Source of the DNA: Vulcanisaeta sp. JCM 14467
GTDB taxonomy: Archaea > Thermoproteota > Thermoprotei > Thermoproteales > Thermocladiaceae
Length of the DNA: 64,000 bases
Direction: 5' to 3'
Assembly (NCBI RefSeq): GCF_001316245.1
Contig: NZ_BBDM01000008.1
Span: 1-64,000 of the forward strand
Part shown: positions 1 through 64,000 of the stretch, one piece after another
Layout of the letters: each line of letters opens with the position of its first letter
Position numbering within the stretch: position 1 is the stretch's first letter
Made by a program: the position numbers and the translations under genes
The notes under the pieces: generated by a model
What the model was told of the DNA's origin: nothing
Databases searched by the model: none
Seen by the model: only the letters and a program-made list of their open reading frames with translations

Positions 1-62
1 GCCGACCCGGATTCAACCCCTTAAGGACTACGCTCATCAAGCTAGTGACGATCTATAATTAC

Positions 63-1063
63 TTAACTGCTCAACACGGCCGGAATAGCGAGATACTTAA
101 TGAACTCATTAACATGCCTAGCATCCACATTGGGTAACCTACTCACGTCACCACACGGCCCCCATTTACAGGCATAGCACCCAAGCCCTGCAGCTTCTAT
201 ATTCGCGCCGCAGGCAGATTCGTAGACCCTAAACCCCATTTCGCGGGCGATGGCGACTATCCTATCCTTGAGGTCCCTAGCCTAATGGGCACCTGCTCCC
301 TGCTAAGCCTACTGCTTGGCAGCCTATCGCTAAGGTCAATGCCTATGGACCTGAGCCTCTTATATATGCTTGCGGTAACCCTAAGCGTGCCGAGTACCAC
401 GGATTTGATGCCAAGCTCCCTAGCCGTGCTCAGTATTTCACGGGCATCCCTATCGGTAATGCCGGGTATTATGGGCCTGATGAAGAGGGATACATTCACG
501 CCAGCCCTTGCTAGCCTGCCTGCGAACATTAACCTATCCATTGGGTCCGGCGCCAATGCTCTATCCTCCTACAATCCCTAATGCAGACCACAGTCTCGAG
601 AAAGCTTATATGTGGTGCGTGCTCCTTAATCCTAGCTATATCCCCATCGCTAAGTACCGACTTGGAACTAACCTGGAGTGGATTTCCGATTGAGCCGAGC
701 GTTTCTATGTACTCAAGGGCCCTCTCCCTCGTCTCTGGCAGGAATGGCTCCGTCACGGAGCCCATGGCCAGCATTGTACCACCCGGCCCAAGCACCACGT
801 ATGGGTTTAACGTCAATGCGTATAGTAACTCCTTACCATTTAGTGGGTATGGCCTTGCCCTGTGTGGGAATTCCATGTCGTAAATGTAGCAGTACGTGCA
901 TGAGTATGAGCAGCCAATCCCAGTATGTATAGTCATACCGCATGGGCGTGGATACCTCCTCGCATGCGGGTCCCGCCTAGCTCGCTCAATAGATTCAGGC
1001 TTAACTCGTCCTCCAACTATCCCTCAACTTCTCCTTAAACTCCAGGTACCTGATTAGGTCCAT
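63..1063 (-). CDS. Radical SAM protein, SPL-like (frameshifted)
   Basis: Radical SAM enzyme. The cluster motif CSYSCTYC follows the sequence RRYPRPCGMTIHTG, and the Rossmann/TIM part continues through SLFIRPIIPGITD. The C-terminal part has further cysteines (CGANIEAAGLGCYACKWGPC), so a second metal site is possible. The reading frame breaks three times, near 1010, 553 and 285. Adding one base at each site restores one protein of about 330 residues from ATG 1063 to the stop at 63; at 553 and 285 the missing base is probably a G. The substrate is unknown. The fold class is seen directly; the repair of the frames is inference. Confidence 0.75.
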
Positions 1064-1102
1064 TTGATGCTCACTGTGGGGAAATGCCCAGGTATTAAAC
1101 CC

Positions 1103-2188
1103 TTAGAGGTGCTCGGCAGCGAGCCTATACACTGGGTCCGCAATCCTATACTCGTCGTCAACCTTCTCGATAACACCCATACCCACTAGGTTATTGAGTA
1201 GTTCAGAGACAGTTGCTGGGTTCAACTCCCTACCCTCGTAATCCTCGAGCCTACGCTTAATCAATCTCCAGGGCATTGGCTCCTCGGCCAACACCCTCAG
1301 TATCACGTAATACCTATAACTCCTAAGCGAGGATATTAAGTTGCGTAATTCACTGAGCGCCAGCTGGACGGCATTCCTAAGTATACCATCAAAGTCCGCC
1401 GAACCCCTCATCGAGTACTCATAACCGAAGTAGGTCAACCAACCAATTATACCATCGAAAGTCTCCACAGCCCTCTCCAGGACATTCCTCGGGCAGTTAA
1501 CACCGAGTTGGCTGAAGCCACGCTCGAGGAAGTCCAGGGATTCATCAGGCTCAACCTCCTCGTCTTAATCTCCATGTAAGCCCTGCCGAAGAGTGGCGCC
1601 CTTGGGTCGTTAAGGCCCAGGAAGCCGTATAATAGGCCGATCTGTGAGCCTGACAGGACGAGCCTCAAATTCGTTAGGTTATCGAAGATGTAAGCGAATA
1701 ACCTATCGAACCTAAGCCAATTAACCCTCCGAAGTCCCTGAGCCTCATCAATGGCTATTATAACTGGCTCACCAATATCGTTAAGCCCAATGAGTAAGTC
1801 AGCAATATTAACCCGCGACCCACCTCTGAATTTTATGGAAATCCCAGGTGGGTTAAGGGAAACCCTCAAGCCCTCAACGTTTTTTAAACGCATTAATTAT
1901 CCTATCTACGATCGAGGACCTCCTACGCAGGAAATCATTGATAGCTCCAATGAACAGTTCAACCACATCACGGTAATTAGCGTAAAGACTCAACCTAACA
2001 TCCACATAGACATAATCAACACCAGCCTCATTAAGCGCAACCCTCATAAGCGAAGTCTTACCAGTCCTCCTCAAGCCAGTGACCAGGGTCAACCTCGAAC
2101 CCCTCAGGAACTTAATGAGCATGCCCAACTCATGATCAAAGTCATATAGGTCCTCCCTCCTACTCTTAGGCTCAATACTAAACAACAT
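1103..2188 (-). CDS. Archaeal P-loop ATPase of the MoxR/ORC-like 'archaeal ATPase' family (frameshifted)
   Basis: The N-terminus FSIEPKSRREDLYDFDHEL and the Walker A GLRRTGKTS are typical of the large archaeal ATPase family that is common on mobile and accessory DNA. Walker B is VIIAIDEAQ, and a sensor-like NLRLVLSGSQ follows. The C-terminal 100 residues form a winged-helix-like domain (RLIKRRLEDYEGRELNPATVSELLNNLVGMGVIEK, shown here only as separate stretches around 1180-1290). Frames break near 1880 and 1550; the bridge between them reads DESLDFLERGF. ATG 2188 is preferred to 2197 because family members start with MLFSIEPK. Its cellular role is not known. Confidence 0.75.
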
Positions 2189-2339
2189 TATGACCACCCC
2201 AAATTACTTAGGGTACCCCAAATAAAAAATCTCGGCCACGATAATCAACGAAATTAAATCAAAATTAAAAAGTGAAAATTCAACACATAATTCAAAATAA
2301 ACTAGATAATTCACCCAACGATAAGGAGAATATTGAATT

Positions 2340-2412
2340 GCAGGAGAGGAATGTGGCCGCTCCGGAGGAGCGGCAGGTCATTGGGCCGTGGGCCACACGG
2401 CTCTCGAGCCCT
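2340..2412 (+). ncRNA. Candidate structured RNA: two tandem GC-rich hairpins (strand uncertain)
   Basis: In an otherwise AT-rich spacer of about 300 bases (2189-2498) there is a GC-rich island. GCCGCTCC at 2356-2363 pairs perfectly with GGAGCGGC at 2367-2374 across a 3-base loop. GCCGTG at 2385-2390 pairs with CACGGC at 2396-2401. GC-rich islands in AT-rich hyperthermophile spacers often mark folded RNAs. I do not recognise a family, and no protein-like reading frame fits. A transcription terminator is an alternative. Confidence 0.3.
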
Positions 2413-2470
2413 CCCTCAACTAGTTTAATAGGTTATGGCTTAATTAACCTTACTACCTCCTGGAATTCCT

Positions 2471-2478
2471 TTATAAAC
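2471..2478 (+). promoter_or_regulatory. TATA-like box for the RmlD-like gene
   Basis: TTATAAAC lies 21-28 bases before ATG 2499, the spacing expected for a leaderless archaeal transcript. Confidence 0.55.
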
Positions 2479-2498
2479 CAATAAGTAATTGGGATTTG

Positions 2499-3385
2499 AT
2501 GATTGTGTTAATTACCGGCGTTAGTTCATCGCCTGGCTATAAAACGGCAGTTAGCCTAGCCAATAAACATGACGTTATTGGCACATATAACGAACACCCA
2601 ATAAACATACCCGGCGTCACCACGGTTAAGGCGGACCTAACCAGGGACCCCGCCAGGTTAATTAGTGATTACAAGCCCGATGTGGTAATTCACATGGCCG
2701 CCATAGGCAACGTTGATCAGTGTGAGGAGCAGTTAGAGCTTTGTTATAGGGTTAATGTGCTGGCGAGTAGGGAGTTACTCACGGCAGCCTATAGGGTCGG
2801 CTCCGCAATTTACTACCTATCGACAGACTACGTGTTTGATGGCGAGAGAGGCATGTACACGGAGGATGATGCGCCAAGGCCCGTTAACTACTACGGATTG
2901 ACTAAGCTCCTCGCCGAGGAAATCACAAAGGCCCTAGGAGGCTCTATCGTCAGGGTTGCCTGGATATACGGCGCGGGGCCTGGCAGGGTCAACTTCGGTA
3001 AGACCGTGGTTGATAAACTCATGAGGGGTGAGGCCGTGACTGCGATAATGGATCAATGGTCATCACCAACACTAAACACGATAATTGGTGAGGCCTTCGT
3101 AAAGTTGCTGGAAATGAGGTTCACTGGGATTCTACATGTGGTTGGCCCGAGGCTGAGTAGGTATGAGTTTGCGAGGGCCATAGCCAAGTACTTTGGGTTT
3201 AATGAGGAGTTGATAAAACCAATTAAATTGAGTGATGTGAACTACAGAGCACGCAGACCCAGGATAGTAGCTTAAGTAATAAGAGGGCTATTGAATTACT
3301 GGGAATACCACTCAACGACATAAACCACGCACTGGCCATATTTAAGAGGGAGCTGGAGACCGAGAGGGCGATGGCAAAACCGTAA
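2499..3385 (+). CDS. dTDP-4-dehydrorhamnose reductase-like SDR (RmlD family; frameshifted near the end)
   Basis: An extended short-chain dehydrogenase. The N-terminal nucleotide-binding motif is modified (ITGVSSSPG). The catalytic motif YYGLTK (YxxxK) is present, as is the family signature STDYVFDG. It would reduce a nucleotide-sugar intermediate with NAD(P)H in the cytoplasm, probably for surface polysaccharide or glycoprotein sugars. A frameshift near 3263 gives an early stop; with one added G the protein continues DSSLSNKRAIELLG to 3385, giving about 295 residues, normal for the family. The in-frame TTG at 2496 is rejected in favour of ATG 2499 because of the TATA spacing. Confidence 0.8.
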
Positions 3386-3431
3386 CCACGAAGAAAAAGC
3401 TTTAAATCGGCATTGATGGTTTATTGTCCTT

Positions 3432-3519
3432 GCCGGGGTGGCCGAGCCAGGTCCAAGGCGCAGGACTTGAGATCCTGTCCCCGCAAGGGGCCCGGGTTCA
3501 AATCCCGGCCCCGGCACCA
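3432..3519 (+). tRNA. tRNA-Ser (TGA), CCA encoded
   Basis: A class II tRNA with a long variable arm. Acceptor GCCGGGG (3432-3438) pairs with CCCCGGC (3509-3515). The anticodon stem CAGGA/TCCTG encloses the loop CTTGAGA, giving anticodon TGA, which reads UCA serine codons. The T arm contains GGTTCAAATCC. The genome encodes CCA at 3517-3519. Base 73 is A, which is more typical of tRNA-Leu than of archaeal tRNA-Ser, so the amino acid rests on the anticodon. Confidence 0.9.
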
Positions 3520-3554
3520 AGAAATCCTTAATCACCTACCAATTATTCATTAGG

Positions 3555-3594
3555 GTGTAACCCTGGTACGGCATGGTTACACGGCTGGTTACAC
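3555..3594 (+). promoter_or_regulatory. Three copies of GGTTACAC upstream of the copper-protein promoter
   Basis: GTGTAACC (inverted) lies at 3555-3562, and direct copies of GGTTACAC lie at 3575-3582 and 3587-3594. The direct copies are 12 bases apart. All lie immediately upstream of the TATA-like stretch at 3601-3608. The arrangement is that of a regulator binding site; the regulator is not proven. Confidence 0.5.
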
Positions 3595-3600
3595 CGAGGG

Positions 3601-3608
3601 TTTTTATT
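3601..3608 (+). promoter_or_regulatory. TATA-like box of the cupredoxin gene
   Basis: TTTTTATT sits 31-38 bases before ATG 3639. It argues against the upstream ATG at 3573, which lies inside the repeat cluster and before the box. Confidence 0.45.
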
Positions 3609-3638
3609 CAGGAAACCAGGCTGTGCCCCGTGACCAAT

Positions 3639-4433
3639 ATGAGTAGGACTTGGATTTGGATCGTAATCGGAGTTGCAGTTAGTCTAGTCGCTGGTTTAGG
3701 AATTGTTTATGCAATCATACCTTATTACTACTATAATTACTACGGCAGTTACTCCATTAATCCATTAATCAATAATTACTATGATGGTTATTACTACGGT
3801 ACATACTCAATAAACCAGGTAATCAAGGAGGTCACCCAAGTACCCAGTTATGCCCATGTTTACCCAGGCAATAACACCATAGTATTTACCAGTAAAAACA
3901 TAGACCTACTAGTCGTGGCCATGATGGGTGATGATGCTGAGAAAATGTTCAATGCAACGCCACCACCGTATGCGCATGGGGATGTCTTCATTATTTACGG
4001 ACTCATAAACCCAACACTGGTCATACCCGCTGGGGCCACTGTCCACGTGACCTTCGTGAATCTCGATGATGATATGTACCACAATTTCGTCATCACAACT
4101 GTGCCACCGCCATATCCATACAACGTGATGCCCTATATAGCTATGTACGGCGGTATGGGGCCTCAAATGATGCTCTACATGAGGTGGTTACCACCGGCTA
4201 ATTATGGGACTGGTTATGCCTATGGCTATGGGTACACATTCGCAGTGCCTGAACCAGGCACGTACTGGTACCTCTGTACATACCCAGGCCATGCCGAGGA
4301 GGGCATGTATGGCGAAATAGTCGCGGTGGGTAACGGCGTTAATACTGCACAGGCGCCGGCATACCCAGTTGGTCAATACCCAGTGCCGTACTATGGACCT
4401 GGCTGGATGGGCAGTATGATGGGGTGGTGGTGA
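3639..4433 (+). CDS. Membrane-anchored blue copper protein (cupredoxin/sulfocyanin-like)
   Basis: 264 residues. One N-terminal membrane segment (about 4-27) anchors an extracytoplasmic domain, after a Tyr-rich linker (about 28-58). The copper site is visible: His148 in DDDMYHNF, then Cys213, His218 and Met223 in CTYPGHAEEGM, the normal type 1 pattern. The fold would carry electrons on the outer face of the membrane, as sulfocyanin and related proteins do toward terminal oxidases. It is followed by a small membrane protein and faces a membrane-bound regulator. No oxidase subunit lies nearby, so the partner is unknown. Confidence 0.88.
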   Translation: MSRTWIWIVIGVAVSLVAGLGIVYAIIPYYYYNYYGSYSINPLINNYYDGYYYGTYSINQVIKEVTQVPSYAHVYPGNNTIVFTSKNIDLLVVAMMGDDAEKMFNATPPPYAHGDVFIIYGLINPTLVIPAGATVHVTFVNLDDDMYHNFVITTVPPPYPYNVMPYIAMYGGMGPQMMLYMRWLPPANYGTGYAYGYGYTFAVPEPGTYWYLCTYPGHAEEGMYGEIVAVGNGVNTAQAPAYPVGQYPVPYYGPGWMGSMMGWW

Positions 4434-4442
4434 TGCCGTGCC

Positions 4443-4640
4443 ATGCATGTGGGGTTGGTGGGGTTGGGGATTTGGCCGTGGTTTGGCCTTGGTTGGTTTG
4501 GTTGGGTAATTGGTGCGTTGGTTGCCGTGTTATTCCTAATACTCATAGTACTTTTGATAGTTTGGGTCATAAGGAGCTTAATACGTGATTCGAGCAATGC
4601 TCATTCACTAAGTCATACGCACGGCTCATGCGGTGGCTAG
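4443..4640 (+). CDS. Small one-TM membrane protein with a His/Cys C-terminus
   Basis: 65 residues, starting 10 bases after the cupredoxin stop, so probably in the same transcript. The N-terminus is rich in Gly and Trp and is followed by one hydrophobic helix (about 20-45). The tail SHTHGSCGG contains possible metal ligands. I do not recognise a family. A role with the copper protein is suggested only by position and by these residues. Confidence 0.5.
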   Translation: MHVGLVGLGIWPWFGLGWFGWVIGALVAVLFLILIVLLIVWVIRSLIRDSSNAHSLSHTHGSCGG

Positions 4641-4649
4641 GGCAGGGGC

Positions 4650-5192
4650 TCATTGACCAGCCTTACTCAAATCCTTCAACCTCACTATGTTCCTACCCTT
4701 AACCTTAGTAACCTCAACCAAACCCTTCTCCTCAAGCCTACGCACAATCCTCCAGGCCTGAACCTTGGATAACCCAAGATCCCTCATTATTTGGTACTGA
4801 AATACCTCACCACCTGACCTAATCACGTATTCAAGAACCTCACGCTCAGCCTTAGGCAGTAATTTAAGGACCCTACCATAATAATCATTGGTGTCACTCA
4901 CCGTGGTGTTTTCCGCGGAAGTGAATTGCCGTGGTTGACCCAACCCCTGGGGTTTAGTACTGATTAGCGCCATTGGGATTATAATCATGACAGCGCCTAT
5001 TACTATCAATACCACCGGTAGGAACAGCGGATAGTAAACCATCATACCACACATCATACCCATGCAGTGGTAATAAGCCATGTAATTAACCATCACCAAC
5101 GCGCCGTAGAGCAGGTAGGCACCAATACCTAGAATTATGGCACCAATTATAACTAACCCATTACGCAATATATTACGTTCATCGCCCATCAT
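4650..5192 (-). CDS. Membrane-anchored winged-helix regulator with Met/Cys-rich outer loop
   Basis: 180 residues. Two membrane helices (about 12-35 and 54-77) flank a short loop, YMAYYHCMGMMCGMM, rich in Met, Cys and His. A polar linker leads to a C-terminal winged helix (about 110-178; LPKAEREVLEYVIRSGG, then a recognition region with SKVQAWRIVRRLEEKGL). If the DNA-binding part is cytoplasmic, the Met-rich loop faces outward. It converges with the cupredoxin pair, ending 10 bases from the small membrane gene. A one-component sensor of copper is a reasonable inference, not shown. Confidence 0.75.
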   Translation of the reverse strand: MMGDERNILRNGLVIIGAIILGIGAYLLYGALVMVNYMAYYHCMGMMCGMMVYYPLFLPVVLIVIGAVMIIIPMALISTKPQGLGQPRQFTSAENTTVSDTNDYYGRVLKLLPKAEREVLEYVIRSGGEVFQYQIMRDLGLSKVQAWRIVRRLEEKGLVEVTKVKGRNIVRLKDLSKAGQ

Positions 5193-5234
5193 TAATTATT
5201 TAACGCCATAACTTAATAAACCATTTTAAGTGAT

Positions 5235-6148
5235 TTACTCCTCAACAACGGTATTCCTCAAAACACCAATACCCTCAACCTCAGCCTCAACGACATCGCC
5301 ACCCCTCAAGAATTTACCCTTTGGGAAACCCACCCCAGGTGGTGTGCCGGTGCTTATGTAATCGCCGGGCTTAAGCGTTACTCCCTGGGATGCCCAGTGG
5401 ATTAGTTCTGGTATCTTGAATATTAGGTTCCTAGTATTATCATCCTGCTCCACAACACCATTAACCCTAAGCATAAGCCTTAGGTTGTGCGGGTCCTGTA
5501 TTTCATCCCTAGTGACTATGTATGGACCACGGGCGTTGATGAGTCCATGCTCTTACCATAAATCCAGTCCATTCCATAAGGCTCCTTACTTGGGAACTGC
5601 CAGTCGCGCATTGATACGTCGTTTAGGATTAAGTAGCCGAATACGTAATCGAGCGCCTTATCAGCATCAATGTACTTACCCCTCCTGCCAATGATTAGTG
5701 CCAACTCCACCTCCCAGTCGACTTGTTTTGAGACCCTTGGCTTGAGTATTGGTTGATTATGACCAATAAGGGCATTTGGGAATTTTGGGAAGAAGTACGG
5801 CCTATCGAGAGGCTTTGCCTGGCTCTCCTCACCATGCGCCCTATAATTAACGGCGACGCACAGGACCTTCTCTGGGTTCGGCACTGGTGGTAGCCAGGTT
5901 ATTGAGTTTGGATCCCTAAAGAGCGATTGATCACCACTCCTAATAGCCCTATTCACCAAGTTCCTGACCAGTGCCAGGGCTGGCTCACCATTACTAATGA
6001 GTGCCTTCATATCATAGAGGAAGCTTGGGGCTTCAGCGGTTTCGTAAATGGCCATGTAGGCGCTTGGCAGGTCTAAAATGCCTTTATCGGTGTATGCGCC
6101 GACCCTGACCGTGTTATTCCATTGGAAGGATAGGAGCTTCACAATCAA
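5235..6148 (-). CDS. Fumarylacetoacetate hydrolase family protein (frameshifted)
   Basis: FAH-fold enzyme of about 305 residues. The metal-binding core is present ([15 protein letters not shown], then [12 protein letters not shown] and the end motif [14 protein letters not shown]). Family members hydrolyse or decarboxylate 2-oxo acids, and in archaea some act in pentose or aromatic breakdown, e.g. 2-keto-3-deoxyarabonate dehydratase. The substrate here cannot be told. The frame breaks near 5530: after SSTP the correct frame reads [19 protein letters not shown], which needs one extra G in a G run. Start ATG 6148. Confidence 0.82.
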
Positions 6149-6188
6149 TGATTACCTAATGTTAATTTAAACATCACTACTAACTGGT

Positions 6189-7253
6189 TTACTGCTCCCT
6201 CCACCCACCCTTAAGTAGGTACTCCTCAATCGCCATCGCCGCATCGATGCCGTTCTTCAACGCCTTACCGATTAGGCTTGGCCCCGTGGCCACGTCGCCG
6301 GCCGCGAACACGCCCTTCCTAGTCGTCCTGTGCTTCTGATCAATGTCTATTGTTCCGTGCGGCGTCAACTTAATGCCGCAGCAGCCATCCCTGAATGGTG
6401 GTGTTGGTATTTCACCGACAGCCGCTATCACTGTGTCCATGTCCATGGTATACTCACTACCTGGTATTGGCTCTGGTGCTGGCCTACCGCTCTTGTCGGG
6501 CTTGCCGAGCCTCATCTTGATTAGTTTGACTGCCTCCACGTGGTCCTTACCCAGTATTTCCGTTATACCCACGAGCTCCACAAACTTAATGCCCCTCTTT
6601 ATCAATCCCTGAATCTCCATCTTACCCGCAGGTGCCTCGTTTATCGTCCTCCTATAGAGCACATAGACCTCCTTAGCCCCCTGTCTCTGGGCCTCTATGG
6701 CTGCGTCAACAGCCGTTAGGCCAGCTCCAATAACGGCCACCCTGTCGCCGGTTGGGTAGACAACGGACTTTGGTAAGTAGCTAAGCTCGCTCGTGTAGAT
6801 CCTGTATAGATAGTCAAGGGCTAGGTAAACACCCTTTAGGTTCTCGCCAGGTATGCCCAGGTTTCTTGATTTCCAGGTCCCAGTGGCTATTAGCACTGCG
6901 TTATAGTTATTGATCAGGTTCTCGAGGTGAACCTTATTCTCGATAAAGTCATCTCCATCAACGTGTTCCTCCTCATCGGCAATAACCTTAGTCTTTAGTA
7001 TGAAGTTTACGCCCAGCTCGATCAATTCCTTAACGCCAGCCCTAACGTTCTTCTTGGGAACCCTGTACTCGGGTATTCCAAATATCATTAATCCGCCAGG
7101 CTCTGGCATTTTATCATAAACATCGACCTGGAAGCCCCTGCAAATTAGGTAGCCGGCTGCGCCAAGGCCTGCAGGTCCAGCACCAATAATGGCAACCTTC
7201 TCACTACGTCTCTCAATCTTCTGGCCCGGAGAACACTTGAGTGCGAACTTCAC
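6189..7253 (-). CDS. GltD-like FAD/NAD(P)H oxidoreductase
   Basis: 354 residues, intact. An FAD site (IIGAGPAGLGAAG, about residue 24), an NAD(P)H site (VIGAGLTAVDAA, about 175) and the end motif GVFAAGDVATGPS place it with the small subunit of glutamate synthase and related flavoproteins. The N-terminal 4Fe-4S domain of true GltD is missing; only one Cys precedes the FAD motif. No large glutamate synthase subunit lies nearby, so it may feed electrons to another partner. The start is GTG 7253, 21-30 bases after a TATA-like box. Confidence 0.8.
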   Translation of the reverse strand: MKFALKCSPGQKIERRSEKVAIIGAGPAGLGAAGYLICRGFQVDVYDKMPEPGGLMIFGIPEYRVPKKNVRAGVKELIELGVNFILKTKVIADEEEHVDGDDFIENKVHLENLINNYNAVLIATGTWKSRNLGIPGENLKGVYLALDYLYRIYTSELSYLPKSVVYPTGDRVAVIGAGLTAVDAAIEAQRQGAKEVYVLYRRTINEAPAGKMEIQGLIKRGIKFVELVGITEILGKDHVEAVKLIKMRLGKPDKSGRPAPEPIPGSEYTMDMDTVIAAVGEIPTPPFRDGCCGIKLTPHGTIDIDQKHRTTRKGVFAAGDVATGPSLIGKALKNGIDAAMAIEEYLLKGGWREQ

Positions 7254-7273
7254 GGGAGGTATCGAGGGAATCC

Positions 7274-7283
7274 TTTATATAAG
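7274..7283 (-). promoter_or_regulatory. TATA-like box of the GltD-like gene
   Basis: Reads CTTATATAAA on the minus strand, 21-30 bases before GTG 7253. The spacer between here and 7445 is AT-rich, and I see no other feature in it. Confidence 0.5.
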
Positions 7284-7445
7284 TCTTTCCTAATGCTTAA
7301 TTCAACGGTAATTTTACGAAGCATCAATTTTAAATAATTAACAATTATAAAGATTATAGTGTTAAGGATTATAATTATCTTTTAAGATATCACTATTATA
7401 AAAGAATAATTTATAAATAAATAAGATACAATAAAATATCTATAG

Positions 7446-8305
7446 TTATATATCAATTACGGATGACCTACCATCATTCTTTAAGTAAATGACGGGACTG
7501 TTCTTGGGAACGCGTAATAACCTAATTATTGGCCCGCACTTAGCCCTAAATAGAAATAGGACCCTAAGCCTTAAATCATTCTCTAGGTATGCCTCGAAAT
7601 TACCAACACCCTTGGAAATAATTAACTCATGTGTACTTAGGTCGCGCCATAAACCCTTGTTGTAGAATACTGGGTATCTATTACCCGTGGACACGACCTT
7701 CACCCTATCACCCAATACCCTGCTTGCGTAATCAGCCGTGACGTCTATCTCGTAGGGCAGGCCCCTGGCGTATACCGTGACCTTAAGGCCCAGGTCAATT
7801 AACTTCCTAATTAGTAATGCATCCACCTGAAACTCCCCGGAATTGTCAAGGACGTAACCAACATCTTTAATATTACCTAGCAGCTTCATTAATTCCTCCT
7901 TGACGTGTTAAGCCAAACCGCTTCCTCGAGGAGTTTATTCACGAAGTCATTAATGTCGAATTGATAGTCCCTCATTGGGACATCCACGGAGTTAGCCGCG
8001 GCGGCTATTTCGAAATACCTAATTATGTCGTTGCCCGCATCCTTAATTATATTGCTTATGATGAGGGATGCCGTATCCTCAAGCTCCCTCTTCTCACTGG
8101 CGTGCGGATCGTCGTTGCCCAGGATCTTCGTTACTAACTCAAAGGACTCTATGAAGAGTGGTGTTCTACCCCTCGGTATTAGGCTTGATATGTGCATTGT
8201 TATGCGCGTGTATGCGTTGATGTCGTTAACGCCCAGCTTCTTTAATTCCTGCATCCTGGACTCCAGAGCACATAGTATGCATTCTGGGGTCTCTATATAT
8301 AGCAT
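7446..8305 (-). CDS. DUF89/ARMT1-like metal-dependent phosphatase (frameshifted)
   Basis: Two open frames add up to about 285 residues, the normal length of archaeal DUF89 proteins, a family of metal-dependent damage-control phosphatases. The helical N-terminal part starts with a CxxC (TPECILCALES). The Rossmann-like part contains DNSGEFQVD and SKGVGNFEAY, the metal and active-site regions. The second frame also reads VKEELMKLLG upstream of its first ATG, so the break near 7905 is a frameshift rather than a gene boundary, although an AGGAGG stretch is present there. The substrate is unknown. Confidence 0.72.
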
Positions 8306-8416
8306 TGAGACCCAGTAATTAGTGGCTTATTAAGTAATTTGCCTAATAATTACTCTATATCTTCGTTTCAACACCGACATAACTTTAAACCTCCCTATGC
8401 TGATACTAATCAAGCC

Positions 8417-9270
8417 ATGAGCATTGAGGAGTTGTTGAGGGAGTTGAGGGAGGATAGGGTGCATGGTGCGTCCTGGTATTTCCTGAGGGGTATTGATGTT
8501 ATTAAACTCGCGATTGAGAATAAACTAAGCATTAACGATATCAAGGCATTGCTTAATGAGTTGAGGAGTGTTAGGCCGGGCATGGCATCGATAATGAACC
8601 TAACGAGCATAATCGAGGATGCCATAAATATGGACTTAGACCTCAATGACATAATCAATAGGTTGAAGAATTTGTATGAGGAGGTATCCAAGCGTTTAAT
8701 GGCTCAATTAGATAGGTACCCCATTAGGTGTGGGTCGAGGGTCATGACCATTAGTTACAGCTCAGCCATCAAGGCTGCCTTATCAAGGTGGGGTAAGTGC
8801 TTGATACGCTATATATCATGGAGTCGAGACCGGGTAATGAGGTTTCTCAAGCCATTAAGGATTACCTAAGTCACGTGAGCAACGTGGTTCCAATACCGGA
8901 TTCAGCGATTGCCCACTTCATAAGGGATGTTAGTTACGTGATTTCAGGGGCTGATGGCCTGTATAGCGATGGTTACTTCCTCAATAAGATCGGTACCGAG
9001 ACCCTCTTCATTGTTGCGCATCGGTTTGACGCGAATACAGTAGTTATTGCCGAGTCGTATAAGGCGGCGGTGGGTGGTGTTGGGGAGACTTATTCCGTGG
9101 ACTTCAACCTGGATGGCTTGAACGTGCGGGTTCCGCTATTTGATAAGGTGCCATTTGATTTAGTTGATTACTTGATAACGGACCTTAGCATTATTAAGAA
9201 GCCGAAACCTGAGGATATCGAGAGGCTGAGGGAACTCCTTATTAATAATGTCCTTAACCCAAGTGGTTAG
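8417..9270 (+). CDS. eIF2B alpha/beta/delta-like protein (IF2B family; frameshifted)
   Basis: An N-terminal helical region (SIEELLRELREDRVHGASW) and a C-terminal Rossmann part ending VPFDLVDYLITDL belong to the family that holds eIF2B regulatory subunits, methylthioribose-1-phosphate isomerase and ribose-1,5-bisphosphate isomerase. The archaeal role cannot be told from this sequence. The frame breaks near 8795; one extra G (AAG GTG CTT) gives WGKVLDTLYIMESRPG. ATG 8417 is chosen because an ACTTTAAACC box lies about 30 bases upstream. Confidence 0.7.
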
Positions 9271-9271
9271 G

Positions 9272-9709
9272 ATGAGGGTATTTCAGTGCCTGCGGTGTGA
9301 TGAGTGCTGTTACTTTGATAATGAGGAGAGGGGCCCAATCCTGTTTGAGGATGAGCTTGCCAGGTTGAGGGCTTTGGCTAGGGCTAGGGGCTTCGATATT
9401 AGGTATAGGGAATTGAACATTAATGGCGTTAGGGTTTATAGGTGGTTGATGAGGGGTTACTGCCCATTCTATGATAGGGAGGGTAAGGCATGCACAATAC
9501 ATGCGGTGAAGCCGCTTGCCTGTAAGATGTATCCGTTACTTTACAATCCAAATACAGGTGAGGTATTAATATCGAAGGAGTGTAGGTGGGTTAACGAAGC
9601 CCTAAGTGCTGGCGAGAGGCTCGGACTCAGTAACTTCCCTGAGGAGACGAAGGCCCTTGAGGAGGCGTTGGCAAGGCTGTACAAGGTTAAGGTTAGGATC
9701 CATGGATAG
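9272..9709 (+). CDS. YkgJ-family Cys-cluster protein
   Basis: 145 residues. The cysteine pattern CLRCDECC near the N-terminus and CPFY...ACTIHAVKPLACKMYPL further on is that of the YkgJ family (putative zinc or iron-sulfur binding). The gene starts 2 bases after the previous stop (TAGGATG), so it is translated from the same message as the eIF2B-like gene. The function of the family is not established. Confidence 0.8.
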   Translation: MRVFQCLRCDECCYFDNEERGPILFEDELARLRALARARGFDIRYRELNINGVRVYRWLMRGYCPFYDREGKACTIHAVKPLACKMYPLLYNPNTGEVLISKECRWVNEALSAGERLGLSNFPEETKALEEALARLYKVKVRIHG

Positions 9710-9714
9710 TAAAT

Positions 9715-9724
9715 ACTTATAATT
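9715..9724 (+). promoter_or_regulatory. TATA-like box of the DegT-type aminotransferase gene
   Basis: ACTTATAATT lies 26-35 bases before ATG 9750. Confidence 0.5.
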
Positions 9725-9749
9725 GGTCTTCACTCACTGGCTCATTGTA

Positions 9750-10970
9750 ATGAGTGACTTACCTGCAATTGAAGGTGGAAAACCGATTAGGTCTACACCT
9801 CTTCGTTTTAGGCCCTGGATAACCGATGAGGATATTAACCTGGTTGTTGACGTGCTCAGGTCAGGCCAGTTATCAGCCATCGGCGGTAAGTGGAATGCCC
9901 TGCTTGAGCAGGAATTAACTAAGTACCTAGGCGTTAAGTACGCAATAACCGTATCCAACGGCACAACCGCACTTCACGTCGCGCTCAAGGCCATTGGTGT
10001 CGGACCTGGTGATGAGGTCATTACGACGCCATTCACATTTGCTGCATCGGCGACGACGATACTGCACGCAAATGCAATACCGATATTTGCGGACATCGAT
10101 AGAGAGACCTTGAACATAGATCCCGCATCCATAGAGGACGTGATCACTGACAGGACTAAGGCAGTGATTGTCGTTCACCTGGCGGGTTACCCGGCCGAGA
10201 TGGATGAGATAATGAAGATTGCCAATGAGAGGGGTTTATACGTCATTGAGGATACGGCTCAGGCCCTTGGAGCCATTTATAGGGGTAGGATGGTTGGCTC
10301 GATAGGGCATGTTGGTACGTTGAGTTTCTATCCAACGAAGACAATAACCACCGGTGAGGGTGGTGCCGTCGTTACAAGCGATGCCGATATTGCCAATAGG
10401 GCTAGGTTGTTGAGGAGTCATGGCGAGACCGGGAAGTATTACTATGAGTTGCTCGGTTATAACTATAGGATGACCGAGTTTCAGGCAGCACTTGGTTATT
10501 CACAGTTGAGGAGGATTGAGGAGATAATTAGGCGTAAGGAGACCTTTGCTAAGGTCCTCATGGAGGAGTTACGGGATGTTGAGAATGACCTTATTCAATT
10601 CCCACGTCCAAAACCATACATTAGGCATGCATGGCACCTATTCCAAATAATCCTAAACCTAGAGAAGCTCAGGGTTGGTAGGGATAGGGTTGTTGAGGCT
10701 CTCAGGGCTGAGGGTATTGAGGCAGTCACTGTGGCATACCCAATACCACTCCATAAGGAGCCAATAATAACTAACACGATGGGTCACGGTAAGGGCTGCC
10801 CATGGACGTGCCCGTATTATGGGAGGAAGGTCACGTATAAACCACTACCTAATGCTGAGTGGGTTGCTGAGAGAGTAGTGACAATATTGATCGGACCATT
10901 ATACACCACTGAAGACGCAGTAGATACCGCAAATGCCATAAAGAAGGTTCTTAATTACTATAGGAAGTGA
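9750..10970 (+). CDS. DegT/DnrJ/EryC1/StrS aminotransferase
   Basis: 406 residues, intact. PLP-dependent sugar or cyclitol aminotransferase. The cofactor phosphate region reads SNGTTALHVALKA, the aspartate that holds the pyridine ring is in VIEDTAQALGA, and the Schiff-base lysine is in FYPTKTITTGEGG. The opening IEGGKPIR and the GYNYRMTEFQAALG motif are typical. It would transfer an amino group to a nucleotide-linked keto sugar used in surface glycans. It is not in a sugar operon here. Confidence 0.88.
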   Translation: MSDLPAIEGGKPIRSTPLRFRPWITDEDINLVVDVLRSGQLSAIGGKWNALLEQELTKYLGVKYAITVSNGTTALHVALKAIGVGPGDEVITTPFTFAASATTILHANAIPIFADIDRETLNIDPASIEDVITDRTKAVIVVHLAGYPAEMDEIMKIANERGLYVIEDTAQALGAIYRGRMVGSIGHVGTLSFYPTKTITTGEGGAVVTSDADIANRARLLRSHGETGKYYYELLGYNYRMTEFQAALGYSQLRRIEEIIRRKETFAKVLMEELRDVENDLIQFPRPKPYIRHAWHLFQIILNLEKLRVGRDRVVEALRAEGIEAVTVAYPIPLHKEPIITNTMGHGKGCPWTCPYYGRKVTYKPLPNAEWVAERVVTILIGPLYTTEDAVDTANAIKKVLNYYRK

Positions 10971-11049
10971 AGGAAGTAAACGCGAATTAATAATTTAATA
11001 ATGAAATAGATTGAGGTTGATTAATTTTAATCTATGATTTGATCGTCGC

Positions 11050-11250
11050 TTATACGATTATGTTTCCTTGTTCGTCTACTTTGGCGATTACTTTTCTCAC
11101 GGTTTTTCCGTCTGGTGTTTTGAAGAGTGCCATTACGAAGCCCTTCCTACCCTTAGGCTGAACCTTCCAAACCTTCGTAGGCCTCAACTTCCTACCCTCA
11201 ACCTCATACTCCCTCTTAGCCAGATCCTCAAGCGAGACCATATTGACCAT
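11050..11250 (-). CDS. cren7: Cren7-family chromatin protein
   Basis: 66 residues. The core [16 protein letters not shown] followed by [13 protein letters not shown] matches the Cren7 fold, whose small beta-barrel coats crenarchaeal DNA; the Trp and the PKGRKG loop are the DNA-binding part of known Cren7. It differs by an extra N-terminal stretch ([15 protein letters not shown]) and by the end VDEQGNIIV in place of the usual short tail. A second ATG at 11241 is possible. A TATA-like box lies at 11271-11280. Confidence 0.8.
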
Positions 11251-11270
11251 TATCTCTTCTGTAACGCAGA

Positions 11271-11280
11271 TTTATAAATA
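11271..11280 (-). promoter_or_regulatory. TATA-like box of the Cren7 gene
   Basis: Reads TATTTATAAA on the minus strand, 21-30 bases before ATG 11250. Confidence 0.5.
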
Positions 11281-11500
11281 TATCGCTTTAGAAAGAACCA
11301 TAAGAATAAAACGAAAAAGAAATGAAAAACAAAAACAAGAATATATACTTAAGATTAATATAACACGGACTTTTGTAACGTATACGGTTATCACTAATCA
11401 TTAACTGTCTTTACTAGGTCAAAGTCCACTGTATTATTGCTCAAGTACGTACATTTTACTAAATAATACATATTTATATTGATGCTTGACCGTCCTCTTG

Positions 11501-12160
11501 ATGGTATTTAAATTCTTTAATTCGGCAAAGTCTACGGAGAAGAAGTTTAGGGGGTATGTTGGTAAGCCTGTCGTTACTAATGATGGTAAGGTAATTGGTA
11601 CTGTGGTAAGTATAAAGTTGAGTAAGAGTGATTTGAGACCGGTCTCCATAACGGTTAGGTTAGGTGATGGGGGTACTAAGGAGTTTAATGTTAACGATGT
11701 TGGTGCCGTGTTCGCAACGGATAAGGTGGTGTTTCAAAAATTCAGTGATGAGTATTCGGGCCTCGTTATTATGTATAGGAATGAGGTTGATAGCATTAGG
11801 GAGAGGCTTAGGGATATTATGGATAAATTGAACAAGCTCAGTGACCTACTGCTCCAGGGTGGTATTAAGGAGGATTTATACCGAGACATTAGAGAGAGAC
11901 TTGAGAAGGAGAGGATTAAGTGGATTAGGCAGTGTAATGAGAAGATTAGTTCGATAAACGATACGCTCTCTGAAATAGATAAGAAAATAGGTAATGCAGA
12001 AAGGAGGAGGAGTGAGTTAATGATTAAGCAGGTGGTTGGTGATTTAGGTGATGATGAGAAGAACGAATTGGCAGGACTTGAGGAATTGCTTAATCAACTA
12101 AGGAAGGTTAGGTCTGAATTGCTTTCATTAAGGATGGAACTAGAGAAGGAGTGCTACTAA
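11501..12160 (+). CDS. PRC-barrel plus coiled-coil protein (CdvA-like layout)
   Basis: 219 residues from ATG 11501. An N-terminal PRC-barrel (about 15-80; FRGYVGKPVVTNDGKVIGTV) is followed by a long, highly charged helical region (about 95-215) that should form a coiled coil. This is the layout of CdvA, the membrane-associated division protein of Sulfolobales. CdvB and CdvC are not in view, and Thermoproteales are generally described as lacking the Cdv system, so a different role is possible. A box with CATATTTATA lies about 30 bases upstream of the start. Confidence 0.55.
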   Translation: MVFKFFNSAKSTEKKFRGYVGKPVVTNDGKVIGTVVSIKLSKSDLRPVSITVRLGDGGTKEFNVNDVGAVFATDKVVFQKFSDEYSGLVIMYRNEVDSIRERLRDIMDKLNKLSDLLLQGGIKEDLYRDIRERLEKERIKWIRQCNEKISSINDTLSEIDKKIGNAERRRSELMIKQVVGDLGDDEKNELAGLEELLNQLRKVRSELLSLRMELEKECY

Positions 12161-12171
12161 AATCTCGTCTC

Positions 12172-12384
12172 TCATAATGACTTATACCTAAATGATAATG
12201 CCCTCTCGAATGGAACGAATTCGTTCGTGTCATCATCATAATAACCAAGTACTGTGTGCTCAGTATTCCTCCTACACCTCTCACAATAAAGGTACAATTT
12301 ACTACCGAGGTTTGTTAAGTCATACCCCACGTTTAGTACGGTCTCGATACCGCACCTATCACATTTAATTAACCACCTAGTCAT
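12172..12384 (-). CDS. Small zinc-ribbon protein
   Basis: 70 residues from ATG 12384. Two Cys pairs, CDRCG and CERCR, 26 residues apart form a zinc ribbon, followed by a short acidic tail. No family name is recognised. It converges with the coiled-coil gene, leaving 11 bases between stops. Confidence 0.6.
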   Translation of the reverse strand: MTRWLIKCDRCGIETVLNVGYDLTNLGSKLYLYCERCRRNTEHTVLGYYDDDTNEFVPFERALSFRYKSL

Positions 12385-12427
12385 AACCCTAAGTGAACCC
12401 AATTTAAGAAGAAATAAACCTTATTGT

Positions 12428-13321
12428 TTACGCCTTCAACCTCCTCATCATAGAAAGAACAAGGGCCCTAGCGGGGTTTCTACCCGTGACCGCGGTTAAC
12501 TCAGCCCAATCTGGCGAACCATTTACTTCAAAAATTACGTAGCCATCCTTACCCTCGCCAATGTCAACACCGCCATAAATTAAGTCAAGCGCTTCCACAG
12601 ACTTAATCGCTAACTCCATCACTGTCTTATCAATGTTTGTGCAGGGCTTTCCAACGGCTCCCTGGGCGACATTAGTTTTCCATTGACCCATTGGAGCAAC
12701 TCTAATCATGCACCCGAAGACCTCACCGTCAATCACCATAACCCTTATGTCGCGGTTGGGCTTCTCTATGTACTTCTGCAGGTATATGGGCTTCTTAAAC
12801 GTGAGCAGGGTCCTCATTATCTGAAATGCGATGTCGGCGTCACTAACCTTCACAGCGCCATAACCCCTAGAGCCTTGCAATGGCTTGATCACCACATCCT
12901 TCATGTTCTTAGCAACCTCGTAGGCATATAATATGTCCTCGGTGCCTATTGTATCGGGCACGGGCAAGCCCTTACTCTTCAGTATCACCGTAGTCTCAAG
13001 CTTATTCCTAGTCCTCAACAACCCATCTAATGGATTAATAACCACGGCACCACTCTCCTCAATCAACCTCATGGTTATCGTCCTCCTAAAGAACGTCTCA
13101 ACATCAATAAGAACCCCGAGACTCCTGAGGAAGACCCCATCAACCTTAAACGGCCTATCCCTAATTACCGTGACTGGCCCATCCTTATCAACCTTAACCG
13201 ATATCCGCGAAATCGGTACATACATGGCATTCAAACCGGCGTCTCTCGCATAGACTATTAAGTCCCTGCTTGGCCTGTCGGGTATTGGCGAATCGCCTAT
13301 TATGACGACTGAATTAGACAT
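12428..13321 (-). CDS. RimK-like ATP-grasp ligase
   Basis: 297 residues, intact. ATP-grasp fold: the glycine-rich loop VIKPLQGSRGYG, the IYLQKYIEKPNRDIRVMV strand region and the metal-binding end VIFEVNGSPDWA (E and N ligands). This is the RimK/LysX/MptN family, which joins glutamate or another amino acid to a carboxyl group. The N-terminus opens with a preATP-grasp Rossmann half. Which acceptor is used is not shown; no lys or cofactor genes are adjacent. Confidence 0.8.
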   Translation of the reverse strand: MSNSVVIIGDSPIPDRPSRDLIVYARDAGLNAMYVPISRISVKVDKDGPVTVIRDRPFKVDGVFLRSLGVLIDVETFFRRTITMRLIEESGAVVINPLDGLLRTRNKLETTVILKSKGLPVPDTIGTEDILYAYEVAKNMKDVVIKPLQGSRGYGAVKVSDADIAFQIMRTLLTFKKPIYLQKYIEKPNRDIRVMVIDGEVFGCMIRVAPMGQWKTNVAQGAVGKPCTNIDKTVMELAIKSVEALDLIYGGVDIGEGKDGYVIFEVNGSPDWAELTAVTGRNPARALVLSMMRRLKA

Positions 13322-13402
13322 ACACCGTGCCCAATTTAAATTAATTTATAAGTCTTTTAACGTAAAAACATGTATATGATGCTTTATCAATCTTTATTTT
13401 AA

Positions 13403-13963
13403 TCAAACCTGGGGTGGTGGAGATGGTGGAGGTTGGCGCCTCCTCACCCTGCGTGGTGAGTACCTCCTTCTTATTTCATTACTCATCATTAAGGCTAGGA
13501 GGGTGAGCACAAGCGTGATCACTAGTAGTATTATTGATAGTATTAGTGAAAACGTACCAGGCAGCAACGGGCCCATCATCCCTGAAAAACCGACATAGTA
13601 TTGGTAAATAATGTATATCCTAATGACCGATATCAACGCTATTAAAATTAGGACTAGGCTTGTGGCGATTATTGAGGGTAATCCCCGGAACTCCCTCCTA
13701 TTTAGACTTGACCTTGCCATGTATATCAGGAAACCCCCAATCACAGCCATTATTGATGATGCAGCTACGAGCCCCGTAACCACATTAAGCCCAGGGAAGG
13801 TGAGTACCTGGAAGTACTTCACCGCTATTGATGGTGGTAAATCATTTGATAGGAAGTCAGCGGCTATGACTATCATGATAACCGAGAGTAATGAGGCAAT
13901 GACTGAGATGAACATGAACATGGATGATCTATCAATCAGCCTCTGTATCTCGTCAGAGTACAT
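13403..13963 (-). CDS. Four-TM membrane protein with basic, Pro-rich tail
   Basis: 186 residues. Four hydrophobic helices (about 14-36, 55-78, 94-117 and 135-162) are followed by a cytoplasmic-type tail rich in Arg and Pro (RRRYSPRRVRRRQPPP). I do not recognise a family. The tail could bind nucleic acid or membrane surface, but nothing shows that. Confidence 0.55.
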   Translation of the reverse strand: MYSDEIQRLIDRSSMFMFISVIASLLSVIMIVIAADFLSNDLPPSIAVKYFQVLTFPGLNVVTGLVAASSIMAVIGGFLIYMARSSLNRREFRGLPSIIATSLVLILIALISVIRIYIIYQYYVGFSGMMGPLLPGTFSLILSIILLVITLVLTLLALMMSNEIRRRYSPRRVRRRQPPPSPPPQV

Positions 13964-13979
13964 GCCTTAGACACCCTAA

Positions 13980-14203
13980 TCACTGCAGGTATATGTACTG
14001 CCTTATCCTAACCTTACAGTAGGGCATGTTAGGGACCTCTCAATTAATTTAGCCCTATGCCTACTGTCCTCCCTAATCCACTCACCATCAATCATCATTA
14101 CAGACCCACAACTTGGGCATTTATTCACGTAAGGATTCAAACTATAATACGGTATTGACGATAATATACTCCTAATGCCCTTCTGCGGCATCATCCAGAT
14201 CAC
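13980..14203 (-). CDS. Small zinc-ribbon protein (frameshifted at its end)
   Basis: One Cys pair, CPSCG, is in the open frame. Adding a base near 14020 gives a second pair, CPYCKVRIRQYIYLQ, and moves the stop to 13980, making a two-knuckle zinc ribbon of about 75 residues. The frame repair is inference from the restored CPxC motif. Function unknown. Confidence 0.5.
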
Positions 14204-14303
14204 CCTATCAACAAATAACTAATTAATAAATGTTAATGTCCAAGAAACTTGAACCAACATAATGGCCAAAACACTAAAATCCCTTAAAGCCCGAAATTAG
14301 TTA

Positions 14304-14519
14304 ATGAGTAGTGAAGCAAAAATACCCGAGATACCTGCTGAATTAAGGCCCGTCCTTGAGGTTGTGTATGAGGGCAATGCACCTCACATAAGGTGTAAGT
14401 ACAGAGGTAAGGATGGTAAGGAGTGCGGTGCACTATTCTTCAACCTAAATGATGCCATTAGGCATTTGGTCACGCATGACAGTAAGTATAGGAGGTTCCT
14501 GTCCCTCATTAACACGTAA
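14304..14519 (+). CDS. Small C2H2-type zinc-finger protein
   Basis: 71 residues. The pattern CKYRGKDGKECG ... HLVTH gives two Cys and two His with spacing close to a classical C2H2 finger (second Cys to first His 16 residues). Such single-finger proteins occur in crenarchaea and often bind DNA, but the targets here are unknown. A TTAAAG box lies about 20 bases upstream. The next gene follows after 35 bases in the same direction. Confidence 0.6.
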   Translation: MSSEAKIPEIPAELRPVLEVVYEGNAPHIRCKYRGKDGKECGALFFNLNDAIRHLVTHDSKYRRFLSLINT

Positions 14520-14554
14520 TGCATTTAAATTCCTAATACCCTACCCTATAAAAT

Positions 14555-14986
14555 ATGGCAAGGCAGGTATCAATAAATGAGTTGCTAAACCTTGTTAATG
14601 ATGCTGAAAACTTTGAGGTGGTTGATTACCAAGGCGATTCAATAGTGATTGATGAGGTTAAGGGGATTGTTAAGATAAAGGATGAGGAGGCGAAGAAGGA
14701 ACTTAGTGAGTTGCGTAAGAGGAGTCCGAGAGGTAAACCAACGCCTAAGCAAATAGCGACGACGGCTGAGGCCGTTAAGAAGCTTGCCGAGAATAGGGTG
14801 AAGTTTAAGGTGGTCTTTGGCCCTAAGGAGGTCATTATTAGGTTTGACCTTGACCACTACATCAGGCTTAGTGATAGGGATGTTAGGATCGTGGGCTTCA
14901 CAGGTAGGGATGAGGGTACCCTGGGCTTGATAGCCGACACCCTCGAAAGGTACGGGCCACTTGTCTTCCTTAAGAGGGTTAAGTAA
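14555..14986 (+). CDS. Conserved-looking hypothetical protein
   Basis: 143 residues, intact, no membrane segment. A charged N-terminal half (with IDEVKGIVKIKDEEAKKELSE) leads to a mixed alpha/beta C-terminal half. I do not recognise the family. Codon use matches its neighbours. Confidence 0.55.
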   Translation: MARQVSINELLNLVNDAENFEVVDYQGDSIVIDEVKGIVKIKDEEAKKELSELRKRSPRGKPTPKQIATTAEAVKKLAENRVKFKVVFGPKEVIIRFDLDHYIRLSDRDVRIVGFTGRDEGTLGLIADTLERYGPLVFLKRVK

Positions 14987-15032
14987 TACCGCTGAAATTT
15001 GTGTTTTAGGCTATTAAATACCGTAGCAGTTA

Positions 15033-15762
15033 GTGATTGTGCTACCTAAATTCCTAATCATGAGAAGGCACCCAATACTACCACTCAAGTTGGACGATGG
15101 AGTACTCTGCGTAGTGCATAGGGATAATTACATTGACTTCATTACGCCATGCAATGAAGCTGGTAATTACGTAATGTTAATCCCATACCAAGGCTCATAC
15201 GTGGAGGGCAAGCCTGTTAGACCCATCATCTGGGGCGACTTATCGAGTATTGAGGTTTACGCCCTATTGAGGAGTGAGCTGGCACTTTATGAGCTTAGTG
15301 TTAGGGTGGTAAGGCGTCATACGTTAGGTACCGCGTTAATGAGGAGTTCCTTAGAGGCGTTAGTTTTCATGGTAATGCCATGAACGAGTTATTGAGCGTG
15401 GTTGATACTGTATTGAGGAATTATATAAAGTCCAGCTTCATGATTTACACGGCCTACCTAAGGCTTGTAATGAATAGTAACGTTAAGTTCCTGGGTATAG
15501 GGAGTACGTTAGGGGTAGGGTTAGGATTTATGGTAATGATGGCTTGGTAATAGTGAGGGAGAGTAGTGGTGATGAGGTTAGGGTATCATTGGTATCAACG
15601 ATTGAGGGCATTAATAATTTCACGAGCGTAATAATGTCGTTAATAAGGTCCTCAAGGGTTATAAATGATGTTAGGTTTGGTAGGATTGGGCACTCCGTTA
15701 AGTTGCTTCTTGATGTCTTCATCCCTAATAATTTATTAACCACTGTTAATAAAGGCGCCTGA
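15033..15762 (+). CDS. Hypothetical protein, two frameshifts
   Basis: Three frames join into one protein of about 240 residues: RRHPILPLKLDDGVLCVV..., then VNEEFLRGVSFHGNAMNELL... after a break near 15335, then VRVRIYGNDGLVIVRESSGD after a break near 15505. It ends LLTTVNKGA and its stop overlaps the start of the sugar kinase (TGATG), so the two are probably cotranslated. GTG 15033 or ATG 15060 may be the start. No family recognised. Confidence 0.5.
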
Positions 15763-16634
15763 TGCTCGGAATAATCGGTCATACAGCAATCGACATAATA
15801 AGGAGGGGCTCAACCGTCAGGAGGTCACCAGGTGGTGCACCTACTTATTGCTCATTTTACCTAAAGCAATTAGGGATTGAGCCATTACCAATCACGTTAG
15901 TTGGCAGTGACTTTAATAATTACCTAAATGATTACAGGGTTAGGGGCATAGTCACGGATAGGATTAAGGTATTGAATGATTGTGACAGTACGTCATACGA
16001 AATAACGTATTACGATACAACGAGGAGGTTAAGGTTATTGGCGAGATGCAGGAACTTCGCAATACATGACCTCTATGACTTGCCCGACACGGTTGCAGTG
16101 AATCCAATAGCTAGAGAGGTGAGCCTAGACGTTATGCGGCATATTAGGGGAGTCACTAGGTTTGTCGGTGTTGATTTGCAGGGGTTTACCAGGGTTTTTG
16201 ATGAGAATAATTATGTTGACGTTAGGATAAATATTAACGATGTTGTGGAGTTAATGAGGTATGCCGATGTTATTAAGGCAAGTGTTGATGATGTATCAAT
16301 GGATGAATTCAATGCCATAATCAGTAAGTACCCAGATAAGATCGTGGTATTGACCATGGGCGCTAATGGATCAATATTAATGCATAACGGTCGCAAATTC
16401 CATGTTTCAACAGACGGCATAGTCAATGCGAAAGACCCGACTGGGGCTGGCGATGTATTGACCTGCGCACTGACGTACATGCTCGGTAGGGGTGAGGACC
16501 TTGAGTGGTCATTCATTTTCTCAAATGCGGTCGCTGTTGCTAAGACGATGGGTGAGGGGCCCTATGGCGTCATTAATAATGGTGTCGTGGATGAGATAGC
16601 CAATAAACTATTCTCACGACTTACCAGGGCTTGA
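15762..16634 (+). CDS. PfkB-family carbohydrate kinase
   Basis: 290 residues, intact. The N-terminal GGAPTYCSFYLKQLG corresponds to the first PfkB signature, and DPTGAGDVLTCAL is the second with the catalytic Asp and the anion-hole Gly-Ala-Gly. It would phosphorylate a sugar, nucleoside or inositol; the substrate cannot be read from these motifs. Its stop lies 21 bases inside the convergent regulator gene. Confidence 0.85.
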   Translation: MLGIIGHTAIDIIRRGSTVRRSPGGAPTYCSFYLKQLGIEPLPITLVGSDFNNYLNDYRVRGIVTDRIKVLNDCDSTSYEITYYDTTRRLRLLARCRNFAIHDLYDLPDTVAVNPIAREVSLDVMRHIRGVTRFVGVDLQGFTRVFDENNYVDVRININDVVELMRYADVIKASVDDVSMDEFNAIISKYPDKIVVLTMGANGSILMHNGRKFHVSTDGIVNAKDPTGAGDVLTCALTYMLGRGEDLEWSFIFSNAVAVAKTMGEGPYGVINNGVVDEIANKLFSRLTRA

Positions 16635-17096
16635 CTTATTGACTATATCGCTTACGTAATCAATGTCCGTAATCTGAACATAACTAAACCTGCCAACCCT
16701 CCTAACAGTTATTAACCCCTTATCATGCAGTCTCCTAATTATCCTGGAGACCGTACTCTTGGGTAATCCCAACTCCCTAGCGATTTCTGCCTGGTATGCA
16801 TCACCACCCTTATTTAATAAGTAGGATAAGACCCTCACCTCATCCTCATTAATATTTACGAATGACTCATTAACATCTGATGTACCCGCCCTATTCTTAC
16901 TCGCTGCGTCAAACTCTAATTGATTAATAACGGTTGATGATCTATTAACCCGCACCCTCTCCACTTCCTTATCCATTGGCTTTCTTGATTCTTTAAATAC
17001 CTGATAAATGAATGATGCCAATACCGCAAACTGGATAAGAGCGACAGAAGCCACTAGGTAATAATCATACGTACTCACCAAAACCATACAAGACAT
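16614..17096 (-). CDS. Membrane-anchored winged-helix regulator
   Basis: 160 residues. One N-terminal membrane helix (about 12-34), a Ser/Asn-rich linker, and a C-terminal winged helix (about 85-150; YQAEIARELGLPKSTVSRII then LHDKGLITVRRVG). The layout and helix sequence resemble the two-TM regulator at 4650-5192, so they are paralogues in the broad sense. No metal-rich loop is present here. A TATA-like box at 17110-17123 could favour the fourth residue (ATG 17087) as start. Confidence 0.7.
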   Translation of the reverse strand: MSCMVLVSTYDYYLVASVALIQFAVLASFIYQVFKESRKPMDKEVERVRVNRSSTVINQLEFDAASKNRAGTSDVNESFVNINEDEVRVLSYLLNKGGDAYQAEIARELGLPKSTVSRIIRRLHDKGLITVRRVGRFSYVQITDIDYVSDIVNKSSPGKS

Positions 17097-17187
17097 AGTG
17101 GGTGGCGTACTTATTTATAAATTACACCTGGTTATAATGAAGTGTATAGGTGGTCAAATGGGATAGAATGTATATGGCCACAGCCGC

Positions 17188-17898
17188 TCAAGAACATGAT
17201 CTTTCCACCTCATTGATCATATCATCTATCTTTGTGGCTATTAACGTTAATATTCCAAGGCTAGGAAACTCAGCCATCAGGTGCGCTATACCGAGATCCT
17301 CATAAACTATTTGGGCATTAAACCCCTTATTTACGAGGTAATCAACTACGCACTTTAATGCCGTTATGGCTCTTACCAAGACATCTACCTTAACCCTGCC
17401 CAACTCCAGTTGGCGGTGCTCAAGCTCCACATACACCCTAATTACACCAACCTTGGTGTCATAAACCTTGAACATGCTTGACGTAACATCGCTTAAGTCG
17501 AGTATCCAATTTCTTGATGAAAGCTCATAATTAATCTCGGTTCTCAATAATGGGTTGCTTGAGTAGCTTAGTAATTCGACCATTAGTGTTATTAGTGAGT
17601 CAACGTACGTATTAACTGATTGTAAATCATCGTATAGCTCAGTCTCGGGGCTTGGGTATATCATGGCCACCTTGTTATCCTGGATGTAGTCTACCGTAAA
17701 TTTGAAATGAGGGGTCAATATTGTGAGTAGGGATAACTCGATCTCGTTTATGGGCTTTATCGATATGAACCTTAATTTATACTTATTAATGGCCTTGTCA
17801 TACATGATCCTCGTCTCAATGGTCTTACCGAAAACCGAGTATCTATGCACATACGTGGCCATCAATGCATCCTCGGACTCCACGTTCCAGTTAATCAT
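17188..17898 (-). CDS. Hypothetical protein
   Basis: 236 residues, intact, no signal or membrane helix. Mixed alpha/beta composition, with no motif that I recognise. Codon use is like its neighbours, and a TTTAAAAAT stretch lies about 30 bases before the start. Function unknown. Confidence 0.55.
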   Translation of the reverse strand: MINWNVESEDALMATYVHRYSVFGKTIETRIMYDKAINKYKLRFISIKPINEIELSLLTILTPHFKFTVDYIQDNKVAMIYPSPETELYDDLQSVNTYVDSLITLMVELLSYSSNPLLRTEINYELSSRNWILDLSDVTSSMFKVYDTKVGVIRVYVELEHRQLELGRVKVDVLVRAITALKCVVDYLVNKGFNAQIVYEDLGIAHLMAEFPSLGILTLIATKIDDMINEVERSCS

Positions 17899-17950
17899 TG
17901 ATATTGAATAGAGAGAAGTAATTTAAAAATGTATTAACTTTAAACATGCC

Positions 17951-19057
17951 GTGAGTATAGTTAAGGATCGTGTGAAGAAGTATCAGGTCTCTTTGATGAA
18001 TTAAGCCTAGATTTAATTGTTGTGGTTGGTGAGGCGAACTTGAGTATTTCACAGGTGTTGATAGTGGATTAATGCTTATTATCAATAGATCAATGGATAC
18101 AGCGCTAATAGTCCCAAGGCTCGACTTCCAAAGGGCTCAGAATATTGTTGGTGACCACGTGAACCTCATAGGCTACTCCACAGTCGAGGTACCGCAGAGA
18201 ATGCCGGAGGAGAGACTATTCGTATCCAAGAGCCTCGGTAATTACTTGCTCAGGGAGGTTGGTCTTAAGCCAAACAATATTGTTGGCATTGACAACCCGG
18301 ATTCGCCAGTGGCTAAGGAGCTTAGTTCCGTGGGCATTAAAATCATTAATATTAATGATTCAATTCTGAAAATAAGGGAGATTAAGGATGAGTATGAGGT
18401 TAGGATGATTGAGGAGGCCACGAGAATAACCGAGGAGGCCTTAGACAGCGTGTTGAAGAGAGGGCTTGAGGGTAGGAGGGAGAGGGATGTGGCTGCAATG
18501 CTGTATCAGGAAATGATTAGTAAGGGCGCCGAGGATGTGGCGTTTAAGCCTATCGTGGCATCAGGCCCAAATGGTGCATATCCACATCACGTATTTACCG
18601 ATAGGGTGATTGGTAGGAGTGAATTGGTGACCATAGATGTTGGTGCTCGATATCACCTTTACTGTACGGATATGACGAGGACCATAGCCGTGGGGTCAGT
18701 GAACGGTAAATTAAGAGATGCCGCATTAGCCGTACTTGAGGCATTCAGGAAGGCCTCCAGCTCCGTTAGACCAGGTGTCAAGGCTAGGATGTTGATTCGA
18801 TAGCGAGGAATGTACTTGCTGAGTACGGCTTTGACGCATATTACATACATAGTACCGGGCATGGCGTTGGAGTAGAGATTCATGAGAGGCCGTCTATAAG
18901 TCCCTCAAGTGATGAGGAGCTCCTGCCAAACGAAGTAATAACCGTGGAGCCTGGCGTTTACATCAAGGGTGTTGGTGGCGTTAGGATTGAGGATACAATA
19001 CTAGTTACTGAGACTGGTTCGAGACCAATAAGTAGGTATCCCGTCGATTTATTTTAA
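17951..19057 (+). CDS. M24 family Xaa-Pro peptidase (frameshifted)
   Basis: Pita-bread metallopeptidase. The C-terminal half has the metal ligands: VTIDVGARYHLYCTDMTRT (two Asp), HSTGHGVGVEIHE (His) and EPGVYIKGVGGVRIED (two Glu). This set is that of Xaa-Pro dipeptidase/aminopeptidase. The N-terminal creatinase-like part reads ELEYFTGVDSGLMLII once frames are joined. Breaks lie near 17985, 18040 and 18790; at the last one an extra G restores ARDVDSIARNVLAEYG. The start is probably GTG 17951. It would release N-terminal residues before proline in the cytoplasm. Confidence 0.8.
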
Positions 19058-19142
19058 ATTGTAAAAATCGAAAGTTTCAGCCTATACGAGGGTAATTTTT
19101 TACTCATTAGCTTAATAAGTGAGTCACCATTAATTATTACTG

Positions 19143-19421
19143 ATGAGTTCACGAGAAATTCCAGACTCTCTAATTTTCAAGTTGATGGTTATTAAGGAAC
19201 TCCATAAGCTAGGATATATAAGTATTCATGAATTTCCTGACCTAATCTCAAAAATAACGCAGCATTTAAACAGTATGGGATACTCAGTTAACCCCAGCGA
19301 CGTGATTAACCTACTTGATGTTGTAAGGGTTAGTAATGGTAAGGTAACATTAAGTAACGAGGGGCTCCATTATCTACAGGCTATTGAAATACTTACTAAT
19401 AACATTACCAAAACCTCTTAA
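19143..19421 (+). CDS. Hypothetical small helical protein
   Basis: 92 residues, mostly helical, possibly a winged-helix-like domain (LNSMGYSVNPSDVINLLDV ... GKVTLSNEGLHYL). Not recognised as a known family. Its last 48 bases overlap the convergent HD-domain gene. Confidence 0.5.
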   Translation: MSSREIPDSLIFKLMVIKELHKLGYISIHEFPDLISKITQHLNSMGYSVNPSDVINLLDVVRVSNGKVTLSNEGLHYLQAIEILTNNITKTS

Positions 19422-21080
19422 TGCATTATACATAGCCCTCATTACCAAACCCCTTAAGTGGTTCAGTATGGTATTTACATCAATACCCCGGCAGGCATTA
19501 CTTAACTCCTCAACATCCACGAATACGAATACATGCGGCGATCTCCTCCATGCGTCGGATACGGATATCGCCAATGGCGATAACTCATTGATATTAACTA
19601 GGGTATCTCCATGGATTATGTTAAGCCTGGCCTCAGGCTCAAATGTCCTAAATCCTATTATTATTGATGACTCTAGATGATCGTTATCGACCAATTTACG
19701 TAGACAGGTAATTGATGCCTCATTGAACTCCTTCCTTAACTCGTTATAGAATGCCCGTAGGACCTCATCCTTAAACTCACTCTTACCTAATAGATATGGG
19801 AGTACGTCATTTATTAGCTTGAGTTCAATGCCTTGCTTATTAATGAGGTTTAGGAACTCGAAATCCCTCTTCCACAGCGCCTTGAACGTGGTGTTTCTCG
19901 ATATTAGAGGGTCAAGGAATTTGGAAATACTGCGTATCTTACTTATGAGGTATTGCCTATTCCTTAGCAGTATGGATAATAGGTAATCATCTATCACGTG
20001 CATGATCTCATAACCCTTTAAATGACCAATTGAGAAGCGGTACAACGTGCATAGGTAATCCCTAATATCGTCATTAAGCTCATCATAATACCTCAATAAC
20101 TCACTTAGTAGGTTCCTGGCCAATGTATTAAAGAGAACGACTTTGTGATGGAGGTATACGAGCTTGTATATGTTGGAGCGAGCAATTACAAAACCCTCCA
20201 GGTTAGCCCTTGCCTTCTCATCAAACGCCAGTACATAGTCCTTACCGCTTTTAATAACCCTCATGTTATCGAGTATCCTCTCAATATCACTAATGCTAAT
20301 GACCGAACCAATACTGGCGCCGGTCAGGTAGGAGTCCCTAAGTACGTACTCCACCCTATCAGCATCAAGATCACCTGATATCAAATTCCTTAGAATGTTT
20401 AACGGACCTAGCTCATCACCAAGTGACTTAAGGAACTTAATATCTTCATAACTAATCACATCCATGTACTGTGGTAATAATTCGGAAATCTTATGTATAA
20501 TGTCACCGTGCAATAATGCCTTTATTATACGCAGGTCGATGTTAGGCATTGACTCCCTAAGCACACTCTTAAACTCATCATTATTCGTGAGTATGAAGTA
20601 CGTTATTAACTCATGCTCCTTAAAGGGACCCTTAAAGACCTTACCCAGTACCTCCTCATCAATCCCCTTACTACAGCTCTTAATTAATGGATCAATGCCC
20701 TGACCATAAACACCCTCAAATACGTGGGAATAGGGTAAATGACCCAGGTCATGCAGTAATGCGGCGATCCTCATGTGCATTATCAACTCATCCTCTGTAT
20801 CGAGGCCCATGGACCTACCAAGGTTTAGTAGTGATTCCCTAACCTCATTGGATCTAAGCATTCGCTCAAGCATTAAGGTCACTATTTGAAGTGTGCCTAA
20901 TGAATGCTCAAACCTACTATGGTGGGCTGATGGGTAAACCATAAATGTTAGGCCGAGTTGATGAATGTACCGTAACCTCTGCACATACCTGCAGGAATCA
21001 ATGAACCTAGCTTCCTCATTAGTTAGCCTAATCCAGCCAAGTGCTGGGTCTGCGATAACCTTGGCATAATTAAGTGTCAT
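19374..21080 (-). CDS. HD-domain phosphohydrolase (dNTPase/SAMHD1-like)
   Basis: 568 residues, intact. The N-terminal part has the metal-binding set HHSRFEHSLG and LLHDLGHLPYSHVFEG, and a later aspartate in DLDADRVEYVLRDS, as in the SAMHD1/dGTPase group of HD proteins. These remove triphosphate from dNTPs or act on related nucleotides. The long C-terminal region is mostly helical and not assigned. It overlaps the 92-residue gene tail to tail by 48 bases. Specific substrate unknown. Confidence 0.82.
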   Translation of the reverse strand: MTLNYAKVIADPALGWIRLTNEEARFIDSCRYVQRLRYIHQLGLTFMVYPSAHHSRFEHSLGTLQIVTLMLERMLRSNEVRESLLNLGRSMGLDTEDELIMHMRIAALLHDLGHLPYSHVFEGVYGQGIDPLIKSCSKGIDEEVLGKVFKGPFKEHELITYFILTNNDEFKSVLRESMPNIDLRIIKALLHGDIIHKISELLPQYMDVISYEDIKFLKSLGDELGPLNILRNLISGDLDADRVEYVLRDSYLTGASIGSVISISDIERILDNMRVIKSGKDYVLAFDEKARANLEGFVIARSNIYKLVYLHHKVVLFNTLARNLLSELLRYYDELNDDIRDYLCTLYRFSIGHLKGYEIMHVIDDYLLSILLRNRQYLISKIRSISKFLDPLISRNTTFKALWKRDFEFLNLINKQGIELKLINDVLPYLLGKSEFKDEVLRAFYNELRKEFNEASITCLRKLVDNDHLESSIIIGFRTFEPEARLNIIHGDTLVNINELSPLAISVSDAWRRSPHVFVFVDVEELSNACRGIDVNTILNHLRGLVMRAMYNALRGFGNVISKYFNSL

Positions 21081-21140
21081 TTTCCGGAATTAAGGACTAA
21101 ACATATATATTAATATTGTCAGTTCTTCCATTAATTAGGA

Positions 21141-22317
21141 ATGAGCAAGAGCGATGCCATAATAGTGGGTGCAGGACCCAGCGGGCTTTACCTAGCCCGT
21201 GAATTGAGTAAGGTTATGAATGTGACAATATTCGAGGAAGACAGGATGCTTGGAATACCACCCCATTGCACAGGTCTTGTTAATCTTAGTTCGTTAAAGG
21301 TCCTTGCATATCGCCCCCCATCGTGAACACCTATAGGTATGTGAGAATAACTGACTTAAGCGGTAATAGCATAACCTTTGATTTTAGGGAAAGAACAATA
21401 GCAATGCTTGATAGACCAGGTCTCGAGCATTACCTTGCCGATGAGTTGGGTAGCGCCACGTTAGCGTTGGGTGAGAGGGTTACTGAGTTAGATAATGGGA
21501 TTGCTAAGACAAAACTACGGCAGGAGCATTTGACATCGCCATAATTGCGGAGGGCGCCAACATGGCGCTAACGAGGAATTTAATTCCGTGGAAGCCAACC
21601 CATGTTTATGGCATACAGACCGATACTAAGTCATTTGCCGTAAGTGAGTTAATGCCTAGGAGCGATGATGAGATTGTGGTTATCTTTGATAGGAAGCTCA
21701 GTGAGCATTACTTTGCCTGGATAGTTCCAAGGAATTCCCATGAGTTCAGGATTGGGATTGCTGATGATGCCAATGTGTGGGTTAAATTCACGGAGCTACT
21801 GAAGATAATTAATGCCGAGCAATCAAAACCATTTGGTGGTAAGATAATAATTGGTGGATCACCAAGCCACGTGGTTGCGGGTAATGTAGCGATAATTGGT
21901 GATGCTGGAGGTTTTGTTAAGCCAATGACGGGAGGGGGGATTATAATGGGTATGCTAAGTGCGAAGTTGCTCGCGGAAAGCATAAGTAATGCCGTAAAGG
22001 AGGGACTATCAATAACTGATGCATTGTCTCTCTACGATGCATTATTCAGGAAGTATATTAGGGGGATGGTTAAGGCGTTGGGCTCCGCATCATACATACT
22101 ACATATGATGATAAATAGAAGCTTAGGCAATATAATGCAGCTAATGAGTAAGGTTAATGTCGTTGTTGAGGATTATGATAATCACATTGACGCAATAATG
22201 AAGGCAGCCTCAAGAAGACCTTGGCAGTTCATTAAAGCGCTCCTTGCAGTAGTTAATGAATTATCATTAATTGAACCAGGCAGAATCAATAGGTTAATTA
22301 AGGATACGCTGGAGTAG
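21141..22317 (+). CDS. Geranylgeranyl reductase family flavoprotein (frameshifted)
   Basis: FAD-dependent reductase. The FAD site is IIVGAGPSGLYLAREL, followed by the family's cysteine region MLGIPPHCTGLVN. The second FAD motif is GNVAIIGDAGGFVKPMTGGG. In archaea this family saturates the geranylgeranyl chains of membrane lipids. Breaks near 21310 (in a run of six C) and 21540 split it into three frames. The rebuilt protein of about 390 residues has the expected length. It would work at the membrane with the isoprenoid genes near 44-46 kb. Confidence 0.82.
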
Positions 22318-22319
22318 TG

Positions 22320-23444
22320 CTATCTCGTTATCCTCATTATACCGCTCATCTCCTCTATCAACTTCGCACCCTGCCCCTCCTGGAACCATTTAATGATCGG
22401 CTCGAGGTATTTAACCACCTCGTCAGCAACGGCATTCTTGAGGTCTAGCGGGTGTATCTTGCCCTCGGTATATGCCTTAGTTAATTCATCAAATGTCCAG
22501 AACTCCATCCTGCCGCCACCATACTGCTGAGGTCTCTCAATGATGAAGGGCTTGTCCCTACGCTCCCTGAAGGAGAATAGGTGCACCAGCTCAACCACTG
22601 GATTCATCCTGACCTCCCTCGGCGGGCAGTAGGCCTTGAGTATTTTCTGGCGTATGGTCTCCGCGCTATCGTGTAGGAATATTGCCGTGTCGGGCAGGGA
22701 CTTACTCATCTTCATTTCACTTAATTCCTCCTTAGACTCCTTACCGGTTATGTTTAAGGCAGGTATTAGGCTGTGGAATAGGGCTATTGGCTTAACCTTC
22801 TCATTATTGAGCGTCAATGGGTAAAACCTAACCTTAAGCGCGACCTCCCTGGCTAGTACGTAGGCCTTCCTCTGGTCAATACCACCGTGAGCAATGTGTG
22901 AACCTATCACAAACACATCGGCAACCTGGAGCAGCGGGTAGACTAGCCACGACATTGGTATTGACTCACCCATCTTCCTACCGAGTATTGTCAGGCTATG
23001 CCTAATGTCGGCTAGGTTCGTCATCCTGGCCAGGTCGAGTATTAAGTACCAGTACTCATCATTGTTGTGATACAGATCGCTGGCCATGTAAAACCTCACA
23101 TTATCAGGGTCACCGCCAAGGACCTCAATGGCCTTCTTAAAGGTCTCAACGTAGTACCTATTCGCAACCCTCCTTATTAATTCAAGATCGCCGCCAAGCT
23201 TATTATTGAGCCACGAGTGTATGTCGGCGAGCAGTATCGACACCTCAATACCCGCCTTCTGTAGGTCTACAACCTTTGATAGGCTGACGATACCAGTACC
23301 AATATGAATGAATCCACTGATCTCAAACCCTATGTAATGCTTTAGCTTAGCTCCAGTCTCTAGGTATTGTCTTAACTCATCAACTGTGAGAACCTCCTCC
23401 GTGGGGTACCTGGTTATTAATGATAATCTCTCCTCAATATCCAT
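22320..23444 (-). CDS. tyrS: Tyrosyl-tRNA synthetase
   Basis: 374 residues, intact. Class I synthetase: the HIGH-type motif is in [10 protein letters not shown], the KMSKS motif is complete ([10 protein letters not shown]), and the tyrosine pocket is in YIGFEISG and HGGIDQRKA. These are features of archaeal/eukaryotic TyrRS rather than TrpRS. It charges tRNA-Tyr. It converges with the reductase gene, with 2 bases between stops, and diverges from the DUF371 gene. Confidence 0.92.
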
Positions 23445-23496
23445 TATTAATACCGTTAAAATTAAGATAATTAAACTTTATTGATATAGAATTCAC

Positions 23497-23961
23497 GTGG
23501 TTAAGGTAGTCATTGATAGGGTAAGGGCTTGGGGCCACGTAAACGTCAGCGCTAGGCATAGGACTACGATTGAGATAACAAGGGATGATTATTTAACGCC
23601 AAGAGGCGATTGCATAATTGGTATTAAGGCTGATAAGGGGTTATCCGACATAAACCCTGAACTTAAGGAGGTCATTAGGAAGGATGGATCATTGGTAATG
23701 GTCATATTCATTGTTGATGATTACTTTGACTATGTAATCGGCATGGGTTCATCAAGGCTCACCCTAAGCAATAATAATAAGTTGATAATTAGGAGGAGTA
23801 GTTACATTGATGATGCAACATTAATGATCAAGGCGAATAAGGCAGCCATTAACCTCGATAGAAGACTCATAGATAGGTTAAAGAAAGGAAGCCCCTTAAC
23901 AGTATACATTGTAGGTGTCGACCTTGAGCAGGATGGAACAATTAAGGGCAATGGCACTTAG
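23497..23961 (+). CDS. DUF371 family protein
   Basis: 154 residues. The opening AWGHVNVSARHRTTIEIT and LTPRGDCIIGIKAD match the archaeal DUF371 family, whose function is unknown. The start is GTG 23497, about 25 bases after AACTTTATT. The end overlaps the start of the next gene by about 11 bases. Confidence 0.75.
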   Translation: MVKVVIDRVRAWGHVNVSARHRTTIEITRDDYLTPRGDCIIGIKADKGLSDINPELKEVIRKDGSLVMVIFIVDDYFDYVIGMGSSRLTLSNNNKLIIRRSSYIDDATLMIKANKAAINLDRRLIDRLKKGSPLTVYIVGVDLEQDGTIKGNGT

Positions 23962-24645
23962 GAAATTAATCCATGTTGTGCTATCCGTCTTCCTAATCAT
24001 ACCATTCATAGTTAACCTAAACGCCTATGGAATATCAACAACGCTATACTTCGCATTAATTGCCCTGGGTGTTTCCGTGATATACGTAATCCAGGTTAAG
24101 AGACCAATAATCACCATAGTCCTGCTGGATGCCTTAACAAGTGCCAGGAGGTCAATACTGCAACAGATCACGAAGTCACCAATAGGCTCGGCAATACCAA
24201 TAGATACGCTGGATGACGGTTTAATGAGGCTTGAGAGGACCGTTAAGGAACTGCTTGAGAGTGTCGAGAGGGATTACGAGAGGAGAGGTGGTTACCTGGG
24301 CATCCTAATGGGTGCCATCGGCGTATTGATTAGCAGTTATTGACTGGTAATTACGTCATTTACGGAATAATATCGGTAATAGTTTACGACACAATGAGCG
24401 CGATCGGCGGCGTACTCCTTGGTAGGGTTAAGCTACCCTTTAGTAATGCCACAATGGAGGGCATGCTCGTAGGAATGGCATCCCTCGCTATAGTACTATT
24501 CTTATTCACAAATCAATTAATTGGCACGTTTGCTATAACCGTGGTAGCGGCGCTCGCCGAGGCATACGGCTTTGAAGACAACCTAGCGATACCAGTGACC
24601 ACGTCATTAATGGCCATGGCCCTTAGACTACCCGTGATTACATAA
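23951..24645 (+). CDS. Polyprenol/dolichol kinase-like membrane protein (frameshifted)
   Basis: Two frames join to a protein of about 230 residues with several membrane helices. Features resemble the CTP-dependent dolichol kinase and phosphatidate cytidylyltransferase-like group: ALRKLIHVVLSVFLI at the start, YDTMSAIGGVLLGRVKLP and FEDNLAIPVTTS near the end, the last being the family's usual ED-N-P motif. The break is near 24340. It may phosphorylate the lipid carrier used in protein glycosylation. Start ATG 23951, overlapping the DUF371 stop. Confidence 0.65.
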
Positions 24646-24809
24646 TAACCTTGCAATAGCCTTGCTTAAGCCTAACCAGGATCCCCATTAACCTGCCTCA
24701 TCCTAAAGACTTGGCAACTCATTATTAGCTCAGCGTCTTCATTAAGGTTTAGTTAACAACTGAATAGTGAACTAAACGTTCATAATAATACTAATCAAAG
24801 TCAGCGGAT

Positions 24810-25722
24810 TTATTTCTCATTCCATCGCTTCAATAATTCATGCGCAGCATTTACCCCAAGCTCCTCAGGACTCAACGAAGAACCACTTAACCTAATAATG
24901 ACCTTCCTCTCCCCATTTAAATCAGCCATACCTGCGATGAATTCTATACGATCCCCCTCATGAATCGCCACACCGCCAACAGGTACGTGACAGCCACCAC
25001 CGACGGTCCTTAAAAATGCCCTCTCAGCCAATGCCTCAGCCTAGCCCTGGGATCACTGGCCTTATTCAGGAGGTCTATTAGTTCCGTATCCTTTTCACGG
25101 GCAACAACCGCTATTATGCCCTGCCCAGGCGCTGGTGGCAATGTATCAAGGGGTATGCGGGTATATTTAATACGGAAAGATTTCACGTCACTCATCAACC
25201 TCGCAAGACCTGCCTCGCGATTACAATGGCATCGTAATCACCCCTTACCAATTTATTGATTCTTGTATCAACGTTGCCCCTAATGACGTCCACTGAAATA
25301 TCCCTCCTAATGCCCAGGAGGAATGCCCTACGCCTAACGCTTGACGTACCAACCCTCGCACCACTTGGTAGTGCCGCTAAATCACTTGGGTAGTTGTCCC
25401 TAACCGCCAGGACGTCGTATGGTGGATCCCTGGGTGAGAAGCCCGCGACAACGAGACCTGGACTAATCTCGCTGGGCAGGTCCTTGAGACTATGCACGGC
25501 TATGTCAGCTTCATCCTTCAGCAGTGCCAGGTTAACCTCCTTTTCGAATATGCCCTTAACCCCAATTGCGTATAGTGGCTTGTCCTGAATAACATCGCCT
25601 GTTGTTCTTACGATAACTACGTCGAACTGCACGTTGGGCTCGACTTTCCGGATCATGTTCATTACGATCTCCGTCTGTATTAGCGATAATCTACTCCCTC
25701 TGGTTGCAATCCTAATTCTCAT
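24810..25722 (-). CDS. hemC: Hydroxymethylbilane synthase / porphobilinogen deaminase (frameshifted)
   Basis: Joins four porphobilinogens into hydroxymethylbilane in tetrapyrrole synthesis. The opening [15 protein letters not shown], the basic active-site strand [18 protein letters not shown] and [11 protein letters not shown], then APGQGIIAV and the dipyrromethane-binding cysteine in [10 protein letters not shown] are all present. Breaks near 25197 and 25025 split it into three frames, each of which continues the alignment, so it is one normal-length protein of about 300 residues. No other hem genes are nearby. Confidence 0.88.
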
Positions 25723-25749
25723 TACGCAGTACCCTATTAGTTACATTAT

Positions 25750-28077
25750 TTAAACACTAAACGACTGGGCAAAGTCCTGGTACTTCTTAAACACGTCCTC
25801 GCATAATACGTTCGTTCCATCCCTGGAGGATAGGTATAACTTAATCTTCTCAATAGCCTCAACAGCAGGGCATGACTTAATTATGCCCTTAATCACCTCC
25901 CGATCCTTATCACCAACCTTAAGCTTATCTGCAATAATCTCATCAACATACTCATCATGAATAGGTAATACGGGTATTACAGCATCTATGTTCTTCTTAA
26001 TGAACCCTGGATCTATGAGCCACGGATTATTACTCTCAAATACAATGACCAAGTGCTTAGCCTTGGCTATGTTTAGGAGCTTAAGTATGTGGTTTAAATC
26101 CGTGTTAATGACCTCCTCAAGATTTGGTACATGAATTATCGCACTATCAATTATGGAAATACTTGGATCCTTATAATTAATAATCGACACGCCAAGATGC
26201 TTAGCCACGTAGTTTATCAACGCAGTCTTACCCGACTTAGGCGGACCCACCACTAATACCGATACTATGTACTTAAGCCCTAGGTTACTCATCATATCCC
26301 TTAACCTGATTGATGAATCAATATAATCAATGAGTTTGGATTTCGTATTCATACTTATCAAGTCAACAGGGTCAAGCGCAATAACGACATTGGTACTAAT
26401 ACCCTTACCCTTAACCCTAGGTTTCTCAGTAACTGTCTTACCTTTTGTCTCCTCCTTACGTATCTGCGGCTTAGGCGCCTCTGGGACCTTTTCCTCCTTT
26501 ACGTCTTTCCTCTCCAACGGTAAATTAGTGACTGTTTCATTGTTCTTATTCACGTTCTCTACCTTAACCTCCTCCTTAATCTGTACTGACACGTTCTCTG
26601 CACGCGCTTGAGGGCCGGGGCTTGTCCTATTAGTCACGAACCCTTCAGCCGTTAGAACTGGGTTATTAGAGGACTTGTCGGTGTTGATTACCTCCTTGGC
26701 CTCATTAACCTGCTTCAATCGTATCTCCTCAACATACTTACTTTGCCTTTGCTCCCTCCCAATACTCTCTGTAGTGCTGTATTTCACAACCTCAATACCG
26801 TATTTCCTCAATTTATTTATGGCATTAACATCACTATTCACTATCAACGCATATAACTTAGTATGCCTATTGTAATCAATTAATTTGAGTAATAGGTCCT
26901 TATTAATTTCATTAGGCATTAGTACGAGTAACGACCTCTCATGAGTTCTAATAAACCAGTTAATGTCATTTGACAGGTCATCAATATCACCCTTAACTAT
27001 GAATCCCTTAGACCTGGTTAATCCAAATAGCACCTTAGCTATTATCTCAACCCTATCCTGAGGTAACGAAGCATATAATGCAATCACCCCAGTCTTAGAT
27101 AGTGTGTTTATTATGGTGTTTGCGAAATCTACATCATCCTTAGGAAGTTTCTTAGCCCAGTAACTATATTCGGTAATCGTTATTGGATCAACCACCGGTA
27201 TTACAATTGGTGGGCTCTTCCTCGCACTTAACATTGATTGAATACCTGCCTTAAGTCGGGACTGCGCGATTTCAAGTGCGTAGGTGGCAAGCCCGATAAT
27301 AACCGCCCCAACAATGACTAGGGGAGTTACGTAGTAATTCCATGTATTGATAATTAATGGAATGTAAAGTATGGATGCCGTAATTAACTGTGGCGTTAGG
27401 TTAATGATTGCTTGCGACAAAATCGCATTAGTGTGCCAGGTCATGAGCAACCTTGTTAAGTACCTACTTATTAAGGGCGGTACTACGGTGATGATTATAA
27501 GGATGAAATAAAGCGGTGCATTGCTCAATTCATGATACATGGTGAGCAAATTACCTGAATTATCGAATAATAGGGACTCCATCCCATGTATCAGGTCTAG
27601 GTTTGTCGCGTGGATGGCCGTTATTGGGATCCACGTAATACCCTGATACGCAGCACCAATTACGTAAAGTAATGTGAGTAGTACGAAAAGGCCTGCCGAC
27701 CTGACACTATACCCCTTTACAGATGGTGCTATTGAGAGTGGTATTGATAACCAATACAGTGGTGTGAATAGTAGGGCCCATGATGCTATTGCTACGTCAT
27801 TAATAATGCCAGCCTCGGTTATTAAATAAGCAGCTATAAGTAATGGCATTATCAATAATGATGCATGCCCCAGCGTTGTTATGAAAGTTAGTACTACATA
27901 CGTTATCAATATAGCTGCTGTTATGCCGTACCTCCTGAGAGCTGACGATGCAATAACTAGGGCTAATAGCATTATAAATATGTAAAGGGGTATTATTGGA
28001 AAAACCATGTAGAGTAGTACGGCTATAATGGCGTCAGTTATCGTAGAAATGACGCTCATTATTACGTTCTGTTTCAC
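25750..28077 (-). CDS. Large multi-TM protein with C-terminal P-loop NTPase domain
   Basis: 775 residues, intact. The first 280 residues contain about eight membrane helices. A soluble domain (about 300-430) and a charged Lys/Glu/Val linker (about 440-560) follow. The last 170 residues form a P-loop domain with Walker A GPPKSGKTALIN (about residue 610) and a possible Walker B HLVIVFES, in which Glu replaces the usual Asp. I do not recognise a named family. A membrane-bound AAA-like ATPase or transport/assembly motor is an inference. The HTH gene upstream is in the same direction, 91 bases away. Confidence 0.65.
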   Translation of the reverse strand: MKQNVIMSVISTITDAIIAVLLYMVFPIIPLYIFIMLLALVIASSALRRYGITAAILITYVVLTFITTLGHASLLIMPLLIAAYLITEAGIINDVAIASWALLFTPLYWLSIPLSIAPSVKGYSVRSAGLFVLLTLLYVIGAAYQGITWIPITAIHATNLDLIHGMESLLFDNSGNLLTMYHELSNAPLYFILIIITVVPPLISRYLTRLLMTWHTNAILSQAIINLTPQLITASILYIPLIINTWNYYVTPLVIVGAVIIGLATYALEIAQSRLKAGIQSMLSARKSPPIVIPVVDPITITEYSYWAKKLPKDDVDFANTIINTLSKTGVIALYASLPQDRVEIIAKVLFGLTRSKGFIVKGDIDDLSNDINWFIRTHERSLLVLMPNEINKDLLLKLIDYNRHTKLYALIVNSDVNAINKLRKYGIEVVKYSTTESIGREQRQSKYVEEIRLKQVNEAKEVINTDKSSNNPVLTAEGFVTNRTSPGPQARAENVSVQIKEEVKVENVNKNNETVTNLPLERKDVKEEKVPEAPKPQIRKEETKGKTVTEKPRVKGKGISTNVVIALDPVDLISMNTKSKLIDYIDSSIRLRDMMSNLGLKYIVSVLVVGPPKSGKTALINYVAKHLGVSIINYKDPSISIIDSAIIHVPNLEEVINTDLNHILKLLNIAKAKHLVIVFESNNPWLIDPGFIKKNIDAVIPVLPIHDEYVDEIIADKLKVGDKDREVIKGIIKSCPAVEAIEKIKLYLSSRDGTNVLCEDVFKKYQDFAQSFSV

Positions 28078-28168
28078 ATAATAAAACCATGAAAAATACT
28101 TTATAAACGTTTCTTTCCTAAGTAATTAAAAATAGAATTAAATGAAACTCAGGAGAAACTGAGAGAAA

Positions 28169-28752
28169 CTATGTATCTGCATGTATTGACTTAATAACGT
28201 CAATCCATGGATTATCTCGTATAAAATCAGGTAATGAGTCATTATTAAACTGCTCACTACCAGCACTACCAACAACTTTATCCTGCCCTCTCATAGAACT
28301 GGAGACACAGCCATCCGCACCTCTTTTCTCAAGCTCCTCAACCTTCTCAATGAGCTTACCAATCAATTCCTTAAGAGATTTCAACTCCTTTATCAACTCA
28401 CCCGGATAAGCATTATCATATGAATAATCACCCTTGACTGGGGCTCAGGCATTCCTGCAATAATTGATAAACTCACATTAAAGATACCGCCATAACCACC
28501 CAATAAGTACGAATTATTACTTATTAAATTATTATTACTTACCTGGGTATCCATTCTACTTACCTGCTTATCATTACTTGCTTGACTTATTACTTGATCC
28601 ATGTTTTTAGTGAAAGCCCTATACTTAGATATTGCCTTGTATACCGTGTTTACTGATATACCGAGCTTCTGGGCTATTTCCTTAGGCTTCAATCCCTCAT
28701 TAAAATAAAGCTTAGCAGCCAATTCCTCGGTCTTCGTCAATTTACTCGACAT
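28169..28752 (-). CDS. HTH protein with C-terminal coiled coil (frameshifted)
   Basis: The N-terminal 45 residues hold a clear helix-turn-helix (GLKPKEIAQKLGISVNTVYK), close to the sigma region 4/resolvase type. A Ser/Asn-rich linker follows. After a break near 28400 the correct frame reads GDYSYDNAYPGELIKELKS and continues into a coiled coil (LKELIGKLIEKVEELEKRG). The rebuilt protein is about 195 residues. It probably binds DNA as a dimer. It may regulate the large membrane gene just downstream, which is inference from position. Confidence 0.6.
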
Positions 28753-28885
28753 ACATTTATTGAGTACTGTCCTCGGCTAAAAATCAGTTTATGCCTCTAA
28801 ATTAATGAATTATTCAAATCATACTTATTAATATACGGTAACTGGTGGTAAATAATATTAAGGGACCAATTATCCCTGGAACCCA

Positions 28886-29836
28886 ATGAGTGTAAAAGCC
28901 ACAATAGCTGTTCACGGCGGCGCCGGTAGCCTAGGTTACTTCATCAATGAGGAACATAGGCGAAGGTACTTAAATGGTTTAGTAAATGCCGTGAACGCAG
29001 GTCTTGAAGTGGCAAAGAAGGGCAATGCCCTTGACATGGTTGTTGAAGCCGTCACGTCCATGGAACTTGACGGTTCTTACGATGCTGGTAGGGGATCGGT
29101 GTTGAATTTGTATGGTGAGGTTGAGCAGGATGCCGGTGTCATGTGGGGTAGAGACTTAAGTGTTGGTGCCGTTGCGTCCGTTAAGCACGTAATAAATACG
29201 ATAAGGCTTGCCAGGCTTGTGATGGAGAAGACAGATCACGTATTAATAACTGGGGAGGGCGCTGAGGAGCTGGCCAAGCAGTTTGGGCTTTGGGTTCCAT
29301 CCACGGAGCTAATAAATGAACCTAAAATTAATAGGTATAAGTCTTTGATTAGGAATTTGCGTTCACGGTACGAGAAAAACGTAGACCTCGCTAGGAAATT
29401 GGGCTTACTAGGCACCGTTGGTGCGGTGGCGCTTGATAGAGATGGTAACCTAGCTGCTGCAACGTCCACGGGCGGTGTAGTACTTAAATGGCCTGGCAGG
29501 GTGGGTGACTCACCAATCCCCGGCGCTGGTTACTGGGCTGAGAATGGCGTATGTGCCGTGTCGGCTACGGGCATTGGGGAGTTCATAATCAGGGCCATGG
29601 CGTCATTCAGGGTAGCTACGCTGGTTAAGAGCGGCATCGGAATCAGTGATGCTGTTAGGCAGGTTGTTGATTACGTCACTAAGTTGTTTGGCCCAGGTAA
29701 TATTGGGTTAATCGCAATTGACAGCTCTGGTAATGTGGCTTCAGCATTCAATACGGAGGTCATGGGTAGGGCATGGGGTAGGGAAGGCATGAATAAGGTG
29801 ATTGTGGCACACTTTCCAAGTGACCCATTCCCATAA
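28886..29836 (+). CDS. Isoaspartyl peptidase/L-asparaginase (Ntn hydrolase)
   Basis: 316 residues, intact. The opening IAVHGGAGSLGY and the autocleavage site GLLGTVGAVALDRDGNLAAAT are diagnostic of plant-type asparaginases: the Thr in GTVGAVA becomes the N-terminal nucleophile after self-cleavage into two subunits. STGGVVLKWPGRVGDSP binds the substrate. It cleaves L-asparagine or isoaspartyl dipeptides in the cytoplasm. It converges with the deaminase gene, leaving 9 bases. Confidence 0.88.
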   Translation: MSVKATIAVHGGAGSLGYFINEEHRRRYLNGLVNAVNAGLEVAKKGNALDMVVEAVTSMELDGSYDAGRGSVLNLYGEVEQDAGVMWGRDLSVGAVASVKHVINTIRLARLVMEKTDHVLITGEGAEELAKQFGLWVPSTELINEPKINRYKSLIRNLRSRYEKNVDLARKLGLLGTVGAVALDRDGNLAAATSTGGVVLKWPGRVGDSPIPGAGYWAENGVCAVSATGIGEFIIRAMASFRVATLVKSGIGISDAVRQVVDYVTKLFGPGNIGLIAIDSSGNVASAFNTEVMGRAWGREGMNKVIVAHFPSDPFP

Positions 29837-29845
29837 GCCAAACTG

Positions 29846-31127
29846 CTACAGGAACTTCCTAATAAAATCATTGAGTCTTTCTCCAATCTCCCTCGCCCGC
29901 TCTCTAAATACCCAATAATCCCTGGACTTATCGTACACGATCCTACCATTGACAATCACCATATCCACGTCAGAGCCATCTGCGGAATAAACAATGTTAG
30001 ATAGAAGATTATCACCCTAATTGGTTGAAGCCTTGGACTACCTAAGTCAAGCAATACTAAATCAGCCACACAACCACTGCCTACGCAACCACCATTAAGC
30101 CCCAATAGCCTATAGCCGTTTATGGTGGCGGCCTTAAACGCGTGCAGTGCCTTAATACTCACGTCCCAGTACGAGTGCCTCTGGAGTAGTACTGCCATCT
30201 TCATCTCCCTAAACATGTCGAGGGAATTATTACTGGCCGGCCCATCAGTGCCCAGCGTCACTATAACACCCATATCCATCAACTCCCTCATTGGAAAGTG
30301 ACCTGCCGTGGCTAGCTTCATATTCGATGTCGGTGCATGGGTCACCCTGGCATTCACCCTCGCTATTATGCCCAACTCCCAATTAGTGACCCAGCCCAGG
30401 TGAATGAGTTGTGACTTACTCGACACCAGGCCAAGCGAGTTTAAGTACTCCACTGGAACATGCCATACCTCCTCTTTGATTCGTAAACCTCATCCCTAGT
30501 CTCGGACACGTGGACCTGGATCGGTAGGTCAAGCTCATTACTCAAGTCCCTAGCCCTTAACAGCGTGTCCCTACTGACAGCGTAGATACTGTGGACATTA
30601 ATCAATGGTCTAACCAATTGTGACTTACCATAAGTACTCACGAAATTCCTTAATTCATTCTCAACGCATGAGGGTTTCCTTAGCGTGTCTATGAATGTAG
30701 ACCCCAGGGCAGCCCTCAACCCGTACTTCAACGCCACGTCTGCCGTCACGTCAGGATAATGATACATATCGATGAAAGCAGTTGTACCACTCATAATCAT
30801 TTCAATTATGGATAACTCACTGCCGAGGGCTATCACGTCCCTGGTTAACTCACGCTCAACACTCCACATTTTATTAAGCCATGTCATTAACTCCGCATCA
30901 TCATAGAATCCCCTCAATAGGGACATTGGCGTATGTGTATGGGCATTAACAAGCCCTGGAATTACCACGTGGCCCGAGCAATCAATTTTCTCAAACCCAC
31001 CCATGGTTATAGTACCAACGCCCGTTATCAATCCATCACTAATTGCTATGTCCACGTTCCTAAGCACCTTAGGTTCATCGTTAATCCACGTTAACACAAA
31101 GTCACAATTTTTAAGTAGATAATCCAT
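29846..31127 (-). CDS. Amidohydrolase, MTA/SAH deaminase-like (frameshifted)
   Basis: Metal-dependent deaminase of the adenosine/5-methylthioadenosine/S-adenosylhomocysteine group. Metal ligands are in [17 protein letters not shown], the HVSET strand, [10 protein letters not shown] and [11 protein letters not shown]. The C-terminal beta part, in a third frame, reads [19 protein letters not shown] and [10 protein letters not shown] before the stop at 29846. Breaks near 30450 and 30010. ATG 31127 is preferred to the in-frame TTG at 31133. It follows the Dph6-like gene by about 16 bases, so they may be cotranscribed. Confidence 0.82.
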
Positions 31128-31143
31128 GGGCAATTCCTGGTTG

Positions 31144-31844
31144 TTACGCCTTATCTAAAACCTTTGGTTCCAGGTGTACGGCCTTAATTACGTAAATCCA
31201 CGAGTATTGATCCAACCTTTTAACCTCACCATCATCAATAACAATCCTATACCTAAATAATGGCGCATCAACAACGAAAGTCTCACCCTCACCACCCTCC
31301 AACGCCGGATTAAAGCCATACTTAGCGGCTGATTTTATCAACTCCTCAATATCGCTGAGCATCAATACCCTACCCAATAACCTGGGGCTAATACCATGGT
31401 GCTTATTGACGTCAATACGAACCTAAACCCCTGCCTATACAAATCCCTCAGGTAAGTGACCTGATCCTTCCTCCACAGTGGCGAATATACCCTGAGACCA
31501 ACCTCATGGGCTATTATGTTAATCATCATCCTCTGGTAATCAGACAGTAGGGCTCCAGTCACAATGCCAGTAACGCCAAACCTCCCCTTAACATCGGCAA
31601 ATGCTCTCCTCAAGTCCTCAAGTTCAACATCCTTAACACCGTTAGTCTCATAAATAACCTGCTCAATATCCAACGCCTCGGCCTGATACCTCGTCCACTC
31701 AACGTTTGGATAGTGAAACATCCAGGAGTCAGAGCGATGAGGCTTAAGTGTTAGTAGGCAGACAACGTCAAATCCCTTGAGTACAGCCCAGTGAAGGGCG
31801 TACGTGGAGTCCTTACCGCCTGAAAACAATGAACAAACCCTCAT
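31144..31844 (-). CDS. ATP-pyrophosphatase, diphthine-ammonia ligase family (Dph6-like; frameshifted)
   Basis: N-type PP-loop enzyme: the ATP-binding motif SGGKDST is at residues 8-14, followed by GIVTGALLSDYQRMMI, typical of the MJ0570/Dph6 group. Dph6 performs the last amidation of diphthamide on elongation factor 2. A break near 31380 separates the last third (GISPRLLGRVLMLSD; then PALEGGEGETFVVDAP, the family's conserved end motif). Rebuilt length is about 233 residues. The diphthamide role is known for the family and inferred here. Confidence 0.8.
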
Positions 31845-32033
31845 TATTAATACACAGTCAATCCACGCCTTAAAACACTAAGGCCATAAATCAGTACAAG
31901 TCCTTTAGATAGCATCCTCAAAGATAATATAGAAAGGAAGGAAAGAAAAAAAAGTATTAATCACTTTTACATGGCTATTTTTAACTCTTTTTAAATAAAA
32001 GTACTCCCATTATGTTGCTGTTTAACTGCTGGA

Positions 32034-33021
32034 TCACGTAATCGATATGGCTTGTGCTGCCTGTATGTATGGGTTCTTTAGCAGGGCGTTAAAGCCTGGC
32101 TGTCGAATGCGCTCGTGTAGTTGGTTAGGCTTGCCGTGAATGATACGTTAAAGTTCGCGATGGCTGGCACGAGTGTTTGGTTGCTGTATGGCTCCAGTAT
32201 TGTGAAGGAGAGGACTGCTGCGCCTTGGATAGACGTGGCGTAGCCGCTCTCCAGTAGACAGAGGTTGGTGATGCTAATGCTTAGTGTGGCATTCACGAGG
32301 TTCCTAGTGGCGTTGGCCGGTAATATACTCTTGAACTGGCTAGTGAGTGGTAAGACAACCGGTTCCTTCGTGGCGAAGCAGTACGTGGTCTGCCCATTCC
32401 ACGTGCTATTACCAATATACGTCAGATTCTCAATAACCCCGTTCCATAGGTAATTAACATAAGCCGTTACATTACTTAACTCACTCATTGGCGTGCACCC
32501 TAGGCAGATGTGTAGCCAGGCGGCACGGTGGTGTTCGTAAACCTCGCCATTGCTGGGGAGACCGCAGCACATAGTGATGTTGTGTTCGTGAACATGGCAA
32601 GTCCAATGGGGACTTGCGTGGTGTTCCTTGTGGGGAACAACACCGTGACTGTAGCCGGCCCCGAGATAAGGAGCTTAAGGCCCGTGACGTTCGAGTACGA
32701 TACCTCAATACCACTTGAGTTAATGACCGCAAACGGCATGGCCATGTAGAACCCACTTGATGTTGCATTTAAAGTGATGCTCACATTCATTGCCATCCAC
32801 ACAGTGTACTGACCCTTGAGTAGGGCCAGTGAGTTGTTTAGAGCCACCTCCTGCGGTGGCGGGGGTGGTGGCGTTGGCTTGCTCGTCGTCACATTAGTCC
32901 TCAGCGGCGGAGTTGACTTGGTCACGTGTGGTCTTAGTAGCCCTGGCATTAGAAAACCCGCAAGGGCTGCTACGACTATCACTATCACCACCACGCCTAT
33001 TATCAGGCCTTTACTCACCAT
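32034..33021 (-). CDS. Membrane-anchored, glycosylation-site-rich extracellular protein (frameshifted)
   Basis: An N-terminal membrane helix (about residues 4-27 after ATG 33021) is followed by a Thr/Pro-rich linker with six prolines in a row and a beta-rich domain with many Asn-X-Ser/Thr sites. Breaks near 32515 and 32093; the last frame ends FNALLKNPYIQAAQAISIT at 32034. Probably a surface protein. No family recognised. The spacer 31845-32033 is AT-rich, and I see nothing else in it. Confidence 0.6.
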
Positions 33022-33045
33022 AGCATGAAGCGCGTATGACATGTT

Positions 33046-33054
33046 ATTTATAAA
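33046..33054 (-). promoter_or_regulatory. TATA-like box of the surface-protein gene
   Basis: Reads TTTATAAAT on the minus strand, 25-33 bases before ATG 33021; it argues for that start over the upstream ATG at 33042. Confidence 0.5.
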
Positions 33055-33298
33055 CTAATCGTTAAAGATACAGAAAAGATGTGTGAAAAATGTATAAGTT
33101 GGAGGTGAGGAATTTTAAGATAAAGATTGTTGTTATGTGGCCGAGGCCATGACCATGATGGTTAAAAACTCTCTAATGCCGCTGGTGTGTCGTCAGCAGG
33201 GTCTTGAAAAGTTCTTCGTTAGGAGCTTAATTATGAGGTGAGGATTTCGTAAGCCGTAAATAGTAATGTTTTTAATTCACTGGCTGGCGAGTGACCTG

Positions 33299-33539
33299 AT
33301 GAGTGGCGAAGGTGAGGAGTGGCAATTTCCAGAGGATTGGGAATACTCAGGTGGAGTACCAGAGAGACTACTGAAGATTAGGCTAAGTGCCCATACTGCG
33401 GTCATGTGTTTGAGGTTGAGATGGGTGAGTCCTGGTACAACATGGCATATCAATAACCTGCCCCAAGTGCGGTAAACAATTCTCAGTAAGCATGTACGGA
33501 GAGGTAATCGGTGAGGTTAAGAAGACTGCGAAGAAGTGA
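33299..33539 (+). CDS. Small double zinc-ribbon protein (frameshifted)
   Basis: Three frames join into about 80 residues: SGEGEEWQFPEDWEYSGGV, then KCPYCGHVFEVEMGESWYN after a break near 33395, then ITCPKCGKQFSVSMYGEV after a break near 33455. The two CPxCG pairs form a zinc ribbon. Start ATG 33299 after a TTTTTAATT box. Function unknown. The spacer 33055-33267 has no gene that I can support. Confidence 0.5.
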
Positions 33540-33576
33540 CATTAAAAATAATAAGTAGCCACGCCTCATAACGTCA

Positions 33577-34011
33577 ATGAACAACGCCAAGTGCATCGAG
33601 GACCTACTGAACGCCTTAATGACATTCTACTCGGTAGTTTCCATAGAACATTATATGATACTCCTACTGATAATTAAGTCAAGGAGCACTGAGGGTGTTT
33701 ATGACCAAATATTAAACGTGGTTAGGGATCACTTGGATAAGGAGAGTAGAATGCTTAACAACTTATTAAGACTAAGAAACTGCCTAAGCGAAGATACGAC
33801 AACCATAATTAACGACTTCGCCAAGAATGTTCAGGATGGAATTGCGATGATTAATGACCCAGAGTTCATAAGCGTTTATATCAACGATTTCATGTCGGCA
33901 GTGAGGACTCTTGCTAGGTATATTTTATCCCATGAGGAGTTATTATCGAAGATTATCAATTCATTGCAGGAATACGTTCGGAAATACATGAATGATTTTA
34001 CCCAGTATTAA
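33577..34011 (+). CDS. Hypothetical all-helical protein
   Basis: 144 residues, intact, predicted mostly helical, no membrane segment. The sequence could be a four-helix bundle of the ferritin-like or hemerythrin-like kind, but the usual ligand motifs are not visible. The start follows a TTAAAAATAA stretch by about 30 bases. It converges with mdh (12 bases between stops). Confidence 0.5.
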   Translation: MNNAKCIEDLLNALMTFYSVVSIEHYMILLLIIKSRSTEGVYDQILNVVRDHLDKESRMLNNLLRLRNCLSEDTTTIINDFAKNVQDGIAMINDPEFISVYINDFMSAVRTLARYILSHEELLSKIINSLQEYVRKYMNDFTQY

Positions 34012-34023
34012 GTCAACACTTAA

Positions 34024-34952
34024 TTACGATAGGAACTGCGCAGGTACGGTCGCCAGGTTCTTCTTGATTGCCTCAATACTCGCCAGGAACTTCTTTCTCT
34101 GCTCCTCATTCAGGTTCAACTCAATTATCTTCTCAACACCACTCTTACCAAGCACCACAGGAACCTCTGCAAAGACATCCCTCACGCCGTACTCGCCGTC
34201 CAGGTATACCGATGCTTCGAAGACCCTCTTCCTATCCTTCTTTATGGAATCAACCATTAGCGCCAATCCCGCAGCTGGACCCCAGTTACTGCTGAAGCCC
34301 CTTAGGTTCGTTATCTCAGCACCTGCCTGGACTGTCTTCTTCACAATCTCATCATACTGCTCCTTTGTTATGAACTCAGTGAGCGGCTTACCATACACGA
34401 AGGATGCCTCGGGTACCGGGTACATGTTCTCACCATGTTGCCCAAGGACGACCGGTATTATTGACTCGGGAGCAATACCAATGAGCTGTGATGCGTAGTA
34501 TGCCATTCTCTGCGAGTCGAGGACGCCGCTGAACCCTATGACCCTATTCCTTGGGAAGCCCAGCTTCTTGTAGAGCACGTAGACCATTGCATCGAGCGGA
34601 TTTGTCGTGATTATGACTATTGAGTTGGGTGCGTACTTCTTGATCTGCTCAGCTATTGAAGCAACTATTTCGGCATTCTTACCCGCTAACTCTTCCCTGG
34701 TCATTCCAGCTTTCTAGCCAAACCCGCCGTGACTATTACCAAGTCGCTACCCTCCATATCCTTATAGTCATTACTGCCCTTGTACCTGACAGACTTACCG
34801 AGTATGGCCGCTGCATGGTTAAGGTCCAGGGCCTCTCCCTGAGGCAAGTTCTTTATTACATCTATGAGGACTATCTCATTATCAACTTCGAAGAACATTA
34901 GGAAGGCAGCCGTAGTTGCGCCGACACGCCCACTACCTATTATCGTGATCAC
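34024..34952 (-). CDS. mdh: Malate dehydrogenase, LDH-like type (frameshifted)
   Basis: Oxidises malate with NAD(P) in the citric acid cycle. The cofactor motif is IIGSGRVGATTA. The substrate-loop arginine is in GLARKAGMTREELAG, the Arg of NPLDAMVYV...RNRVIGFSG follows, and the catalytic His is in VVLGQHGENMYP. The break near 34705 lies exactly in ARKAGMT; one added G (AAGGCTGG) restores it. Start GTG 34952 is chosen because a TTAAAAAA box lies about 30 bases upstream and the earlier ATG would precede transcription. Confidence 0.88.
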
Positions 34953-35100
34953 CCTAACCCACCCATTATTGGCATTACTATTGCATTTTTTAACTTTAAT
35001 CCATTTCACAATGTATCATTATTAATGCGTATTGCTTAAATTCGTGACTTCAATTTATGATAAGATGCGGCTGATTCATGTATTACTCACATCTTTACAT

Positions 35101-36168
<1,068 letters not shown>

Positions 36169-36293
36169 CACGCTTACCTAGGCTTAATGCTTATAAAACC
36201 ATCTACGTAGTTGTCATTTGCCTACGGGTAATTATTATCGTTAAGCTAGATAGGTTTATAAATAAGTCCACGTGACACTGCTGGTGATTAATT

Positions 36294-36773
36294 ATGGCAG
36301 TGTCTAATGAGCAAGCAATGAACGCCGCCAATAATGAGGAGAGTGAGGAACCGATATTTAAGACGAACCTACCCAGTGATAAGGTTAAGGAGTTAATAGA
36401 GATACTACGTAACGTCTACGACCCTGAGATACCAATAAATGTTTATGATCTAGGTCTCATTTATGAAATAACGATAGACAATGATAAGGTTGTCCACGTA
36501 AAAATGACCCTAACGGCAGTAGGCTGCCCATTATCTGAGAGTCTCGGCTATCAAGTTGGCGCAGCTATTCAGCAGGCAATTCCTGATGCTAAGGACATAG
36601 AGATTGACGTGGTCTTCGACCCTCCCTGGACACCCCTAAAAATGACTAGGCTTGGCCGTGAAATGTTTAAGGCACTCTACGGTTATGACATTGTGGAGCA
36701 GTGGCTAAGGACGCAGAATGAACAAAGTGCTCAAGCTAATGAGGGCGGGCAGGGAACCAGTGGAAGCCAATGA
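36294..36773 (+). CDS. MIP18/PaaD-like iron-sulfur assembly factor (DUF59)
   Basis: 159 residues, intact. The DUF59 core VYDPEIPINVYDLGLIYEI and LTAVGCPLSE, with its conserved cysteine, is present, followed by DVVFDPPWTPLKMT. Such proteins help deliver Fe-S clusters to target enzymes. The Gln/Gly/Asn-rich tail is not part of the domain. A TTTATAAATAAG box lies about 40 bases upstream of the start. Confidence 0.85.
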   Translation: MAVSNEQAMNAANNEESEEPIFKTNLPSDKVKELIEILRNVYDPEIPINVYDLGLIYEITIDNDKVVHVKMTLTAVGCPLSESLGYQVGAAIQQAIPDAKDIEIDVVFDPPWTPLKMTRLGREMFKALYGYDIVEQWLRTQNEQSAQANEGGQGTSGSQ

Positions 36774-36793
36774 TTTAATTTCATTGTCTACTT

Positions 36794-36990
36794 CTAAAAC
36801 ACGGTGTATGATGGTCCAGCGAGCCTAGCGGTGAAGCTGACAGGCACGTCAACGCTCATTTAGATCTGGATTAAATTAACCTGCAGGTACCAATGACCTG
36901 AACCCATGAAGCCCAGCACAATAATGCCAAATCCCTCAATACAATCCTCTAAATGAGACCATAACTCACGAATCGACAAAGCCTAAGCTA
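36794..36990 (-). pseudogene. Remnant of a minus-strand gene (C-terminal part?)
   Basis: One minus-strand frame reads SHLEDCIEGFGIIVLG, GSGHWYLQVNLIQI, an in-frame TAA, then SVDVPVSFTARLAGPSYTVF and a stop at 36794. It looks like the beta-rich end of a protein that no longer has a start. It lies just left of the PaREP2-like copy and may be the distal half of a gene whose other half is at 39047-39304. The family is unknown. Confidence 0.3.
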
Positions 36991-37435
36991 AGCCTTGACG
37001 TTTGAGACATTCCCCATTCACGGTTATTTTCTTGACCAACCAAGCCCTATCGCTAACCTTGATGGGCTGTATCATTTCGTTGATTATTGTTAGTGGGTCG
37101 TAGTCACGGCTAAGCACAATGCACCGCCCCTCTTTAGGCATTCCCTCGCCGCCCTTATTTCGGCCGGTTCATCATCAGCAAGGATGAAGTCTAAGCCCAA
37201 CTCCCTGAGCCACTTAATCCTCGACTCGGAGATGGCCCTGTGCTTTGGCTTCGAGTAGTCAATTACGAAGATAATGCTCGGCTTTAGGTGGCCGTAGTCA
37301 ATGGCAAGCCTAACATTGGCGAGGAAGTCCCTCGCTCGTGATTGCATACGTCACGTGGTACCTCGGCTTGAGTAAGTCATTGCTCAATGCCCCAACCTGC
37401 CTAACAACCTTAGCATCCTTATTAAGCACATCCAT
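36983..37435 (-). CDS. PaREP2-like N-terminal module, inverted relative to its body (frameshifted)
   Basis: Minus-strand frames read MDVLNKDAKVVRQVGAL, then SRARDFLANVRLAIDYGHLK, VIDYSKPKHRAISESRIKWL and, after another break near 37090, VLSRDYDPLTIINEMIQ to a stop at 36983. The central part is clearly similar to plus-strand sequence at 58940-59090 (FLVNVRLAIDY, VDYSKPEHRAIAESRVEWL), which there leads straight into the body of the same element. Here it points away from the body at 37502. Breaks near 37345 and 37090. Function unknown. Confidence 0.5.
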
Positions 37436-37442
37436 GTGTTTT

Positions 37443-39046
37443 TGATTGGTCTTAGGGCACGGGTAGTGCCTTATTAATTCGGTTGGGATTTCCGCATTGG
37501 TATGTCTGGTGCTCTGGGTTGGCTTGATAAATTCAGCGTGGATTCGCTGAAATCCAACCACTTCTGCACTGGTGTTAAACGCGGTAGGGAGTATCGATGT
37601 GGCGGTGAGGCTGATGAGGGTGCGAAGAGCAAGGCCGTTGAGTTGCTTGTTGAGGCCGTTGGGCGAATGCGACGCTGGAGGGTTTGGGACGTGTGGTGGG
37701 TTGAGGAGGTAATGGATGAGTGGTTGGAGAAGCGCGATAGGTTGGAGGTGCAATTGCGAGGTAAGTACGTTGATGAGGTCGTCAACGCAATCACGGGACT
37801 CGTTAACGAATTCATCAATTACAATGAGGAGTTCCTAAATTACTGGCATGATGATGGCGGTGAAGCCAAGAAGTTAGTTGATGATCTGCTGAATGGTAGG
37901 GCCGAGGCCATTATCTGGGAGAGCGAGAAGGGCGTAAGCGTGTATAGAGAGTACATAACGTTGGAGGCGCATAGGACGAGAAATGGCATAGTGGTTCAGC
38001 TGGTGCTTAATGACCTTGAGGGCATAACCATTGAGGCGCCGGACATATTTAAGAAAGTGATGAGTGAGAGGGAGTATAGGAAGTTCGTTAATGACGTGCT
38101 AGAGGCGCTGAAAGGCGGCTTTGAGGAGGCTGATGGAACTATTGAGGGAGGTAAGGCTGCCATGGGCACGACGCAGATATGGCAAGTCGTTGTTTGGGCG
38201 TTGCTTTATCCAGGTGAGAATTACATGCATATAACGACGTTAATGTCAATGAGGGTGGCGTGACGGTGGCTTATTTCTTGAGGTCCAGCCATGACCAGCT
38301 TAAGGGCAAAATTCTTAGTGATGCCGAGAAACTTAGCGAGAAAGAGCTCCTAGCCTTCATGTTTACTGCAATACTTGGTGATGGGTGGGCGGGTATTGTG
38401 AAGCCTATAATTAATGGCCGTGCCTACGATGAGGCTGTGGTTAAAATCACGATGTCAGATGAGGAGTTTAAGGGGTGGGAGCCGTTGTTGGAGAGGTTGA
38501 TGAGTATAGGTTTTAACTGGAGGCCGGAACCAGTCAGTGATGGTGTGGTTGACGTGAGATTCTACGGAAGCAACGCCATTGACCTGGCCAGGTCGATGAT
38601 CAGCGTCTTACCGCCAATTTTGCGCGACATCATGGACGCGTTATCATTCGAGAAGTGGAACAACCTAAGGAGGATTGCAGAGATGGAGATGAAGTTCAGG
38701 AGGGGTGAGATGCAGGTAAACGTGGCCGGTTACGGATTCACAGTAAAGGTTCATGATAGTACTATTGTGTTGGAGCATAGGGCTAGGGATGGTGTTGAGA
38801 CTGATGAAGTTATTAATGCGCTGAAAGCCAATTACGGCGATGAGTTTCACACCTACGTTAATAAGGGCGGTAAATACCTGATCATCGTAATACCCATGTA
38901 CGTGTTTGAAAGGTATGAAGACATCAAGGCGCAGGTCGTTAAAGTGCTCTGTGAGAAGCTCGAGAAGGTGAAAGACGAGAAAAAGAAACAAACCATAATC
39001 AAGCACCTGACGAGACTGACGGCACCCACAGAGGGGGCGGCCGCGG
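37443..39046 (+). mobile_element. PaREP2-like element, copy 1 body
   Basis: Similarity to the copy at 58609-60696 begins near 37443 and ends at the shared terminus CCGCGG at 39041-39046. The left end is unclear because the N-terminal module just upstream is inverted. The flanks carry minus-strand gene debris, which suggests insertion into a gene followed by rearrangement. Confidence 0.5.
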
Positions 39047-39081
39047 CTTATTTGAATAACTATGAGGGAGATGGTGCTTAG
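37502..39081 (+). CDS. PaREP2-like element protein, copy 1 (frameshifted)
   Basis: About 520 residues in two frames, joined near 38235 (NDVNVNEGGVTVAYFLRSS). It matches the 533-residue protein at 59157-60758 along its whole length: CTGVKRGREYRCGGEAD, MGTTQIWQVVVWALLYPG, then LLAFMFTAILGDGWAG, RFYGSNAIDLARSMI and the end TEGAAAA. The ILGDG segment resembles a LAGLIDADG-type motif. I believe the family is PaREP2b of Pyrobaculum and relatives; that name is from memory and not verified. The shared part ends at 39046 (CCGCGG), and the frame runs on into flanking DNA. Confidence 0.6.
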
Positions 39082-39304
39082 GGGCAATGAACCTGTCGAG
39101 GATTACTGGGGAGTTGATTGGCATAGTTATCAACGCACGGCCTGCGTGGGTGCGGTTACGATCATCAACGGAAGGACTCACGAGGGCGTTGATCACCCTG
39201 TCACCCGTTTGTGGCAGGGACAGCACGATAACTTCGCGAGTGCCCGTGGCGTAGTCATACTTGAGGTATAGGTCAACGACGACATCAAAGTCATCATTAC
39301 TCAG
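39047..39304 (-). pseudogene. Gene fragment abutting the element's right end
   Basis: A minus-strand frame without a clear start reads YLSNDDFDVVVDLYLKYDY, GTREVIVLSLPQTGD, NALVSPSVDDRNRTHAGR and ALITMPINSPVILDRF, and then meets the element terminus at 39046. Its composition is that of a real protein. It may be the proximal half of the gene whose end lies at 36794-36990. Family unknown. Confidence 0.35.
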
Positions 39305-39339
39305 GTAAAGGTTTAAAAGGTATATTTAGAATAGAAAAT

Positions 39340-39759
39340 GTGCTAACATCGACAAATAACATTTCGTCGAGAAAAGCAATAACAGAGCAGGTACAGCGAA
39401 AACTTAATGAGATTTTGGAATCAAGTGACCTAATAAAATTCGTTGCCCTAGTAACCATGGACGGGTTCACAATAGCTTCTGGAATGAAGGATAATGTCAA
39501 TATTAACCCAAAGTGGTTGGGCGCGTTGATAGTATCCTCAATAAAGAACCTTGAACTCAACTTAAGAAAGGCGTTGAGTGAGGCGAATTTATCGGAGTTG
39601 GTTATATCGCTTGGGCAGGACTTGTTAATCGTGAAGTCTATTGGTAAGTTGGCGTTAATAATGATTGTCGATAAATCACTGGATATGAATGTTATAATGT
39701 ATGAGATTGAGGAGGGTTTAAACGACTTATCTACTGACTTAGGGCTGGAGAAGAAATGA
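39340..39759 (+). CDS. Roadblock/LC7 domain protein
   Basis: 139 residues. The pattern FVALVTMDGFTIASGMKD ... LGALIVSSIKNLEL ... LLIVKSIGKLALIMIVD follows the roadblock/LC7 fold, a small alpha/beta domain that partners with Ras-like GTPases. No GTPase is adjacent. The start is GTG 39340, after TTTAAAAGG and TATATTTA boxes in the preceding 30 bases. Confidence 0.65.
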   Translation: MLTSTNNISSRKAITEQVQRKLNEILESSDLIKFVALVTMDGFTIASGMKDNVNINPKWLGALIVSSIKNLELNLRKALSEANLSELVISLGQDLLIVKSIGKLALIMIVDKSLDMNVIMYEIEEGLNDLSTDLGLEKK

Positions 39760-39776
39760 TCCTAATTAATAAATAA

Positions 39777-40244
39777 TTAATTAGAATTATCTGAGTTTTC
39801 CTCGGTGGCCATGCTATTTAATGATTCTATTAATGCGGCTGATGTTAGGTTTTCGATTAGTTGTTTCGACTTCTCATAATATGCATTGATTAATTGCAGT
39901 AGCTTCTGCTTAACATAGTCTATGGGCTTCGTGTAATAGACATATGTGTAGCCACCATTCTTAGCAAGTACAGGTCTCCTGGCAATCAAACCGAGTTGAA
40001 CAAGCTTAACTAGGGATCTCTCAATGGTGCTCCTGGACTTATTCATCTCCTTCGCTATCTCCGCCACGGTCATGGGTTCCTTAGCCTTATTCTGCAATAA
40101 GTAGTAAATCTCAACCTCAGTTGGTGAGAGTCTCAGGATACACCTGAGGATGTACTTAATATCAACATCCTCAAGGATCTCCTCGGTACTCTTCTCCTTT
40201 ATACTTATGAGAGACACCACGTTAATCACCAACATCAGTGTCAC
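39777..40244 (-). CDS. TrmB-like winged-helix transcription regulator
   Basis: 155 residues. A winged helix lies at about 38-100: LSPTEVEIYYLLQNKAKEP, then EIAKEMNKSRSTIERSLVKL and the wing ARRPVLAKNGGYTYVYYTK. A helical C-terminal tail (about 105-140) probably makes the dimer. This is close to TrmB/Lrs14-type crenarchaeal regulators. Targets are not known. Confidence 0.7.
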   Translation of the reverse strand: MTLMLVINVVSLISIKEKSTEEILEDVDIKYILRCILRLSPTEVEIYYLLQNKAKEPMTVAEIAKEMNKSRSTIERSLVKLVQLGLIARRPVLAKNGGYTYVYYTKPIDYVKQKLLQLINAYYEKSKQLIENLTSAALIESLNSMATEENSDNSN

Positions 40245-40311
40245 ATAGCCTCTTTATAAATCTTTTTCTCCAACATTTTTCATTATGAACGCATGATTTT
40301 TAATAAATTAC

Positions 40312-41310
40312 TTATATGTAATAAGATATTATAGCTCTAAAGTGACACCCATATTTTTTTCTTCTCGCTAGGTTATATATGTAAGTCGCCGCTGCGAGAT
40401 CCTCGGCCGCAATACCGACAGACTTAAACAACGTAATATCATTATCCCCTGACCTACCCTTTCTCATTCCACCTATTATCTCGCCTATCTCAATTAAATC
40501 CTTTTCAGTTATTAACCCATTCTTCATTGGAATTATTATATCGCCGGTCTCATTCATAACCGCTGTACGTGAATCAACGGCTATCACCGATACTTTACGA
40601 ATGACCTCATCATCGAGTTCCCTAGCATTAACCTCAGGCGCGCCAATCGATACTATGTGCATCCCCCTGTGAAGCCATAAACCGTGAATAACAGGCTCCC
40701 TGCTTGTTGTTACAGCTATTGCAACATCAGCCTGCTTAACGGCGTCATAACCCGATTCAACAACTACAACATCAATACCCCTACCCTGAGCCAATTTCGC
40801 CAACTCAAGTGCCCTCTCCCTAGTCCTTGAATATATGAAGAGCCTCTTAATGGGGAAAGCCCTGGACAAAACCATTAAGTGATACCTAGCCTGCAACCCA
40901 GCACCTATTATTGCCAGGTTATCCATACTCTGTGCCATATACTTAATAGATACTGCAGTCGCAGCCGCGGTCCTCCACGCAGTTAATGCAGTACCATTAA
41001 TAACTGCTAGTGGCTGACCGGTAACATCGTCCATAAGCACAACAATACCCTGAGTCGTTGGCAAACCACGCGCCTTATTACCCTCTATGACATTGACGAT
41101 CTTCACAGAAAAACCAGCATTACGCGTACCACAGGGCATGACTCCCCACCAATCACTATCTAGGTAAATAACCGTCCTCTGAGGCATCTTGATCAAGCCA
41201 GAACTGTAATCCCTAAAGGCTGCGGCTACGGCATTTATCAACCCCATAACACCCTCAGTATTGTCCAACAACTCATCAACCTCCCTCCCACTTATTATCG
41301 TTAACTTCAT
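40312..41310 (-). CDS. Ornithine cyclodeaminase/mu-crystallin family dehydrogenase
   Basis: 332 residues. The N-terminal substrate half contains MPQRTVIYLDSDWWGVMPC, and TALTAWRTAAATAVSIKYM precedes the NAD(P) motif IIGAGLQARYHL. SIGAPEVNARELDDEV is the family's usual downstream motif. Members include alanine dehydrogenase and ornithine cyclodeaminase; the two cannot be separated here. The last 15 residues (GCHFRAIISYYI) look unlike the family and may result from a frameshift near the end. Confidence 0.82.
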   Translation of the reverse strand: MKLTIISGREVDELLDNTEGVMGLINAVAAAFRDYSSGLIKMPQRTVIYLDSDWWGVMPCGTRNAGFSVKIVNVIEGNKARGLPTTQGIVVLMDDVTGQPLAVINGTALTAWRTAAATAVSIKYMAQSMDNLAIIGAGLQARYHLMVLSRAFPIKRLFIYSRTRERALELAKLAQGRGIDVVVVESGYDAVKQADVAIAVTTSREPVIHGLWLHRGMHIVSIGAPEVNARELDDEVIRKVSVIAVDSRTAVMNETGDIIIPMKNGLITEKDLIEIGEIIGGMRKGRSGDNDITLFKSVGIAAEDLAAATYIYNLARRKKYGCHFRAIISYYI

Positions 41311-41436
41311 ATTACATTTGAATTATGATGAAAAATTTAAGCATTATTATCTATAGCCATGAATAGAGAAATACCTCCTATGCATTTTGCGACAGATTTA
41401 TTAATTCTAGTTGTAAGTAAAATAGTGAGTGAGATT

Positions 41437-41730
41437 ATGGAGATTAAATGCATTAATTGCAGGTACTTTAGACTTCATGAGTTACGTGACAACATCGGTA
41501 TTTGCACGAACAGGGATAGCCCATACTACATGAGACTTGTAATGACTGAGTGGCAATGCCCATTCTTCGTTGAGTTTAATGAGGAGAGTGATGAGGATGA
41601 GTTTTATTGGTGCTCAGATTGCAGGACTATGGTACATAGATCATTATTATCACTTCATAGAGGTCATAAATTAGTTAAGGTGCCATACATCGACGAGGAA
41701 TCTCACCTTGAGACGTATGTAGCCGATTAA
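41437..41730 (+). CDS. Zinc-binding protein with B-box-like finger
   Basis: 97 residues from ATG 41437; ATG 41359 gives 26 more residues and cannot be excluded, since TATA-like stretches precede both. An N-terminal pair CINCRYF plus later CTN and CPF form one Cys site. The C-terminal part WCSDCRTMVHRSLLSLHRGHKL has the Cys/His spacing of a B-box-like finger. I do not recognise a characterised archaeal family. Confidence 0.5.
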   Translation: MEIKCINCRYFRLHELRDNIGICTNRDSPYYMRLVMTEWQCPFFVEFNEESDEDEFYWCSDCRTMVHRSLLSLHRGHKLVKVPYIDEESHLETYVAD

Positions 41731-41764
41731 TTCATTATTTCCTTATAAAAATCAAAATTATATT

Positions 41765-42386
41765 TTATATATTTAAACAATATCTTCGCACAAAGTCCTC
41801 AATAGCCTTAGCTATTATCTTAATATCCTTACCCCTGGGTGTATGTGGCATGCCTCAACCTTTATGAGCTCAATTACATTACCGAGGGATTTAGCCCTCT
41901 CGTAATAATCCTCCACTTGCTTTACGTTCACTAGCTCATCGCTGGTGCCGTGTATTAATAAGATCGGCGGTAAGTTAGGCCTTAGGTAATTAATTGGTGA
42001 TGTCCTCATCAAGAACTCCTCAGTAACCTGCCTACTGTCAATCTTCGCCAACTCCTCATAAGTCCTCCGCCTAATACTGCCAGGCTCACCCGAAAGCAGC
42101 CACCTAATCTGTGCCAACCTATCGGTTGGGCCTGATACTGATATGGCGCAGGTGATTTGACTTAGTATTGAAGCGGCGAGTAGTGCAATTGTACCGCCCA
42201 TTGAATGCCCAGCAATTATGTACTTATCGTTACCTCCTAATAATTCTTTAACTTTGTTGAAACCATCTTCGAAATCCCTATAGGTTGGTGCTACCACATC
42301 TAGATTTAATGATCTTAGGGGTCCAATAAGCCAGTTTATTTTTTTTCGGGGCTTGAACCAAAACCATGCAGTGCCAATGCCTTCAT
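41765..42386 (-). CDS. Alpha/beta hydrolase (frameshifted)
   Basis: Begins MKALALHGFGSSPEKK at ATG 42386. After a break in a run of eight A near 42340, it continues through the nucleophile elbow AGHSMGGTIAL (Ser) and LLIHGTSDELV (Asp). After a second break near 41852 it reads GMPHTPRGKDIKIIAKAI, with the catalytic His in PHTP. It has the full Ser-Asp-His triad and about 205 residues, a small serine hydrolase or esterase. Substrate unknown. Confidence 0.75.
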
Positions 42387-42514
42387 TGTTAAGGCATGTG
42401 AATTGGATTGGTTATAAAGTTTTGGTACTTATTACCCGCAATATCGGCTACATAGTCACTGGCATGAGCTCAAAAATCCAATGCGATTTTGAGGCATTTG
42501 TAAGTATTTATAGC

Positions 42515-43186
42515 TTAATTTACCGCGGCCGCCCCCTCTGTGGGTGCCAAGCGCCTTAAGATCCTGACTATGTCTTGTCTCTTTTTCTCATCCTTTGTCT
42601 TCCCATATTTTCGGCAGAGTACTTGCGTAACCTTAACCCTTAAGTCATTTTGCGACTCGATCACGTACGCTGGTATTACGATGACTTCATATTCATCACT
42701 CTCGTGAGTATTGATTTGGCTGATGAACTCATCGCCATAGATACTCTTTAATCTCCTAAGAACCTCCTTAACCTCTTCATTACTTTTAGCCTTATGCCTT
42801 AAATCAACTGTATATTTCGTAAAACGTACGGAGAAATTTATGCCGGCCACGATTACTTGTGACTCACCTCTTCTATTTAGTTCTAATGCCGCAATCTCTT
42901 TTATCGTTTTCCACTTCTCAAGGTTCATAACGTCCAACAGACCCTGCAGCACCGGCGGTAAGGTATTGAGAATCATTCTAGCTAATTCAACGGCGTAGGA
43001 ACTATAGAAACATATGTAAGTCACGCTGCCGGATTCTCTAGGGTTCCACCTAATCCCTAGCTTATTAAGTAATTGCTCCCATTCTCTGCGTTTGCGATTT
43101 GACATCGCAATTTTTATTTCAGGGGTGATGGAACCATGGGTATCTCTTATCCGAATTGTGATAAACAGGACAACGGATAAGCTCAA
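42515..43186 (-). CDS. PaREP2-like element protein, copy 2, C-terminal fragment
   Basis: 223 residues matching only the last third of the 533-residue protein: SITPEIKIAMSNRKRREWEQLL, LEKWKTIKEIAALE, VTQVLCRKYGKTKDEKKRQD and the end APTEGAAA. The N-terminal two thirds, including the ILGDG motif, are missing. The shared terminus is at 42523-42528 (minus strand CCGCGG). It is probably dead. Confidence 0.55.
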   Translation of the reverse strand: MSLSVVLFITIRIRDTHGSITPEIKIAMSNRKRREWEQLLNKLGIRWNPRESGSVTYICFYSSYAVELARMILNTLPPVLQGLLDVMNLEKWKTIKEIAALELNRRGESQVIVAGINFSVRFTKYTVDLRHKAKSNEEVKEVLRRLKSIYGDEFISQINTHESDEYEVIVIPAYVIESQNDLRVKVTQVLCRKYGKTKDEKKRQDIVRILRRLAPTEGAAAVN

Positions 43187-43188
43187 GT
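42523..43188 (-). mobile_element. PaREP2-like element, copy 2, truncated
   Basis: Only the right part of the element is left. Its right end coincides base for base with the other two copies (GGGGGCGGCCGCGG), beyond which the three sequences differ. It lies between the alpha/beta hydrolase and the surface-protein gene at 43252. Confidence 0.5.
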
Positions 43189-43224
43189 ATGAGTTACCTA
43201 CGGGGTGGGAGAGTTAACCTAATA

Positions 43225-43234
43225 AATTTATATG
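43225..43234 (+). promoter_or_regulatory. TATA-like box of the surface-protein gene
   Basis: AATTTATATG lies 18-27 bases before ATG 43252 and supports that start over the upstream GTG/ATG codons. Confidence 0.45.
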
Positions 43235-43251
43235 GAGACCTAACACTGATC

Positions 43252-43986
43252 ATGGCGAAATCAAGGAAAACTAAGAGGTCTCAACGACGCAGGGGGAAGC
43301 TATTCTACTTGGCGCTGACGCTGGTGATACTTGGGGAGGCTGCATTCATAATTGTACTATTCCTACCAGGCTACGTATCTAGACTAGCGACCCCTTCACA
43401 GGTCCAGGCCGAGCTTAATACCACAGTCATTACCAATTACATGCTCTCAACACTAATAAATCCATACAATAACTCACTCGTGAATGCCACGGCCCTAGGA
43501 TTGATAAATAATACAAAACCAATACTGATGTACTTAACGGTTAATGACCCCTACCTGATAGATGAGTCATGCAATATCTGGCCAATACTATATAATGCCA
43601 CGCAATACCACAATTATAACGTTATAATCGTAGTATTTCCCAACCCACTAACACAAGCCCCTGCGACATTGTCAGTGATTCAGCAATTCGATAGTTATGT
43701 GTATGAACTTTGCAATTTCAACCCAACATCAACAAGATTCATAGTGACAACGGCTTTTTGGGGTAATTATACGTATGGGTCGCAAGTACTCATTGTTGGT
43801 TATGGAACATTACTACCGCAACTACTTACCAAGTTAGGCATTAATGCGAGTAGGGTTTACTTCCCGTTATTAATAGTTATTAAGCCTTACAATACCGTGG
43901 AAGCCTCAGGGATTATATACGGCCCTCAACTTACGAATAGCACATACCTAAGTGAGACATTATTTGCACTCCCGAGGAATGGTTAA
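43252..43986 (+). CDS. Membrane-anchored extracellular protein
   Basis: 244 residues from ATG 43252. A very basic N-terminus (AKSRKTKRSQRRRG) and one membrane helix (about 17-40) are followed by an outer domain with many Asn-X-Ser/Thr sites and two cysteines (DESCNIWP and YELCNF) that could form a disulfide. A thioredoxin-like fold is conceivable but no CxxC is present. Function unknown. Confidence 0.6.
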   Translation: MAKSRKTKRSQRRRGKLFYLALTLVILGEAAFIIVLFLPGYVSRLATPSQVQAELNTTVITNYMLSTLINPYNNSLVNATALGLINNTKPILMYLTVNDPYLIDESCNIWPILYNATQYHNYNVIIVVFPNPLTQAPATLSVIQQFDSYVYELCNFNPTSTRFIVTTAFWGNYTYGSQVLIVGYGTLLPQLLTKLGINASRVYFPLLIVIKPYNTVEASGIIYGPQLTNSTYLSETLFALPRNG

Positions 43987-44749
43987 TCAGGTAAAAACCT
44001 CGTACACCTAACGGGCTCCTCACCATTAATAATCATGCTTATGGACTCCAAGTCCCAAATTGCGCATAGGTAAGTCCTCGTATACCTCGCCAACTCCAAT
44101 GCGGATTTAACCTTCCTCATGAGCCTCCGGTTACGTCTATATGATGCACATCCCTCTCATTTATTACAGAAGACCTAGTTAACCTCCTAATTATGTTACC
44201 ATTGGCATCAAGTATTCCAGGTACGTCTGTCAGGAATATTGATGCTGATGGTCTAAGTCTCGAGCCAAGGTCAAGCATTATATCATCACCACTAATTATT
44301 GAGAAACCATCATCGCTAATAACCACATCACCGTAAAGCATCGGTATTGTGTTTCTTTCGATCAATTCCATAAGGTGCGTAGGCCCTATTAGTAGGTGGG
44401 GTTTACCATCCTTAATAACGTATATTGAACCGGTCCTTAGTGGGTAAATAGATAGGCCAATAGATGCCAATGTTAGCGTTATTTTCATGCTCAGGTAATT
44501 AAGTACGGCTGAGGTTAATGAAACGCCAATTAATTGATCATAATCCCTATACCTACTTAACCCGTAGGCCAGGGCTATGGGGTGCGCAAAGCTACCGCCT
44601 CCGTGAATGAGAATGAACCTACTACCTGACCTAAACTCCCTGTTTAGCAGGGTACCTAATTTCCTCACCCAATCCTCCCTATAGCTAAGCGGCCTTGATT
44701 TATCACTTATTGCACTACCCCCTAGTTTCATTATTATTAATTTCGACAT
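43983..44749 (-). CDS. ipk: Isopentenyl phosphate kinase (frameshifted at its end)
   Basis: Phosphorylates isopentenyl phosphate to isopentenyl diphosphate in the archaeal mevalonate route. Amino-acid-kinase fold: MKLGGSAISDKS, IHGGGSFAHPIA (with the family's catalytic His), PMLYGDVVIS and SIFLTDVPGILD. A break near 44125 in GGAGGCTC hides the last 45 residues (LMRKVKSALELARYTRTYL), moving the stop to 43983. It lies upstream of nothing else but sits next to the prenyl synthase, 63 bases away, in the same direction. Confidence 0.85.
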
Positions 44750-44812
44750 AACCCTCCTAGGTTAACGCCGTAAACAGACCTTAAAAGTATGAGGTTACTC
44801 ATGGAGGCATTA

Positions 44813-45844
44813 TTAAAACTCCCTAGTCACTGTGAACCTTAGGATCTCCCTAAGATCCTCAACAAACTCATTACTTCCCAACTCCTTCAATGCATTCTCA
44901 GACTTCTCGGCAAAGTCCATGGCAATCTTCAGGGCATTCTCCCTGGCATTCGTTCTTGATATTATCTCCACAGCCCTCTTCACGTCATCATCCGTGACCA
45001 CTGCCTTACCAAGAATACCCAGTAACTCCTCCCTATCCCTCTCACTAAGTTCCTTAAGCGCCATGACAACCACGGCATTACCCAACTTATGCTCCTTTAT
45101 GTCCTTACCAATCTCCTTACCGAACTTCTTAACATCGCCAAATATGTCCAGTATATCATCAAGTACCTGGAAGGCAAGCCCCAGGTACGTGCCATACTCG
45201 GACAATGGCTTGATGCAATGCGGCGCATTGGCGGACATTGCACCGAAGACTGCCGCCGTCCTTATTAGGGCGGCGGTTTTTAGGCTTATCATCTTCACAT
45301 ACGTATTATACAGGGCCTCCCAATTACTCAATAACTTAGGCCCCAACCTATTATCTACAAAGTATGGGTCCCTACGCCCAGCATACTCAAGCAGTATGTC
45401 TAATCGCTCACCCTCATCTATCGCGCGTATCGTGCTTGCCGTCTCCCTCGCAAAGGCTATTGGATCTCTGGTCTCGAGTATGGCATCCTCAATGGCCTCC
45501 CTATACCATATACCGATTAGTATGGCTGCATTGTCGCCGTACTTAGCCCTAACCGTCGGTTTATTCCTCCTTAGCAGTGCCTCATCGATTATGTCGTCAT
45601 AAATTAGGGAGTAATTGTGTATCAACTCCACGATAGCCGCGGCGGGTAGCGCAATCCTATAATCGCCACCGCAAGCCCTTGTGGCGGTCAATGTTATTAA
45701 TGGTCTCAACCTCTTACCGCCAGTGGATACTTGGTAAATCACTGCATCTCTAAACTCCTCACTAACCTCCCTGCTTAAGTACTTAATTAATTGCTCGTCG
45801 ATTTCACGCCCATAGAGATTATGAAGCTTCTCCAAAATGTCCAT
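44813..45844 (-). CDS. Geranylgeranyl diphosphate synthase-type prenyltransferase
   Basis: 343 residues, intact. The first Asp-rich motif is DDIIDEALLRR, the second DDILDIFGD, and the lysine/arginine pocket is GGKRLRP. These make a trans-prenyl synthase that builds C20 (or C25) chains for archaeal lipids. The residues before the first Asp-rich motif (HNYSLIYDD) suggest no bulky block, but chain length cannot be set from sequence alone. It precedes the kinase gene, and the two supply lipid synthesis together. Confidence 0.88.
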   Translation of the reverse strand: MDILEKLHNLYGREIDEQLIKYLSREVSEEFRDAVIYQVSTGGKRLRPLITLTATRACGGDYRIALPAAAIVELIHNYSLIYDDIIDEALLRRNKPTVRAKYGDNAAILIGIWYREAIEDAILETRDPIAFARETASTIRAIDEGERLDILLEYAGRRDPYFVDNRLGPKLLSNWEALYNTYVKMISLKTAALIRTAAVFGAMSANAPHCIKPLSEYGTYLGLAFQVLDDILDIFGDVKKFGKEIGKDIKEHKLGNAVVVMALKELSERDREELLGILGKAVVTDDDVKRAVEIISRTNARENALKIAMDFAEKSENALKELGSNEFVEDLREILRFTVTREF

Positions 45845-45998
45845 TAAATCTACGATTAGCGCTGAGTAATTAAGTTATATCCTCACGGTACTCGTGAAAT
45901 TCATAACTGTTGAATATTAATTAGTCAATGTCTAAAGTCATTGTTAATCATTAACTATGGACAAAGCTTAATATTGCTTAATCAATCACTAAAGACGT

Positions 45999-47188
45999 AT
46001 GAGCCAGGACATAGTCATCACGGGCTTCGTAAGGACACCCATTGGTAAATTCGGGGGTGCATTCAGGAATGTGAAGACCCCATATTTAGCTGCCGAGACT
46101 ATAAAGGCGCTAATTAGGAGGACTGGTATTGATGTTAAGTTAGTTGATGAAGTGGTCTTTGGATCAACCCTGCAGGGCAATATGGGACAGAACCTCAGTA
46201 GATTTGCGGCATTACTCGCTGGGTTGCCAATCGAGGTTAGTGCGTTTACCGTTAATAGGGTTTGCTCGTCGGGCATGCAGGCAATTATTGAGCTGTTAGA
46301 GCCCTTAAGGTTGGTGATGTAAACGTTGTAATAGCCGGAGGCGCCGAGTCAATGAGTACACAACCACTTGCGCTACCGCATGAGGCTAGGTGGGGAATTA
46401 AGCACTTGATTGGTAGGGATTTGAGGTTTATTGATTTGATGGTTTATGATGGGCTAACCGACCCAACCAACATGATGCTCATGGGTCAGGAGGCCGATAA
46501 GGTTGCCATGGAGCATGAAATAACTAGGGAGGAACTCGATAAGGTGGCTTATGAAAGTCACATGAGGGCTTTGAAGGCTACGGAGAATAAGTACTTCCTT
46601 GAGTTAGAGCCTGTGGACACGGTGATAAATGGGGAGAGGGTTTACCTGGACAGGGATGAGGGTATTAGGCCCGACACAAGCCTTGAGAAGCTAGCCAAGT
46701 TGAAACCAGCCTTTGGACCTAATGGCCTACACACGGCGGGTAATTCATCGCAGCTATCTGACGGCGCCGCAGCATTACTATTAACTACCATGGATAAGGC
46801 CAGGGAATTGGGGCTGAAGCCCATTGCGAGGGTTGTTGGTTATGCATGGCACATGACAGAGCCCTGGAGATTCCCGGAGGCGCCTGTTTACGTAATTAGG
46901 AAATTGCTGAGTAAGGTTGGTTGGAGTATTAATGATGTGGATGTGTTTGAGATTAATGAGGCCTTCGCTGTGGTTAATGTTCTTGTGAATAAGGAGTTAG
47001 GCATTCCATATAGTAAGATGAACATATTTGGCGGTGCAATAGCCCTAGGCCACCCACTAGGTGCGAGTGGTGCCAGGATAGTCACGACCTTAATATCCGC
47101 ATTAATACATGTTGGCGGTAGGAAAGGCGTGGCCGCGCTTTGCCATGGTACTGGCGGTGCCACGGCCGTGGCAATAGAGATGCTTTAA
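45999..47188 (+). CDS. Acetyl-CoA C-acetyltransferase / thiolase (frameshifted)
   Basis: Thiolase with all catalytic groups: the acyl-carrying Cys in NRVCSSGMQA, NEAFA, the His in ALGHPLGASGAR and the second Cys in LCHGTGGATA. It condenses two acetyl-CoA or cleaves acetoacetyl-CoA. A break near 46290 is repaired by one G (GAG GCT GTT), giving IIEAVRALKVGDVNVVIAGGAESMS. About 397 residues, normal. It diverges from the prenyl synthase gene, and could feed the mevalonate pathway. Confidence 0.88.
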
Positions 47189-47202
47189 CAAAAGGCAAAA
47201 GA

Positions 47203-47211
47203 CTTTTAAAC
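47203..47211 (+). promoter_or_regulatory. TATA-like box of the aRF1 gene
   Basis: CTTTTAAAC lies 25-33 bases before ATG 47236 and supports that start over the TTG at 47271. Confidence 0.5.
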
Positions 47212-47235
47212 ACAATAAGCCTTACCATCCGTAGT

Positions 47236-48386
47236 ATGGTTGATGCCCTGGAATAAGAGATTTCTCGGAGTTGAAAATAATAATTAACCTACTCAAGAAG
47301 TATAGAGGCTATGCGACAACACTCATAAGTTTATATATCAATGGTAATAGGCCAATACCTGATGTTGTGTCAATGCTTAGGCAGGAGTGGGCCTTGGCGA
47401 GTAATATCAAGGATAAAACCACTAGGACTCATGTTCAGGACGCGCTTGAGAGGATCATAAATTCGATAAAGGGGATTTCAAAGGCCCCTGAGAATGGCCT
47501 AGCCATATTCGCGGGCTTCCACATGAAGAATCCAGGTAATTATGAGTGGGTTTTCCACGCAATAATACCTCCAATACCAATATCAACCTTTAAGTATATC
47601 TGCGATACATCATTCCATACGGAGATACTTGAAAGCATGGTTAAGAGTAGTGATACGTATGGGATAATAGTAATTGAAAGGGGTGAGGCAGTCATAGCAT
47701 TATTAAGGGGTAATTACTGGGAGATTGTTGATAAGGTGGAGTTCTTCGTACCAAATAAGCACGCAGCTGGTGGTCAATCAGCCCTTAGGTATAAGCGACA
47801 GACAGAACATCTTGCCGAGACGTTTTATAAGTTAGTTGCTGAAAGGGCCAATAAGGTGTTCACCGAAATACCAAGCCTTAAGGGCATTGTTGTTGCTGGA
47901 CCAGGACCAACGAAAGAGGAGTTTCTTGAGGAGGGTGAGTTGGATCATAGGATCAGGGATAAGGTCATTGCCATAGTGTCGGCATGCTGTGCGGACATTG
48001 GTGGCGTCCTTGAGGCCATTAGGAACGCCGAGGATAAGCTCAAGGAGACTGAGTATGTAAAGGCTAAGAAGCTGATGGAGGAAATCATGTACCTAGCCGT
48101 TAAGAAGCCTGAGTACCTAATCTACGGTAAGGACTCAGTAATGGATGCCATTAAGAAGGGTATTGCCAAGGTTGTTGTTGTTAGTGAGGATGTTGGTGAG
48201 GATGAGATCATGAACCTAACACTCATGCTTAAGGGTAAGAAGGACATTGAATTATTCGTAATGCCCAAATCAGTTGAGGAAAACCTAACACTGACACAGA
48301 CCTTTGGCGGTTACGTAGCCATACTATCAACACCGTCCTGGATTCTCGAGAGCTATGGTGAGGATCAGGATAAAAATATTTTGTAA
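47236..48386 (+). CDS. prf1: Peptide chain release factor aRF1 (frameshifted near its start)
   Basis: Recognises stop codons and releases the finished protein. The GGQ motif is in HAAGGQSALRYKR, and the stop-codon region has SNIKDKTTR, i.e. NIKD where NIKS is common. The domain 3 end GGYVAILSTP is present. The frame opens at TTG 47271, but with one added base near 47252 the protein begins MVDALE-IRDFSELK at ATG 47236, just after a TATA-like box. About 383 residues. Confidence 0.88.
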
Positions 48387-48398
48387 ATTAACTCATTT

Positions 48399-48689
48399 TT
48401 ATAAACCTCCACCGGCTGGTGGTAGGAATACAACTTCGTCGCCATTGGATAACTTAGTGCTTAATCCATTTAGGAAGTCTATTGACCTGCCATTGACTAG
48501 GATTACGTATTGATCCTTAAGCTTACCATCGTCATCAAGTATCACCTTTGAGAAGTTGGGGCTTACTGAACTGTCAATAATCTGTATTAAGTCCTTAATT
48601 GTGACGTTATCTGGTACGTTGAGCTCAGTCTTTAATATCTTTGTTATGTCGTAGAGGGATGCCAAGAACTTAACCTGAACCTTCATCAA
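48399..48689 (-). CDS. MoaD/ThiS-like ubiquitin-fold protein A
   Basis: 96 residues with the beta-grasp pattern VQVKFLASLYDITKIL ... VPDNVTIKDLIQIID ... ILVNGRSIDFLNGL ... GDEVVFLPPAGGGL. The end carries a Gly-Gly, the site that is activated as a thiocarboxylate in sulfur transfer, but one Leu follows it. It is 50 bases after the very similar gene at 48740-49027 in the same direction. Probable role: sulfur carrier for molybdopterin or tRNA, or a protein tag. Confidence 0.8.
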   Translation of the reverse strand: MMKVQVKFLASLYDITKILKTELNVPDNVTIKDLIQIIDSSVSPNFSKVILDDDGKLKDQYVILVNGRSIDFLNGLSTKLSNGDEVVFLPPAGGGL

Positions 48690-48739
48690 GCATTAACAAT
48701 AAATGGTTAGTTTAAAAAGCTTAATACGAAGGGCATTAA

Positions 48740-49027
48740 CTATGCAACACCGCAATGAGGCAGAAATGTCACTTCATCACCATCTAATAGCTTGGTATTA
48801 ACGCCATTTAGAAAGTCAGGAGACCTACCGTTAATGAGCACTAGGAACTTTTCCTTAATCTTATTATTACAATCAAGTATCACCTTGGAAAATCCTGGGT
48901 ATATAATATCGTCAATCCTCCTTATGAGATCAAGCAGCGTTGCACCCTCCTGTAATTCAATCTCGGCATTCAACGTCTTAGTCATTTCATAAAGTAAAGT
49001 CAGAAATTTGACTTTTATCTTCATCAT
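48740..49027 (-). CDS. MoaD/ThiS-like ubiquitin-fold protein B, no C-terminal Gly-Gly
   Basis: 95 residues, clearly a paralogue of the next gene (KVKFLTLLYEMTKTL, VLINGRSPDFLNGVNTKL). Its end is GDEVTFLPHCGVA, with no Gly-Gly, so it cannot be a normal sulfur carrier unless this end is altered by a frameshift. It may bind its partner without being activated. A tandem duplication is the simplest origin. Confidence 0.75.
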   Translation of the reverse strand: MMKIKVKFLTLLYEMTKTLNAEIELQEGATLLDLIRRIDDIIYPGFSKVILDCNNKIKEKFLVLINGRSPDFLNGVNTKLLDGDEVTFLPHCGVA

Positions 49028-49101
49028 TTATGTTAATAAATGTTAATTTATTAAATCTTTTTACCAGTTTTATTTAATTTAGATTTGATTAAGATACTAC
49101 A

Positions 49102-49578
49102 TCACTGCTGCGGCGAGCACTTACCCAATGCCTTTAGGAGCGCAATCGCTATACCAAGACCTCTCTGCACATCCTTATCACCCAATGCCCTCCAAAGCCC
49201 CATTAAGCCACCCACGGGCTTGGCATTGGCTAGGTCAATATTCTTACCTAAGCATCCACCAAGGTCCTGGACCAAGCCCTTTAGCCTAAGCACATCCTGA
49301 GTATCCAGTTTATTCATTGCCTGTAAACTACCATCAACGAGTATCGACAATAACCTAAATATTGCTGGATCCTGAAAGAGATACTGTATAACCTCCTCAA
49401 ATCTATTAACTATTAGCATCAATGCATCAATAACGCCACTGCGCTTAAGCTCAATTAATTGATCGAGTAAACCCCTAATCTCATCAATGTTTTGTACAAG
49501 TACATTGAGGGCTTCGGCGATCTGCTCATCCGGACTCTTCTCAACCTGTGTTTGTTGAGCCTGTGCCATGACCATCAC
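49102..49578 (-). CDS. DUF1641 protein, partner of sulfide:quinone oxidoreductase
   Basis: 158 residues. A helical protein with SGVIDALMLIVNRFEEVI in the first half and KPVGGLMGLWRALGDKDVQRGLGI in the second, as in DUF1641. It starts immediately after the oxidoreductase stop, and this gene pair is common in sulfur-metabolising archaea. It is thought to help attach or regulate the flavoprotein at the membrane; direct evidence is lacking here. Confidence 0.8.
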   Translation of the reverse strand: MMVMAQAQQTQVEKSPDEQIAEALNVLVQNIDEIRGLLDQLIELKRSGVIDALMLIVNRFEEVIQYLFQDPAIFRLLSILVDGSLQAMNKLDTQDVLRLKGLVQDLGGCLGKNIDLANAKPVGGLMGLWRALGDKDVQRGLGIAIALLKALGKCSPQQ

Positions 49579-49579
49579 C

Positions 49580-50753
49580 TCACATTGTTGTTGCTAACCA
49601 GGTTTTATAAAATAGATCCTTAATCAACTTACCTAATGGTGACGTTAATATACTATAGCAGTTACCCACCCATGCAGCCTTATTACCGCTTAAGTCTAGC
49701 TTTATGTCACAGTTAAACATCATACCAACATCACCATAGTCTAAAGCACACGTCATCGCGTTTATTTGAGCAGGATCAACTGGCTGACCAAGTAATTCAC
49801 CAGTAATGGCTGCTGCACTAGCTAATGCGGTAAAGTGCACGGGAACGCCTGCTGCTGGAAGACCTGCGTATGGCATTGAGTGCTCACCAGGTAAGTATAC
49901 ATCATCATACTTAAGGCTCCTACCAGTGTAAACATTTATTGCAGTCCATTTCCCAGTAGGAGTTTCAGCAACCAATGGTGTACCTTCAAAGGGCTTAGGT
50001 AATCTTGCCGGCGGCGTTACAACTAGTAAATCATACTTATACTTCTCACCGTTAGATAATATCACGACCTTCTCCTTATCATCAATGGTAATCGGTGGTT
50101 TAATGCCACCTACGCATTCTACACCTTTTTTTAGCGGCAATCTCTTCAGATATCCTACTGGCTTCAGGACCTAAAGGTTCTACGGGCTTATTAAATGGAT
50201 AGAGCAGTGTTATGCTTGTTCTATCTCTAATACCCCTTTTCCTAAACAATGTATCTAATTGGCAGGCAAATTCAAAAGGATAAACACCGCATCGATAGAT
50301 GGGCTCAGGAGCCACTATAACAACCTTACCGCCAGTGAAGGATCTTAATGCCTCCCTAAGCTTTAATGCGCCGTCAAGGGTATAGTTATGGTAACCAACA
50401 CCTAGGTTATATGATACGAAGTCGTTCTCAACCCCTAGACTCGCCAGTAAGTAGTCGTAATTGAACTTGCCCTGGTCTGTCTCCACGACTCTATTGTCTG
50501 GGTCAATCTTCGTCACCTTAGCCCTAACAATCTTAACACCTCTCCTTTCAAGCAATGATAAAGGTAATTGAGCTTGCTTGGGTTCTATGTCACCAAGCGC
50601 TATGTTAACGAGAAGTGGTGGTAATAAGTAATAATCCGTGTCATTTATTAACGTTATCTCAACATCAGCCCTACCCCTTACCCTCTCGGCAATTCTTTTG
50701 GCAGCAACGACACCACCAACACCACCGCCAAGAATGAGTATCTTTTTCGGCAC
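49580..50753 (-). CDS. sqr: Sulfide:quinone oxidoreductase-like flavoprotein (frameshifted)
   Basis: About 390 residues. FAD motif ILGGGVGGVVAAKRIAE; NDTDYYLLPPLL; later YDLLVVTPPARLPKPFEG and YDDVYLPGEHSMPYAG. Cysteines in YRCGVYPFEFACQ correspond to the redox/sulfide site, and MMFNCDIKL is near the end. It would oxidise sulfide and pass electrons to quinone at the membrane. The break near 50120 is in a run of seven A. Start GTG 50753, about 25 bases after ACTTAAATAG. Confidence 0.8.
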
Positions 50754-50967
50754 GTACCTTAAGGTGAATGCCGCTATTTAAGTATTATTGCTAATTAGGT
50801 TACAGGATTGTGAAAGTATAAAAATAAATTAATTTATAAATTAATACATTCATTTAAATAATTACCACTTACTTAAAGATTATGAGATCGTTGGAAATAA
50901 CGAAACCATTAAATACATGAATTCTAGAGATTAGTGACGTGATGAGGGATCAACAAACCGATGAGCA

Positions 50968-52202
50968 ATGATGAGGGAGGTGAAGACTGATCTCCTTGTT
51001 AGAAGCGTTTTTAAGTGCCATAAGGCTTCAATTAGGCGCCTCATGAGCTTAAGGACCCTATTAACAATGTCCATCAGGAACCTTGGAGGCAGGAGAACAA
51101 GGGCCATACTAACCATGTTGGCGATAATCTACAGCGTGGCTCTCATGATAACGCTGGAGACCATGACCTACGGCTTTAAAGTGGCGATAACCAGCGAGGT
51201 CGAGAACATACTGCCCACTGACCTAATGGTTTACTCACAGAGTGTCTCAATACCAGAGGCCGTGGCCCAGGTCATTGCCAGGCTTCCCCACGTCTCATAT
51301 GTCGTCCCCGCAATAATAATTAGCACGGCCCAGGTTAATGGCCATGCCGTCACCCTGATCGGAATACCCAGCCAGTACTTCTCATACTTCGAGGTACATA
51401 TGGAGAGTGGTTCATTGCCCATGAGTGATGATGAGGCTATAATACAGGATACCCTGGCCCAGAGGGATAACATTAGCATTGGTGATACGGTTTACGTCCA
51501 GGTATTAACGGGAATACAAGGAGGTTCCGAGATAATACCTCTTAAAGTTACGGGGACCTTCAGTAGCATACTTGGTGGTTTCCTCGGCTTTCAGCTCAAT
51601 ATGATTGTGACACCAATCGGCACACTACAGAATGATCTAGGTGATGAGGGATTTGTAAATGCGATATTCATAAAGCTATCCCAGGAGAACCCCACATACC
51701 TCAATCAATTAGCCGCTGCATTAAGTGAATATTTCCCTAATGCTGATGTTTATGAACAGAAGTCGGTCCTTGGCTCAATATCTAACGCGTTGTCGATGGT
51801 TAACCTATTCTTCGTCGTGATAATAGCCCTAAGCCTAATAGTGACTGGCTCAGTGTCGCCAATACGGCAATAATGAATGTTAGGGAGAGGACCAGGGAGA
51901 TTGGAATCCTAAAGGCGTTGGGCGCGTCCAACGGCCAGGTAATATTAATATTCCTCCTTGAAATATTGATAATAAGTGTCATAGGCTCAGTGATAGGCAT
52001 AGTACTTGGAATAGCAGGTGCTTACCTGGCTAGGTACATAATGATTAGGCTGAATCTACCAATAGTAATACCTGTGATACTACTACCAACACTATACGCA
52101 TACTCATTAGTAATAGCCGTAGCCACCTCGATAATAGCGTCAATACCATCATTAATATCAATAACGAGGATTAGACCAATGGAGGTGCTAAGGATTGAGT
52201 AG
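50968..52202 (+). CDS. FtsX/MacB-type ABC transporter permease (frameshifted)
   Basis: About 405 residues. An N-terminal helix (RTRAILTMLAIIYSVALMI), a large outer domain (about 70-270), and three C-terminal helices; the FtsX signature RTREIGILKALGASNGQVI follows the second helix. The break near 51865 is repaired to ANTAIMNVRERTREIG. No ABC ATPase lies next to it. Substrate unknown. The start within the ATG cluster at 50968-51046 is unsure. Confidence 0.78.
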
Positions 52203-52214
52203 TAATGCCAACGC

Positions 52215-53572
52215 TTAGGGAATTAGGTCGAGACCCTCGGTAATCCTGAAATCAACCCTATACCTAATTCCTAAGCTCTCCGACTCAAGCAATTGACCAA
52301 AGAGCCTCTGTGACGTTGCGTCCGTGACCCTAACCCTAACGAATGCGCCAATGTCGGCCTTCCTCACGGCTATTGGCTTATAGTTATATGAACGAACAAC
52401 GTAGTTCTCACCCTTAAAGTCAATCTCACTAACAATACCCCACATTTCCCTACCAATGAACACTTTATTCCTCTCCAGGGCGACCTTATTAAAGACCTCA
52501 GTGGCTATCTTACTCCTCTCCTTCTTAACCTGCTCAGGTACCTGCTCCATGTACGCCGCCTCAGTGAATGGTCTACGGCTATACCTGGCGAGGTTAACCT
52601 TATCAATGCCCAACTCCTCAATTAACCTCACGCTAGCCCAAAAGTCCTCATCAGTCTCTCCAGGGAACCCTACAATTATGTCCGTGGCAATCGTGGCATC
52701 AGGGAAAACCCTCCTAATCCTCGCAACAATATCCCTAAACAACTCGACTGAGTACTTCCTCCTCATTAGCGTCAATACCCTATCACTACCACTCTGCACT
52801 GGTACGTGGAAGAACCTATACACACGCCAATCAGACTTAACGATATCCAGCAACCTATCAATTATACGGCTTAGTTCCAGGGGCTCCATCATCCCAAGCC
52901 TAATCATGAACCTGCCATCCACCTTACTCAGTATGTTTTCGAGGAGGACCGCCAGGTCATAGCCCCTATCACGCCCATAGGCACTGATCTCCTGACCCGT
53001 CAAGTAGATCTCCCGAGCACCCCTACTGACTGCGTTGGCGATGGCATTAACTATGTCGTTTATTTCGTAACTCCTCACCCTACCAAAACCCATCCTACCG
53101 ATCTTTGTGACGCAGAAGCTGCAGTTGCCCAGGCAGCCAACCTGTATTGGTACGACGTACCTATGCCCATGAAGCTCAGGGTAATAACTGGCAGGTACTT
53201 CATCGGCCTATCATCATATACGTGAACATCAACGTTGCTATTTACAACCTCATCTATGAGCTCTGCTCCATGTGATGTAATGAGTACGGCGTTGGGCGCC
53301 ACGTCCCTTATAGTAGCTGGCCTAACCCTGGTTAGGCAACCAGCAACGATTAGTCTCTTGCCTGGATACTCTTCGCTCAATTTCTTCAGGAGCTTAAGTT
53401 CGTTTCTCTCGGCCTCCTCTCTAACGGCGCACGTATTCACTATTATGGTGTCGGCAGACTCAACATCCTCCGTGTACTCCCAGCCTAATGATTTGAGCTT
53501 CGTGATCATTATGTCGCTATCAGCCTTATTCAACCAGCAGCCGAATGTTATAACGGTGAACCTGCTGCCCAT
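52215..53572 (-). CDS. tRNA methylthiotransferase, MtaB/CDKAL1 type (frameshifted)
   Basis: Adds a methylthio group to t6A37 of tRNA. The UPF0004 domain (TFGCWLNKADSDIM; NTCAVREEAERNE; VAGCLTRVRP) carries three Cys for one cluster. The radical SAM motif, in a frame between two breaks near 53180 and 53100, reads VGCLGNCSFCVTKIGRMG. The TRAM domain closes the protein (RVRVTDATSQRLFGQLL). About 450 residues, normal. It would use the t6A made with the Sua5 enzyme of this window. Confidence 0.85.
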
Positions 53573-53667
53573 ACCTTCAGGGGCAATAGTCCTGAGTCCT
53601 TAAAAACCTAAATGCGCTAATGCTGGTAAGCAGCATTTTTAAATGGGTAATTAATTTGATTCCGTAA

Positions 53668-55612
53668 ATGATGATAGCGTTGATAATACACGCAGTACTA
53701 GCGATACTCAGTGTGGATCCACCAGCACCATTCACGGTCACTGGAATCACTTGGTACTACGGATCCTACGCCGAATCCATAAGTAATTATACGCACATAT
53801 ACACGGGCGCCGGCATAAATAGCACCATAACAATTAATATTAATGATGAGGCAACAGTTCCGATTAATGTATCCTACACCCTAGGCATAGGGGATTACGT
53901 AATCCAGGGCACGTGGACATTACAGCCAGGGGAGAACTCATTCAACATAACCAACCCAGCCCTAACGGAGGGTAATTACAACGCATCCCTATCATTAACC
54001 ACGGTGGATTATGCTACGAATTACTACTTCACTGTGTCCTCAATAATCCCTGGAATAACCATAAACACCACAACAACCAGACTCTATAGCGGCGTGCCCC
54101 AGGTAATTACGCTAGAGATAACGAATAGTACGCCCATACCAATAAGCTCAGCATTAATGGTGATGATTGGGACGGGCACCGTGATTAGTAGTACCATGAT
54201 TAGCGTGAAGCCGCCGGCTAATGAGAGTATAACCATAATACCAGGTCCGTACTCACTAGGTACGGCAACAATAGCGTTTAGAATTAGTTATACGGACGCT
54301 GGAGGCTATACGCGGAATGAAAATGAAACACTCACCTTCACCATAGTGCCAACCCCCGTTCATTTAACCCTGAGTATGCAGAGCACTGTTAATTACGGGA
54401 ATTACATGCCCATAACCATAAACGCAACAACACCCGTGGGGCCTACAGGATCAGCAATTAAGTATTTACGTTGATAATGATTACGTAACGTCAGTAACAA
54501 CCAATAACCATGGGATTGCCCAGTACACCATGCTGGTTAATTATGGCGTTGGTTACCACGTATTAACAGTGATGTTCACAAACACCACATACTTCCAAGA
54601 AGCCATCATTAATTATACATTCTTCGTATTACCGGGCACCGTGTACATAATCGCCTATGTAAACAGCACAAACATAACCTACGGAAGCGCGGTTAATATT
54701 TACGTAAAGCTTTCGCCGCCGATCTCAGGTGGAACGTTAACTATAGGTTACGAAATTAATGGACTTACGCCAGCAATAACAATAGGCAGTTATACTCCCG
54801 TGAACGGCACTGTCCAGGTAACCTGGATACCGCCCCAGGCCGGAACATACGTGATAAAAATTTATTATACAAACCTACCCAATTATCAGCCAAGCTCCAC
54901 GAACCTCACAATAACCGTTAACAAGGCCCCCTGCTCACTCATAATAACCGTCAGCGGAACGCCAGAGGTACTTCATGGACTCATTATACAAAGCCGTATG
55001 ACGCCCATAATTATAAATGCGCAACTTAACGTATTAATAAAGAGCAATACCTCATCAATAAGTGGAACAATGTACATTAACTCAAGTGGTATCGGCACGT
55101 ACGTATTCACGCCAAAGATACCGGGTAATTACTCAATAATTGTGTCCTGGCCTGGAAACATTAATTACCAGGGATGCCGCGCAACCTATGTGTTAAACGT
55201 GATGAAGGCCCCGTTAATGCTCTACGTAAATGGAAGCGGTAACTTAATTGCCGCGGGTGGTTATGAAACGTTTAACATAGGTATTGCGACTGACATACCC
55301 ATTAATTACGTTAGTGGAAATCTAACGATATTGATCAGGAGTGGAAATAAGACTGTGAGTATGTATGGCGTGCCAATCACAGGTCACTACATAAGGACCT
55401 CCATACCATTCCCCAAGCCCGGTGTTTATGCGGTGTTAATACAATACCCTGGTAATGATTATGTAAATCCAGGCATGTATGGGCCTTACTACGTAACGGT
55501 GATACCAGGCCTCCTTGGGATACCCTGGTACATGCTCCTCGCTTACCTAGCACCAATAGCCCTCGGCGTATCGATAGGCATGATCATTAACAGGAAGTTC
55601 CGTCAAGCATGA
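53668..55612 (+). CDS. Large surface protein with Ig-like repeats and C-terminal anchor (frameshifted)
   Basis: About 645 residues after joining at 54465 (SAI then YVDNDYVTSVTTNNHGIAQ). A signal-like N-terminus (IALIIHAVLAILS), several beta-sandwich repeats with endings like GTYVIKIYYTNLPNYQPS and GNYSIIVSWPGNINYQ, many Asn-X-Thr/Ser sites, and a C-terminal membrane helix (YMLLAYLAPIALGVSIGMII) followed by a basic tail. This is a cell-surface protein, perhaps of the S-layer. Its end overlaps the convergent HAD gene by 66 bases. Confidence 0.7.
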
Positions 55613-56230
55613 CAATGAGCTTGGTAGCTCAGCCACGCTCTTAATCACAAACTTTGATGGGAAGCCCTTAGTCCATGTCGCCACCCCTATATTTATCGTA
55701 CCCAACCCATTAACTAGGAGGATATCCCTTGGATGATCAGTAACGTAAGCAACAACGCCCGGTGGAAGCCCAAGAATATCAAGCGCCCTCCTAACCAGGT
55801 CGAGCTTATCATGACCAGGCCCCAAATCACCTAATGATACGCACCCCTCTATGAACTCGGTAAATCCGTAATACCTAAGCTCATCCACTATGCGTGCGCA
55901 TTCCAGCTCCCTGCCCGTGGCTATTACCAACCTCTTACCCATGCTGCGTAGGGCCTTCATGGCATCAAGAATTCCCGTGAACACCTCACCATAATCCCTC
56001 CTCTCCGAGTACGTTAACCAACACTCATGCCAAAACCAGAAATTCCTCGATAAGTCACCAAGCACCTCACTAAGTGATGGATCCCTATAGTAAATGCTGA
56101 GTAGTTGATTCACATCGTGACTTACGACTTTACCATGTCTTGCCGCGCACTCCCTGAGTATGTTTAGGAACTTGGGTAATGTATTCACGAGGGTCATGTC
56201 TAGATCTAGTATAATGGCTTTGATGACCAT
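55547..56230 (-). CDS. HAD-superfamily hydrolase
   Basis: 227 residues, intact. Motif I is ILDLDMTLVNTL, motif II GKRLVIATGRE, motif III a Lys in GHDKLDLVRR, and motif IV TDHPRDI. These form a phosphatase of the haloacid dehalogenase type, with a helical cap (about 20-90). Substrate unknown. The last 22 codons lie in the 3' end of the surface protein gene, on the other strand. Confidence 0.82.
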   Translation of the reverse strand: MVIKAIILDLDMTLVNTLPKFLNILRECAARHGKVVSHDVNQLLSIYYRDPSLSEVLGDLSRNFWFWHECWLTYSERRDYGEVFTGILDAMKALRSMGKRLVIATGRELECARIVDELRYYGFTEFIEGCVSLGDLGPGHDKLDLVRRALDILGLPPGVVAYVTDHPRDILLVNGLGTINIGVATWTKGFPSKFVIKSVAELPSSLSCLTELPVNDHAYRYAEGYWC

Positions 56231-56333
56231 AATATGGGAGAATGCCTTATTCCTAACTCATTAATAAACCATTCTATTATAATCAATGGAAAGGTAAAAC
56301 ACTTATTAAGGGAAGCTATAGCCCAAGTACATA

Positions 56334-57284
56334 GTGGGTAAGCCCAGGTTCAAGATCGAGGTGCTCCTTGAACAGGATGGGAAGGTCATAATGGATAATT
56401 TAACGGCGAGACTTCTCGAGATTCTCGAGAAGAGGGGTTCCCTATTATCGGTGGTTAAGGACCTTGGGCTACCATACTCAAGGGCTTGGGAATTAATTAA
56501 TAGGCTGGAAAGTGGGTTGAATGTTAAGGTCATTAATTCAAGGAGGGGTTATAGAGGTGGCATGTCATTAACCACGGAGGGCAGGGAATTACTGAGTACG
56601 TATAAATCAATGGTGAATAGGTATGTGTGGAACCCCGATGGTACCGTGTGTGATACCGTGTATGCGGGGAGTGATGATTGCATAGTTAGGGATGTGATTA
56701 ATGAGATGCGTAGTGAGGGCTACTGCATCGACGCCTACTGGGTTGGCTCAATGAATGGATTAAGCATGGTTATCAGCGGGTTAGCCGACATAGCCGGCAT
56801 CCACCTAATTGACCCAATGAGTGGTGAGTACAACATACCCTACATGAATTCAATGGGCGCCTGGGACAACGCCGTCCTAATAAGGGGTTACATGAGACTG
56901 TTGGGCATCGTGCATAGACCATACCTAAGCATTGGTGATTTAACGGACATACTTGGGCTGAGGATGGTTAATAGAAACCCAGGCTCAGGCACGAGACTGG
57001 CAACGGAATTATTACTAAACGGGGTAGCCAGACACACTGGGTATGGTACGGATGAGATAAGGAGGATTGTGAAGGGTTATAACGATGTTGTTAAGACTCA
57101 CGTAGAGGTTACTGAGAAGGTTGCCAGGGGGCTCGCTGATTACGGCATTGCAATTGCCGGGCAGGCGCTTTCAATGGGCCTCGCGGTCAGGCCCATCGCT
57201 CTTGAGGAATTTGACATCGTAGTCTCCAGGGTTAGCCTTAACAAGCCAGCGGTTAGGGAATTCATACGCAGGATCAACAGGTAG
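56334..57284 (+). CDS. One-component regulator: ModE-like HTH fused to a substrate-binding domain
   Basis: 316 residues. The N-terminal 85 residues are ModE-like: LTARLLEILEKRGSLLSVVK, then GLPYSRAWELINRLE and a basic RRGYRGG wing. From about 105 on there is a molybdate/tungstate-type binding domain (DTVYAGSDDCIVRDVI; VNRNPGSGTRLATELLL; ADYGIAIAGQALSMGL). It probably senses an oxyanion or related ligand and controls its genes. The start is GTG 56334. No transporter lies beside it. Confidence 0.78.
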   Translation: MGKPRFKIEVLLEQDGKVIMDNLTARLLEILEKRGSLLSVVKDLGLPYSRAWELINRLESGLNVKVINSRRGYRGGMSLTTEGRELLSTYKSMVNRYVWNPDGTVCDTVYAGSDDCIVRDVINEMRSEGYCIDAYWVGSMNGLSMVISGLADIAGIHLIDPMSGEYNIPYMNSMGAWDNAVLIRGYMRLLGIVHRPYLSIGDLTDILGLRMVNRNPGSGTRLATELLLNGVARHTGYGTDEIRRIVKGYNDVVKTHVEVTEKVARGLADYGIAIAGQALSMGLAVRPIALEEFDIVVSRVSLNKPAVREFIRRINR

Positions 57285-57327
57285 GTGCGAGGCCAGGTTA
57301 TGTAATGCTTAGGAACACTGGTGAGGT

Positions 57328-58105
57328 TTACTCCAGGTAATCGTAATCGCTACCACCCACGTATATATTATGCAACACCCTGTAAAGCGCATCAAGCCCT
57401 CACCCGTCTTAGCACTTATTGGTATTGGCCTTGGTATGGTCCCAATGGCCGTTAGCACGTCCGATAATCTAACACTTAAGTCCGCCTCTAACTTATTCGC
57501 CTGGCTAGACATTAATGCCTCCCTGAGTAGGTCCGTCTCCTCACCCCACTCAAGTATTTGATCAACCACGGACCTGTCGAGTAGATCAACCTTATTAAGC
57601 ACGTTAACCTGAGGCATATTAAACCTAACTGCGTTGAGAGGGCTAGGAGCATTGATGATACGTAACCACTCGGTGTCTGGGCCTGGGTTGCATCTATCAC
57701 GAAGACCACGGCAGACCTATCCATGCTCAACCTATTAATTAATACCGAACCAACACTCCTAAAGGCGAATAACTCCATCTGGCCAGGCGTGTCTATTAAG
57801 ACGTAGTTAGCCCCGATATCCATTATTTGACTCTTAATCTCCTGGGCCCTGACCGCAAGCATGTCTATGGCGGCTATTATCGAGCCGTTCGGGCCAAGCT
57901 TATACTTCCTCATTAGCTCCCTGGCCGAGACCACATCCCTAATGTCTATGTCCGGTATGTACGGCACGTACTCTACGGCCGGGTCCAGGTTGACTATGGC
58001 CACGTCATACTGATTATCCTCGAGCCAATCAGCGAATGAACTAACCAACGTAGTCTTCCCAGACCCAGCCGTGCCCACTATAAATACTGTGAACATCCAA
58101 TGCAT
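57328..58105 (-). CDS. GPN-loop GTPase (frameshifted)
   Basis: P-loop GTPase. Walker A GTAGSGKTTL, the diagnostic GPN loop YKLGPNGSIIA, switch region DTPGQMELFAF and the base-recognition motif NKVDLLDR. Breaks near 57630 and 57385; after the second, the true end reads LDALYRVLHNIYVGGSDYDYLE with stop at 57328. About 257 residues, as in archaeal GPN proteins. Eukaryotic relatives help RNA polymerase assembly; the archaeal role is not settled. ATG 58096 is an alternative start. Confidence 0.85.
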
Positions 58106-58117
58106 GTACTAAGGACC

Positions 58118-58601
58118 TCAATAAAAAAACTTCCGAACTGCGTTAGACACCCATGTACAGCGTAGCCGTAACAGCCCTCGCGGCAGCTCCCCAAGCAGCA
58201 TGTACCTAATACTATTCCTCAAACCCACGTAGCCCGCCACCACCGTCACTAATGACCCACTAATCAACGAACCAATTAACGTGCCCACACCATAGAATAG
58301 GTATATAGGCTGACAGCGTCCTCCGATCCTCAGCATTATCATAGACAAAGCCTATGTAGGCAATGTTAGATGCTGAGTTTGTGAACCCAGCCACGGTATT
58401 CGCGAGGTAAATCACATAAACATTATTGGCGAGAGCATATGACAGCGGAAAAGTAACCAGCAGGAACCTCCCCAGGAACATGATCAACTTTCTATTCCTA
58501 TCGAACCACCTACCCACAAACCTCTGCAGGGCTAGAGTCGACACACCACTAATCACGTTAACAATGGCCAACTGCTCAACATTCATGTTAAGCAGATACA
58601 C
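58118..58601 (-). pseudogene. MFS transporter, C-terminal half (split by element, also frameshifted)
   Basis: Five to six membrane helices with the MFS loop VGRWFDRNRKLIMFLGR. A break near 58300 separates SAYIYLFYGVGTLIGSLISGS and the end NAVRKFFY at 58118. The first codons AQVYLLNMNVEQL continue the N-terminal half at 60697-61046 when the element in between is removed. Function of the transporter is unknown. Confidence 0.75.
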
Positions 58602-58608
58602 CTGAGCC
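58602..58608 (+). repeat. Left copy of 7-base direct repeat CTGAGCC
   Basis: CTGAGCC at 58602-58608 recurs at 60697-60703, directly after the conserved element terminus CCGCGG. Both lie in the split MFS gene, as expected of a target-site duplication. Confidence 0.5.
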
Positions 58609-60696
58609 AATGGGAATAGTCTTTAAAACCTGAGTGTGTTTAAATATTGGTTATTTATTAATGACTATGCTTGTTGCGTTAATCTTCGTAGCTACTGAGT
58701 AAAGTAATTAAACCGGTTAGAATTTCGCGCAATCGATTTTACGCTTAGTCATTTACTGCCTATGGCGATTAACGGTTAAATCAGCGAACAGCCCTTAAAA
58801 ACAACTTATTTTATTTACTAATTACCGTGGACCTAGGCTTAGGAGGGCTTACTCGAGGTGTGTCTTTGAGGTTGCCTGTGGCGTACTTCCTGACTTGGTT
58901 AACGGCATTTATGACTATCTCATGGTTAATTTGGCGAGTATCACGTATGGTCTCAGGGGCTCGAGGGCTTTTCTCGTGAATGTTAGGTTGGCTATTGATT
59001 ATGACTACCTAAGGCCGAGCGTTACCTTCGTGGTTGATTACTCAAAACCAGAGCATAGAGCAATTGCCGAGTCTAGGGTTGAGTGGCTCGGGGATTTTAG
59101 GTCTGGGTCACGTTGTGTAGTGCCTTATTAATCTAGTTGAGGATTCAGCAATTGGTATGTATAGTGCTCTGGGTGAGCCTAGTGAGCTCGACATAGGACT
59201 ATTGAGGAGGAATAGGTTCTGCATGGGCGTGAAGAGGGGTAAGAAGTACGTCTGTGGTGGTGAGGCTGATGAAAACGCCGTAAATAAGGCCATCGAGTTG
59301 TTGAGCGAAGCAATCAATCGAATACAACGCTGGTGTGTTTGGGATTCTTGGTGGGTTGAGGAATGGATGAACGAGTGGTTAATAACAAGGGATAGGCTGG
59401 AAATGCAATTACGGGGTAAGTACAGCGACAAGATCACAACCAGTCTTTTAGGGATGATCGATAGGTTCATAGGCTACAGTGAGGAATTCATGAATTACTG
59501 GCATGTGGTTGGTTACGAGGTTAGGGAGCTAATTAATGCCTTAGCGAGAGGTAGAACCGTGGTCGTGATTAGGGGTGAGAACGTATCAGGGGTGAGTGTA
59601 TATGGAAGGCACACAACACTGGAGGTGAGTAAAGCGAGTGGAGACAGTATAACGGTTAAGTTAGTACTTAAGGGGCTCGGTGGCATAGTTATCATGGTGC
59701 CTGACGTGTTTAAGGAAATAATGGACAAGAAGAAGTATAGGAGGTTCATTAAGAAAGTGCTTAGGGCGTTGAGGAGAGGCTTAGAGGAGACCGATGGAGA
59801 CGTACAGAAAGGCTTGTCGGCAATGGGGACGACGCAGATATGGCAAGTTCTCGCATGGTCGTTACTTTACCCTGGTAGGGTACATACGTATGTGAGCTCC
59901 ATCAATATCAATGAGGGCGATGTAACTATTACGTGGTTCATGCGGTCTAACCACAAGTCAATCAGGGGCAGAATCCACAATGATATTGGGAAGCTCAGCA
60001 AGGAAGAGGTTTTGGCATTCACATTCACAGCGATACTCGGCGATGGTAGCGCGTTTATCAGGAAGGATCGCGGCTATGATGTGACTGTGCTTGAAATTAC
60101 AATGTTGGATGAGAAGTTTAAAGCGTGGGGGTCGTCGTTGTTAGCGAAGTTGAGAGAAATGGGTTTTAGGAGCGGTAAACCGATAACAAGGGGCAATAAG
60201 GTTGAAGTGAGGTTTTACGGCAGTAATGCCATTAATTTGGCAAGGGCTATGATTGATGTCTCGCCATCAATCCTTAAGGACATCCTTGACGCTTTAGGCT
60301 TTGAGAAGTGGGAAAGAATTAAGCGAATTGCCGAGATGGAGGTAAGATGGCGAAAGGGCGAGATGCAGGTGAGTGTGTTAGGTTACAGATGCACAGTGGA
60401 TGTTCAAAAAGGCACTGTTAGGTTGGCTCTCAAGGCTAAGGATGAGGATGAGGCAAAGAGGATTATCGAGATGTTGAGAGCTGTGTATGATGATGTTCAT
60501 GCCCGCATTAATCGTAGCCATGGTAAATGTGTTGTTAGATTACCCATGAAGTTCATCGAAGAACATATTGAGGTTAGGATACAGGTTGTGAAGGTACTGT
60601 GCCAAAAATACCGTAAAGTTAAGGATGAGGTGAAGAGAAAAATAATTGCTATGCACTTGTTGAAGTTAGCAACACCCACAAAGGGGGCAGCCGCGG
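58609..60696 (+). mobile_element. PaREP2-like element, copy 3, inside an MFS gene
   Basis: A 2.1-kb insertion. The right end, CCGCGG at 60691-60696, is the point where all three copies stop matching. The left end at 58609 is inferred from the 7-base repeat. The first 220 bases have no gene but contain a possible promoter (TTATTTTATTTAC, 58806-58818). The rest encodes one large protein. Confidence 0.6.
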
Positions 60697-60758
60697 CTGA
60701 GCCTCTCCATTATCAGGGCCCACGCGAAGGAGTTTGCACCGCCGACGCCGGCTATTAG
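58827..60758 (+). CDS. PaREP2-like element protein, copy 3
   Basis: The main frame from 59157 is 533 residues and intact. A similar N-terminal module is readable upstream from GTG 58827 with breaks near 58855 and 59095 (AYSRCVFEVACGVLPDLVNG, then FLVNVRLAIDYDYLRP). Motifs: CMGVKRGKKYVCGGEAD, MGTTQIWQVLAWSLLYPG, VLAFTFTAILGDGSAFI (LAGLIDADG-like, near residue 290), RFYGSNAINLARAMI and the end PTKGAAAA. The shared part ends at 60696; the last 20 residues come from the target gene. Probably PaREP2b, from memory. Confidence 0.65.
60697..60703 (+). repeat. Right copy of 7-base direct repeat CTGAGCC
   Basis: Immediately follows the element terminus CCGCGG and matches 58602-58608. Confidence 0.5.
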
Positions 60759-61046
60759 TATGTACGTTATTAGGTAGGCCAGTGGATTTCCATAGGCGAT
60801 GAATGCCATTATAAGCCACAGAACCGCCAGCAATAACGTCGATAACTTAAGCAGTAACTCAATACGCCTAATCCTCCTCAATGGTAATTGAACGACACCA
60901 CTGAAGAATGATGTGGCGGACGAGACCAGGCTGATGCCGATACTGGGTACTCCTATTACCGCGGCTAGGAAGCTCATGAATGGCGATACAAGTCCATTGG
61001 CAAGGTTTTGGAGGAGTATGTAATTTTTCAATTTCCTATGATGCAT
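60697..61046 (-). pseudogene. MFS transporter, N-terminal half
   Basis: Starts MHHRKLKNYILLQNLANGLV at 61046 and has about four membrane helices, ending FAWALIMERL at the element border. The half has no stop of its own; the frame reads into the element's terminus. Together with 58118-58601 it would form a normal MFS protein of about 280 or more residues. Confidence 0.75.
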
Positions 61047-61191
61047 ATACTAAGTAATCATAAGAGTGTTACACCATTTAAAAACCATACCCAGAAGCCT
61101 CAGCCCGGGTTCTATCAATCACCACATCATCCTGGTCTAGCACTCATCACTTAAGTACTTCATAAAATATTAATGAAATAAGGCTTACCCA

Positions 61192-61832
61192 CTAGGGACC
61201 CTTAATTACTAAATGCATTAAATCGCTGATGAATAACACCAACGTGAGCAGCGCTATCGCAAATACGGCTATGGACCTCACTGAAACGTAAAGCGCGTAT
61301 AAGGCAATTACCAACAGGGGTAATGAGTAAAGTAGCGCATTCGTACGACCAACATCGAAGAACTTCCTGCTCGCCCTAACGTACATGATGATTGATTCGA
61401 GGAATAACGTTGCCATGGATGCGAGGTTAATGATGAGTATGTCAATTATGGAATTAAGCGGTACTAACGATACGGCCGCGGAGACTATGGGCAGGTCAAG
61501 GTCTAGGTCATAAACATCGAGAACCCTCATGAAGCCCCTCCTCGCCCTATTAAGGAATACCTTACCACCAACGGTTAAGCCGAGAACCGTGACGTAGGAT
61601 ATATAGGCCCTATACCAGGCTCAACCCATGAAACCAGGGTTAGGGCAACGGCAGCGACGCCAATTAGATATAGCGGTATTAAGTAGTTCAGTCTCTCCTT
61701 AATGTAGGACAACCTATAATCAACACTAAACCTTGAGGCAGAGGTATACTCAAGGATCAGCCAGGAAATGCCCAGTAGGCCGAAGCCCACACCCAACAAC
61801 CACAGCAACATCGACAGTAAGGTAGCGGACAA
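61192..61832 (-). CDS. Multi-TM membrane protein (frameshifted)
   Basis: Two frames join near 61595 (AYISYVTVLGLTVGGKVFLNRARRG in two parts) to about 213 residues with six hydrophobic helices. No family recognised. The region 61047-61191 upstream of its stop has no gene that I can see. Confidence 0.6.
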
Positions 61833-61934
61833 AACAAAAAGCTAACTCCATATAGGCAGCAGCCGCTGAACCTGAAAAGGGCTTGTACTTGATTAACTAG
61901 AAAAGCTTATAGACCATTACCTTAGGCTTTTCCT

Positions 61935-62011
61935 GGGCCGGTAGTCTAGCCTGGAAGGATGCCCGCCTTGCACGCGGGAGATCCCGGGTTCAAATCCCGG
62001 CCGGTCCACCA
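61935..62011 (+). tRNA. tRNA-Ala (TGC), CCA encoded
   Basis: Acceptor GGGCCGG (61935-61941) pairs with CCGGTCC (62001-62007), including the G3-U70 pair that marks alanine tRNAs. The anticodon stem CCCGC/GCGGG encloses CTTGCAC, anticodon TGC. Discriminator A and encoded CCA (62009-62011). An AGAAAAGCTTATAG box lies about 30 bases upstream. The stop of the next gene is 3 bases away on the other strand. Confidence 0.95.
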
Positions 62012-62014
62012 AAA

Positions 62015-62489
62015 TCACTGCAGTACCTTCCTCGCCTCCCTAACCAACTCCTCAACCCTGGCAATACCGATCTTCACATACTCAACCGAGTACTTCCTCT
62101 CATGAAAACCCCATACATGTAGGTCGTAGGCTGCGTTCCAGCCGTCAACCACCCAATAACCAAGCCGATTAGCTAAGGTCTTACTGGCCATGCCCAGTAG
62201 GTATGTGTACCAACGCCCAACCTTAACAAACTCTTGATACTCTGGCGTGTTAAATTTCTCGCTAATGCTTGATGACCTCCTCCGCGGCTTTATACGCCTT
62301 CCCACTAGCCTGCACGGCATCACCCTTATCGACGTACTGCCTCGCCTCCTCCAAATACTCCTCAGCGAGCCTAATCCTCTCCCTTATACCCTCCTGCGGA
62401 TCCACCACGCTTAATGCATCGAGCAACAACTCCGCCACATCAACTCCCTTATTCACCAATTTCCTGATTAACTCGTCAACATTAGCCAT
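62015..62489 (-). CDS. PaREP1/HEPN-like protein (frameshifted)
   Basis: About 157 residues after joining near 62270. RIRLAEEYLEEARQYVDKGD and VQASGKAYKAAEEVIK are typical of the PaREP1 family, which shares the HEPN-like four-helix fold, followed by LAEKFNTPEYQEF and GWNAAYDLHVWGFHE. Such genes are often multicopy in Thermoproteales and some HEPN relatives act as RNases in toxin-antitoxin pairs. No partner (MNT) gene is adjacent. It abuts the 3' end of tRNA-Ala. Confidence 0.7.
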
Positions 62490-62554
62490 ACATTAGTGAG
62501 TAGACCCAGTACTAAATATGCCTTTGGTTTTCAACCCTGCTCGACTCACCTTTT

Positions 62555-64000
62555 ATGAATAGGCGGCGAAGTAAAAAAAGTCCGTTAATCCCCATAAACA
62601 TGATGGGTATGGCCAGGGCGCGGGTAATAACCGCCCTAATGCTCACCGTAGTAATTTCGTTAATCATCACAGTACTAGTCACCACGGGCCAACAACCAAC
62701 GCTATACAGGTCCTGGACATACTCGCCAATCAGGGACGTGAGTGAGGAGTACCAGGTCTATAGGGTCGCCGCGAACGGCATTAACTACTCGAGGATTGTG
62801 ATAAACATTGAGTCAGTAAGTGGGGCACCACTGGGCAATGCCTCCGTGACCGTATTCGCCCTAACGCCATACCACATAGTCCCGGTTGGGGTTTACGTAG
62901 GCTCGAGGGTCGTGATACCCATGGACACGCCAGGCATAGCCTACGCCGTGAATAGGTGGGTCTCCTGGATGCTGAGGAGCACCTGGCACTCAATACAGCC
63001 CGGCCTATACACGGCACTCCTCGTATTCATAACATACCAAACACCACGCGGAGTCTACATTAAGTCATTCACAATACCCTACGCACCAGCACCACTATAC
63101 ATTGGCGATGAAACCTACGTAATAACGGTTAACGCCCAAATAAACACGACAGCCCCACCAAACATACCAATAAGCCAACTAAAGCCAGCAGGTCCCGCAG
63201 TCACGAAACCACCACTCGAGCTCTCCAACAATACAGACCAACCAGGCCAACTATACGACTGCATGAGTCAGGCGCCTGAGTACGCTCCTGGATCAGTGGT
63301 GTCGCCAGGTGGATACTTGGCTCTAGCTAACTGCACCGGCTATAACGGGACAATACCATTGCTATGGATTTCATGGAGCCAAAACGTGAGGAACACACTA
63401 AGTAGTGCCTCACTGAACATAGCCCTAAGTATTTCAGCATCTTCTTCAGAGCCATTTTACATATATGCAGAAGAACTAGAGACAAGCGGTGGACAGGTAA
63501 TAGCCGATGTGATAGGTTCCTCATTCAATTCATCAAGCTTACAATTACAAATGCCTCTAAAAAGCGTTGGGCAATTAGGGTCTTTACCAAGTAATATATA
63601 CTATGTCGGTGCCCCAGGCGCCTATGGCATGGCTCAATACCAATATTGGTATTGTCCAGACCTGAATTTACACACTGGAACGTGCGTAAGCGGTTATGTA
63701 CCTACTAACCAGTATTACTACTACGTAATAGGGTTCAACCTCCAGAATAATTTAGTGTATGGCCCAGACACTGGCAGCGGTCCGGTATCGGCTATATTCC
63801 AATTCTTGAGCTATTACGGCTTGAACCTACCGACGCAGAGTACGTCGGCTGTGCAGTGGATGAGCAGGGGCTTTATTATTTCTATTTCCCAAATGGCACA
63901 TCAATACAGAATGGCGCATTGATATCTGAGTATGTGGCCAATATCTTCAATGTTCCATTGCTGCAGGTAATATCTGCCTTAGCCTCCGCACTTGAGGGTG
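62555..64000 (+). CDS. Secreted/surface protein, runs off the window (frameshifted)
   Basis: A basic N-terminus and one membrane helix (about 24-45; ITALMLTVVISLIITVLVT) lead to an outer region rich in Pro, Tyr, Ser and Asn-X-Ser/Thr sites, with Cys in YDCMSQAPEY, LANCTGYNG and YCPDLNLHTGTC. After a break near 63855 the frame reads VDEQGLYYFYFPNGTSIQN and is still open at 64000. Probably a cell-surface protein. No family recognised. Confidence 0.6.

Follow-up and report, generated by a model that had tools for sequence, protein, structure and literature searches.

A 64,000-nucleotide stretch of the draft genome of Vulcanisaeta sp. JCM 14467 (contig NZ_BBDM01000008.1, positions 1 to 64,000), hereafter the window, contains an MFS-type transporter gene on the minus strand that is divided into two pieces by inserted DNA. 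Within the transporter and antisense to it, about 195 bp of unrelated DNA are followed by an open reading frame termed ORF A and then by a longer one, ORF B (Table 1). A comparison of 21 regions of the same genome places the repeated part of the insertion at 58815–60697. In the window copy the start frame of ORF A is lost, and ORF B has no stop codon of its own.

Table 1. Features of the interrupted transporter locus and further copies of the ORF B family in the window (window positions).
Feature	Position	Strand	Remarks
MFS transporter, C-terminal piece	58260..58619	-	reading frame breaks near 58260; similarity edge at 58618-58619 in 9/9 relatives
Left CTGAGCC	58602..58608		on transporter codons PLAQ
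Inserted DNA, ~195 bp	58620..58814		neither transporter nor found in other copies; repeat coverage begins at 58815
ORF A fragment	58829..59131	+	N-terminal ~90 residues (of ~166) encoded by a conserved host gene; ends VVPY-stop (59129-59131)
Motif GTAGTGCCTTATTAATC	59117..59133	+	left edge of the B unit; common to many copies
ORF B, 533 codons	59157..60758	+	family similarity to 60698; last ~20 codons are antisense transporter
Asp213 codon	59793..59795	+	no variation among 19 aligned members; first of the two expected active-site acids
Asp296 (GDG) codon	60042..60044	+	at least 90% conserved in 19 members; expected second active-site acid
Conserved end of B coding part, CACCCACAAAGGGGGCAGCCGCGGC	60673..60697	+	located by matrix scan
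MFS transporter, N-terminal piece	60691..61046	-	start at 61046, end ...ALIMERLSRG; orthologues in 10/11 other genus genomes
Right CTGAGCC	60697..60703		on transporter codons RLS; touches the element end
Third window copy	36983..39047	+	B in two frames, inverted A fragment in front; only left flank found in relatives
Second window copy, truncated B	42431..43207	-	777-bp insertion between divergent genes; borders resolved

Pfam searches and orthology assign both flanks of the element to a single gene, which is uninterrupted in the relatives examined, and this bears out the proposal of the earlier note that an element splits an MFS transporter. The C-terminal piece matches MFS_1 with an E-value of 6.9e-7 (28.9 bits, below the cut-off of 33.4), and the N-terminal piece does so with an E-value of 0.0098. 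A sequence search with the N-terminal piece, which as a query matched orthologues down to 66% identity, identified the gene in 10 of the 11 other genomes of the genus; six of these orthologues are open from end to end, with 376–390 codons (L033, L034, L036, L037, L038 and L040), two have frame breaks (L032 and L039), one is cut by a contig end (L041) and one has an internal deletion (L035). The inner edge of similarity in the N-terminal piece lies at 60691–60703 in nine relatives. In all nine relatives measured, the two window pieces are 295–313 bp apart; the tenth, L035 of genome G004, was excluded because of its own internal deletion in that region. Between ALIMERL and AQVYLLN the orthologues carry about 100 codons (SRG...SFAWP) that the window copy lacks. 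Removal of the element and one heptamer, which had been thought to rejoin the gene, therefore leaves it incomplete, and the one-base frame mismatch earlier ascribed to a sequence error needs no such error. The missing ~300 bp were not found elsewhere in the same genome, in a search that had no control of its own. A GTPase gene adjoins the transporter both in the window and in relatives, and the two pieces stand in the correct order and orientation. Insertion of an element into the transporter with loss of a segment of the target is very probable, and the comparison with orthologues shows the interruption itself, the missing segment of about 300 bp and the native place of the two heptamers.

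Two side observations concern the same neighborhood. In G004 (C1:219077-222436), the MFS gene lacks an internal stretch in frame, leaving an ORF of 316 codons; this is a second, independent loss within the transporter gene. In the window, the conserved GTPase gene beside the transporter (57309–58105) is split into overlapping ORFs and is open in relatives, and base-level indel errors in the draft genome are likely from this broken gene.

The heptamer CTGAGCC is present at both junctions, with its right copy abutting the conserved terminus of the family as had been observed, and it is the longest string that the junctions have in common. In orthologues, the corresponding transporter codons lie about 300 bp apart. 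Similarity to the transporter extends past the left heptamer by 10–11 bp in all nine relatives (to 58619 in eight and to 58618 in one); on the right side, it covers the heptamer in seven (to 60691 or 60697) and stops at the outer edge of the heptamer, 60703, in the other two. GGCTCAG, the heptamer as read along the transporter, is present at the left site in five of ten relatives and at the right site in none of the ten, where the R-L-S codons are mostly spelt otherwise, synonymously. For random pairs of positions 2,094 bp apart, a common 7-mer occurs within 15, 20 or 30 bp of both points in 3.9, 7.2 and 16.8% of pairs, respectively. The earlier note had read the repeat as a possible 7-base target duplication; as judged from the sequence, it is instead a matter of two native places in the transporter and of chance, because each copy occupies native transporter codons at its own site, the junction lacks about 300 bp and so does not fit the uninterrupted orthologue, and no duplication of 7 bp is found at the five other copies with resolved borders. 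The last two observations are the outcomes that the note had named as refuting its reading. As this case illustrates, a short repeat at two junctions must be compared with an intact orthologue.

The stretch of ~195 bp preceding ORF A has as its best match elsewhere in the 12 genus genomes a run of 28 bases (on C9 of the same genome, E = 6.5e-5), the other matches having E-values of at least 0.0165. ORF A matches a conserved host gene over 58829–59095 (79%). This gene is present in full length and in one copy each in 10 of the 11 other genus genomes, with 68–81% identity to a 162-residue query, and two of these genomes (G007 and G011) have no match to B; ORF A was therefore rejected as a transposon gene. 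The genome of JCM 14467 contains 16 matches to A, among which the copy at C15:42986, with an ATG start and a C-terminal sequence similar to that of relatives, looks native, and the copies on C1, C2 and C6 have a different upstream stretch in common and a GTG start. Weak fragments of A, with 43–53% identity, lie directly upstream of a B copy in G001, G005 and G006. On the plain reading, A is a fragment of a host gene that was joined to B in an ancestor and is now a decaying passenger. A structural model of host protein A (pLDDT 70.3) gave no Foldseek match at E ≤ 0.001; the best match was FEN1 (2.3e-3), with GEN1 and T5 exonuclease also ranking high, which is a weak hint.

ORF B belongs to a dispersed family with 61 matches in its own genome, many of them fragments, and with matches in 8 of the 11 other genomes of the genus; a profile of 19 members found matches in 20 of 45 genomes of the order, its own included. 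Relatives occur in Vulcanisaeta distributa JCM 11216, JCM 11217 and a Vulcanisaeta MAG, and weak matches in a Thermoproteaceae MAG and Pyrobaculum oguniense. Stops and frame shifts disrupt many of the copies, and several others are long open frames. A matrix scan of 21 regions of the own genome for the conserved end of B gave 19 matches, compared with one in shuffled sequence. This terminus, CACCCACARAGGGGGCGGCCGCGG, was rejected as a recombination end, as the insert at 42431–43207 extends about 90 bp further; a few of 16 B copies continue past it with a related tail (PEDxTQ and similar), and the distance from it to the stop codon differs from copy to copy. What it marks is where the conserved coding part ends, rather than a proven boundary.

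Sequences other than A precede other B copies. At the left ends of L076 (10740–11200, reading ...VRYACGDEVGEREITLSRVMRYVVKLL), L078, L081, L089 and L092, another gene fragment lies before B in the opposite orientation, perhaps a second captured host gene, and a GC-rich leader upstream of B in L123, L075 and L085 has GGTGGGTGGTATGGCCCC in common. The otherwise different loci L085:7549 (+) and L075:2930 (-) have ...AAGGGGGCGGTCGCGGCGTTTTAAC in common near the B terminus. In a 301-bp stretch (L076:4907-5207), the start region of A and the terminus of B are kept and most of B is absent, so that it resembles an internally deleted derivative.

For 12 other copies, the flanks served as queries against six or seven relatives, and borders were regarded as resolved where both flanks lie close together in relatives, as at L073, L077, L081, L129 and 42431–43207 in the window. 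The remaining seven (L092, window 36983, L074, L087, L126, L128 and L130), for which, apart from the copy itself or an occupied orthologue, no more than one flank found a match, stand outside the duplication count. A 7-bp duplication was found at none of the five resolved copies, and four of them show no target duplication. The fifth, L073 (C4), lies at a site that is uninterrupted in all six relatives and has an imperfect direct repeat of 27–29 bp, with 26 of 29 alignment columns equal and a 27-bp stretch common to the relatives and both flanks. At 42431–43207, the flanks are 2–17 bp apart in five of seven relatives and 47 bp apart in L190, L191 matching on the left only; a few base pairs are replaced, with the ~90 bp of extra DNA beyond the terminus, and nothing is duplicated. 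L129 (G001:1893344-1895013) measures 1,670 bp where G004 and G006 have 12 bp, so that about 12 bp are replaced without duplication; its site is occupied in G002 and G003, and 215 bp that include a short remnant are left in G005. The flanks of L077 are separated by 68 bp in the single relative seen. Those of L081 are 50–57 bp apart in four of five relatives, the fifth having 403 bp between them, and on its right side L081 carries about 107 bp of additional DNA; at both loci, 50–70 bp of intergenic DNA are replaced or diverged and no duplication is seen. The longest strings common to the borders at 42431–43207, L129, L077 and L081 are 5–6 bases. These insertions are old, and decay may hide original features of their borders. 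The resolved sites are unrelated to one another: one is within the transporter, one separates divergent genes, and others follow a small zinc-finger-like ORF or adjoin tRNA genes. The copies at L077 (5901–6000) and L081 (5760–5900) directly adjoin tRNA genes, and a partial tRNA-like piece occurs within the extra DNA on the right of L081.

Pfam, NCBIfam and PHROGs contain nothing that matches the window ORF B significantly, and 18 of the 19 aligned members give no LAGLIDADG match in Pfam at E ≤ 0.01. The remaining member, L060, passes the whole-protein Pfam cut-offs for LAGLIDADG_3 and LAGLIDADG_WhiA, with no single stretch at E ≤ 0.01. One search against PDB sequences yielded nine weak matches, the best being a designed protein (E = 1.9e-4), and another yielded none. 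An AlphaFold model of B (mean pLDDT 88.1, pTM 0.76) was compared with the PDB using Foldseek, and the top match was I-Tsp061I (E = 3.3e-5, probability 1.00), followed by I-AabMI, I-PanMI, I-OnuI, E-DreI, WhiA and I-DmoI (identities taken from the best 50 of 753 matches at E ≤ 10, of which 53 were at E ≤ 0.001). Whole-query TM-scores are low (0.11–0.23) and the rmsd is 8–21 Å, which indicates that the match is local, to a core that forms part of the protein. In a viral structure library, named LAGLIDADG proteins are among the best matches of B, beside others. From their place at helix ends in the model, Asp213 and Asp296 would be the active-site acids; acidic residues are kept across members with 26–56% identity, in a 19-member alignment that includes some fragments and a masked stretch in L049. 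The model thus makes it highly plausible that B has a LAGLIDADG homing-endonuclease fold. The suggestion of real transposition or homing in the earlier note holds insofar as the family has moved, since the MFS gene that the element splits is continuous in the relatives examined, and a homing-endonuclease fold is predicted; its homing part is weakened in that the resolved sites share no evident target.

The reading that we favor, with modest confidence, is that the locus holds a degraded copy of this dispersed gene family, with its predicted LAGLIDADG fold, that was inserted through error-prone repair of a break. An ancestor of the window copy would have acquired an upstream fragment of host gene A; some 195 bp of unrelated DNA together with A and B would then have entered the transporter in antisense orientation, and the ~300 bp of the transporter would have been lost, presumably in the same single event. 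The breaks may have been made by B or have arisen otherwise, and error-prone joining at them would capture element DNA and leave filler, a deletion or a duplication, with no target duplication of fixed length. A nuclease-fold gene, no recognized transposase, no constant ends and irregular borders fit with such an insertion. The irregular resolved borders, the 295–313-bp gap, the LAGLIDADG matches in Foldseek, the two conserved aspartates, L060 and the nature of A as a host fragment count for capture at breaks; counting against it are the decayed state of the window copy, the local nature of the Foldseek match, the 18 members without a Pfam LAGLIDADG assignment, the fact that later decay of old insertions can mimic irregular borders, and the repeat at L073, which would also fit a transposition enzyme. 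We regard this mechanism as about evenly balanced between true and false. The broader proposal is of a mobile family without a transposase: a LAGLIDADG nuclease gene housed in no intron or intein would reach unrelated sites by capture at breaks, with fragments of host genes in front. This proposal is tentative and rather doubtful.

The most serious competitor, which we nevertheless consider unlikely, separates the events: the element would have entered in a regular manner, perhaps duplicating ~30 bp of its target, and 300 bp of the transporter would afterwards have been deleted along with one of the borders. The imperfect repeat at L073, set against six empty relatives, and the independent deletion in G004, according to which the MFS gene tolerates such losses, speak for this course, which has to contend with the four other resolved sites without a duplication and with an element in which Pfam, NCBIfam and PHROGs recognize no transposase. 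Passive spread is less probable still; in that case B, by now a degraded repeat, would be relocated through ordinary host recombination and gene conversion, and its nuclease fold would have ceased to matter. The stops and frame shifts in many copies and the A fragments carried along and decaying beside B would suit this view, yet several copies remain long open frames and the acidic residues are conserved even between distant members. An assembly that wrongly joins element and transporter is improbable: the draft is in 25 contigs with a listed completeness of 81.58% and neighboring conserved ORFs have frame breaks, but the two pieces agree with relatives in order, orientation and the adjoining GTPase gene, and a misjoin would also have to remove the intervening 300 bp from the assembly altogether (as far as the search without its own control goes). 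Homing of an endonuclease gene into a site that it recognizes, to which the predicted fold lends itself, is very improbable given that the resolved sites are unrelated and that entry into an orthologous site would not delete 300 bp. Lowest of all in probability stands classical transposition with a 7-bp target duplication, for which the heptamer is exact on both sides; its copies occupy native codons ~300 bp apart with a 7–17% expectation by chance, none of the five other resolved copies has such a duplication and the intact orthologue does not fit.

Compared with known LAGLIDADG homing endonucleases (I-Tsp061I, I-DmoI and others), B has a predicted double core and two acidic residues at helix ends; in contrast to them, it is a 515-residue protein with extra domains and many copies per genome, known here from sequence and model, and its window copy has no surrounding intron or intein and no common target was seen. 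An archaeal intron-encoded endonuclease is unlikely at this locus, given the antisense orientation of the ORF and the loss of about 100 host codons. Free-standing homing endonuclease genes are nuclease-type ORFs outside an intron or intein, as is B, which differs in its dispersal as tens of fragments and in the host-gene fragments that precede it. Like insertion sequences, the B family interrupts a gene and is multi-copy, but it has no recognized transposase, and its resolved copies have no fixed duplication or ends; the ends of copies were compared by eye. One Vulcanisaeta paper reportedly deals with 16S rRNA introns in a LAGLIDADG context (PMC4496867). No description of the B family was found in the literature on Vulcanisaeta mobile elements, PaRep2 and free-standing LAGLIDADG proteins, a search that mostly covered journals outside subscription.

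The repeat ORF families found in hyperthermophilic archaea are mostly little more than names, and a family that Pfam and NCBIfam leave unnamed is now given a predicted homing-endonuclease fold, several measured borders and a clear case of gene interruption. Should the nuclease be what drives the spread, enzymes of the homing type would be able to disperse through a genome without an intron, an intein or a fixed target, carrying pieces of host genes with them. PaRep2b (PF07775) of Pyrobaculum resembles B in being multi-copy, about 510 residues long and found in Thermoproteales, and PaREP2b elements are called putative transposons in a passage of the P. oguniense paper (PMC3558965). A comparison of B with the PaRep2b profile by hhalign was weak (probability 38.5, over 93 C-terminal columns only). 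Membership of B in PaRep2b was rejected, PF07775 matching neither the window ORF nor any of the 12 genus genomes, while 10 of the 45 genomes of the order do match. The PaRep2b matches in G026, G028, G031 and G035 often lie within very long open frames, some of more than 4,000 codons.
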